From contig CAIOSO010000081.1 in NCBI GenBank assembly GCA_903860985.1, forward strand, positions 1 through 39,033: a stretch of 39,033 bases of DNA, written 5' to 3'. This stretch comes from an uncultured Flavobacteriales bacterium (GTDB lineage Bacteria; Bacteroidota; Bacteroidia; Flavobacteriales_D; Crocinitomicaceae). Shown piece by piece: positions 1 through 39,033 of this stretch. Both the position numbers and the translations under genes were made by a program. Under the pieces are notes generated by a model. That model saw only the letters and a program-made list of their open reading frames with translations, had not been told where the DNA came from and did no database searches. Position 1 is the stretch's first letter, and the number at the start of each line of letters is the position of its first letter.

Positions 1-486
1 CGCTGGATTCCCAGAGATGATGGAAAAATCGGGAAATTCTCCGCGCACGTAACTGTAGGCTGAGACGATTGAACCTTTACCGATTTTGGTTTTTGGCATG
101 ATGGTCGAATGTGGACCAATAAACGTGTATTTACCGATGTGTACCTCTCCCCGCTCGTATCCTTTCATATCACCCTCGCCATAATGCTTACCGTAAAGTC
201 GAATAGACATGTGACTCGAATGGGAAGTGATGTTGATAAATGTGGTGAGTTGACAGCCTTCTTCAATCGTGATTCCATTGCTCGCTTCAAGGTAATTATA
301 GTGTCCAATGAAAACATTTGTCCCTAAAGTTAAACTCTGTGGATGATCAATATAGGTGGTGTTGGAAATGCGTGTTTTTTCAATGCGTTTTCCATTCTTG
401 TCAAAAATTCGACCGTTCATCGCAGGACGAAACAATAAAAAAAATCGTCTTAGAATTTTGTCAATAAATTTTTGTTTGCCCAACAT
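1..486 (-). CDS. Hexapeptide-repeat acyltransferase, partial (C-terminus outside window)
   Basis: Reading the minus strand from ATG at 486 gives 162 codons open to the window edge. The start MLGKQKFIDKILRR is followed by imperfect left-handed beta-helix hexapeptides: TLGTNVFIGHY, GITIEEGCQL, VHIGKYTFIGPHSTIMP and KIGKGSIVSAYS, ending at IISGNPA. The GNPA ending and the histidine in the FIGPHS turn fit the WbbJ/CysE-like O-acetyltransferases that modify sugars in O-antigen or exopolysaccharide loci. It is transcribed away from the glycosyltransferase genes that start at 608, so the two sides are divergent. The family call is firm; the acceptor sugar and acyl group are unknown. The conserved tail after GNPA is not in the window. 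Confidence 0.85.
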   Translation of the reverse strand, partial: MLGKQKFIDKILRRFFLLFRPAMNGRIFDKNGKRIEKTRISNTTYIDHPQSLTLGTNVFIGHYNYLEASNGITIEEGCQLTTFINITSHSSHMSIRLYGKHYGEGDMKGYERGEVHIGKYTFIGPHSTIMPKTKIGKGSIVSAYSYVRGEFPDFSIISGNPA

Positions 487-504
487 AGAATTTTGATTGC
501 CTAG

Positions 505-512
505 CGAAGATA
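505..512 (-). promoter_or_regulatory. Possible -7 element for the acyltransferase
   Basis: On the minus strand this reads TATCTTCG, one base off the Bacteroidota -7 consensus TAnnTTTG, 18 bp before the acyltransferase start. No clear -33 TTTG is visible, so this is weak. Confidence 0.3.
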
Positions 513-588
513 ATGAAATTTTCCTACTTCCTTCATTCGCGACATGGACCCCAAAAAAAGCTCCGATTCATACAACGCATAAAATCAG

Positions 589-596
589 TATTTTTG
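589..596 (+). promoter_or_regulatory. Possible -7 element for the polysaccharide genes
   Basis: TATTTTTG matches the Bacteroidota -7 consensus TAnnTTTG exactly and lies 11 bp before the ATG at 608. A matching -33 TTTG is not evident at the usual distance. Confidence 0.4.
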
Positions 597-607
597 TTTG
601 AATTCTG

Positions 608-1741
608 ATGGATAAATCAACTGTGAACCAAGAACCCGAAAAGCTTAAAATTGTACACCTAACTAGTGCACACAATGACAGAGATGTTCGCATTTTCTTG
701 AAAGAATGTCGTTCACTGGCGCGCAACTATCCAAACACAGAAGTTCACCTTGTCCTTGCAGGTGTAGAGGAAAGACTAGAAGATGGTGTTCATATTCATT
801 CGGTTCCAAAACGAAGCGGAAACATCCTCACAAGAATGTGGCAAACAGTGAATCAAGTGCGTAAAAAAGCCTTGGAGCTCCAAGGGGACATTTATCACCT
901 TCACGATCCGGAGCTACTCAGAATTGCCATTCGCTTAAAACGAGGCGGAAAAAAAGTCATTTATGATGCACATGAGGACCTTCCACGTCAAATAAGTGGG
1001 AAATCGTATTTACCCGTCAAAGGACTCATTGCTTTCGTGATTGAAATCTTGGAGGACTTTGTCAGCGCGAGAGTAAATGGAATTATTGCTGCAACTCCTT
1101 TTATTGCTGAACGATTTAAAAAAATACACCAAAACACGATTGACATAAATAATTTCCCGCTTGATTCGGAAATTGAATTCATACCAAACGCAACCATTAC
1201 AAAAGAAAATTCGGTTTGTTTCATTGGGGGGATCTCACTTATTCGCGGGACCAAAGAACTGGTGGACGCGATGGAATTTGCCGATTGTAGATTAGAACTG
1301 GCTGGCGAAATACCTATTGACTTTCAACAAACGCTGGAAGCAAGTCCCGGATGGAATAAGGTCCATGCACTTGGATTTATAAACCGTCAACAATCCATGG
1401 AAATCAAACAAAAATCCATAGCCGGAATCGTTACGTTTTTACCTTTCCCCAATCACATTAATGCTCAGCCCAATAAATTTTTTGAATACATGGCTGCCGG
1501 ACTTCCCGTAATTGGTTCCAATTTTCCGATGTGGCGCGATTTATTAGAGAAAAACAGGTGTGGGATTTGTGTGGACCCAACAAATCCGAAGGAACTCGCT
1601 GAAGCCATCAATTATCTAAAGGCACATCCTGAAGAAGCCAAAGCAATGGGAGAAAATGGAAAAAGACTCGTGCGAGAAACGTATCATTGGAAGGCGGAAG
1701 AAAGCAAACTTTTCGACTTTTATCAAGCCTTAATGACTTAG
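608..1741 (+). CDS. GT4-type glycosyltransferase
   Basis: A 377 aa GT-B-fold glycosyltransferase of the GT4 group, which transfers a sugar from a nucleotide donor onto a growing surface glycan at the inner membrane. The N-terminus carries the HLTSAHNDRDVRIFLKEC pattern typical of bacterial polysaccharide GT4 enzymes, then a DAHEDLP stretch. The C-terminal half has the FIGGISLIRGTKEL segment and the donor-binding region around NKFFEYMAAGLPVIGSNF, where the FEYMA glutamate normally contacts the donor. It ends with the usual helical tail. It is first in a run with the O-antigen ligase (1 bp gap) and GT2 (4 bp overlap). Donor and acceptor cannot be read from sequence. Confidence 0.9.
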   Translation: MDKSTVNQEPEKLKIVHLTSAHNDRDVRIFLKECRSLARNYPNTEVHLVLAGVEERLEDGVHIHSVPKRSGNILTRMWQTVNQVRKKALELQGDIYHLHDPELLRIAIRLKRGGKKVIYDAHEDLPRQISGKSYLPVKGLIAFVIEILEDFVSARVNGIIAATPFIAERFKKIHQNTIDINNFPLDSEIEFIPNATITKENSVCFIGGISLIRGTKELVDAMEFADCRLELAGEIPIDFQQTLEASPGWNKVHALGFINRQQSMEIKQKSIAGIVTFLPFPNHINAQPNKFFEYMAAGLPVIGSNFPMWRDLLEKNRCGICVDPTNPKELAEAINYLKAHPEEAKAMGENGKRLVRETYHWKAEESKLFDFYQALMT

Positions 1742-1742
1742 T

Positions 1743-2969
1743 ATGAAATTCGAGAAAATATATCTGTATGCCTTGATTTTTATGGTTTCCTTCTGGATTC
1801 CCTTGCCAATTTTGTCGTCGCCATCTATCGCCATTTTCGGACTTATCGTTATTTATGGCGCGTGGAAACAAAACCTGCGATTTAAATTCAATGGTATTCT
1901 TTTTTGCTTTTTCGCATTCTACCTAATCTATGTGCTTTATTGCATTCCAAGTCAGCATATGGATAAGGCGATGGACTATTTAGAATACAAGTTATCCTTT
2001 CTCATTTTCCCCATACTATTTTCCTTTCGTCCAACTTTTGATATCGAAAGAAAACACGTTCTTCGATCATTCGTCGGCGCATGTTTGATCTTATCTTTCT
2101 TTTATGTTGGACAAGCCTGTTTCCATTATATTCAAACGAAAGACCTAGGCTATTTTCAGTCCTCCGCCTTTGCAACCAATCACCACCCAAGTTATGTGGC
2201 TGCATTTCTTTCCCTTTCGATTTACATCCTCATTCAGTCTTTGCCCAAGGAAAAAAATCAGAAACGAAGATTCATTTACTTGGTGATCATCTTATTTTTC
2301 ACCCTCTTGCATTTTCCACTCACAAGCTTGGCTGGAATCCTCCTACTGTTTAGTCTATACTCCTTTCTTTTTATCAAATGGGCATGGGAGAAATTAAATA
2401 AATGGCAATTTGGCGCCATGATCATTCTTGGTATTCTCACCATTCAGTTGGTGTTTTTATTCCAACCTAGTTTGAAACGCAATATCACTTTTACGGCAGA
2501 ACTAGCCAACAATTACCTTCAATCACCATCTGATTTTATCAAGAGCCATCCAAAAGTAATGTCTGGAAATCAAGCTAGATTAGTTATTTGGACAATTACC
2601 GGTCAAATCATTGCGAAGCATCCAATGGGCGTTGGATTAGGCAACTTAGAGGACGAAATGCGCAAACAACTCGCCGACTTAAATCAGCAAGGACTCATTG
2701 AAAAGAACTACAATCCACACAATCAATTTCTACAAATCACTGCTGAAATAGGAATTCCGGGACTGCTACTCATTGCTGCTATCCTATGGTTTACGATACG
2801 TTTGGCTTGGAAGCGAAAAGATTTTTTGCTGTTATTTTTAGTGTGGAGCCTGATTCTTAACTCCTTGTTTGAAAGCATGCTACAACGTCAATCTGGCATT
2901 GTATTTTACACCATGCTCATTTGCCTATTTGTGCATATTTTACCTTTTTCTAAAACAAGTGAATCATGA
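1743..2969 (+). CDS. O-antigen ligase/polymerase-like membrane protein (Wzy_C family)
   Basis: A 408 aa protein with about ten hydrophobic segments and one larger soluble stretch at roughly residues 245-330. That stretch contains GNQARLVIW, IIAKHPMGVGLGN and YNPHNQFLQITAEIG. The PHNxFLQ pattern before late membrane helices is characteristic of the Wzy_C domain of O-antigen ligases (WaaL) and polymerases (Wzy). Such enzymes join undecaprenyl-linked glycan to lipid A core or polymerise repeat units at the periplasmic face. Its position between a GT4 gene and a GT2 gene supports a role in surface polysaccharide assembly. Ligase and polymerase cannot be told apart from this sequence. Confidence 0.85.
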   Translation: MKFEKIYLYALIFMVSFWIPLPILSSPSIAIFGLIVIYGAWKQNLRFKFNGILFCFFAFYLIYVLYCIPSQHMDKAMDYLEYKLSFLIFPILFSFRPTFDIERKHVLRSFVGACLILSFFYVGQACFHYIQTKDLGYFQSSAFATNHHPSYVAAFLSLSIYILIQSLPKEKNQKRRFIYLVIILFFTLLHFPLTSLAGILLLFSLYSFLFIKWAWEKLNKWQFGAMIILGILTIQLVFLFQPSLKRNITFTAELANNYLQSPSDFIKSHPKVMSGNQARLVIWTITGQIIAKHPMGVGLGNLEDEMRKQLADLNQQGLIEKNYNPHNQFLQITAEIGIPGLLLIAAILWFTIRLAWKRKDFLLLFLVWSLILNSLFESMLQRQSGIVFYTMLICLFVHILPFSKTSES

Positions 2970-3979
2970 AATTAAGTGCAGTGATTCCTTGTCGCAATGA
3001 ACGCGCCTTCATCAAAGAGTGTGTGAACGCCATTTTTGCCTGTGATCTTCCTTCGGACTGCGAGATGCACGTGTATGTCGTGGACGGAATGAGCGATGAT
3101 GGAACACGCGAACAAGTACTTGAACTGATGAAAACCAATGCGCACATTTCACTCATCGATAATCCTAAAAAGTTAACGCCATTTGCCTTTAATTTAGGCA
3201 TTCACGCAGGTGGAAAAGTAGATTTTGTGCAAATCGTTGGGGCGAGACAAATTCTCAGTGCAAATTATTTGATCAACTGTTTGAATGTCCTTCAAGAAAA
3301 GAACGATATCTGGTGCGTCGGTGGAAAAATTACCAATGTTGCGGTGAATAAAACCGGAGAATTAATTTCTGCGGTGATGTCCTCTTCCTTTGGAATGGGA
3401 ATGGGGAATTTTCGCACACTGGAACAATCAGGCTATACAGATACAGTTACGAGTCCGATGTATCCTTATCGCGTATTTGAGAAAATTGGTTTTTTCGATG
3501 AGGACTTGATTCGAAATCAAGACGATGATTTTAATTTCCGTGTCACGAATGCTGGTGGAAAAATCTATTTCATTCACGACATTGAATTGAAATACTACGT
3601 CAGAGCAAAAGTTTCAGGACTACGGAAACAATTTTTTCAATATGGCTATTGGAAAGTGTTTGTCAATCGAAAGCATGGAACCATGACGACGATTCGTCAA
3701 TTGTTTCCACCCGCATTTGTGTTGTACCTCTGTGGCTTGCCTTTGAGTTTCTTTTTTCCGCTTTGGCTTCAACTTCTTTCTATCATACCCCTATTGCTTT
3801 ATCTGTGTGGAATGACGTTTTTCAGTCTCCGATTGACGGGAATAAAACACTTTTTAAATACCGTTTCACTCTTCCCCATCATTCACGTGAGTTATGGCAT
3901 GGGCTATTTGCTCGGAATGATTGATTTTCTTTTGCTCAAGAAAAATCCAAGTGACAAGCAGAAGGAATTAAGTCGTTAA
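2966..3979 (+). CDS. GT2 family glycosyltransferase with C-terminal membrane segments
   Basis: A 337 aa GT-A-fold enzyme. It opens with KLSAVIPCRNERAFIKEC, followed by YVVDGMSDDGTREQV, the nucleotide-sugar binding motif. Further on are the NQDDDFNFRV motif (the ED/DD region that binds the acceptor or supplies the base) and a KYYVRAKVSGLRKQFFQYG segment. From about residue 240 there are three or four hydrophobic helices, giving the ExoA-like or succinoglycan-transferase-like layout of a membrane-anchored processive or monofunctional transferase. Its ATG overlaps the stop of the ligase gene (ATGA), which indicates translational coupling. It runs convergently into the CDGSH gene, overlapping it by 12 bp. 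Confidence 0.88.
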   Translation: MKLSAVIPCRNERAFIKECVNAIFACDLPSDCEMHVYVVDGMSDDGTREQVLELMKTNAHISLIDNPKKLTPFAFNLGIHAGGKVDFVQIVGARQILSANYLINCLNVLQEKNDIWCVGGKITNVAVNKTGELISAVMSSSFGMGMGNFRTLEQSGYTDTVTSPMYPYRVFEKIGFFDEDLIRNQDDDFNFRVTNAGGKIYFIHDIELKYYVRAKVSGLRKQFFQYGYWKVFVNRKHGTMTTIRQLFPPAFVLYLCGLPLSFFFPLWLQLLSIIPLLLYLCGMTFFSLRLTGIKHFLNTVSLFPIIHVSYGMGYLLGMIDFLLLKKNPSDKQKELSR

Positions 3980-4618
3980 GGAAAGGTGTTTATGCGAGCC
4001 ATCACAATTTGGCATGCGCTTCGACAATCCACAAATACAATCCGTGAGTCCTTTACCTTTCAAAATGCGGGAACGAACGTTTTCAATTCTACTCATGCGC
4101 GTAGCAGATTGTTTTGCACCAGAAAAGTGAAGTAAATACCCTCGTTGTCTTCCTGGTGTCAAGGCAAAAAAGGCCGTTTTCAAGGATTCATCCATTTCGA
4201 GTTTGGCTTGAAACTCTTCGACCACCTCATAATCTTCATGAGCTTTCATTGCTACTTTTAATCCAGCTTTTTCCACTTCGATGGCTTCGAAAATATACTG
4301 TTTCAAGATGCTTTCAATTGTTTCAATTTCTTGAAGACTCGTAAAACGAATTTGTCGACCAGACTGCACTTGATCTGTTTGCTGATATAAGATTCCTTCC
4401 GAATCTTGCAACAATGAACCCTTCATAAACATGATTGCAACATATTCCTTAAATCCATGGATCAAACAAATATTTTTTCCTTGAAACATGTAACACGGAT
4501 GCATCCATTTAAAACCTTCTTCCAAATGACAATCCAAAGCAATCATCCGCAATTTTGTTAATTCCGCTTGCCATTTTTTTTGAACTGCTAAGAAATCATC
4601 TACTTTTTCGTTTCTCAT
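3968..4618 (-). CDS. DUF1801/YdeI-like protein with C-terminal CDGSH iron-sulfur motif
   Basis: A 216 aa cytoplasmic protein with three parts. Residues about 10-125 look like DUF1801 (motifs FKWMHPCYMFQGKNICLIHGF and MFMKGSLL). Residues about 130-185 look like the YdeI/OmdA helical domain (ALTPGRQRGYLLHF, then SATRMSRIENV). The tail DCICGLSKRMPNCDGSH fits the CDGSH signature C-x-C-x2-S-x3-P-x-C-D-G-S-H; the predicted [2Fe-2S] ligands are C194, C196, C205 and H209. CDGSH domains bind a redox-active, acid-labile cluster. The physiological role of this combination is unknown to me. It sits reverse-oriented within polysaccharide genes and has no obvious partner. Confidence 0.85.
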   Translation of the reverse strand: MRNEKVDDFLAVQKKWQAELTKLRMIALDCHLEEGFKWMHPCYMFQGKNICLIHGFKEYVAIMFMKGSLLQDSEGILYQQTDQVQSGRQIRFTSLQEIETIESILKQYIFEAIEVEKAGLKVAMKAHEDYEVVEEFQAKLEMDESLKTAFFALTPGRQRGYLLHFSGAKQSATRMSRIENVRSRILKGKGLTDCICGLSKRMPNCDGSHKHLSLTT

Positions 4619-4633
4619 GGAAATGTGTTTTTA

Positions 4634-4641
4634 CAAAAGTA
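4634..4641 (-). promoter_or_regulatory. Possible -7 element for the CDGSH gene
   Basis: On the minus strand the bases read TACTTTTG, an exact match to TAnnTTTG, 15 bp before the ATG of the DUF1801/CDGSH gene. The -33 box is not clear. Confidence 0.4.
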
Positions 4642-4675
4642 AGTAAAACGGCAGCGATGGAAAACGATCCGTTGG

Positions 4676-4709
4676 TTGAAGTGAGTTTACAATATAAAAA
4701 GTAACTTTG
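4676..4709 (+). promoter_or_regulatory. Bacteroidota-type promoter for the aminotransferase gene
   Basis: TTGA at 4676-4679 and TAACTTTG at 4702-4709 match the -33 and -7 boxes, with a 22 bp spacer. The ATG follows at 4714, so a transcript started here would have almost no leader. Confidence 0.5.
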
Positions 4710-4713
4710 TTTT

Positions 4714-5922
4714 ATGATACCTTTCTCACCCCCCCGCATCGACCAACGTGTCGTGGATGAAGTTACTGCAGCGCTATTAAGCGGCTGGATTACCACCGGT
4801 CCACGTACGAAATTGTTTGAAAAGAAAATCACGGAATACTGTGGTTGTCAAACAACGGTTGCTGTGAACTCATGGACCGCAGGAATGGAGATTTTATTGC
4901 GTTGGTGGGGAGTTGGTCCGGGCGATGAAGTGATTATTCCAGTTTATACCTATTGTGCAAGTGCAAATGTTGTTTTGCATACGGGAGCGACACCTGTCAT
5001 GGTGGACATCAGTTCAGATGATTTCAATATTTCGAAGGAGAAAATCGCAGCGGCGATCACCGAACGCACAAAAGTCATTATGCCGGTAGATATTTCTGGA
5101 TATCCATGTGATTACGATGCCATCTATCAAATCGTTGAAGCGAATCGTGCTATTTTCCAAGCGTCCAACGAAAAACAAGAAAAACTCGGTAGGATATTAA
5201 TCGCAGCAGATGCGGCACATAGTTTTGGAGCAACGTACAAAGGAAAAGTTTCCGGAGCCATTGCCGATGTCACGTGTTTCTCTTTTCACGCCGTAAAAAA
5301 CCTGACCACTGCGGAAGGTGGAGCCATTTGTTTCAATCTTCCCGCAGGATTTGACCACGAGGAAATTTACAAAGAATTTTGCATTAAAATCCTTCATGGA
5401 CAATCGAAAGACGCTTTAGCAAAAGCACAAAAAGGCGCTTGGCGTTACGACGTACTGGAGCCTGGATTTAAGTGCAACATGACGGATCTTCAAGCAGCGA
5501 TTGGACTCATCGAGTTGGAGCGCTACCAAGAAAACCTCGATCGCAGAAAAACGATTTTTGATGCCTACGATGCCGCTTTCCAACAAACATCTTGGGCAAT
5601 CATACCAGTGAATCACACCGCGGAAAAACAGACGTGTTACCATTTATACCAGCTGAGGATTGCAGATGTCAGCGAAGAACAGCGCGATGCGATTATCCAA
5701 GAGATTTTCGAACAAGATGTCTCTGTAAACGTCCATTTTCAACCTTTACCACTCTTGACAGCGTATAAAAATTTGGGCTACCAGATGGCTGATTATCCAG
5801 AGGCATGGAATAAATATTCAACAGAAATTTCATTGCCCGTTTATTTTAACTTAACGGATGAACAAGTGCAGCAAGTAATCGCCGCCGTGAAAACAGCCGT
5901 TTTCAAGGTCCTTCAAAAATAG
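4714..5922 (+). CDS. DegT/DnrJ/EryC1/StrS family PLP-dependent aminotransferase
   Basis: A 402 aa fold-type I aminotransferase of the sugar aminotransferase family. It converts keto-sugar nucleotides to amino-sugars for surface glycans. The start MIPFSPPRIDQRVVDEV and the GPRTKLFEKKI segment are typical. AVNSWTAGMEI is the region binding the PLP phosphate. AADAAHSFGATY contains the PLP-ring-contacting aspartate, and SFHAVKNLTTAEGGA places the Schiff-base lysine at K195. The C-terminal YHLYQLRI and VNVHFQPLPLL segments are also family hallmarks. It belongs functionally with the upstream glycosyltransferases although a reverse gene intervenes, and is followed 3 bp later by a secreted-protein gene. 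The exact sugar substrate is unknown. Confidence 0.92.
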   Translation: MIPFSPPRIDQRVVDEVTAALLSGWITTGPRTKLFEKKITEYCGCQTTVAVNSWTAGMEILLRWWGVGPGDEVIIPVYTYCASANVVLHTGATPVMVDISSDDFNISKEKIAAAITERTKVIMPVDISGYPCDYDAIYQIVEANRAIFQASNEKQEKLGRILIAADAAHSFGATYKGKVSGAIADVTCFSFHAVKNLTTAEGGAICFNLPAGFDHEEIYKEFCIKILHGQSKDALAKAQKGAWRYDVLEPGFKCNMTDLQAAIGLIELERYQENLDRRKTIFDAYDAAFQQTSWAIIPVNHTAEKQTCYHLYQLRIADVSEEQRDAIIQEIFEQDVSVNVHFQPLPLLTAYKNLGYQMADYPEAWNKYSTEISLPVYFNLTDEQVQQVIAAVKTAVFKVLQK

Positions 5923-5925
5923 TTT

Positions 5926-6642
5926 ATGAATAAAACACTGTTTTTCTGTCTTATACTTTGTCTGTTTTCGTGGACAAATACATCCGCGCAAACAAAACCA
6001 AATCCAATTTGGGAAAAAGACTTTGTCGATACCTGTGTGGTCATTCCACTTGGTGTCGATTTCGGCTTGTGCGCAATGCCACTTGGCTGGGCCTTAAGTG
6101 ATTCCGGATGCGTAATGCTTTCTGGTTGTAGCATGATTGGTTCCAATGGCACAGACTATTCCACTTCTTTTTTCCAAAGTTCCTACCAATGTAATGGCGC
6201 TTGCATACAAGATACAACAGTTCTTCTTGCATGTGTAGATAGTTCCTTGATAGATTTAACTGCATTGTGTCCAACAGTCTATTTACCCGTTTGCGGATGT
6301 GATTCCATCACCTACTCAAATTCTTGTGAAGCATTGAACTATGGCGGTGTTGTTTCGTATACGGATGGTGCGTGCACAAGTGCAAATCTTACACAAAATT
6401 GGATAAGTTTTATAGAAATTCTACCGAATCCGTTTACTGAATATTTGGAGTTTGAAATAAATGGTTTGACGAATATCCAATTAACCATTTTTCAGGCAAA
6501 TGGACTTGAAATTCTTCGAAGAGATTTATCGATAGGATTCCAACACATTGAATTAAATCAATTGACTTCAGGAACTTATTTTTTACGAGTAGAAAATAGC
6601 CAAACTGGACAGTCTTTTATGACAGTTGCCGTTAAATACTAA
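5926..6642 (+). CDS. Secreted Kazal-like domain protein with T9SS sorting tail
   Basis: A 238 aa exported protein. Residues 1-22 form a Sec signal peptide ending TSAQ. The middle is cysteine-rich. At about residues 110-150, CPTVYLPVCGCDSITYSNSC then DGAC resembles a Kazal-type serine protease inhibitor domain (C-x(n)-PVCG-x(n)-TYxNxC). The last ~75 residues (EILPNPFTEYLEFEI through SGTYFLRVEN) are a type A Por-secretion sorting domain, which directs export across the outer membrane by T9SS. It starts 3 bp after the aminotransferase stop and could be cotranscribed. The inhibitor function is inferred from the cysteine pattern only. An AAAATG-T-CATTTT palindrome overlaps the stop codon. Confidence 0.75.
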   Translation: MNKTLFFCLILCLFSWTNTSAQTKPNPIWEKDFVDTCVVIPLGVDFGLCAMPLGWALSDSGCVMLSGCSMIGSNGTDYSTSFFQSSYQCNGACIQDTTVLLACVDSSLIDLTALCPTVYLPVCGCDSITYSNSCEALNYGGVVSYTDGACTSANLTQNWISFIEILPNPFTEYLEFEINGLTNIQLTIFQANGLEILRRDLSIGFQHIELNQLTSGTYFLRVENSQTGQSFMTVAVKY

Positions 6643-6668
6643 AATGTCATTTTAGGTGATTTTCGTCG

Positions 6669-6705
6669 TTTTTTAGTGTTTTTTGCGCTTTTTTCTTTGT
6701 TTTTT
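6669..6705. other. Helically phased T-tracts (predicted curved DNA)
   Basis: Runs of six T start at 6669, 6679, 6689 and 6700, one helical turn apart. A-tracts in this phasing bend DNA. The block lies just upstream of the likely promoter of the ComM-like gene. Confidence 0.6.
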
Positions 6706-6716
6706 ATCTGATTTCA

Positions 6717-6749
6717 TTTGTTTTCGAATCATTTATTTGACTAACTTAA
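6717..6749 (+). promoter_or_regulatory. Possible promoter of the YifB/ComM gene
   Basis: TTTG at 6717-6720 and TAACTTAA at 6742-6749 are separated by 21 bp. The -7 box matches TAnnTTTG in six of eight positions. The start codon follows at 6778. Confidence 0.35.
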
Positions 6750-6777
6750 ATGGAGAAAATTAAAAAACCTCTATTTT

Positions 6778-8322
6778 ATGCTAGTCAAAACCTACTCCAG
6801 TACCGTCTTCGGTATCAATGCCACAACCATCACCATTGAAGTCAATTTAGGCATTGGTGTCAACTTTTATTTAGTCGGATTACCCGATAATTCCGTCAAA
6901 GAAAGTCAACAACGCATCAAAGCTGCCTTTAAAAACAATGACCTCAAATTTCCTGGAAAAGAAATCACGGTGAACATGGCTCCCGCAGATATTCGCAAGG
7001 AAGGATCCGTTTTCGATTTGCCCATCGCCATTGGAATTCTAGCGGTCAGTGAACAAGTGAAAAGCGATCACCTAAATGAGTTCCTGATGATCGGAGAATT
7101 GTCACTCGATGGTTCCGTTCAAGCAACCAAAGGAATTTTACCCATCGCCCTACAAGCGAAAAAAGAAGGATTTAAAGGAATCATCGTCCCGAAGATTAAT
7201 GCGCAAGAAGCGGCCGTCGTTCAGGAAATAAAGGTATACGGCGTGGAGAACATCCGCGAAGTCATTGACTTTATGAACGATGAATCTGCCTTGGAAGCGA
7301 CCATCGTAGATGTCTCTGCCTCTTTCCAACAAAACACCGATGTTTTTGACGACGACTTTCGCGACGTGAAGGGACAAATGAACATCAAACGTGCCTTCGA
7401 AATTGCGGCAGCCGGATCACATAACGTAATTCTCATCGGTCCTCCTGGCGCCGGTAAATCAATGCTGGCCAAACGCTTGTCGACCATTCTTCCACAAATG
7501 ACGATTGAAGAAGCGCTAGAAACGACAAAGATTCATAGCGTTGCCGGTAAGATCAAAAATCCGGTCGGACTCATTACCCAGCGTCCGTTTAGAAAACCCC
7601 ATCACACAATCTCGGACATCGGCTTAATCGGCGGGGGATCCTATCCGCAACCCGGTGAAATTTCTTTGGCACACAACGGAGTTCTTTTTCTCGATGAACT
7701 TCCCGAATACAAACGTGATGTGCTCGAAGTCATGCGTCAACCGTTAGAAGATCGCGTGGTCAATATTTCCAGAGCACGCTTTTCCATCGATTATCCTGCT
7801 GGATTCATGCTCGTCGCGGCAATGAATCCATGTCCGTGTGGATTCTTTAACCATCCAGAGAAAACCTGTGTGTGCGGACCAGGAGTTGTTCAAAAATACT
7901 TGAATCGCATTTCGGGTCCTTTATTGGACCGCATTGACCTGCACGTAGAAGTTACTCCTGTGAGCTTTGATGAACTCTCTTCTACAGTCCCAAGTGAAGG
8001 AAGCCGGTCGATTCGCTTACGCGTGGAAAAAGCCCGTAAAATTCAGCGCGACCGCTTCATGAATCGAGAAGGAATGCATTGCAATGCCCAAATGTCGAAG
8101 TCAGAGTTTGAGGCGAATTGCCAACTTGACGATGCCGGAACCAATTTACTGAAAATGGCGATGAACAAACTTGGACTCTCCGCACGAGCATACGACCGCA
8201 TCATCAAAGTGGCGCGCACCATTGCTGATTTGGACGCCTCGCAACGCATTCAAGCCAATCACATTGCGGAAGCGATTCAATATAGAAGCCTTGATCGAGG
8301 GAATTGGGGGACGGTCCAATAA
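6778..8322 (+). CDS. comM: YifB/ComM family Mg-chelatase-like AAA+ ATPase
   Basis: A 514 aa protein of normal family length. Residues 1-170 are the Lon-protease-like ChlI N-domain ([30 protein letters not shown]). Residues about 185-395 are the AAA+ core, with Walker [14 protein letters not shown] near residue 220, Walker [21 protein letters not shown], and sensor region [11 protein letters not shown]. The C-terminal Mg_chelatase_C domain has [20 protein letters not shown]. In Gram-negative bacteria ComM is a hexameric branch-migration helicase that promotes integration of transformed DNA. Extra cysteines (CPCG, CVCG) in the core are usual for the family. It has its own upstream region with phased T-tracts and stands apart functionally from its neighbours. 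Confidence 0.92.
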
Positions 8323-8353
8323 GATTTTTGTACATTTATCCTAAATTTAATCC

Positions 8354-9724
8354 ATGAAAAGCATCCTGTTTCTCGCTTTGTTTCTCGCTCAATTTTGTCA
8401 CGCACAAGTGAGCATCGGTCACACCACACTCACATTTAACGACCCAACGCGTTCAGGTGGAGTCGGTTCAGGTGGAGGACCCGGAAGACAGATTCAAACG
8501 GAAATCTATTATCCAGCAACGTCTGCGGGAACAAGTACGCCTGTCGCTAGCGGTGAATTTCCAATCATCGTTTTTGGACATGGTTTCGCGATGACGTGGG
8601 ACGCCTACTCCAACATCTGGGAACACTATGTTCCGCGTGGATACATCATGGCTTTCGTTCGGACGGAAAGCAGTTTGTTTCCCTCACCAAGTCACGGAGA
8701 TTTTGGTTTGGACTTGAAATTGGTCGCACAAAAAATGTTGGAACTGCAAACGACAAACGCACTTTTCCAAAACCATATTTACCCAAAAGTGGGAATCATG
8801 GGACATTCTATGGGAGGCGGCGCTTCATTTTTAGCGGCAGATAACAACACATCCATTCATGCATTAATCGGACTCGCTCCAGCGGAAACCAATCCATCGG
8901 CCATTGCTGTTGCACCGAATGTACAAGTTCCGAGCATTGTCTTTTCTGGAAGTTCGGATGGCGTTACTCCTCCATCACAACACCATATTCCCATGTACGA
9001 CGGTGTTACAAGTACGTGTAAATCCTTCGTGAGCATCATCGGTGGAGCACATTGTTACTTTGCGAACACGAACTTCAATTGTGATTTTGGGGAAAGTACT
9101 TCGTCAACAGGGATTAGCATCAGCCGTGCACAACAACAAAATACGGTCTACTCCATTTTAGATCCTTGGTTGGACTATAACTTGAAAGACATTTGCGCCG
9201 CATATGAAGCATCCCAACTGTATTTGGCAAGTACACCCGGAACAAACACTCAAACAACGTGTCCAAGCATTCCTGTGGTGGACATCACTCAAAATGGAAA
9301 CCTACTTCAAACAAGTACTCCCGGAAGTTCCTATCAATGGTTTCTAGATGGACAATTGATTCCAGGAGCCTTTGCAGATTTCTACGAATTAGGTCCAAAT
9401 GCTACAGGCGTTTACACCGTTCAAGTGAGCTTTCCTTTCGGTTGTGCTGTGAGTCCGAATCTAAACATTGTTGGACTAGAAAACATCTTTTCAGATTTAA
9501 TTACCATTTCTCCGAATCCATGTAAGGAATTCCTCACAATTACCACGAAAAGCACCGAAGTGATGAAGGCAACGATACTGAATATTCAGGGTCAGAAAAT
9601 AAAATCATTCGATCTTCCAAACAGCACAAACGTCATTAAATTAACGGATTTAAGTCCCGGGGTATATTGGGTTCAAGTGGAACTATTCAATCATTTATTT
9701 AGACAAAAATGCATCATCGAATAA
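8354..9724 (+). CDS. Secreted PETase/dienelactone-hydrolase-like alpha/beta hydrolase with T9SS tail
   Basis: A 456 aa exported serine hydrolase. It has a signal peptide (residues 1-18, ending CHAQ) and a catalytic domain at about 20-290. The nucleophile elbow is GHSMGGG, near residue 154. A probable acid lies in SGSSDGVTPPSQHHIP and the histidine in GGAHCYF. The run from MGHSMGGGAS through GLAP to the SDGVTPPSQH loop resembles bacterial cutinase/PETase-type polyesterases. A short Ig/PKD-like stretch (SYQWFLDGQLIPGA) precedes a type A Por-sorting tail (ISPNPCKEFLTI through SPGVYWVQVE). It should therefore act outside the cell or on its surface as an esterase or lipase; the true substrate cannot be read from sequence. 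Confidence 0.82.
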   Translation: MKSILFLALFLAQFCHAQVSIGHTTLTFNDPTRSGGVGSGGGPGRQIQTEIYYPATSAGTSTPVASGEFPIIVFGHGFAMTWDAYSNIWEHYVPRGYIMAFVRTESSLFPSPSHGDFGLDLKLVAQKMLELQTTNALFQNHIYPKVGIMGHSMGGGASFLAADNNTSIHALIGLAPAETNPSAIAVAPNVQVPSIVFSGSSDGVTPPSQHHIPMYDGVTSTCKSFVSIIGGAHCYFANTNFNCDFGESTSSTGISISRAQQQNTVYSILDPWLDYNLKDICAAYEASQLYLASTPGTNTQTTCPSIPVVDITQNGNLLQTSTPGSSYQWFLDGQLIPGAFADFYELGPNATGVYTVQVSFPFGCAVSPNLNIVGLENIFSDLITISPNPCKEFLTITTKSTEVMKATILNIQGQKIKSFDLPNSTNVIKLTDLSPGVYWVQVELFNHLFRQKCIIE

Positions 9725-9793
9725 GGAATACTCGAGTGTAAAAGCTTTTTGTTGCGAACTATTCATTAAATTCGGGAACTCTTATTGAAACAC

Positions 9794-12127
9794 ATGTTAA
9801 AAAAACTACTTTTCCTCTTCATTGCCTTTGTTGGATTCAGCACCTTTGCCCAAGACTTTTCCATCCGTGGATTCGTTTATGACGACGCCAACATGGAACC
9901 GCTCAGCGATATTAAAGTGAAATTATTGAAAATGGATAGCTCCGTTATTGCAGGGGCATTTACCAATTTAAACGGTGGATTCTTAATCCCCAAATTATCG
10001 AGAGGTTCATACATTGTCAAAGTAGAAACTGGTGGATTCAAGAAAACCTTTGTGAATGTGGTGATGAACGACAAGCAAAAAATTTATGACCTTCAATTTA
10101 AATTAATTCGCAGCTCTCAAGATTACAAAGAAGTTGTTGTAGACCTTGGGAAAAAAGAAAAGAAAAATGAGGTGCTTATTGGTACCTTGAAATACAACAA
10201 AGAAGGATTAGAACGCATTCCTGTGCACGGTGGTGAAAATGACATTGTTGGTGCGATCAGTGTGACACCGGGTGTTGTGACAACAGGTGACCAAGGTGGA
10301 CAATTATACGTCCGAGGTGGAACACCCATTCAAAACAAAGTATTACTTGATGGAATGACCATTTACAATCCATTTCACTCCATTGGTTTCTTTTCCATTT
10401 TTGAAACAGAATTAGTGAAAAACGTCGATGTCTATACTGGTGGATTCGAGTCAAAATACGGAGGACGCGTTTCATCCGTGATGGACATTACTTACCGAGA
10501 CGGGAATAGAAAACAATTCGGAGGACGCGTTTCAGCCTCTCCATTCTTAGCGAAAATGGTCTTAGAAGGACCGATTGGCAAAGCAACAAAGGAAAAAGCA
10601 GCGCCAGGATCTTATGTGTTCTCTGCAAAACACAGTTTATTAGATTACACCTCGAAAACCTTGTATCCGAAAGTCAATGACGGAAATGGACTTCCATTTA
10701 ATTTTACCGATTTGTATGGAAAAGTGACCTTTAATGCAGAAGGCGGGACAAAGGTGAGTGCCTTTGGATTCCACAACCAAGATTCCGTCAATTACGATGT
10801 AGCCAATTTACGTTGGGATGCTTCAGGTGGCGGTGTAAACTTTTTAATGGTTCCCTCTGGATCTCCTTTGTTCGTTCGTGGACATGTGAATGGAAGTAAT
10901 TATCAAACAACCTTTGCGGAAACAGCCCAAGAACCGCGCTATTCTAAAATTGGCGGTTTTGACTTAGGCTTTGATTTTAGTTATTTCCTTAAAAACGAAA
11001 GTGAATTGAGCTACGGTTTCAACATCAATGGATTTAATACGGAGTTTGTCACGTACAACGAAGCCAAACGAAAAATTGAAGCCACGAATTTTACCACAGA
11101 AATTGGTAGCTACATCAATTACCGACATGTTGGAAGAAGATGGGTAATTCAACCAGGACTTCGCGTTCAAGTGTATGCGTCTTTAAATACCATTTCACCT
11201 GAACCTCGACTTGGATTGAAATACAATGCGAATGAAAACCTACGTTTTAAATTCTCGGGAGGACGCTTTTCCCAGAACTTTACATCAGCTTCTTCTGATA
11301 AAGATGTAGTGAACTTATTTAATGGACTTCTATCTGCACCTACAAACGTACAAGAACAATTTGTGACACAATTCCAAAACGTGAAGAATACAAAGAACGG
11401 TTTGCAATATGCGTGGCATGCCATCTTTGGTTTGGAATATGATTTAGGTAAATTGTGGTCCTTTAATATTGAAGGATATTACAAGTACTTTAATCAGTTG
11501 AGTAACATCAATCAGAACAAACTTTACAACGATGTATCTCAATTCGAATTAATCGATGATGTATTCAAAAAGGATTTCATTATCGAATCTGGTCAATCGT
11601 ATGGCGTGGATGTATTAGCAAAATATAGCAAGGATCGCATTTTCTTCTGGGCAGTTTATTCCTATGGAAAAAACACCCGTTGGGACGGATTCTCCACCTA
11701 CGCTCCTGTATTTGACCGACGACACAATTTAAATTTAGTAGGGTCGTATCAAATGGGTAAAAAGAAAGACATGGAATTCAATATTCGTTGGAATCTTGGT
11801 TCAGGCTTACCCTTTACTCCGAACGCTGGAAATTACCAAGCAGAAACATTCGCTAATGGTGTTACCTCAAACTACGTAACGAATAATCCTTCATACATCA
11901 CCATGTTACTTGGAACTTTTAATTCACAACGTTTACCATACTACCATCGCTTGGATATTACCTTTAAAAAGCACTTTAAATTCGAAAACGAAGATGTATT
12001 GGAAATGATTGCGAGTGTGACAAATGTCTACAACAGAAACAACATCTTCTATATCAACCGCGTAACAGGTAAACAGATTTATCAGTTCCCTGTTTTACCA
12101 AGTTTCGGATTGAATTATAAATTCTAA
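9794..12127 (+). CDS. TonB-dependent outer-membrane receptor with carboxypeptidase-regulatory-like N-domain
   Basis: A 777 aa outer-membrane beta-barrel. I chose ATG at 9794 over an in-frame TTG three codons upstream because it gives a compact signal peptide (MLKKLLFLFIAFVGFSTFAQ). Residues about 22-105 form a CarboxypepD_reg-like Ig fold (IRGFVYDDANMEPLSDIKV, GGFLIPKLSRGSY). The plug follows, with GAISVTPGVVTTGDQGGQLY, VRGGTPIQNKVLLDG and SKYGGRVSSVMD. The remainder is barrel, ending in the aromatic residue F (LPSFGLNYKF) as required for BAM-mediated insertion. No SusD partner lies nearby, so this is a stand-alone receptor. The ligand is unknown. The next gene begins 6 bp downstream. Confidence 0.9.
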   Translation: MLKKLLFLFIAFVGFSTFAQDFSIRGFVYDDANMEPLSDIKVKLLKMDSSVIAGAFTNLNGGFLIPKLSRGSYIVKVETGGFKKTFVNVVMNDKQKIYDLQFKLIRSSQDYKEVVVDLGKKEKKNEVLIGTLKYNKEGLERIPVHGGENDIVGAISVTPGVVTTGDQGGQLYVRGGTPIQNKVLLDGMTIYNPFHSIGFFSIFETELVKNVDVYTGGFESKYGGRVSSVMDITYRDGNRKQFGGRVSASPFLAKMVLEGPIGKATKEKAAPGSYVFSAKHSLLDYTSKTLYPKVNDGNGLPFNFTDLYGKVTFNAEGGTKVSAFGFHNQDSVNYDVANLRWDASGGGVNFLMVPSGSPLFVRGHVNGSNYQTTFAETAQEPRYSKIGGFDLGFDFSYFLKNESELSYGFNINGFNTEFVTYNEAKRKIEATNFTTEIGSYINYRHVGRRWVIQPGLRVQVYASLNTISPEPRLGLKYNANENLRFKFSGGRFSQNFTSASSDKDVVNLFNGLLSAPTNVQEQFVTQFQNVKNTKNGLQYAWHAIFGLEYDLGKLWSFNIEGYYKYFNQLSNINQNKLYNDVSQFELIDDVFKKDFIIESGQSYGVDVLAKYSKDRIFFWAVYSYGKNTRWDGFSTYAPVFDRRHNLNLVGSYQMGKKKDMEFNIRWNLGSGLPFTPNAGNYQAETFANGVTSNYVTNNPSYITMLLGTFNSQRLPYYHRLDITFKKHFKFENEDVLEMIASVTNVYNRNNIFYINRVTGKQIYQFPVLPSFGLNYKF

Positions 12128-12133
12128 GTTTCG

Positions 12134-13366
12134 ATGTCTAAAATTGCCGCCTTCAAAGCCATTCGCCCAATTCGGGATAAGGTGCATTTGGTTGCTACTC
12201 GACCTTATTATTCCTACAAAAAAAATGTGCTGAAAGCAAAATTGGAAGATAATCCATTTACCTTCCTGCACATCATCAATCCGGAGTTTAGCACCGCTGT
12301 GAAAACCAAAGCCAATTCGATTGAACGATTTCAATTGGTGAAAACGCAATTCAACGATTTCCTGGATAAAGGAATTCTGATTCAAGATGCGGAAGAACAT
12401 TTGTACATCTACCGTCAATCAAAAGGAGATTTCTCGGTGATTGGAATCGTAGGTGGCGCGAGTGTGCAAGAGTACATCGATAACGACATCAAAAAACACG
12501 AGCAAACATTGACCCTCCGCGAAGAAGTTTTTACAAACTATCTAGACCATGTAGGATTCAACGCTGAACCGGTATTAATGACCTACGACCCTCAGTCTGG
12601 AATCAATAAACTCATTGAAAACGTGAGCACTGAACGTCCAGAATACGAGTTTACGACGACCGATTGCATCAAACATGAACTTTGGGTACTTTCGATTGCT
12701 CAAACCAAGGAATGTCAAACACTGTTCAAATCAGTGGATGCATTGTACATCGCTGACGGACACCACCGTTCGGCTTCCTCCGTTCGCTATGCTCAAATGA
12801 AAGCCGAACAAGGAACTGCAACTGCGGAAACGGGATACTTTTTAAGTTACATCGTGGCGAAAGACCAAGTGAAAATATTGGCTTTCCACCGCTTATTGAA
12901 AAGTTTGAACGGATTTACGAAAGATGAATTCGTTGCTGCCATGAGCGAATTAGGAAGCATGAAAGCCATTCCAAATGCTGCTGAACCAGAAAAAGAACAT
13001 CAATTCACCATTTGCATGGGAAATGACTGGTACCTTTTCGAACCAAATCATTCGTACATCAATGAATCGAATCCAGTAGAACAATTGGATTCCTTTATTC
13101 TCAGTGATTTAATTTTAAAACCCTTATTAGGCATCGTCGACCTAAAAACAAGCGATCAAGTGGAATTCGTTCCCGGAAATGAGTCCTTGTCTTCCATCGA
13201 AGATAAAATCAACTCCGGAAAGTTCGAAGTTGGATTTATCCTACATCCCGCAACCATTGACCAAGTCAAAGAAGTAGCGGATGCCGGAATGAACATGCCG
13301 CCAAAATCTACGTGGGTGGAACCGAAATTACGCAGTGGACTCACCATTTATCAATTGCACGTATGA
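12134..13366 (+). CDS. DUF1015 family protein
   Basis: A 410 aa soluble protein with the DUF1015 layout. The N-terminus is KIAAFKAIRPIRDKVHLVATRPYYSY, then NPFTFLHIINPE, YIYRQSKGDFSVIGIVGG, and the strongly conserved ADGHHRSASSVRYAQ motif near residue 215. DUF1015 genes are often found beside serine-biosynthesis genes in Bacteroidota. The DGHHR motif recalls the nucleotide-binding signature of ParB/sulfiredoxin-fold proteins, including free-serine kinases; that resemblance is my inference. Its stop overlaps the start of the YggS gene (ATGA), so the two are translationally coupled, which hints at a link with PLP-dependent amino-acid metabolism. No transmembrane segment or signal peptide is visible. 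Confidence 0.85.
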   Translation: MSKIAAFKAIRPIRDKVHLVATRPYYSYKKNVLKAKLEDNPFTFLHIINPEFSTAVKTKANSIERFQLVKTQFNDFLDKGILIQDAEEHLYIYRQSKGDFSVIGIVGGASVQEYIDNDIKKHEQTLTLREEVFTNYLDHVGFNAEPVLMTYDPQSGINKLIENVSTERPEYEFTTTDCIKHELWVLSIAQTKECQTLFKSVDALYIADGHHRSASSVRYAQMKAEQGTATAETGYFLSYIVAKDQVKILAFHRLLKSLNGFTKDEFVAAMSELGSMKAIPNAAEPEKEHQFTICMGNDWYLFEPNHSYINESNPVEQLDSFILSDLILKPLLGIVDLKTSDQVEFVPGNESLSSIEDKINSGKFEVGFILHPATIDQVKEVADAGMNMPPKSTWVEPKLRSGLTIYQLHV

Positions 13367-14022
13367 TTGCTGATCGAATCAACGAAATCACAGCCACACT
13401 TCCAGAAACCGTTGCGTTAATCGCTGTTTCCAAAACGAAACCTGTTAGCGATTTACAAGAAGCGTACGACGCTGGCCAACGTGCTTTCGGAGAAAACAAA
13501 GTACAAGAGTTGGTCGATAAAGCCGAAGCGCTGCCCAAGGACATTCACTGGCACCTCATCGGACACCTGCAAACCAACAAAGTCAAGTACATTGCTCCTT
13601 TTGTTCACTTGATTCACGCAGTGGACAGTTTGAAACTCTTGGTGGAAATCAATAAACAAGCAGAAAAAAACGAGCGAAGCATTGACGTGCTTTTGCAATT
13701 TCACATCGCACAAGAAGAAACCAAGTTCGGACTTTCATTGGAAGAAGCAGAGGAATTAATCGAAAGTGAGGCATTTCAATCCTGTCAAAACATTCGTGTG
13801 GTTGGCGTCATGGGAATGGCTTCGTTTGTAGAAGATGAACAACAAGTTCACCGTGAATTCCAGTCACTAAAAAGTATTTTTGATCAGTTGAAAGCAAGTA
13901 ACTTCAAGGATAACACTTATTTCAAGGAAATTTCCATGGGCATGTCCGGAGATTATCAAATCGCCATCGAAGAAGGAAGTAACATGATTCGTGTGGGAAG
14001 TTCGATTTTCGGCGGACGTTAA
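13363..14022 (+). CDS. YggS/PLPBP family pyridoxal-phosphate homeostasis protein
   Basis: A 219 aa alanine-racemase-N-like TIM barrel that binds PLP and buffers its free concentration, with no known catalytic activity in the family. I place the start at ATG 13363, which overlaps the preceding stop and gives MIADRINEITATLPE. A GTG 17 codons upstream is in frame but would add a non-conserved tail inside the previous gene. The PLP lysine is in LIAVSKTKPVSDL (about residue 27). Other family motifs are FGENKVQEL, WHLIGHLQTNKVK, VGVMGMASF and the phosphate-binding SMGMSGDY and IRVGSSIFG. It converges with the M16 peptidase gene, the two stop codons overlapping by 4 bp. Confidence 0.93.
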   Translation: MIADRINEITATLPETVALIAVSKTKPVSDLQEAYDAGQRAFGENKVQELVDKAEALPKDIHWHLIGHLQTNKVKYIAPFVHLIHAVDSLKLLVEINKQAEKNERSIDVLLQFHIAQEETKFGLSLEEAEELIESEAFQSCQNIRVVGVMGMASFVEDEQQVHREFQSLKSIFDQLKASNFKDNTYFKEISMGMSGDYQIAIEEGSNMIRVGSSIFGGR

Positions 14023-15260
14023 TCCTGTTCTACGCCAAAAATCAAGGAAGAAATCGAATCCTTTGCCAAGTATTCATTCGTTAAGCGCAAGATATCTGCT
14101 CCCGTGATTTTATCAATTCCTTGGTGAATTTCTTGAATCGTATCGATTTGATTAAACGCCAACATGCTTTTCCCAAGTCCTTGCATAAGTCCGGCATTGA
14201 CATCCATTCCCAAAGCCATTTGACCTTTGAACTGTTGTTTCGCACGCGTTAATTGCAGCGAACTCAATTCCTTGGATCGAAATTTCACCAATTCTTTGTC
14301 AATTAAGTCCAAGGTACGGTTGATGTTTTTGTCCTCGCAACCGAAATAGATTTGCCAAAATCCAGAATCAACGAAGGAAGAATAACTCGCTTCCACCGTG
14401 TACGCCAAACCATATTTCTCACGGACCGACAAATTCAACTTGGAATTCAGTGCGGGTCCGCCAAGAATGTTAATCAGCAAGGACATCGCCATGCGGTCAT
14501 CATCTTTGTAACTCGGCGCGATTCCACCTAGAACGGCATGCGCTTGGTAATTCGCTTCTTTCACGTTGATTTGAAAAGGCGCATAGGAAGTAAAGGACAA
14601 GAAATCCGTGCGTGGCGCCGTTAACGGCATGTGACTCAAGGTCGCTTCCATCAATGGTTCCAATTTCTTGAAACTCATGTTTCCCACGTATGAAACCACC
14701 ATGTTATCAGCGGTGAAATACGCATTCACGTAGCGTTGTAAATCCGCTTGGGTAAAACTAGAAACGCTTTCTTTCGTTCCCAAAATGTTGTTTCCAAGTG
14801 GGTGATTTTTGAACAAATGTTCTTCGAAATCATCGAATATTTTGTCGCTAGGACTATCTAAATAGGAGTTGATTTCATCTAAAATCACTTCCTTTTCTTT
14901 CTCAATTTCTTTTTCAGGAAAAGTGGAGTTAATGGAAATATCCGCTAACAATTCCAAGGCTCTTTTCGTGTGTTCTTTGGAAAACGAAGCGTGCAAGCAC
15001 AGTTCTTCTTTCGCCGTGTAGGCATTCAACTCCCCGCCAACCGCATCAATCCGTGAGAGAATGTGCAAGGCATTTCGTGTCTTCGTTCCTTTAAACAAAC
15101 AATGTTCGAGGAAATGTGCCAATCCAACTTCGTGGGCTTGTTCGTAGCGTGATCCAGCCGAAAAGAAAAAGCCTAAATGCGCCACTTGATTGGGAACCTG
15201 CAAGTGAACCACTCGGATTCCATTCGACAAAACGTGACACGTGGGTTGAAATTTTCGCAT
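14019..15260 (-). CDS. M16 family zinc metallopeptidase (insulinase/processing-peptidase type)
   Basis: A 413 aa single-unit M16 peptidase of the short, mitochondrial-processing-peptidase-like class. The inverted zinc motif HxxEH is intact in GLAHFLEHCLFKGT (H49, E52, H53), and the downstream glutamate cluster EKEIEKEKEVILDEINSY carries the third ligand. The C-terminal half has the usual inactive domain (VREKYGLAYTVEASYSSF). There is no signal peptide, so it is probably cytoplasmic. It is last in a minus-strand operon; its ATG overlaps the pdxH stop by one base (TAATG). The substrate is unknown. Confidence 0.93.
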   Translation of the reverse strand: MRKFQPTCHVLSNGIRVVHLQVPNQVAHLGFFFSAGSRYEQAHEVGLAHFLEHCLFKGTKTRNALHILSRIDAVGGELNAYTAKEELCLHASFSKEHTKRALELLADISINSTFPEKEIEKEKEVILDEINSYLDSPSDKIFDDFEEHLFKNHPLGNNILGTKESVSSFTQADLQRYVNAYFTADNMVVSYVGNMSFKKLEPLMEATLSHMPLTAPRTDFLSFTSYAPFQINVKEANYQAHAVLGGIAPSYKDDDRMAMSLLINILGGPALNSKLNLSVREKYGLAYTVEASYSSFVDSGFWQIYFGCEDKNINRTLDLIDKELVKFRSKELSSLQLTRAKQQFKGQMALGMDVNAGLMQGLGKSMLAFNQIDTIQEIHQGIDKITGADILRLTNEYLAKDSISSLIFGVEQD

Positions 15261-15904
15261 TATGGATTTTTACGGATTTGTTTCCAGGTATTCTCATGGA
15301 ATTGAAACACCACTCGGTCGTGCAAGCGCGATGGACGTCCCTGCCAAAATTCGATGCTGGTTGCTTGAATCGCATATCCTCCCCAATGTGGTGGACGCGG
15401 GACCTCGTTTGGAAATTGACGGTCGTATTTCTCGAATGCAGCGATTAAGTCTTCGGCTTGTGCCAATTCGCTCGATTGTTGGGATGCCCAAGCACCCAGT
15501 TGACTTTCCCTTGGACGCGAAGCAAAATAGGCGTCGCTTACTTCCCCCGAAACTTTCTCAACCGTACCTTCGATGCGCAATTGACGCTGTAAACCAGGCC
15601 AAAAAAACAACATAGAAACATGTGGATGTGCGGCCATTTGTCGGCCCTTTTGACTCAAGTAATTCGTGTAAAAGACAAAACGTTCATCCTTCAATTCTTT
15701 CAAATAAACGATGCGCGAGCTCACTCCTTCCTCCGCAGTGGCGGTGCTGAGTACAAACGCATTCGCTTCCACTTCTCCGTTCTGCACTGCTTCATCGAAC
15801 CAGCGAGAAAAGGCGGTAAATGGATTCGAGCCAAGATCTGTCAACGATTCACCTTTGTCGAAATCGGCATGATTTTCACGGTATTTTTTCAACCATTCAC
15901 TCAT
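15260..15904 (-). CDS. pdxH: Pyridoxamine 5'-phosphate oxidase
   Basis: A 214 aa FMN-dependent oxidase that converts pyridoxine or pyridoxamine phosphate to PLP, the last step of B6 salvage. The family pattern is complete: NAFVLSTATAEEGVSSRIVYLK, then FYTNYLSQKGRQM, which binds FMN phosphate. SMLFFWPGLQRQLRIEG follows, then SRPRESQLGAWASQQS and the C-terminal PPHWGGYAIQATSIEFWQGRPSR(L)HDR. The usual terminal RL-x-P is replaced by IRKNP, a minor variation. It sits between DUF4494 (ATGA overlap) and the M16 peptidase (TAATG overlap), so all three are likely cotranslated. The PLP-buffering YggS protein is encoded just beyond on the opposite strand. Confidence 0.95.
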   Translation of the reverse strand: MSEWLKKYRENHADFDKGESLTDLGSNPFTAFSRWFDEAVQNGEVEANAFVLSTATAEEGVSSRIVYLKELKDERFVFYTNYLSQKGRQMAAHPHVSMLFFWPGLQRQLRIEGTVEKVSGEVSDAYFASRPRESQLGAWASQQSSELAQAEDLIAAFEKYDRQFPNEVPRPPHWGGYAIQATSIEFWQGRPSRLHDRVVFQFHENTWKQIRKNP

Positions 15905-16530
15905 TCGGCGTCCTCGTTGGAATACGTATCTTCCATTTCACTTGCTTCATCTGCATCTTCTTCCGCAGCATCCGATTCGAATACGTCTTCTTCGGTATCG
16001 TCGAAATCAGATCCAGCCGCAGAGAATACGGCGCGAACAGGTGTGTGTTCTTCGATGTCGTCTTCAACAGCGATTTTTTTCATAGCTGGACTCTGAACAT
16101 CTTCTTCGCGGTAAGGGAAAATCTCTACGATTGGAGAAGAAACGATGGAAGCAATCACGAAATCGATCATCATGGTCGACAAACTTTCCACCGTGCGCTC
16201 ATATGCTTCTTTCACGTTTGCTGCAGAAACCAAGAAGTTTTGAGAAACGGTTTTCGCTTTCTCCCCTTCTTCGTCCATGCGGTCGTAAGTCACCTTACAT
16301 TTGAACCACGTTTCAGTATCGTCGTATTGAAAAATATCATGTAAATCCGTTCGTGCAATTCCCGTTACTTGGAACTCACCACGAATGGTCGTACCCAATT
16401 CCTCATAGATACGCGCCTCTGCATCCGTAAAGGTCATGGCAGCTAATAAATAAGGTTCGGAAACACGTTTAAACGATCCGTTTTCTAATTGTTTTGTGTA
16501 TTTTACTTTAACGGTAAACCAACTATTCAT
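15901..16530 (-). CDS. DUF4494 protein with acidic C-terminal tail
   Basis: A 209 aa cytoplasmic protein. Residues 1-155 match DUF4494, a family largely confined to Bacteroidota: NSWFTVKVKYTKQLENGSFK, then YLLAAMTFTDAEARIYEEL, ETWFKCKVTYDRMDEEGEK and VKEAYERTVESLSTMMIDF. The last ~45 residues are very acidic and probably disordered (runs of D/E such as DFDDTEEDVFE and EEDADEASEMED). Function is unknown. It is first in the minus-strand operon and overlaps pdxH by ATGA. Association with vitamin B6 metabolism is an inference from position. Confidence 0.88.
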   Translation of the reverse strand: MNSWFTVKVKYTKQLENGSFKRVSEPYLLAAMTFTDAEARIYEELGTTIRGEFQVTGIARTDLHDIFQYDDTETWFKCKVTYDRMDEEGEKAKTVSQNFLVSAANVKEAYERTVESLSTMMIDFVIASIVSSPIVEIFPYREEDVQSPAMKKIAVEDDIEEHTPVRAVFSAAGSDFDDTEEDVFESDAAEEDADEASEMEDTYSNEDAE

Positions 16531-16549
16531 GAGGTAATTTTTTAGCTTA

Positions 16550-16582
16550 CAAAGATACTTGCTTTCAAGCGATTTACCTCAA
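16550..16582 (-). promoter_or_regulatory. Bacteroidota-type promoter for DUF4494-pdxH-M16
   Basis: On the minus strand TTGA (16582-16579) and TATCTTTG (16557-16550) form a -33/-7 pair with a 21 bp spacer. The -7 box is a perfect TAnnTTTG. The leader to the ATG at 16530 is about 15-20 nt. Confidence 0.6.
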
Positions 16583-16768
16583 TTGTTGATAACATTTCGT
16601 TTCAAAAGAAGTGGGGAGTTCGGAGTTTTTGGAATTCGATGTTCTGCCCACACCCCCTCGCGTTAAAAATTGCGTTAGTAAAAAAGATGCGGTAAGCTTC
16701 TTTCGTTTATCCCACCATAAAAAACCAATGAACACGAAAAAAGCTCTGCAATGAACCTCTTTGTTTTT

Positions 16769-16786
16769 TTTAGAACATGTACTAAG
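16769..16786. promoter_or_regulatory. Palindromic operator-like site, copy 1
   Basis: TTTAGAACATGTACTAAG is an 18-bp near-palindrome. It is followed by ATTGAAGCAAGGGC, which is nearly the same as the sequence after copy 3 at 20772. It lies 103 bp before the ATG of the T9SS gene at 16890. Confidence 0.6.
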
Positions 16787-16889
16787 ATTGAAGCAAGGGC
16801 TATTTTATCAAATGATTTAAATTTAATTTTAAACTATTAAAATCGATTGTTCTCAAACGAACCATCCAATTCACTTAACTAATCTAACC

Positions 16890-18167
16890 ATGAAACTACT
16901 TCTACTCAGCCTTCTTGTCTGCAATATTGCCTATTCTCAATGGAGCCCGGTGAAAACATTTGATGTATCATCTCCTATTCATTCAATAACAGATTTCGAT
17001 TTTATCACTGAAGAACGAGGATTTCTTATTTCATATAGCAATAATACAAATACCTTTTACCGCACCATTGATGGTGGAATTACCTGGGATTCTACAACAA
17101 CTGTGGAAGGTTATTTTATAAATATTGTAATGGTATCGGATTCCATTATCTACGCTGCTGGTAATTTAATTGTGAATCCCGGTTCATATCAAAGCAAACA
17201 AATATATCGTTCAATGGATGCAGGTCAGACTTGGAGCCAACACGAAATATTCAACACTTTGGGCATTTTGGAGAGTGATTGCATGGTATTCACAAATGAC
17301 AGCACCGGATTTGTCAGTTGTTATGATGGGATGTATTACACAAATAACTACGGAACGAATTGGTCATTGCTAAACACCAGCTCTGGAAAATTCCTTGTCA
17401 ATTTAGGTTCAGAAGTGGCTTCTTTTTACAACAATGATATCTACCTCACAAATGTAAACTCATTAACCGTTCAGACAAACATTCTAGACTGTTACGGGAT
17501 TGGGGACGTTCAACGAGCAAGTTCTTATGGCGATACCCTAATTAGAAACAACTTTTGTAGTGATGGTTGGGGAAACATGTGGTATGCTCTTACCATTTCT
17601 GAACTTGGAGGAGGCACGAATGTACTTCACTTTTTAGATGATGGAATTTCAGATGTTGCCATCAATGCAAGCGGGATATACGCCGCCAGCGGAAGACCAA
17701 TACGAAGCATCGATGGTGGTCAAAGTTTTTTCAAACAGGTTTGTACCTTACCGTCTGATTCATTGCTTTTTTTCACTAAATTAGAATTTATCGATAGCGA
17801 CATCGCATACGCCTTGGCTGTTAACCAAGATTCAGGTATGATCAAGTTGCTCAAAACCACAAACGCAGGTGGCATCACCACGAATTATATCACGCAACCG
17901 CTGCAAAACGTTGGTTTATCAAACGACCTTGATGGATTCTCCCTTGAAGTTTATCCAAATCCAGCGATCAACGAACTTAACATTGAATCAAGCTCCTTAC
18001 TGGACCAATTGGAAATCTGTGATTTATCCGGACGCCAATTAGCCACTTTCACCGATATCCAAAACACACATTTCGCTGTCGATTGTCAGTTCTTGAGTCC
18101 AGGGAATTATTTACTGAAGGTTCTTAGCGAAGGGAAAACGGTGGTGAAACAGTTGCGGGTGGAATAA
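16890..18167 (+). CDS. Secreted YCF48/BNR-like beta-propeller protein with T9SS tail
   Basis: A 425 aa exported protein. It has a signal peptide (KLLLLSLLVCNIAYSQ), then repeated propeller blades of the photosystem-II-assembly YCF48/BNR kind. The blade signatures are FYRTIDGGITWDSTT, IYRSMDAGQTWSQHE, YYTNNYGTNWSLLN and IRSIDGGQSFFKQ. A type A Por-sorting domain fills the last ~75 residues (LEVYPNPAINELNIESSS, SPGNYLLKVLSEGK). It is presumably displayed on or released from the cell surface; a binding or adhesive role is a guess. It carries palindrome copy 1 upstream and is followed after 160 bp by the first of three related membrane-protein genes. Confidence 0.82.
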   Translation: MKLLLLSLLVCNIAYSQWSPVKTFDVSSPIHSITDFDFITEERGFLISYSNNTNTFYRTIDGGITWDSTTTVEGYFINIVMVSDSIIYAAGNLIVNPGSYQSKQIYRSMDAGQTWSQHEIFNTLGILESDCMVFTNDSTGFVSCYDGMYYTNNYGTNWSLLNTSSGKFLVNLGSEVASFYNNDIYLTNVNSLTVQTNILDCYGIGDVQRASSYGDTLIRNNFCSDGWGNMWYALTISELGGGTNVLHFLDDGISDVAINASGIYAASGRPIRSIDGGQSFFKQVCTLPSDSLLFFTKLEFIDSDIAYALAVNQDSGMIKLLKTTNAGGITTNYITQPLQNVGLSNDLDGFSLEVYPNPAINELNIESSSLLDQLEICDLSGRQLATFTDIQNTHFAVDCQFLSPGNYLLKVLSEGKTVVKQLRVE

Positions 18168-18327
18168 AATGTTCAGCAATTTTAACTCCCTAAAGACATC
18201 TGACAATGTTTAGCTTACATCAAAATGAATGTCTTTGGTTAAGATTTTACTTTTCGAAAAATGATTCAGGAGCAACTATCGATGAGATAAGCGAAGTTGG
18301 CTGTTTAGATGGAAATACATTGAGTTC

Positions 18328-18948
18328 ATGAGTTTGGTAAAACTACTTTTTTACATTTCCATTATTTCAAGTGCCCTGCCGGTTCTTGTAAATGTCATTT
18401 ATTTTAAATCTATTTCCTTCAACACTTCTGATTTTAAATTCTGGTTTCAACTATTCTCTTTTGAACGGTTTCTGTCAAATATTGGAATTTTAATATTGAT
18501 GTTTACCCTAAAAAATTCCATTCCGATTTATCACTTTTCTATTTTAATTGAGTTCCTTATCATAACCAAACTATTTGATTTAGGTAAAAAGGTAAGGTTC
18601 AACTATTTATTATGGTTCTGCGCTATTGTAGTGTTTTTAACAGATCTTTTCTTTACATCAGATTTACTCCACTTGAACACGTTTAGCGCGATTCTTACCT
18701 ATAGTGTTATTGTTGGATTAGGATGGAAATACCTTTACAACGAAAACTCGAAAAATGAAAAATACATTTCTCTTGTTTCCATTTTTCTGTATTACTTGGG
18801 TTCCATTTTTTACCTCCTTTTTGAACAACATTCAATTTCTATTGAGAAAGCTTTTGATTCTGGATTTATCGTTTTAGCCACTTTATCCGTACTATTCAAT
18901 TTATCCAATACCTATACAACATGGTCACTCCAGAAGAAATTGCTTTGA
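18328..18948 (+). CDS. Multi-pass membrane protein with P-x2-H-x4-I-E motif, paralogue 1
   Basis: A 206 aa integral membrane protein with about seven hydrophobic segments and very short loops. It has no enzyme signature that I recognise. The motif IPIYHFSILIEF (P66, H69, I74, E75) is shared, at nearly the same residue numbers, with the proteins encoded at 19031 and 19957. Similar small 7TM proteins often accompany single-TM histidine kinases in Bacteroidota, from memory. Here the gene overlaps by 28 bp a short frame that matches the N-terminus of such a kinase. A role as the separate membrane sensor of a two-component system is therefore plausible but not shown. Confidence 0.7.
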   Translation: MSLVKLLFYISIISSALPVLVNVIYFKSISFNTSDFKFWFQLFSFERFLSNIGILILMFTLKNSIPIYHFSILIEFLIITKLFDLGKKVRFNYLLWFCAIVVFLTDLFFTSDLLHLNTFSAILTYSVIVGLGWKYLYNENSKNEKYISLVSIFLYYLGSIFYLLFEQHSISIEKAFDSGFIVLATLSVLFNLSNTYTTWSLQKKLL

Positions 18949-19022
18949 TCATAGCTTTGGGAATCTTAATTTTATTAATGGAGTATGTTAACAATGATTC
19001 AAATTCCGTATTTCTAACTTAA
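18921..19022 (+). pseudogene. Truncated histidine kinase N-terminus (remnant)
   Basis: A 33-codon frame, MVTPEEIALIIALGILILLM and a short tail, overlaps the end of the membrane-protein gene by 28 bp. Its first 20 residues align without gaps to the start of the intact kinase at 22432 (MKNPEELALLINLGMLFSLV). M1, P4, E5, E6, A8, L9, I11, L13, G14, L16 and L19 are identical. Homology stops after the membrane segment, with no H-box or ATPase domain, and a stop follows at 19020. I read it as what is left of a kinase gene that once followed its 7TM partner. It is short, so chance or a genuine small membrane peptide cannot be excluded. Confidence 0.6.
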
Positions 19023-19030
19023 TTTAACCG

Positions 19031-19669
19031 ATGAATATAACGTTTAACACTGTTTATTGGATATGCACCTCAACATGTCTAATTGCACCGATTCTGTATC
19101 TTGTGTTTCGGAAAAAAATATTGATGTCAACCTTTCGTAAAATATTTGTGATTTATCTTTTTTTACACGTTCTACATTTTCTCTTCAACATTTATTTTGA
19201 TCTTGTCATTCACAATTGCTTTCCCTTATCACATGTTAATGTACCGATTGAAACCATGTTTTGCATTCTTTTACTGCAAGAGTCAATTCATAGATACCGC
19301 AAAGTATCGTATATTCTAATCTTTGGTGTTTTTCTTATCGCATTGTTTGAAGCACTTTTTATAAACGACATTTGGACAAATAATTGGCTTACAACGTTGC
19401 TTAGTGAAACGTTATTAATATTGAGTTTCATCTTTGTTCTAATTAAATTTAACCCAAGACTTAAAAGGGAGCATTTAATAATTCTTGTTCCACTATTTTT
19501 GATCAAACTTTGTTTTCTTTACTTTGCGATTTTTGAAAATTATATCCGTAGTAACAAGGACTTTTTCTTAAAGAACTTCATTCTAATTCTTATTTTATCA
19601 ACCATATTTCATATCAGTTTGGGCTTTGCAGTATCGAAATTAAAAGACGCGGAAAAATCATCCAAGTAA
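19031..19669 (+). CDS. Multi-pass membrane protein with P-x2-H-x4-I-E motif, paralogue 2
   Basis: A 212 aa protein with about seven hydrophobic segments. It starts 8 bp after the kinase remnant. The shared motif is FPLSHVNVPIET (P65, H68, I73, E74). Overall identity with paralogues 1 and 3 is low, but length, topology and motif position agree. Its 3' end is homologous at the DNA level to that of paralogue 3: where paralogue 3 has AAG-CAA-ACA-TTG-AAC, this gene has AAG-TAA-GCA-TTG-AAC. It therefore ends seven codons earlier than its relative through a single C/T difference. Function is unknown; a sensory role is inferred from the locus. Confidence 0.7.
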   Translation: MNITFNTVYWICTSTCLIAPILYLVFRKKILMSTFRKIFVIYLFLHVLHFLFNIYFDLVIHNCFPLSHVNVPIETMFCILLLQESIHRYRKVSYILIFGVFLIALFEALFINDIWTNNWLTTLLSETLLILSFIFVLIKFNPRLKREHLIILVPLFLIKLCFLYFAIFENYIRSNKDFFLKNFILILILSTIFHISLGFAVSKLKDAEKSSK

Positions 19670-19863
19670 GCATTGAACCCTGCGCACTGAACATGGGAAT
19701 CAGAATTTTACAGAAACGCTGGATTTTCATGAGTTCCAAATGAAAGTGATTATTGATTTTATCTTTTTTAACATCAAACAATTGAGGAACGCCAAGCGTA
19801 AAATAATGGGTGATTTTCAATCCTTTGAATCTAGTACATTGATATTTTAGAACATGTTCTAAA
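19664..19863 (+). repeat. Duplicated ~200 bp intergenic segment, copy A
   Basis: From the last codons of the gene ending at 19669 to the palindrome, this DNA aligns with 20590-20789. Shared blocks include CATTGAAC, TGAACATG, GTTCCAAA and GAAAGTGATTATTG, in the same order and spacing. I see no open frame conserved between the copies, so the conservation is probably recent duplication or a regulatory/RNA function. Confidence 0.75.
19846..19863. promoter_or_regulatory. Palindromic operator-like site, copy 2 (perfect)
   Basis: TTTAGAACATGTTCTAAA is a perfect 18-bp palindrome, 93 bp before the ATG at 19957. It differs from copies 1 and 3 mainly at one base (T instead of A in the right half). Confidence 0.65.
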
Positions 19864-19956
19864 TATGACACAATGTAGATACCGCATTTTTAAAACATCC
19901 ATTTTCTTCCTAACTTTCAGTTCGGCGAATTGAACATATTTTACCCAAATTGCATC

Positions 19957-20616
19957 ATGACTTGGTTTGACATAATTTACTACTCCACCGTTGCGACAAG
20001 CTTACTGCCCTTCATCGCACTTACCTTGTTCCCCAAAGCGCTCAAAGGATTTTCGAAACAGGTGCGAACAGCATTGGTGGCCTATTTTATCTACAATGTC
20101 TTGCACCATGCAGCGCAGATCATACTGCTTGATCTATTACATTCAAACCCGATTCCCGCAGCACATATTTCGATTTGTATTGAATTTTATATCCTGCTTT
20201 ACTTGTTTCATGCGATATTGCCGATAAAACACATTCAAGTCATTGCCATCGCCGGTCTTCTTCCCTTTTTAGCGGATGCGTTTTGGATTTCATCCCTGTT
20301 TGAATACATCAAGATGAGTAGCGTTATCTACTTTTTCGCAAATGCTTGTTTTGCCTTTCAAATCATCTATAAAATCGGATTAAAGACGAAAGAAAGTAAC
20401 TTTGTTACCGCCTTTTTCCTGTACTTTTTAGCATGCTTCGTGCATGAGGCTTTTGCAAATTTGATGATTGTCAATCCGCTTGTGTTAGACATGGTATTTC
20501 CTCTCTTTGCCCTCATCAACGCAGCTTTTAGTGTTGCTTTCATGTGGGGAATTATCCGTTCAAATCGTTCATCCGCTGATAAATTCACCAAGCAAACATT
20601 GAACTCCGCGTATTGA
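19957..20616 (+). CDS. Multi-pass membrane protein with P-x2-H-x4-I-E motif, paralogue 3
   Basis: A 219 aa protein with about seven hydrophobic segments. I start it at ATG 19957 (MTWFDIIYYST); an in-frame TTG nine codons upstream is less likely. The shared motif is IPAAHISICIEF (P67, H70, I75, E76). The N-terminal half has YFIYNVLHHAAQ, where paralogue 2 has IYLFLHVLHFLF, giving further weak alignment. The basic tail IIRSNRSSADKFTKQ ends in LNSAY, a seven-codon extension that paralogue 2 lost to a stop. The palindrome precedes the gene, and a copy of the same intergenic segment follows it. Possible role: membrane sensor for the kinase at 22432, inferred only. Confidence 0.7.
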   Translation: MTWFDIIYYSTVATSLLPFIALTLFPKALKGFSKQVRTALVAYFIYNVLHHAAQIILLDLLHSNPIPAAHISICIEFYILLYLFHAILPIKHIQVIAIAGLLPFLADAFWISSLFEYIKMSSVIYFFANACFAFQIIYKIGLKTKESNFVTAFFLYFLACFVHEAFANLMIVNPLVLDMVFPLFALINAAFSVAFMWGIIRSNRSSADKFTKQTLNSAY

Positions 20617-20789
20617 ACATGAAAATCAGGATTTGGTGAAATCGATGGATTTTTATGGGTTCCAAACGAAAGTGATTATTGCCGTTAACTTTTTCAATAA
20701 CAAGCAATTGAGGGCCACCAAACGAAAAATATCTGGTTCATTTAAAGCCTGTTTGGCAAGTGAATTCCATCTTTAGAACATGTACTAAA
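20590..20789 (+). repeat. Duplicated ~200 bp intergenic segment, copy B
   Basis: Partner of 19664-19863. The homology begins inside the 3' end of the coding region and runs through the palindrome, so the duplicated unit included the regulatory site of the next gene. Divergence is greatest in the 60 bp before the palindrome. Confidence 0.75.
20772..20789. promoter_or_regulatory. Palindromic operator-like site, copy 3
   Basis: TTTAGAACATGTACTAAA lies 65 bp before the ATG at 20855, the first gene of the T9SS-kinase-regulator run. Like copy 1 it is followed by an ATTGAAG(T/C)AAG stretch and a T-rich segment. Confidence 0.65.
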
Positions 20790-20854
20790 ATTGAAGTAAG
20801 TGTTTTTTTATCAGTTGATTAAAAATTACATTTAACAAAACGAAATCCATTGTT

Positions 20855-22399
20855 ATGAAAAAAATATTTCTAATGTTGCTTTTAAGTAACTGTGCATTTG
20901 CACAAGTTTCTAATTTTGATTCGTATTTCGAAAAGTTTAGTACGCCATTATTAGGTCCAAGTTATAATGCATACGAAGCTCATTGTTTTTCCCTAATTCC
21001 AGAGGAAAACGGGTATGTTGGAACATCTTGTATTTTAACATATGGGCTTGCAGAGAAAACGCATGTCTTTTCTTTAAAAAATACAAATAATGCCATTTAT
21101 TGGGAAAAAATAATAGAAAACAATGTTTCTGGTTACTCGGACATTAACTGTATGAAAAAAACAAAGGATGGTAATTTTGTTGTTGTAAGCAATCAAGCTG
21201 TCCCATTAAATTCTGATGATCCCTCAAATTATAAAATTGTATTATCTAAAATATCTCCTAACGGAAACTTGATTTTTCAACGAAAGTATTTTTCGCAAGA
21301 TACTTTTGGACTATCCAAATGTTTAAGTGTTGAAGAATTGTCAGATTCTTCTTTAGTGCTTTCCGGGACAACCCACTCCGGTAATGGCTTATTGAAACTA
21401 AATTCAATCGGGGATATTTTATTTTTTAAAAAAATTAATGGGGCATACGATTGGCAAACTTATGAATACAAAGATTCTAATTTAGTTTCTTTTGTCCATG
21501 AACTGGCGCCAGGTCCAATTAATCCGCTTGAATTTATACATGTATGTAAAATTATTTTACGAAATAATACGGGGGATGTTTTAATGAAAAAATGGCTATT
21601 GCCCTATGACACGTTACATAAATGTGAATATCGAGCTGCGCGTCAAACCAGAAAAAATGAGTTTGTTGCATTAACAATTGATCAACAATTTTCAGTAAAT
21701 GGAGATGCAATGTTAAGGTATATTGATACAAACTTAAACGTGAAATGGTCCAGAACTTTTCAAAATACTGTTTCTTTTCCAAAAACCAGATTTGTTTTTA
21801 ATTTGAGAGCGCTAACGGTTGATACATTAAATGAATTTATATATGTTGCAGGCACAATAATAGATAAAGGGGCAAATCCAGCACCAAACGTACCTTGGAC
21901 TTTATATTGTGCTTTCTTTGCGAAAGTAGATTACAACGGTAATATTATCTATAAAAAGTACTTCCATTTCGGCTCAAATAATGTTGAGTATCTTGATATT
22001 TTTATTATGAATATGTGTCCAAATGGAGATGTTGCTTTTTCCGGTAAAATCATTTATTTGGATCAATCATCCGGATTATATACCGTTCCATCAATTTGGG
22101 TGTTTAGGTTTACTTCAGACGGTGTAAGTGATTTTGCCGATTACCTAGGCGTCGAAGAAACACAAGTCAATCAAAACGAGTTGGGTGTTTACCCAAATCC
22201 ATCAACAGGTATTTTTCATTTAGAAAGTTTATCTGAAGAACCAATGGAAGTTGAGGTATATGATCAGCAAGGTTCAAGCATTCAGTTGGAAGATCAATTT
22301 ACAGCAACCATTCAACTAGAAAACCAAGCTCCAGGAATATACTTTATTCATGTGAAACAAGGCGATCAGTTTTGGGTGAAGAAAGTGGTGCTGCAATAA
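20855..22399 (+). CDS. Secreted T9SS type A sorting-domain protein
   Basis: A 514 aa exported protein with a signal peptide (MKKIFLMLLLSNCAFAQ). It has a central region of beta-rich repeats without a named domain. Motifs such as DGNFVVVSNQ, NGNLIFQRKYF, NEFIYVAGTI and NGDVAFSGKI suggest propeller-like blades. The C-terminal Por-sorting domain starts with LGVYPNPSTGIFHLESL and ends with APGIYFIHVKQGDQFWVKKVVLQ. It is a clear paralogue of the broken gene at 24034. Only 32 bp separate it from the histidine kinase, so the surface protein and the signalling pair are probably cotranscribed from the palindrome-bearing promoter region. Confidence 0.82.
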   Translation: MKKIFLMLLLSNCAFAQVSNFDSYFEKFSTPLLGPSYNAYEAHCFSLIPEENGYVGTSCILTYGLAEKTHVFSLKNTNNAIYWEKIIENNVSGYSDINCMKKTKDGNFVVVSNQAVPLNSDDPSNYKIVLSKISPNGNLIFQRKYFSQDTFGLSKCLSVEELSDSSLVLSGTTHSGNGLLKLNSIGDILFFKKINGAYDWQTYEYKDSNLVSFVHELAPGPINPLEFIHVCKIILRNNTGDVLMKKWLLPYDTLHKCEYRAARQTRKNEFVALTIDQQFSVNGDAMLRYIDTNLNVKWSRTFQNTVSFPKTRFVFNLRALTVDTLNEFIYVAGTIIDKGANPAPNVPWTLYCAFFAKVDYNGNIIYKKYFHFGSNNVEYLDIFIMNMCPNGDVAFSGKIIYLDQSSGLYTVPSIWVFRFTSDGVSDFADYLGVEETQVNQNELGVYPNPSTGIFHLESLSEEPMEVEVYDQQGSSIQLEDQFTATIQLENQAPGIYFIHVKQGDQFWVKKVVLQ

Positions 22400-22431
22400 G
22401 TTTACCTAACTTTAGAATACACTATAACTAC

Positions 22432-23238
22432 ATGAAAAATCCGGAAGAACTCGCTTTATTGATCAACCTTGGAATGCTCTTTTCTCTTGTGATGGGAATT
22501 GGGATGGTTTTTCTCGCGGATAAAAATCGGCAGATCAAAGCCTTGGGTGAACAGTTGCTGAAGGATGAAATTGAACGACAAGAAAACGATAAACTAGCCT
22601 TGACCGTTTCCACACAAGAAGCCGAACGCAGTAAAATTGCGCGCAAACTCCACGATGAACTTGGCGCCTTATTGTCCATGGCACAAAAAAACCTGCAATT
22701 ACTCGAAGATGAATCTCAGTTGTCTTCTCAGCAAGCGCTTACCCTTTCCAATGCATCGACTTTAATTCAACAAAGCATCGAGGAAATTCGCAGCATGAGC
22801 AACGATCTGATGCCCTTTTACTTACAAAAGTTTGGACTCTCCAAAGGACTAGAGCGCATGGGACAACAAAAAACAAATGTCCTGAGTGATGATTTTCAGT
22901 TCGAGTCCAACCTTCCCCAAAAACTGTGCATCCAAGAGGAAACCATGACGCATTTCTTTTACATTGCCAGTGAACTCATGACCAACTTGATGAAACATAG
23001 TTTGCCAAAAAAGGTCAACATGAAATTGGACTACCATGAACCACAAATGCACTTGACGATACAACACGATGGCATTGCCTTGAGCGGCGAGGACTATGAA
23101 AAATTGCAGACAAATACAAACGGACAAGGATTAGATAATATTCGCTATCGTTGCCGAAAAATCTCCGCGAAACTTTCCTTTCAACGCCATGCACAGCAGG
23201 GAGAGATTCATTTAATCACTGAACTTCAATTCGCATAA
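22432..23238 (+). CDS. Small membrane-anchored histidine kinase (NarX/DesK-type HisKA_3)
   Basis: A 268 aa kinase. I start it at ATG 22432 (MKNPEELALL); an in-frame TTG 20 codons upstream lies inside the previous gene. One transmembrane helix (about residues 9-29) is followed by a coiled coil. The HisKA_3 phosphoacceptor is ERSKIARKLHDELGALLS (H74), and the HATPase domain has the N-box ASELMTNLMKHS and G-box GQGLDNIRYR. There is no periplasmic or cytoplasmic sensing domain, so the input must come from elsewhere, plausibly from one of the multi-pass proteins upstream. Its stop abuts the start of the response regulator with no gap. Confidence 0.88.
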   Translation: MKNPEELALLINLGMLFSLVMGIGMVFLADKNRQIKALGEQLLKDEIERQENDKLALTVSTQEAERSKIARKLHDELGALLSMAQKNLQLLEDESQLSSQQALTLSNASTLIQQSIEEIRSMSNDLMPFYLQKFGLSKGLERMGQQKTNVLSDDFQFESNLPQKLCIQEETMTHFFYIASELMTNLMKHSLPKKVNMKLDYHEPQMHLTIQHDGIALSGEDYEKLQTNTNGQGLDNIRYRCRKISAKLSFQRHAQQGEIHLITELQFA

Positions 23239-23988
23239 ATGACTGAATCCACGCACATACGCCTAGCGCTTGTAGACGACCATGCCATTTTGAGGCAAGG
23301 ACTAACAAGTATGCTTCAAGCTTATTCTCATTTGAATTTGGTGATTGTTGCTTCCAATGGACAAGACTTCCTCGATCAATTGCAGTCAACAGAAGTGGAC
23401 ATTGTGCTTTTGGACATTGAAATGCCCGTTTTAAATGGCATTCAAACCTTGCAACAATTGAGTAATTCGCATCCGGAGGTGAAGGCCATTATGTTATCGA
23501 TGCACAACGACCCTGAAATTGCGATGGAATGTTTGCGTTCTGGAGCAGCTTCCTATTTATTAAAAGAATGCTCCATCGATGAAATGAAATTTGCGATTGA
23601 ACAAGTTCACCAACATGGGGCTTTTTTAAGTGCCTTTTCTGAAAATTCTTTTGAAAACGAAAAATACAAACACCACAAGCGTCAGCAAAAACAAATTTTC
23701 CGTGGATTTTCAGACCGAGATTTAAGGGTCTTACACTATTTATGCGATGGATTAACCAGCAAGGAAATCGGAGATCGCATCAGTACTTCCAAAAAAACGG
23801 TCGACTTGATTCGCACCCGCTTGCTCAAGGCTTATCAGGTCAAAACATCGAATGAACTCATGCGTTTGAGCATCCTCGATGGATTTTACACCCCAAGAAC
23901 CAACGAAGAAATACAGGCAGAAATCGAAGCCTCAGAAATAGAAAAGTTAGAACGACGCATGCAACGCCTCCGGGATCCGAATGGTTAA
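23239..23988 (+). CDS. NarL/FixJ (LuxR-type HTH) response regulator
   Basis: A 249 aa DNA-binding response regulator. The receiver domain (1-120) has acidic pocket D13/D14 (LALVDDHAILRQG), phosphoacceptor D59 (LLDIEMP), S87 and K109 (SYLLKE). The linker leads to a LuxR-type HTH at about 150-215 (FSDRDLRVLHYLCDGLTSKE, STSKKTVDLIRTRLL). A charged helical tail of about 30 residues (AEIEASEIEKLERRMQRL) extends past the usual end. It begins directly after the kinase stop (TAAATG). It is the obvious candidate to bind the palindrome found three times in this locus, although that is untested. Confidence 0.92.
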   Translation: MTESTHIRLALVDDHAILRQGLTSMLQAYSHLNLVIVASNGQDFLDQLQSTEVDIVLLDIEMPVLNGIQTLQQLSNSHPEVKAIMLSMHNDPEIAMECLRSGAASYLLKECSIDEMKFAIEQVHQHGAFLSAFSENSFENEKYKHHKRQQKQIFRGFSDRDLRVLHYLCDGLTSKEIGDRISTSKKTVDLIRTRLLKAYQVKTSNELMRLSILDGFYTPRTNEEIQAEIEASEIEKLERRMQRLRDPNG

Positions 23989-24033
23989 AATGTCTGTCAG
24001 TAAACAATGAATTTGAACCTTTAAATTAAAACC

Positions 24034-25599
24034 ATGAAACAACTAAAACTCATCCTCCTCCTTTGCATATTCTGCCAAGGAATATATGCTCAAAATCCCT
24101 TAGATCTGCGGGGAGTCAGGTATTATTATGAGACACCTACTTTGGGTAATTTTAATGCTTGTCGTTATTTTAGAACTATGAGCATCGTTGAAAAAGGAAA
24201 TGTCTAAATGATTGGAGGGCAGCAATTCGATGGGTATGGAAAAGCTGACTTGGTATGCATCAACAAATGGAATAGTAACTTTTGGTGGGATTATAGAACG
24301 TCAACATTAATTGGTTCTTCAGGTATTAACGACATCATTACTTTACCGAATAATCGCTTTCTATCCGCAGCTATGTTCTATCCCGTCGACACCTTAAAAA
24401 CTGTGTTATTTAACCAACTTGGCGTTTTAAGTGAAAAAAAAGCAACAGTCCTTCGTCATGGTTTCCCAAATAAATTAACCAAATTATCAGCTACAATCAG
24501 CGCTGTAACTTCTCATGACTGGGGGAGTCATCCTTTCGGAATCCAAATGGACACAATACATGCTTCTGTAGACTTAATAGATGAGGAAGGTAATTATTTA
24601 TATTCTAAGGTACTTCCCTTTGCAGAAACCTATAACAATTTACCCGTGTACAATAGGGCTCACGGCCTTGCAAGTTATCCATACTATGATGCCGTTGTTA
24701 CATTTGGTGTGCAACATAGGACGGTTTCAGAAACCTATTTAAACCAAATAAGCTGGAGCCCTACTCTTTGGGTTTGGGGGTCGGATTACATTTTCTTTTC
24801 GCGAGAAATTTATAAAGATTATGCTCCTCACGATGCCTCGCACATGGATGAATCATTCGGACAGATTGATGCATATGACAATGAATATGCCTTTACTTCA
24901 GGATTTCATCGACCAGATGGATCCGGAGGTGGATACCTTACTGGCCTGGATACCAACTTACACGTTAAATTTTTTAAAAAAATTAACGTGATTAATGCTC
25001 CTTATCAAAGTTGGACAAGTTCGGATTTAAAAATTGATACACTTACAAGGCAGATTTTGGTTACGGGTCAATTGACCCAATATGATTCGAACCAAATTTT
25101 TGTATTAAGTAAGGTAAATTTCCTCGCTCGATTTGACTCGAATGGAAATGCGCTTTACTACAAATATTTTTATTACGATCACAATGAAATAGCGTGTAAC
25201 AGTATGAGCATGACCATTTGCGAAAACAGAGACTTATTATTTACCGGAAATCAATGGGATTTTGAATCAAATGATTACTATTTCTTCACCTACCGCACAG
25301 ATCCAGATGGGTACGATCCAGATGGCCAGTATTTGGGCATTAAAGAAGTTACCGTTACTCCAACTGAAATCGGGATTTTCCCCAATCCTTCCGGCGGAAT
25401 TTTTCAAGTTTCGAGCTTAAGTGTAGAACCCATGCAGATTACCATGCTCGACCAACAAGGAAAACAAGTGGCCCTATTTGAGTTCAATGAACTTTCTTCT
25501 AATAATTCCTTTGATCTGAGCGAACAAGCGCCGGGAGTTTATTTTGCGCATATATTGCAAGGTGAGCAGCAATGGGTAAAGAGGTTGGTGCTGAGATAG
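24034..25599 (+). pseudogene. T9SS-exported protein gene broken by an in-frame stop
   Basis: ATG 24034 opens 57 codons with a signal peptide (MKQLKLILLLCIFCQGIYAQ), then TAA at 24205-24207. ATG at 24208 continues in the same frame for 463 codons to a Por-sorting tail (IGIFPNPSGGIFQ, EQAPGVYFAHILQGEQQW). Without the stop the product would be 521 aa, matching its paralogue at 20855 in length, start and tail; the paralogue has ENGYVG where this gene has EKGNV-stop-MIGG. A restart at 24208 is possible but would make a protein with no signal peptide. It is either a recent nonsense mutation or a sequencing error. It follows the response regulator by 45 bp. Confidence 0.8.
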
Positions 25600-25649
25600 G
25601 GGAAAACTTTTTACTATAATATTTTATGTATTTACCCTAACAAACACCT

Positions 25650-26219
25650 ATGAAAAACCTTCCCATACTTCTGCTTCTCTCCCTCCTTATCTTCAGCTGC
25701 ACAAAGGAGAAAGTACCAACTTCGGCTATACCGAATGAATATAAATCCACGGGAAATTTTTTAATTCTGCAGGTGGGCACGGAATTGGATGCCGTGTATG
25801 AATACCAGCTAGCGAACACTGAATTACAGCAATGTAACTTGCCGATATACCATTTGACGATGAACGACGGAATTGAGAATTATAAAGCTTGGAAATTCAT
25901 ACCAAATGACTTGGTATTGTTCGAGCAAAACATGAACAAACTCACGTATAACGCGACCAAAATTGAACCGAACGTTTTGGGTTCATCCAATGAATCCATT
26001 CCCTTCGACTCGACAAAAATTCAGTGGATTGGCACTCCAAGTTCAGCAGATCTTTCCGAAATATGGTCCAAGATTTCCGCACTTAACTTGGTGAAATACT
26101 ACCGAAACGCACAACCAAACTCGAATATTGGATTTTACCGAACGTTGATGAATGTTTACGATCAACAACTTGGATTTAGCATCCCTACCGAAAAATACTT
26201 GGTGTATTTGGTGAAGTAA
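25650..26219 (+). CDS. Hypothetical lipoprotein
   Basis: A 189 aa protein beginning with a lipoprotein signal peptide whose lipobox is LIFSC (cysteine near residue 17). The mature part is KEKVPTSAIPNEYK, then NFLILQVGTELDAVYEYQL and CNLPIYHL. I recognise no domain. The lack of a lysine-rich acidic export signal right after the cysteine leaves membrane placement open. It follows the broken T9SS gene by 50 bp and may be its last operon neighbour. No function can be given. Confidence 0.7.
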   Translation: MKNLPILLLLSLLIFSCTKEKVPTSAIPNEYKSTGNFLILQVGTELDAVYEYQLANTELQQCNLPIYHLTMNDGIENYKAWKFIPNDLVLFEQNMNKLTYNATKIEPNVLGSSNESIPFDSTKIQWIGTPSSADLSEIWSKISALNLVKYYRNAQPNSNIGFYRTLMNVYDQQLGFSIPTEKYLVYLVK

Positions 26220-26344
26220 TGATGCCTGCTTGATTCATTTCTTTTAAGAACTCTTTGAAAATAATCAAACAGTTGCCAATTAATTTACTCCATGATTGTA
26301 ATTCCTTATCAATTTTTGGTAGTTTTAAGTTCATCTAAAATAAC

Positions 26345-26545
26345 ATGAGTAAAAATACCCCGAATGATCTCGAAAATCACTTTGAGCAATTCTTCGCAAA
26401 TGAACTAACACCTGGACGTTCCGAAGCAGTAATTGACGTGATCCGTAAGGCGCTAATTGTTGGTGAAGAAAGCGGATGGGTAGAAGATTTTAGTCCGGAA
26501 GAACACCTGAAACTAATTCATTCAACGTATCAAATAAAAGACTAA
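26345..26545 (+). CDS. ParD-like antitoxin without a ParE partner
   Basis: A 66 aa protein. MSKNTPNDLENHFEQFFANE, then GRSEAVIDVIRKALIVGEES, follows the ParD/CC2985 antitoxin pattern MSKNT-x(n)-GR-x(n)-EVIR-x-L-x2-E, a ribbon-helix-helix dimer that binds its own promoter and the ParE toxin. Here no ParE follows; the next gene, 6 bp away, is an exported HNH nuclease. The C-terminal half (WVEDFSPEEHLKLIHSTYQ) does not resemble standard ParD toxin-binding tails. It may be a repurposed regulator or a leftover antitoxin. The assignment rests on a short sequence and is moderate. Confidence 0.55.
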   Translation: MSKNTPNDLENHFEQFFANELTPGRSEAVIDVIRKALIVGEESGWVEDFSPEEHLKLIHSTYQIKD

Positions 26546-26551
26546 AATCAA

Positions 26552-26971
26552 ATGAAAACAATGAAGAAATTCCTTTTATTCCTCGCGCTCCTATTCATCA
26601 GTATCTCCGGCTTTTCACAGAGTCGCTATATTTCGGAAACGACGAAAAAAATCGTGTACACCCGAGATGGCGGAACCTGTAATTGTTGTGGGAGTTCATC
26701 CAATCTGGAATACGACCACATCACTCCCTTTTCGTGTGGCGGAAGCAGTGAAGCGTCAAACATTCAACTGCTGTGCATGTCCTGTAACCGAAGTAAATCG
26801 AACAGCTGCACCTGCAAAATACACGATAGAACGGTCGGAACTAATTGCTGCGATGGAGGCTCGACAAAACAACCAACAACGACCGCTCGACAATGTACCG
26901 GAACCACTCAAAAAGGTGTCCGATGCAAAAACAAAACAACGAATTCCAGCGGACGCTGCTACCTTCACTAA
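26552..26971 (+). CDS. Sec-exported HNH endonuclease-like protein
   Basis: A 139 aa protein with a clear signal peptide (KKFLLFLALLFISISGFSQ). The HNH/zinc core reads GGTCNCCGSSSNLEYDHITP, then CGGSSEASNIQLLCMSCNRS: the two CxxC-type zinc knuckles, the DH pair and the distal N of the HNH fold are all present. The tail RQCTGTTQKGVRCKNKT ending GRCYLH is a second small cysteine/histidine motif found on secreted or nuclease-associated proteins (DUF5763-like, from memory). An alternative start is ATG 26561. Export of an HNH nuclease suggests a role outside the cytoplasm, such as digestion of environmental DNA or competition. It follows a ParD-like gene by 6 bp. Confidence 0.75.
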   Translation: MKTMKKFLLFLALLFISISGFSQSRYISETTKKIVYTRDGGTCNCCGSSSNLEYDHITPFSCGGSSEASNIQLLCMSCNRSKSNSCTCKIHDRTVGTNCCDGGSTKQPTTTARQCTGTTQKGVRCKNKTTNSSGRCYLH

Positions 26972-26992
26972 GATCCAACAAGCTCGCACAAA

Positions 26993-27235
26993 ATGAAAAA
27001 GACCCTATTATTTGCCATCGATTTGACTACCAACGAAGTCATCGTCTCGGAATCACAGAAAGGAAGCAAGGAAATTACCTTCATCGAACGGATCCCTCAA
27101 CGTGAAAACGAACTACTCTTCGATGCCGTTGCTTCCATGACCAAATTGATCACATCCCCGAAATTTGATGTAACGCTGTTTAAATCGATGGATAAGGTGT
27201 GTCAGTTGATTTATGAGAAACAGAGCGGGAAATAG
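26993..27235 (+). CDS. Small hypothetical protein
   Basis: An 80 aa protein, MKKTLLFAIDLTTNEVIVSE, ending LIYEKQSGK. It lies 21 bp after the HNH gene on the same strand. It has no hydrophobic stretch long enough for a membrane segment and no known motif. Its position suggests cotranscription with the ParD-like and HNH genes. An immunity or accessory role is conceivable but nothing in the sequence supports it directly. Confidence 0.5.
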   Translation: MKKTLLFAIDLTTNEVIVSESQKGSKEITFIERIPQRENELLFDAVASMTKLITSPKFDVTLFKSMDKVCQLIYEKQSGK

Positions 27236-27282
27236 AGCGAGTAAGAGTCCGCCGTGGCGGAGAGAAACAGAGCGGAGAGCGA

Positions 27283-27321
27283 ACGGACATCGGAAAACGG
27301 ACATCGAATATCGGAAAACGG
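27283..27321. repeat. Short interleaved direct repeats
   Basis: ACGGACATCG occurs at 27283 and 27297, and ATCGGAAAACGG at 27289 and 27310, interleaved. A 6-bp GC hairpin TCCGCC-GT-GGCGGA sits just upstream at 27248-27261. The stretch between 27236 and 27340 is purine-rich and looks noncoding. Confidence 0.6.
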
Positions 27322-27342
27322 AAACTGAACCAAACATTTACC

Positions 27343-27350
27343 TATCTTTG
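27343..27350 (+). promoter_or_regulatory. Probable -7 element for the glycosyltransferase pair
   Basis: TATCTTTG is a perfect TAnnTTTG box, 26 bp before ATG 27377, followed by CGCCGC as often seen downstream of Flavobacteriia promoters. A -33 TTG is not obvious. Confidence 0.45.
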
Positions 27351-27376
27351 CGCCGCAACCACTAGACCAAGCACTT

Positions 27377-28027
27377 ATGTTGAGACAAGTAAAGATATCC
27401 GTTCTAATGGCTGTTTTTAATACCGATTTCTCTTATATCAAACGAGCAATTGATTCCGTTTTAAATCAGGATTTTCAAGATTTCGAGCTGCTGATTATCG
27501 ATGATGGCAGTACCCAAAATAACCGTGAGGCCTTGATGCAATACGTGGAGCAACACGAGGACAAAATAATCTATATTCGTCATAGTAATCGCGGACAATC
27601 TGCGTCGATCAACCGTGGCGTACTTTACAGCATGGGCGACTACATTACCATCTTGGATAGTGACGATCAATACAAACCAAACCATTTAACGGAGTGCTTG
27701 AAAGAAATGGAAAACGTGGATTTGATTTGCTCTACCACCGAAACAATCGTTGACAGCATGGACGATTACTACGTACCCGATAAAAATGACCAAACCAAAC
27801 TCATTCATTTAGACGAGGTCATCCTTTTCGGCACCTTGTTCGGTCTTAAAAAAGTCTTTTCAAGCATCGATTTCAGAAATGGATTCGCCGCAGACGCCGA
27901 TTTTTACGAAAAAGCTGGGACTCAATTTCGCGTGAAAAAAGCGGACTTAAGAACCTACATTTATCACCGAAACATGCCAAATAGCATCTGCTCAACGATC
28001 AAAAAAGAAAACCTTATCAATTGTTAA
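27377..28027 (+). CDS. GT2 family glycosyltransferase (short form)
   Basis: A 216 aa GT-A-fold enzyme. KISVLMAVFNTDFSYIKRAI is followed by FELLIIDDGSTQNN and NRGQSASINRGVLYSMGDYI. The metal-binding DxD region is LDSDDQYKPNHL. The C-terminal part (NGFAADADFYEKAG) carries the acceptor-side acidic residues (ADADF). It is shorter than many GT2 enzymes but has both key motifs, so it is probably a complete, soluble single-domain transferase. Three bases separate it from the next gene, also glycosyltransferase-like. This pair stands alone among accessory genes, away from the polysaccharide block at the left end. Confidence 0.85.
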   Translation: MLRQVKISVLMAVFNTDFSYIKRAIDSVLNQDFQDFELLIIDDGSTQNNREALMQYVEQHEDKIIYIRHSNRGQSASINRGVLYSMGDYITILDSDDQYKPNHLTECLKEMENVDLICSTTETIVDSMDDYYVPDKNDQTKLIHLDEVILFGTLFGLKKVFSSIDFRNGFAADADFYEKAGTQFRVKKADLRTYIYHRNMPNSICSTIKKENLINC

Positions 28028-28030
28028 TGG

Positions 28031-28801
28031 ATGTCCATTTTCGATAGCCCCGATTTTTCGTCAAACGGCAACGTTATCATGGCCTGTCACATTTCAGGTG
28101 TCTATGATGTAAACCGGAATGAAACCATACACGATGACTCCTATGAATTGGTGCGTGCCTGGGCGGAATCCATTGCGGACAAAAAGCTACACGGAATCAT
28201 CTTCCACAACAATTTCAGCGTGGAAACCTGTCGGAAATATGAAAATGACCATATTTCTTTTATCCGCGTCGATTACAATCCAGCATTCAATCCGAACGTA
28301 TTTCGCTATTTTGTTTACCGTGATTTTTTGGAGAAAAATATGGGCCTTTTTGCTCATATTTTCGTGACGGACATCTCTGATGTTACGCTCGTTCAAAATC
28401 CATTTGCCGAAGCATTTTTTACGGAAAATCCACAGTCCATTTTTTGCGGGGACGAGCCCAAAATACTGAATAACGAATGGATGAACGAGCATTCCACGCA
28501 CCTGCGCAACAACCTTGCGGACTACGCCGACTATGAAAAGTCATTTGGGGAGGAAACTCTTTTAAATTGCGGAATCATTGGCGCTAAAGCTCCCCTATTC
28601 TTTGAATTCATTCAACAGTTGTGCGACATTCATGAACGAGGAAACCGCGAGAATAAAACGGCTTTCACTGGTGACATGGGCGCATTTAATTATTTGGTTC
28701 GAACGAAATTCAACGAAAACCTAAAGCACGGAACACCCGTGAATACTGTTTTTAAAGGCTACGAAGACGACCGACAAGATTGTTGGTTTCGACATAAATA
28801 G
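28031..28801 (+). CDS. Putative GT-A-type glycosyltransferase of an unnamed family
   Basis: A 256 aa soluble protein. Visible features are NVIMACHISGVYDVNRNE at the start, LFAHIFVTDISDVTLVQNPF with an aspartate-rich D-x2-D segment, LLNCGIIGAKAPL, and TGDMGAFNYLV then HGTPVNTVFKGYE at the end. The alternation of a metal-site-like acidic motif, a conserved NCG(I/V)IG stretch and a late GD(M)xAFN(Y)L motif is the arrangement seen in eukaryote-like and GT8-like transferases. I do not recognise a named family. Location immediately after a GT2 gene supports a glycan-related role. Confidence is good that it is a real gene, moderate for the activity. Confidence 0.6.
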   Translation: MSIFDSPDFSSNGNVIMACHISGVYDVNRNETIHDDSYELVRAWAESIADKKLHGIIFHNNFSVETCRKYENDHISFIRVDYNPAFNPNVFRYFVYRDFLEKNMGLFAHIFVTDISDVTLVQNPFAEAFFTENPQSIFCGDEPKILNNEWMNEHSTHLRNNLADYADYEKSFGEETLLNCGIIGAKAPLFFEFIQQLCDIHERGNRENKTAFTGDMGAFNYLVRTKFNENLKHGTPVNTVFKGYEDDRQDCWFRHK

Positions 28802-28975
28802 CATTTCGCAGCATCCGGATTCCCGTAAAAAAAACGACAATCTCATTTCTCTATTCTTAAAATAAAAACGAAACATCTGCGTTAGCTAATTGGACCAATT
28901 CGATTCCAAAGGATTCATGAAAATAGCGGTTCATTCATTTTGTACGTAATTATTTTTTAATTTAAACGTAAACTT

Positions 28976-29230
28976 ATGATGATGAACACAAAACTCACCT
29001 TAAATCTAAATGCCGAGATTATTCAAAAGGCAAAAACATATGCCAAGAGTCATCAGGTTAGTTTGTCTAAATTGGTTGAAAACTACTTGAATTCATTGAT
29101 CTCTGATAAAAGAAACGACGAGGATCAAATCTCTGATTTTGTCAAAACTACGTCAACCAAAACGAAGCTTCCATCAGATTTTGATGCTAAAAAGGAACGT
29201 TTAACGCACCTAGAAAAGAAATACGAATGA
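28976..29230 (+). CDS. DUF6364/RHH-type antitoxin
   Basis: An 84 aa protein. TKLTLNLNAEIIQKAKTYAK, then SHQVSLSKLVENYLNSL, is a ribbon-helix-helix fold of the DUF6364 type, which usually pairs with a PIN-domain ribonuclease toxin (VapBC-like). The C-terminal half (KLPSDFDAKKERLTHLEKKYE) is the flexible toxin-binding tail. Its stop overlaps the start of the following PIN remnant by 4 bp (ATGA), the normal coupling in these modules. The toxin beside it is destroyed, so this is now an orphan antitoxin that may still autorepress or neutralise toxins elsewhere in the genome. Confidence 0.8.
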   Translation: MMMNTKLTLNLNAEIIQKAKTYAKSHQVSLSKLVENYLNSLISDKRNDEDQISDFVKTTSTKTKLPSDFDAKKERLTHLEKKYE

Positions 29231-29370
29231 ATAGATTGTTTTTGGTCACCAATGTCATGTTGGATTTATTGACACAAGCGAATTGTTCCGTGATCATCAC
29301 ACGAAACGGAAAGGACTTCAAACATTCCAGCATTCCCGTCATGACAGCGGAAGAATACTTAAAAAGATAG
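29227..29370 (+). pseudogene. PIN-domain toxin remnant with internal deletion
   Basis: A 47-codon frame. It begins MNRLFLVTNVMLDLLTQ, matching the PIN toxin start (M-x-R-x-F-L-D-T-N-V-x-L-D), but the catalytic first Asp (DTN) is V7. It then jumps directly to ANCSVIITRNGKDF, followed by SSIPVMTAEEYLKR, the family C-terminus (normally IITRNxKDFK...IPVxTPEEFL). About 85-90 residues of the usual ~135, with the central acidic residues, are missing, yet the reading frame is kept. It is almost certainly inactive as a ribonuclease. It overlaps the antitoxin gene by ATGA, as an intact system would. Confidence 0.75.
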
Positions 29371-29420
29371 TCATCGTTTTTCAACTAAACGTCCCCACCA
29401 GACATTCAAAATATTCTTTT

Positions 29421-29460
29421 GCGGTGAAAAATTGATTTAATCACCGCATTTTTGCGGTGA
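29421..29460. terminator. Hairpin terminator with a third repeat arm
   Basis: GCGGTGA (29421-29427), TCACCGC (29441-29447) and GCGGTGA (29454-29460) can form either a 13-nt-loop or a 6-nt-loop hairpin. The first is followed by ATTTTTG, as for an intrinsic terminator on the plus strand. It separates the convergent toxin remnant and cytidine deaminase genes and may serve both. Confidence 0.6.
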
Positions 29461-29508
29461 ATATTTACAATCAGCTAACGTTACATCGTTTCTTGAAATT
29501 TCCTTTCC

Positions 29509-29997
29509 CTACTTCCCAAATCCAAATGGAAGCAAGTCCTTGACGGAATGCAGAATAATCGTGCGTTTATCTTGGTTCACCAGAATCACACGAATCTTTT
29601 TCGCTTGACGGTTTTCGGTTTCCAACATGACTTGACGACAAGATCCACACGGGGAAAGCAAAAATTCACTCGGCATTAAATCTCCACGTGCCACCACACA
29701 AATCGTTTCGATGGATTCCGATGGATAATTTGCTCCGGCGTAAAAAAGAACCACACGCTCTGCACAAAGTCCAGATGGATACGCAATGTTTTCTTGGTTA
29801 TTACCTTTTAAGGTGAGTCCATTCGACAAACGAACTGCTGCGCCGACCTTAAATTCACTGTACGGAGCATAGGCTAAATCCATCGCCTCATAGGCTAATT
29901 CAACCAAGTGAAGGTCCGATTCAGCTAGGTTTTCCCACGTGGAATGAAGCTCGTAATCAAAGTGAAAGGATTTTTGCATAAATCCTTCAACGGGCAT
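29509..29997 (-). CDS. cdd: Cytidine deaminase
   Basis: A 162 aa zinc enzyme that deaminates cytidine and deoxycytidine to uridine forms in pyrimidine salvage. YAPYSEFKVGAAVRLSNG binds substrate. NIAYPSGLCAERVVLFYAG holds the first zinc ligand (CAE form) and catalytic Glu, and SPCGSCRQVMLE the other two cysteines. This is the tetrameric class. The start is uncertain between ATG at 29997 and ATG at 29979; the six residues between are not conserved. It is a single-gene unit on the minus strand, facing a hairpin terminator at 29421. Confidence 0.93.
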   Translation of the reverse strand: MPVEGFMQKSFHFDYELHSTWENLAESDLHLVELAYEAMDLAYAPYSEFKVGAAVRLSNGLTLKGNNQENIAYPSGLCAERVVLFYAGANYPSESIETICVVARGDLMPSEFLLSPCGSCRQVMLETENRQAKKIRVILVNQDKRTIILHSVKDLLPFGFGK

Positions 29998-30092
29998 TTT
30001 TACATGTTGTTACAATTATTCTAGTATTCGCCTGATTTTTTCAAAGATCTCCGACGCATTTTTCTTAACTTCGTCTCCTTAAAATCAATTAA

Positions 30093-30692
30093 ATGCAATC
30101 TTTAGAAGAAAAAGCGAGCTACGGTGTTGGAATGAGCATCGGTGAAAGTTTGAAAAATCAACAACTAGAGCACATCAACATGAATTTGATGATGCAAGCC
30201 ATTCAGGCGGTTTTCAATGATGAAACAACTGCTTTAACTCCGGATGAAGCAAACATTTTTATCCAACAATACTTGGATGAGAAAAAGAATGCGGCTTTTA
30301 GCACTAACAAAACACAAGGTGAAGAATTCTTAGCGGAAAACGCGAAAAAAGAAGGCATTCACCAAACCTTCTCTGGATTGCAATACGAGGTTTTAACGGC
30401 AGGTGATGGCGCGAAACCAGCTGCGACGGACAATGTAACCGTTCATTACCACGGAACATTAATCGATGGAACGGTATTCGATAGTTCGATGTTACGTGGG
30501 ACTCCAGCAACATTCGGCGTTCACCAAGTGATTCCAGGATGGACCGAAGCCTTACAATTGATGTCCCTTGGATCGAAATTCCGCTTGTACATTCCGCAGG
30601 AATTGTCCTATGGAGCAAATCCACATCCCGGTGGACCCATACAACCATTCAGTGCACTTATTTTTGAAGTTGAACTTATAAACATTAACTAA
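30093..30692 (+). CDS. FKBP-type peptidyl-prolyl isomerase, no signal peptide (FkpA/Mip-like)
   Basis: A 199 aa isomerase of the FKBP family. Residues 1-80 are the helical dimerisation domain (KASYGVGMSIGESLKNQQLE, NIFIQQYLDEKKN). Residues 95-199 form the FKBP_C domain, with TVHYHGTLIDGTVFDSS, then FGVHQVIPGWTEALQLMSLG, YIPQELSYGA and LIFEVELIN. Most Mip-type proteins are exported, but this one starts MQSLEEKASYG with no signal peptide, so it should act in the cytoplasm. It overlaps the next gene by 1 bp (TAATG); that gene encodes a lipoprotein FKBP. Confidence 0.92.
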   Translation: MQSLEEKASYGVGMSIGESLKNQQLEHINMNLMMQAIQAVFNDETTALTPDEANIFIQQYLDEKKNAAFSTNKTQGEEFLAENAKKEGIHQTFSGLQYEVLTAGDGAKPAATDNVTVHYHGTLIDGTVFDSSMLRGTPATFGVHQVIPGWTEALQLMSLGSKFRLYIPQELSYGANPHPGGPIQPFSALIFEVELININ

Positions 30693-31627
30693 TGATACGT
30701 TATTCCCTATTTATCGCCTTATTCCTGATCCTACAAGCATGTGGGGGAGAAGAGAAAGTTGAATTAAAAACAGAAAAAGAAAAATACTCCTATGTATTAG
30801 GTTGTGAAATCGCGAAACCATTTATTTCGGAAAGTCCGTTTAATAAAATGGACAAAGAAAAATTAGTGGAAGGATTCCACTGCAAAGTTGCAGATTCAGA
30901 ATTTGAAGGACTTTCTAAAACCGTGACGAAGTGCATCGGGAAAACGGGAAAAGAGTTCAACGAAGCATTCAATACAGAAGGTTCTTTGGCTGTTGGAAAA
31001 ATCAACCGTCAACGTTTCGAAGGATACTTCAACGACCTAGATGCGATGAGTTTAATCGACATGAAAATGGTTGAAAAAGGTTTTTCCGATGGATTGAATA
31101 AATTGGATATCGAAGTATTGAAAAACCAGGATCGTAAAAAAATCATGGCTTCTTTTGAAGTGGAGATGAACAAAAAATACGCAAAAATCACCGAGCAATT
31201 CAAATCCGCTGGGGAGGATTTTTTAGCGATGAACAAAACAAAACCGGGTATCATTACCACGGCAAGTGGTTTGCAATACCAAGTGATGACGACAGGTAAA
31301 GGTCCAAAACCAAGTGCTACCTCCAACGTGAAAGTACACTACCAAGGAACAGTGCCAGAAGGCGGAATATTTGATAGCTCGATTGGAAGAGAACCAGTTG
31401 ACTTCGTGTTAAACCAAGTAATTCCAGGATGGACAGAAGGGATTCAGCTAATGAATGTTGGATCCAAATTCAAATTTTTCATTCCTCAAGAATTAGCTTA
31501 TGGTGGAAATCCACCGCCCAACACAATCATCAAACCGTATTCTCCCTTGATTTTTGAAGTGGAATTACTTGGTTTTGAAAAAGGTGCTACACCTGATATA
31601 AGCATGAGTCCACAAGGAATTCGCTAA
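30692..31627 (+). CDS. FKBP-type peptidyl-prolyl isomerase lipoprotein
   Basis: A 311 aa lipoprotein isomerase. The signal peptide ends in LILQAC, followed by GGEEKVELKTEKEKYSY, a typical surface or periplasmic lipoprotein linker. Two FKBP_N-like helical stretches (about 25-190) precede an FKBP_C domain at about 195-295, with KVHYQGTVPEGGIFDSSIG, then FVLNQVIPGWTEGIQLMNVG, FIPQELAYGGN and LIFEVELLGF. The duplicated helical part makes it longer than its upstream neighbour. It presumably helps fold envelope proteins. It is coupled to the cytoplasmic FKBP by a one-base overlap. Confidence 0.92.
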   Translation: MIRYSLFIALFLILQACGGEEKVELKTEKEKYSYVLGCEIAKPFISESPFNKMDKEKLVEGFHCKVADSEFEGLSKTVTKCIGKTGKEFNEAFNTEGSLAVGKINRQRFEGYFNDLDAMSLIDMKMVEKGFSDGLNKLDIEVLKNQDRKKIMASFEVEMNKKYAKITEQFKSAGEDFLAMNKTKPGIITTASGLQYQVMTTGKGPKPSATSNVKVHYQGTVPEGGIFDSSIGREPVDFVLNQVIPGWTEGIQLMNVGSKFKFFIPQELAYGGNPPPNTIIKPYSPLIFEVELLGFEKGATPDISMSPQGIR

Positions 31628-31658
31628 ATAATTGTATTTTTGATTCAAACTCACTCAA

Positions 31659-32798
31659 ATGATCAAACGTTTTCTCTCCATTCTTTTTTTCGCAGCATTG
31701 TTCCTGCAAAGTTGTTCCGAGGAAGTGAAATTAATAGGTGACTTTAAGGAAACGGCTGTTGTCTACGGTTTATTGGATCAAGCTGACTCCTTACACTATG
31801 TTAAAATAACTCGTGCTTTTATCGGGCCTGGCAATGCTTTGGAGATCGCCCAAATCCCAGATTCTAGTTACTTTGATCAAGTAGATGCCACGATTACGGA
31901 GGTTATAAACGGATCCATTACAAGAACTTGGGTACTGAAGGATACACTTGTTCAAGACAAGGACACCAACGGTTATTTTTATGGACCTGAACAAAAAGTA
32001 TATTATTTCAAAACGCTTCCTACGGGGGCAAATGAAGTGATTCAAACATCAACAGACCCATTGAAAACGTCGTTGAAACCTACAGCAACCTATCGATTTA
32101 AGGCCGTTTTGAATAATGGGGAATTTGAAGTGAGTGGTGAAACTAATTTAGTTCGTGGAATAACAACGAATTCTAGTTCTCAAAACTACACCTTCAAATT
32201 CGCAAATAATCCTGGTGATTACCTTTCTTCTGGACTAGCCATTTCAAACACCGGTAATTCATTTGTCGTAAATGGTCAACTAGACGTTGCTTACAATGAA
32301 TATTTTGCTGGGGTTCCTTATACAAAATCATATAATTGGAAAATTGGGGAAAAAGAAGTTACTCCGAATGGTTCCTGTACGTTTTCCATTAGCGGGAGAT
32401 CGTTTTATGAACTAATGAAACTTCATTTAACGGAAGATGCTCAAGTTGAAAAAAGAACATTAAAGGGAATTTACATTACCATTACAGGGGGTGCAGAAGA
32501 ATTGTTTAATTACATGTCTGTCAATAAACCAAGTTCTAGTTTAGCTCAGAGTAAACCGAGTTATACCAATCTTTCCGTAACAAATGGAAAACGTGTAATA
32601 GGCATCTTCTCATCTCGTCAAACGGTGAAAATTTTCAAACCTTTTTATACATCCCCGCAACAAGCATATATCCGCGCGATTGATAAGAAAAGTACGCGTG
32701 AATTATGCCAAGGACCAATCACAGGGTCGTATTTGTTCTGTTCAAATCATCCAGGAGATAATGTCGTGGGACAAGAAGAATCCTATGCTTGTCAATAA
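31659..32798 (+). CDS. Hypothetical lipoprotein, DUF4249-like
   Basis: A 379 aa lipoprotein with lipobox LFLQSC. The mature protein is beta-rich: AVVYGLLDQADSLHYVKITR, then DATITEVINGSITRTWVL and VLNNGEFEVSGETNLV. This resembles the DUF4249-type lipoproteins common in Bacteroidota, but I am not certain of the family. The C-terminal part (RVIGIFSSRQTVKIF, CSNHPGDNVVGQEESYACQ) has several cysteines. No SusC/TonB partner lies next to it. Function is unknown. Confidence 0.7.
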   Translation: MIKRFLSILFFAALFLQSCSEEVKLIGDFKETAVVYGLLDQADSLHYVKITRAFIGPGNALEIAQIPDSSYFDQVDATITEVINGSITRTWVLKDTLVQDKDTNGYFYGPEQKVYYFKTLPTGANEVIQTSTDPLKTSLKPTATYRFKAVLNNGEFEVSGETNLVRGITTNSSSQNYTFKFANNPGDYLSSGLAISNTGNSFVVNGQLDVAYNEYFAGVPYTKSYNWKIGEKEVTPNGSCTFSISGRSFYELMKLHLTEDAQVEKRTLKGIYITITGGAEELFNYMSVNKPSSSLAQSKPSYTNLSVTNGKRVIGIFSSRQTVKIFKPFYTSPQQAYIRAIDKKSTRELCQGPITGSYLFCSNHPGDNVVGQEESYACQ

Positions 32799-32839
32799 TT
32801 TTCTAGGGTAAACTTCTAGGAGTTCGTATCTTTACCTTT

Positions 32840-35323
32840 GTGAGTGAAAGAGTAACTTATTTTGCGGATGTCCTACTGCCTGTTCCCATACATCAGGTTT
32901 TCACCTATCGCATTCCTTTTGAGTTAAATGAGCATGTGCAAGCAGGACTTCGCGTCATTGTTCCCTTTGGGAAAAATAAATTACTCACCGGAATCGTTAT
33001 ACGAATTCACGAAAAAGTTCCAGCCGTCTACCAAGCGAAATACATTCTTCACCTGCTCGATGAACAACCCATCATTACGCCAAAGCAATTGCAATTTTGG
33101 GATTGGATTTCTTCTTATTACATGGCTCCCATTGGGGATGTCATGAATGCCGCACTTCCAGCGAATTTCAAGCTGGCTAGTGAAACAAAAATACGACTTC
33201 ATCCCGAATTTGATACGGCTATTGATTTACTTCACGATCGAGAAAAAACGGTGGTAGAGGCCTTAGAAATGAAGGATCAATTGAGTTTGAAAGAACTCTC
33301 TGATATCTTAGGAATCAAGACCATTCAACCATTGATCAAAGCAATGATCGAGCGTCGCATCGTTTCTTCTAGCGAAGAAATAAATGATCGATACGCGCCA
33401 AAAACCATTTTGTGTATCTCCTTGAACGAAGCCTACTTAAAAGAGGAAGCGCTTCAAGAATTCATTCAAGAATTGGAAGCGAGTTCACGCGCTCAAAAAC
33501 AAGTAGATGCCATACTTCAATTTATGAAACTCGGTATGGATCAAGGGGGAATTCACCTTCCTATCTCAAAAAAAACACTCTTAGAAAATCAAGTGAGTGC
33601 CTCCGCTATCAGTACATTGGAAAAACGTGGGTTCTTCGTCCTTGAACGTTTTCAAATAGACCGACTCAGTGGACTTACCAATGAATTGAATGGTTTTAAA
33701 CCACTCACCGATGCACAGCAAACCGCCTTAACAGAAATCGAAGCGAGTTTCGAAGAAAAACAAGTGATCTTACTTCATGGCGTTACTGGTTCAGGAAAAA
33801 CAGAGGTCTATGTCCAATTGATTCAATCCTATTTGGACCTTGGTAAACAGGTTTTGTTTTTACTTCCAGAAATTGCCTTAACGACCCAATTGATTCAGCG
33901 TCTTTCCGCCTATTTCGGAGAACAAGTAGGCGTCTATCATTCAAAGTTTAATCAGAATGAGCGTGTGGAAATCTGGAATCATGTCCTGCACAACGACCCA
34001 AACAAATACCGAATCATTCTCGGAGCACGCAGTTCGATCTTCCTTCCCTTTCAGGATCTTGGATTTATTATCGTAGATGAAGAACACGAAAGTTCCTTTA
34101 AACAATACGACCCATCTCCTCGCTACCATGCTAGAGATGCGGCAATTGTTCTCGGTTCTTTACATGAGGCAAAAGTACTGCTTGGAACTGCCACTCCAGC
34201 CTTGGAAACCTATTACAACGCCAAGCAAGGGAAATTTGGCTTGGTAGAATTGAACGAGCGCTACAAGGGACTCAAATTACCTGAGATCTGGTGTGCAGAT
34301 TTAAAACGAGAGCGCAAATTAAAAAACATGCAATCGCATTTTACACCCATGATTTTGGAAGAAATGCAATCCGCATTGAACAAAGGAGAACAAATCATGC
34401 TCTTCCAGAATCGACGTGGCTATACGCCTTTATGGTCCTGTGAAGTCTGTAATTGGACACCAAAATGCACCAATTGTGACGTTTCCCTCACCTACCATAA
34501 ACACAGCAATTTATTAAAATGCCATTACTGTAGTTTTACCACTGCTCCCGTTGGAAGTTGTACCGCTTGTGGAAGCAATCGACTACAAATGCTTGGATTT
34601 GGAACAGAAAAAATCGAAGATGAACTGTCGATCATGTTCCCGAATAAAGTGGTCAAACGACTCGACTTGGATACAACGCGTTCAAAACATGCGTATGAAG
34701 AAATCATCGAAGAATTTGAACAGCGTCGAATCGATATTCTCATTGGAACGCAAATGATCACCAAAGGATTAGATTTCGATCACGTTTCCATGGTGGGAAT
34801 CCTCGATGCTGACATGTTGCTCAACCGTCCCGATTTTCGCGCTTACGAACGCTCCTACCAGTTAATGTCGCAGGTTGCAGGACGCGCAGGAAGAAAGGGC
34901 AAACGCGGAAAGGTGATTATTCAAACGGGGAATCCGGATCATTGGGTGATTCAATTGGTGCAAGAACATGATTACAAAGGATTCTATGAACAAGAAATCA
35001 TTGAACGTCAACAATTTTTTTATCCGCCGTTCTATAAGATGATTCAATTGACCTTGAAACACACGAACGAACAGGTGGTACATGCGGCTTCGATCGAATT
35101 AGCTGACCAACTGAAAGAAGTTTTTAAAGAACGTGTCTTAGGACCAGAATTCCCCATCATTAAGCGCATTCAAAATAACTTTCTAAAAGAAATTAAGTTA
35201 AAAATTGAACGCAGTGCCCCAGAACGAAAAGTCAAGGAAAAAATCCGGGAGATCATCGATCAATTTTACGCCAAACCAGCAAACAAGTCTGTTAAAATAG
35301 TGATCGACGTCGATCCGATGTAA
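32840..35323 (+). CDS. priA: Primosomal protein N' (replication restart helicase)
   Basis: An 827 aa superfamily-2 helicase. The 3'-DNA-binding domain is at the N-terminus (VTYFADVLLPVPIHQVFTYR). Walker A is HGVTGSGKTEVY near residue 315, and the DEEH box is IIVDEEHESSFKQYD near 413. Eight zinc-binding cysteines lie in CEVCNWTPKCTNC and KCHYC...CTACG. Later motifs are IGTQMITKGLDFDHVSMVG and QVAGRAGRKGKRGKV. PriA reloads the replicative helicase at stalled forks. The only start that keeps the conserved N-terminus is GTG 32840. A TAnnTTTG-like string abuts that start, but see the rejected items. Confidence 0.95.
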   Translation: MSERVTYFADVLLPVPIHQVFTYRIPFELNEHVQAGLRVIVPFGKNKLLTGIVIRIHEKVPAVYQAKYILHLLDEQPIITPKQLQFWDWISSYYMAPIGDVMNAALPANFKLASETKIRLHPEFDTAIDLLHDREKTVVEALEMKDQLSLKELSDILGIKTIQPLIKAMIERRIVSSSEEINDRYAPKTILCISLNEAYLKEEALQEFIQELEASSRAQKQVDAILQFMKLGMDQGGIHLPISKKTLLENQVSASAISTLEKRGFFVLERFQIDRLSGLTNELNGFKPLTDAQQTALTEIEASFEEKQVILLHGVTGSGKTEVYVQLIQSYLDLGKQVLFLLPEIALTTQLIQRLSAYFGEQVGVYHSKFNQNERVEIWNHVLHNDPNKYRIILGARSSIFLPFQDLGFIIVDEEHESSFKQYDPSPRYHARDAAIVLGSLHEAKVLLGTATPALETYYNAKQGKFGLVELNERYKGLKLPEIWCADLKRERKLKNMQSHFTPMILEEMQSALNKGEQIMLFQNRRGYTPLWSCEVCNWTPKCTNCDVSLTYHKHSNLLKCHYCSFTTAPVGSCTACGSNRLQMLGFGTEKIEDELSIMFPNKVVKRLDLDTTRSKHAYEEIIEEFEQRRIDILIGTQMITKGLDFDHVSMVGILDADMLLNRPDFRAYERSYQLMSQVAGRAGRKGKRGKVIIQTGNPDHWVIQLVQEHDYKGFYEQEIIERQQFFYPPFYKMIQLTLKHTNEQVVHAASIELADQLKEVFKERVLGPEFPIIKRIQNNFLKEIKLKIERSAPERKVKEKIREIIDQFYAKPANKSVKIVIDVDPM

Positions 35324-35341
35324 TTTCTACAACATAAAAAA

Positions 35342-35361
35342 AGGAGTCCTTACGAACTCCT
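35342..35361 (-). terminator. Intrinsic terminator of the sigma factor gene
   Basis: On the minus strand AGGAGT-TCGTAAGG-ACTCCT is followed by a run of seven T. It lies 70 bp after the sigma factor stop and also between it and the convergent priA gene, so it may act in both directions. Confidence 0.7.
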
Positions 35362-35430
35362 CTTCAATGCTATTCAAAGCCGGCCAACAAGTGGTTTACT
35401 GGTGGTAGGTGGTTATTGACCCGCCTTGAA

Positions 35431-36300
35431 TTATCCTAAATAACTTTTCAGCACTCTGTTTTTCGTTGTATGTTTCAAACGGCGTATCGCTTTCTCTTTG
35501 ATTTGACGAACGCGTTCACGAGTCAGGTCAAATTTATCACCGATTTCTTCTAAAGATAATGGTGCTTTTCCTTCCAAACCATAGAACATGCTAATGACTT
35601 CACTTTCTCTAGGTGTTAAGGCTGTCAATGATCGGCGAATATCACTTCTCAATGATTCCAATACTAGATTTGCTTCTGGACTCGGCAATGAATCTCCTTG
35701 CATGACATCGTACATGCTTGAGGTTGACTCATCTCCTTCGATCAACGGTGCATCCATGGATACGTGACGGCCATTTTGAGAAAGTGTTTGCTTCACTTCT
35801 TCTGGCGTTACGTTTAAGAACTCTGCTAATTCATCTGCTGAAGGCGGACGTTCTAACTTTTGTTCTAATTCCGAATAGGCACGGTTAATTTTGTTGATGT
35901 TACCGATTTTATTCAATGGCAAACGAACGATACGTGCTTGTTCTGCCAACGCTTGTAGAATCGACTGACGAATCCACCAAACAGCGTAGGAAATGAACTT
36001 AAATCCACGTGTTTCATCAAAACGTTCTGCCGCTTTAATCAAACCTAAGTTTCCTTCATTGATCAAATCTGGCAAAGCCAAACCTTGATTTTGGTATTGT
36101 TTAGATACAGAAACCACGAAACGTAAATTCGCTTTCGTTAATCGTTCTAATGCCGATCGATCTCCTGCCTTGATGCGTCGAGCTAACTCAACTTCTTCAT
36201 CTGCAGTGATCAAGTCTACACGACCGATTTCCTGTAAATACTTGTCTAAAGATGCGGTTTCCCTATTGGTAACCTGTTTTGCGATTTTTAACTGCCTCAT
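35431..36300 (-). CDS. rpoD: Primary RNA polymerase sigma factor (SigA/RpoD-type)
   Basis: A 289 aa sigma-70 factor of the short Bacteroidota type. It lacks a long region 1.1, but regions 1.2 to 4.2 are complete. Recognisable stretches are [20 protein letters not shown] (1.2), [20 protein letters not shown] (2.1), [20 protein letters not shown] (2.3-2.4), [12 protein letters not shown] (3.1), [17 protein letters not shown] (4.1) and [20 protein letters not shown] (4.2 helix-turn-helix). This class recognises the TAnnTTTG/TTTG promoters seen elsewhere in the window. It is monocistronic, with its own terminator at 35342. Confidence 0.95.
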
Positions 36301-36527
36301 TTTTTTTTATTGTTGCGTGTCCTTGTACTCCCATTTAGAAGAAAAGGTTCTGTTTAAACGCACTTTTTTTTGTTAAGTAACGTTTTTTCGAGCCGAAACC
36401 TACGATAAATGAATATCGGGGGTACTTGAGCGAATATCGCAATTGATTGATTGACTTAACATTAAATTTATTTTTCAAAAAATATATGAAAGAGAAAAAA
36501 AAGGAGTTATAGATAAAAAAAACTTTC

Positions 36528-36890
36528 ATGAAAAATCGTCAATGTTTAGAGTGTGCCGTTAAACTTGTTGGAAGAAGGGACCAAAAATTTTGCTCGGATT
36601 ACTGCCGTAATTCATTTAATAACCGCATCAATGAGGACGCAAACATGGTTGTCAGACGCATAAATGCCATTCTTCGAAAGAATCGACGGATACTGTCAAA
36701 CTTAAATCCAGATGGGAAAAGAACCGTTGAAGGAATGCTCCTCGCAGAAGAAGGATTCAATTTTCACTATTACACCAATGTTTATTCCACAAGAAAAGGT
36801 TCTAGCTATGTCTTTTGTTATGATTTTGGCTATATTCGACTTAATAATGACCAATACATGTTGGTCCAGAAACAAGATTACGTAAAATAA
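36528..36890 (+). CDS. Small zinc-ribbon protein
   Basis: A 120 aa protein. The N-terminal zinc finger is RQCLECAVKLVGRRDQKFCS, then DYCRNSFNN: C-x2-C...C-x3-C as in MYM/TRASH-like treble-clef knuckles found on many small Bacteroidota proteins. The middle is helical and basic (VVRRINAILRKNRRILSNL); the C-terminus (VFCYDFGYIRLNNDQYMLV) is beta-rich. I know the family only as uncharacterised. A DNA/RNA-binding role would fit the basic helix but is not shown. The DUF2130 gene starts 9 bp downstream, suggesting cotranscription. Confidence 0.75.
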   Translation: MKNRQCLECAVKLVGRRDQKFCSDYCRNSFNNRINEDANMVVRRINAILRKNRRILSNLNPDGKRTVEGMLLAEEGFNFHYYTNVYSTRKGSSYVFCYDFGYIRLNNDQYMLVQKQDYVK

Positions 36891-36899
36891 GAGCCTTTC

Positions 36900-38165
36900 A
36901 TGTCCAGTAACGAACAAATTAAATGTCCAAATTGTGGGACAAACATCGATGTCACCAATATTCTTTCGCATCAACTTGAGGCGGAACTTCAAGCGAAATT
37001 TCAAGCGCAACTTCAATCAGAACGCTCCAAAATGAATGAGCTCGAGGAGAAACTACGCGATGAAAAAATGGCTTTTGAAGAAAATAAAAAACATGAAAAG
37101 GAACTTTTTCAAGAACAATTGGAAAAATCCTTGAAGGAAGAACGCCGTAACATCGAAGAGAAGCTTAAGGTCAAACTTGCCGAAGAACAACGATCGCAAT
37201 TCGAGGCATTGCAACAAGAATTGAATGAAAAATCAACGCAAGTCAGCGAGTTGAATAAAACAAAAGCCGAAGTGGAACGCCTCAAACGCGAAAAAGACGA
37301 AGCGCAATCCATTGCGCAATTGGCGGCGGAAACAAAAATGAATGAAATTCTTCTACTCGAAAAGGAGAAAATTAAAAAATTGGTAGAAGACAGTAATGAA
37401 CTGCGCATCAAGGAACTTCAGAAAATGCTGGAGGATCAAAAAACACTAACCGAAGAAATGAAACGCAAGCAGGAACAAGGTTCCATGCAATTGCAAGGAG
37501 AAGTACAGGAACTTGCCATTGAAGAATGGTTGTCAGCCCAATTTCCATTAGATACCATCGAAGAAATTAAAAAAGGTGCACGAGGTGGCGATTGTATTCA
37601 AATAGTCAACACGCGAAGTGACCAAAATTGTGGTAAAATTTACTATGAAAGTAAACGAACGAAAGAATACCAAGCAGGGTGGATTCCTAAATTCAAAGCA
37701 GACATGCGCGAAAAAGGAGCAGACATCGGAATTCTTGTGACCGAAGCGATGCCATCCGATCTTGATCGTATGGGCATGAAGGATGGTGTCTACGTATGCA
37801 CTTACGAAGAATTCAAGGGACTTTCAGGCGTCATTCGTGAAACCGTGATTCAAGTCCATGCCGCACTCGGATCCCAAGTTAATCGTGGCGATAAAATGCA
37901 CATGTTGTACGACTTTTTAACGAGTACAAACTTCCGCATGCAAGTGGAAGCAATTGTGGAAGGATTTACTGCTATGAAAGATGGACTAGAGACCGAGAAA
38001 CGCTCCATGCAACGCATTTGGAAAGAACGAGAAAAACAGATTGAAAAAGTCATCATTAACACGATTGATATGCACGCATCCATTCGAGGAATCGCAGGAA
38101 ATGCCATTCAAAGTGTCAAAGCATTGGAACTACCCGGGGAAAGTGATGATGAAATTAGCGAATAG
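36900..38165 (+). CDS. DUF2130 coiled-coil protein
   Basis: A 421 aa protein. It opens with a zinc-ribbon half-knuckle (IKCPNCGTNIDVTNILSHQL), followed by a long charged coiled coil (about 25-205). The DUF2130 core spans about 205-385: QGEVQELAIEEWLSAQFPLD, then EIKKGARGGDCIQIV, CGKIYYESKRTKEYQAGWIP, GADIGILVTEAMP and GVYVCTYEEFKGL. The core has the look of a restriction-endonuclease-like fold (acidic/lysine residues in IYYESKRT), which is an inference. Function is not established. The next gene begins 20 bp before its stop. Confidence 0.85.
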   Translation: MSSNEQIKCPNCGTNIDVTNILSHQLEAELQAKFQAQLQSERSKMNELEEKLRDEKMAFEENKKHEKELFQEQLEKSLKEERRNIEEKLKVKLAEEQRSQFEALQQELNEKSTQVSELNKTKAEVERLKREKDEAQSIAQLAAETKMNEILLLEKEKIKKLVEDSNELRIKELQKMLEDQKTLTEEMKRKQEQGSMQLQGEVQELAIEEWLSAQFPLDTIEEIKKGARGGDCIQIVNTRSDQNCGKIYYESKRTKEYQAGWIPKFKADMREKGADIGILVTEAMPSDLDRMGMKDGVYVCTYEEFKGLSGVIRETVIQVHAALGSQVNRGDKMHMLYDFLTSTNFRMQVEAIVEGFTAMKDGLETEKRSMQRIWKEREKQIEKVIINTIDMHASIRGIAGNAIQSVKALELPGESDDEISE

Positions 38166-38973
38166 TGTCTACCAAGGATCAAATGGTCGATCGAGTCTAA
38201 TTGACCTAGAGATTCCAGAGAACTTTAATGGGGAACTAATCCTATTTGTTCATGGTTTCATGGGATTCAAAGATTGGGGCGCTTGGCATTTAGTACAACC
38301 ATTCTTCACGGAGAAGGGATACGGTTTTTGCAAATTCAACTTGAGTCACAATGGTGGAACCACCGAAAATGGCATCGATTTCCCAGATGAAGAAGCGTTT
38401 GGAAACAACCGATATTCTTATGAATTGTTTGATATAGAATGTGCCTTAAAGTGGGTGATGTCTAAGGTTTCCGGTTTATCCCATATTCGTCTCATCGGAC
38501 ATTCACGTGGTGGCGGAGCAGTGATCTTAGCTGGACATACATTCGCTTCCTCCTACCCCATTTCCTCCCTTCATACTTGGGCGGCCATTTCGGATATCGG
38601 CATGCGCTTTCCGAGTGGAACCGAATTAAATCAATGGGAAAAAACAGGTGTTCGCCATGTAAAGAACGGACGCACCCATCAGGATTTGCCACAGTATTTT
38701 TCGCTTTACGAAGATTTCAAAGATCACGAAAGCGAATTGAATATACAAAAAGCCATTCAAAACCTAAGTATTCCAATCACCATACATCATGGAGGTCAAG
38801 ATACTTCGGTTCCCATTACGGAAGGAGAGTCCTTAGCTAGATGGGCAAATGTTGAATTGCATGTTATTCCAAGTGCAGATCATGTATTTGGTGCAAGTCA
38901 TCCTTGGACAAGTTCCAATCTACCGAAAGAATTAGCTGTTTTATGCGAGCAAACCTTACTTGGAATGAAATAA
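38146..38973 (+). CDS. Alpha/beta hydrolase
   Basis: A 275 aa cytoplasmic serine hydrolase. I start it at ATG 38146 (MMKLANSVYQGSNGRS), overlapping the DUF2130 stop by 20 bp. A longer in-frame version back to 38041 would lie inside that gene and lacks conservation. The oxyanion-hole motif is ILFVHGFMGFKDWG, the nucleophile elbow LIGHSRGGGAVIL (Ser near residue 114), the acid is in HHGGQDTSVPI and the histidine in SADHVFGASHPW. All triad members are present. Substrate is unknown; such proteins are usually carboxylesterases or dienelactone-hydrolase-like enzymes. Confidence 0.85.
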   Translation: MMKLANSVYQGSNGRSSLIDLEIPENFNGELILFVHGFMGFKDWGAWHLVQPFFTEKGYGFCKFNLSHNGGTTENGIDFPDEEAFGNNRYSYELFDIECALKWVMSKVSGLSHIRLIGHSRGGGAVILAGHTFASSYPISSLHTWAAISDIGMRFPSGTELNQWEKTGVRHVKNGRTHQDLPQYFSLYEDFKDHESELNIQKAIQNLSIPITIHHGGQDTSVPITEGESLARWANVELHVIPSADHVFGASHPWTSSNLPKELAVLCEQTLLGMK

Positions 38974-38976
38974 AAA

Positions 38977-39000
38977 AAGGCTGCAGTTTCCTACAGCCTT
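38977..39000 (-). terminator. Intrinsic terminator for the right-edge tRNA
   Basis: AAGGCTG pairs with CAGCCTT around a 10-nt loop. On the minus strand the hairpin is followed by seven T, making it a good terminator for the tRNA, and it may also end the hydrolase transcript. Confidence 0.75.
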
Positions 39001-39008
39001 AAAACGAG

Positions 39009-39033
39009 GGAGAAAGACGGGTCTCGAACCCGC
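39009..39033 (-). tRNA. tRNA, 3' portion only (identity not determinable)
   Basis: On the minus strand GCGGG-TTCGAGA-CCCGT forms a standard T-arm, followed by acceptor bases CTTTCTC and then CCTC. No CCA is encoded, as is common in Bacteroidota. The anticodon lies beyond the window edge. If the seven-base acceptor is right, the discriminator would be C, which is rare except in tRNA-His; the register is uncertain. Confidence 0.65.

Follow-up and report, generated by a model that had tools for sequence, protein, structure and literature searches.

The window, the whole 39,033-nucleotide stretch of DNA analyzed here, holds one decayed cassette and one intact but rearranged cassette, with all genes on the plus strand (palindromes and leader repeats are given without strand). 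An operator-like palindrome (16769..16786) lies 112 bp, from its centre to the ATG, ahead of the first gene, which encodes T9SS-exported protein A (16890..18167, 425 aa, with a BNR/Ycf48-like part and a Por_Secre_tail domain). There follow a small-protein gene fragment (18194..18331), the 7TM-family gene TM1 (18328..18948, 206 aa), which belongs to the decayed cassette, the start of a lost kinase gene (18921..19022) and a second 7TM-family gene, TM2 (19031..19669, 212 aa). A leader is present twice: copy 1 (19648..19868) carries a second, perfect palindrome (19846..19863) before TM3 (19957..20616, again 7TM-family, its structure predicted from a model starting at codon 19948), and copy 2 (20574..20794) carries palindrome 3 (20772..20789) before the gene for T9SS-exported protein B (20855..22399, 514 aa). 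The genes for a HisKA_3 histidine kinase (22432..23238, 268 aa), a response regulator with a LuxR-type (GerE) DNA-binding domain (23239..23988, 249 aa) and T9SS-exported protein C (24034..25599) complete the locus. All parts listed in the preliminary description (three T9SS-tail proteins, three multi-pass membrane proteins, the HisKA_3 kinase, the LuxR-type regulator and three palindrome copies) were confirmed.

The gene fragment before TM1 did not figure in that description. It belongs to a family of ~104 aa, its reading frame was checked, the first ~45 residues are gone and its stop still overlaps the TM1 ATG. Searching the window with tblastn located the similarity at 18215-18322 (E 2e-7, 61% over 36 aa), and the family profile matched the fragment at only E 0.011. 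The proposed kinase remnant was borne out, at very short length: ~15 residues are recognizable from ATG 18921 (18921-18965), and none of 1000 shuffles matched the score of the 15 aligned residues. In another genome (G047), a membrane protein is 72% identical to TM1 over 210 aa and a T9SS gene beside the cassette encodes a protein 85.6% identical to protein A over 425 aa; DNA similarity of the window to G047 stops at 18955. The first cassette has lost most of the small protein, plus kinase and regulator, and TM1 would signal, if at all, via the kinase of the second cassette.

A hydrophobic stretch lies at the N terminus of the surviving kinase, which lacks a recognized sensor domain. It scored above cut-off with HisKA_3 (E 2.6e-9, 37.9 bits versus 24) and slightly below it with HATPase_c (22.2 bits versus 26.4), and several HisKA_3 kinase models matched it below cut-off. 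The regulator exceeded the cut-offs of both Response_reg (E 5.7e-26, 91.3 bits) and GerE (E 1.4e-7, 31.5 bits). By domain content, the pair is thus predicted to fit the HisKA_3-LuxR/NarL two-component class. Proteins A, B and C are putative T9SS cargo by their sorting domain: Por_Secre_tail matched 16890-18167 (E 1.3e-10), 20855-22399 (E 1.5e-12) and 24208-25599 (E 1.4e-10) with 41.8, 48 and 41.7 bits, respectively, versus a cut-off of 27. Proteins B and C are related (33% over 269 aa). As the preliminary description had it, the third T9SS gene is broken: its first 57 codons are followed by an in-frame TAA (24205-24207); at locus L052, an uninterrupted 534-aa T9SS gene follows the regulator.

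TM1, TM2 and TM3 align along their length, the first two being 23 and 20% identical to TM3, and all three have the P, H, I and E of the P-x2-H-x4-I-E motif by which a membrane family had been proposed. Most members of this family have ~200-230 aa, comprising seven helices and a short tail. The model of TM3 (pLDDT 93.6) suggests a GPCR/rhodopsin-like arrangement, with a seven-helix fold and N-out/C-in topology predicted; we do not assign it to a specific fold family. Membership in a known 7TM family was ruled out at the sequence level: no Pfam or NCBIfam model scored above cut-off (Pfam: 37 members searched) and no PDB sequence matched at E 1. PF07695 was above cut-off in none of the 37 members, one of which matched at E 0.016 and the others not at E 0.1. 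The small protein, which ends in a conserved C-terminal tail (CPPxC...NPLNS), likewise had no Pfam or NCBIfam model above cut-off. Among the matches listed, database relatives of both proteins are unnamed or called hypothetical.

Across genera, the cassette runs in the order small protein, 7TM protein, kinase, regulator, with short overlaps between successive genes, and its carriers represent several Bacteroidota families. The small-protein gene lies directly ahead of the 7TM gene, which stands directly 5' of the kinase gene and overlaps it in most single-copy loci; up to eight 7TM copies occur per locus (eight matches in L055). Co-occurrence of membrane family and kinase, expected from the window, indeed extends to related genomes: all 25 membrane-family loci (L052-L076) combine membrane gene(s), kinase and regulator, and a kinase-model match lies within the 1.5-kb flank in 23 of 26 loci from other genera. 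Within the genus, a gene for the 7TM or the small protein lies upstream of 51 of 60 kinase matches. The 7TM profile was positive in 26 and the small-protein profile in 38 of 395 sampled Bacteroidota genomes. Among the titles and beginnings of abstracts listed in searches of open-access papers, none describes this cassette. We conclude that its core consists of the small protein, the 7TM protein, the HisKA_3 kinase and the LuxR regulator, and excludes the T9SS genes.

The T9SS genes, counted as part of the locus in the preliminary description, are instead lineage-specific neighbors and putative targets of the regulator rather than cassette members. Where the flank of a non-redundant cassette spans at least 8 kb, they occur nearby in 17 of 28 cases, with a total of 35 genes versus ~10 expected, an enrichment whose factor is rough because it sets our own tail profile (E 1e-3) on a small set, with some loci fetched through the palindrome, against a PF18962 rate from one genome. 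Outside the family, a T9SS gene lay within the fetched 20 kb in just 5 of 20 loci, and a wide T9SS association of the cassette was ruled out there. The suggestion of the preliminary description that the membrane proteins may monitor the surface proteins' own state would agree with the enrichment, rough as it is, and with a report that the Porphyromonas T9SS-tail protein PorA affects PorXY-SigP signaling (PMC7712824); the scarcity of T9SS neighbors outside the family counts against this reading, which we judge decidedly improbable.

The palindrome is 18 bp long (TTAGWACWWGTWCTAA). Allowing up to 3 mismatches, the window gave 6 strand-matches at 3 places (16769, 19846 and 20772), compared with a mean of 0.26 and a maximum of 2 in 100 dinucleotide shuffles of the window. 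Over the 2.44-Mb genome, only three places, all in the window, had 0 mismatches on at least one strand; beyond the window no copy with at most 1 mismatch was found, and one place (G000:C8:20029) matched with 2. Duplication explains part of the likeness among the three: a 221-nt direct repeat (the two leader copies, 72% identical) includes sites 2 and 3, and an 89-nt repeat (78% identical) starts with sites 1 and 3. These repeats, together with three sites in another genome (G062) that have a longer, hairpin-containing flank in common, are what one would expect if the palindromes were a short repetitive element that had spread through duplication and had no regulatory role. Scanning 86 genomes of the genus for the exact palindrome, however, yielded 42 sites in 21 genomes with differing flanks, none of them reaching deeper than 30 bp into a called gene and 40 of them no farther than 450 bp from a gene start, which makes a mere repeat element highly improbable.

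Rather than being scattered, the palindrome is tied to the membrane-kinase system, as had been anticipated. It precedes 20 of 35 non-redundant cassettes versus 0.14 expected (14 of 29 after dropping loci fetched through the palindrome), and it occurs in 15 of 28 genomes with the membrane family versus 6 of 58 without (Fisher p 2.9e-5). Nine of the 42 sites precede 7TM genes. The expectation that palindromes stand before T9SS genes held genus-wide, with 12 of the 42 sites (binomial p 6e-13), nine of these 12 on contigs without a 7TM-family match, and failed in the genome of origin, where 2 of 78 T9SS-tail matches carry it; a genome-wide T9SS regulon or switch was ruled out there. Counterparts of palindrome 1 stand before relatives of the protein A gene in two other genomes (G029 and G031). 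Outside the family, the palindrome was not found, and the inverted repeats that do occur there follow no evident common pattern. We also considered TAnnTTTG, which we take to be the Bacteroidota -7 box: with 1 mismatch, it lay 38 bp after the palindrome in 7 of 32 oriented sites, a weak signal because three sites before 242-aa genes share that flank, and was otherwise scattered, which ruled out a fixed promoter placement.

The palindrome therefore likely acts as the operator of the cassette regulator, as judged from where it occurs. It might instead be the site of an unrelated regulator under whose control both cassette and surface genes happen to fall, since 6 of the 86 genomes have exact sites and no detected 7TM gene, and 17 of the 42 sites precede either no gene or genes other than T9SS, 7TM, small-protein or regulator genes. 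We consider this unlikely in view of the enrichment before cassettes, the genome-level co-occurrence and the resemblance of sites within loci; moreover, regulators encoded within a cassette usually have their sites placed for autoregulation.

Taken together, we find it probable that the stand-alone 7TM protein is the detached sensor of the HisKA_3 kinase, and that the LuxR-type regulator binds the palindrome before 7TM genes and some T9SS genes. The 7TM protein would change state with a ligand or a membrane condition and pass this state to the kinase by helix contacts in the membrane, as the hydrophobic N-terminal stretch and missing recognized sensor domain of the kinase suggest. The kinase would phosphorylate the regulator, which would dimerize on the palindrome and so determine how much is made of its own receptors, as feedback, and of cell-surface proteins; this control would operate both in cis and in trans. 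Synthesized immediately before the 7TM protein, the small protein probably serves as its partner in coupling or in ligand delivery. Rather than a sensor, the 7TM protein could also be an output under the control of the two-component system, either a transporter or an effector in membrane stress: an operator before 7TM genes makes them likely targets, and some loci carry many copies. Yet the 7TM gene directly precedes, and in most single-copy loci overlaps, a kinase gene lacking a recognized sensor domain, and the model resembles 7TM receptors more than known transporters, of which the 50 Foldseek rows include one; such a role thus seems rather unlikely.

More tentatively, the detached-sensor reading may extend to a GPCR-like system, in which free 7TM receptors, duplicated into arrays reminiscent of eukaryotic receptor families, feed one HisKA_3 kinase and one LuxR-type regulator, the small protein presents the signal or couples the receptor, each new receptor gene brings an operator that T9SS genes recruited in some lineages, and sensing sets display. 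If the detached-sensor reading is true, the cassette adds a free-standing bacterial 7TM receptor family with a dedicated small partner, so far without a name, shows an input route for a kinase without a recognized sensor domain and provides a testable operator and target list. It would also link environmental sensing to the choice of cell-surface proteins, known T9SS regulation concerning mainly the machine, and arrays of up to eight receptor copies would offer a bacterial model of many receptors with one output.

Several known systems share parts of this layout. NarL/LuxR-type systems with HisKA_3 kinases have the same class-defining Pfam domains and adjacent kinase and regulator genes, whereas here the kinase lacks a recognized sensor domain and separate 7TM-family and small-protein genes precede it. 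LiaFSR/VraTSR and UhpABC are three-component systems with the layout proposed here, a HisKA_3 kinase and a LuxR-type regulator receiving input from a separate membrane protein, but the cassette has an extra small protein and receptors in arrays, and its 37 7TM members gave no match above cut-off to LiaF, VraT or a transporter family and no LiaF/VraT-type Pfam match at E 0.1. 7TMR-DISM, 7TMR-HD and BtsS (LytS type) fuse their 7TM part to an output domain. They too have seven helices (predicted in our case), and they sense through this 7TM part; BtsS has been described as a pyruvate-binding 7TM receptor kinase (PMC10653868). The cassette 7TM protein, by contrast, is free-standing. The window regulator resembles PorX in the receiver domain only (E 2e-12; 46.5 bits versus a cut-off of 300 for the PorX equivalog). 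PorXY-SigP controls the secretion machinery and does not belong to the LuxR type. Like our cassette, it is a two-component system reported to be tied to T9SS genes in Bacteroidota (PMC4800418), whereas the palindrome sites described here stand before genes for exported cargo.

All of the genes given for this locus in the preliminary description are present in the window, and mutual comparison places its three membrane proteins, TM1 (18328..18948), TM2 (19031..19669) and TM3 (19957..20616, all on the forward strand), in a single 7TM family. A fragment of one more gene, absent from that list, lies between TM1 and the gene for T9SS-exported protein A (16890..18167). The left part runs T9SS A, small-protein fragment, TM1 and kinase start. 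It is collinear with a unit that is intact in another genome (G047, locus L057), with DNA identities of 89% over 1232 nt, 84% over 62 nt and 82% over 643 nt, and the similarity stops at window 18955, slightly inside the lost kinase gene. The left unit is therefore a decayed cassette, the full form comprising genes for an ~104-aa small protein, a 7TM protein, a HisKA_3 kinase and a LuxR-type regulator. TM1 has retained its open reading frame despite the loss of its own kinase and regulator. The right unit (TM2, TM3, T9SS B at 20855..22399, kinase at 22432..23238 and regulator at 23239..23988) is intact, and its T9SS B gene separates TM3 from the kinase. Another genome, a MAG named Flavobacteriales bacterium (L052/L005; kinase 99% identical), has the same right-hand gene order, while in a Crocinitomicaceae MAG (L054/L006; kinase 85%) the T9SS genes lie downstream of the regulator, unlike in the window. 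At 26552-26971 the window also encodes an HNH protein of 139 aa that begins with a signal-peptide-like sequence; its top NCBIfam match, IscB, scores 45.9 bits, far below the cut-off of 175.

Queried with the window's three membrane proteins, 21 of 200 family genomes contained 7TM matches, and a 37-row profile found the family in 28 of 86 genus genomes and in 26 of 395 genomes (17 of 170 genera) of a phylum sample. The predicted co-occurrence of membrane family and kinase in other genomes was supported: each of the 25 loci from L052 to L076 has one or more membrane genes together with a kinase and a regulator. In 7TM loci from beyond the genus, the kinase model matched in 23 of 26. Searching the genus from the kinase side (E 1e-15) gave 60 matches, 49 with a 7TM or small-protein match immediately upstream and a further two, including the window's kinase with its intervening T9SS gene, with one within 2.2 kb. 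Nine had neither match upstream within 2.2 kb, those in G010, G012 and G023 being partial matches.

The palindrome TTTAGAACATGTWCTAAR, a putative operator, occurs at window 16769, 19846 and 20772, the only places in the whole genome with up to one mismatch. The operator frequently lies 400-500 bp ahead of the 7TM gene, and this spacing drew attention to the ~104-aa reading frame in between, whose stop codon overlaps or almost touches the 7TM start. Of 39 upstream regions, 27 yielded this frame, and L073 was added via the profile; the regions that lacked it were chiefly those preceding arrays of 7TM genes or members of such arrays (L055, L070, L112, L116, L159 and L164), and L069, L074 and L155 lacked it as well. 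The small-protein profile matched 28 of 86 genus genomes, at 42 places in total; 32 of these places have a 7TM match immediately downstream, and 37 have either that or a kinase match at the correct distance. In the phylum sample it matched 38 of 395 genomes (21 of 170 genera), and the loci returned had an adjoining 7TM-model match in 30 of 30 and a kinase-model match in 25 of 30 cases; for 28 additional genus loci these numbers were 27 and 26. None of eight members scored above Pfam or NCBIfam cut-offs, and the 120 database relatives listed of 173 are without a Pfam domain and either unnamed or "hypothetical protein". Conserved positions are R55, Y57 and D79, and the C-terminus carries a conserved CPPxC...NPLNS stretch; a hydrophobic N-terminal segment is present in 3 of 60 proteins. 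Locus L219 has a 270-aa frame with two tandem small-protein domains upstream of a 7TM gene. The order in L269 is small protein, 7TM, small protein, 7TM, kinase and regulator, that is, two sensor pairs with a single kinase.

Across the genus, exact TTAGWACWWGTWCTAA occurs at 42 places in 21 of 86 genomes (reversed pattern, six). No exact site in fetched loci lies deeper than 30 bp within a called gene, and 40 of 42 are at most 450 bp from a gene start. The genes behind them are 7TM (9), T9SS (12) and others (19), the last including the small-protein gene in L105 and L118 and the regulator gene in L111; of the two sites with no called gene, L120 has a small-protein fragment downstream. Within 600 bp upstream, 20 of 35 non-redundant cassettes have an operator with up to two mismatches (0.14 in shuffles), or 14 of 29 without the six obtained via the palindrome, and 10 of 35 have one with up to one mismatch (0.01 in shuffles). 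Operators differ less within a locus than between loci (mean 3.2 versus 4.4 differences; matched by 0 of 2000 shuffles). Locus L070 has seven sites, several ahead of individual cluster genes, and L061, L111, L168 and L174 have tandem operators 21-22 bp apart, a spacing that would place two dimers on the same helix face. Counting against a link between regulator and operator, six genus genomes have the exact operator and no 7TM match, and it was not found in 13 of the 28 7TM-positive genus genomes; nor did the regions ahead of more distant cassettes, 23 in all, contain an operator.

Some sites have other surroundings. In L101 (G011:C16, 1911) and L061 (G048:C8, 1010) the exact operator and a common flank precede a 208-aa gene, whose product in L101 resembles a phage-type N-acetylmuramoyl amidase and adjoins an IstB-like ATPase; here the operator may be carried by a mobile segment. 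Three sites in G062 (L114 9029, L114 10794 and L116 6045) share a longer flank with a hairpin, CGATTTCAATCG, which may represent a short repeat element. In L099, L117 and L122, from three genomes, two of them (G002 and G064) without a 7TM match, the operator lies 168-169 bp upstream of a near-identical 242-aa gene with no assigned function.

The suggestion that palindromes precede T9SS genes beyond chance held for 12 of the 42 exact genus sites (binomial p 6e-13, the baseline being the window genome's own rate, 78 T9SS tails per 2.44 Mb, applied to every genome). Nine of these 12 are on contigs without a 7TM match, seven of the nine in genomes with the family elsewhere, which implies that the operator would act in trans on T9SS genes. 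T9SS A relatives in G029 and G031 have the palindrome and no adjoining cassette, apparently at the same chromosomal place, judged from neighbouring frame lengths and order. The proposed tie between T9SS genes and the cassette was seen in a set of 28 non-redundant cassettes flanked by 8 kb or more, almost all of them from genus members: 17 had a T9SS gene nearby (35 genes versus ~10 expected). It did not extend to other families (5 of 20 loci; 6 genes in 400 kb). The association is lineage-specific.

With gene order, conservation and operator association of the cassette established, we propose that the 7TM protein, whose fold and topology are predicted, would provide input to the kinase and that the regulator would bind the palindrome, from which feedback and control of surface genes would ensue. 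The simplest reading for TM1 is that it would share the second cassette's kinase, in agreement with the tandem 7TM arrays elsewhere. Our literature search found no account of a cassette that unites a free 7TM protein and receptor arrays with an ~104-aa small protein. Known two-component systems include some whose membrane partner is a separate protein. Fused bacterial 7TM receptors have been described as well (PMC10653868), whereas the 7TM protein of the cassette is free.
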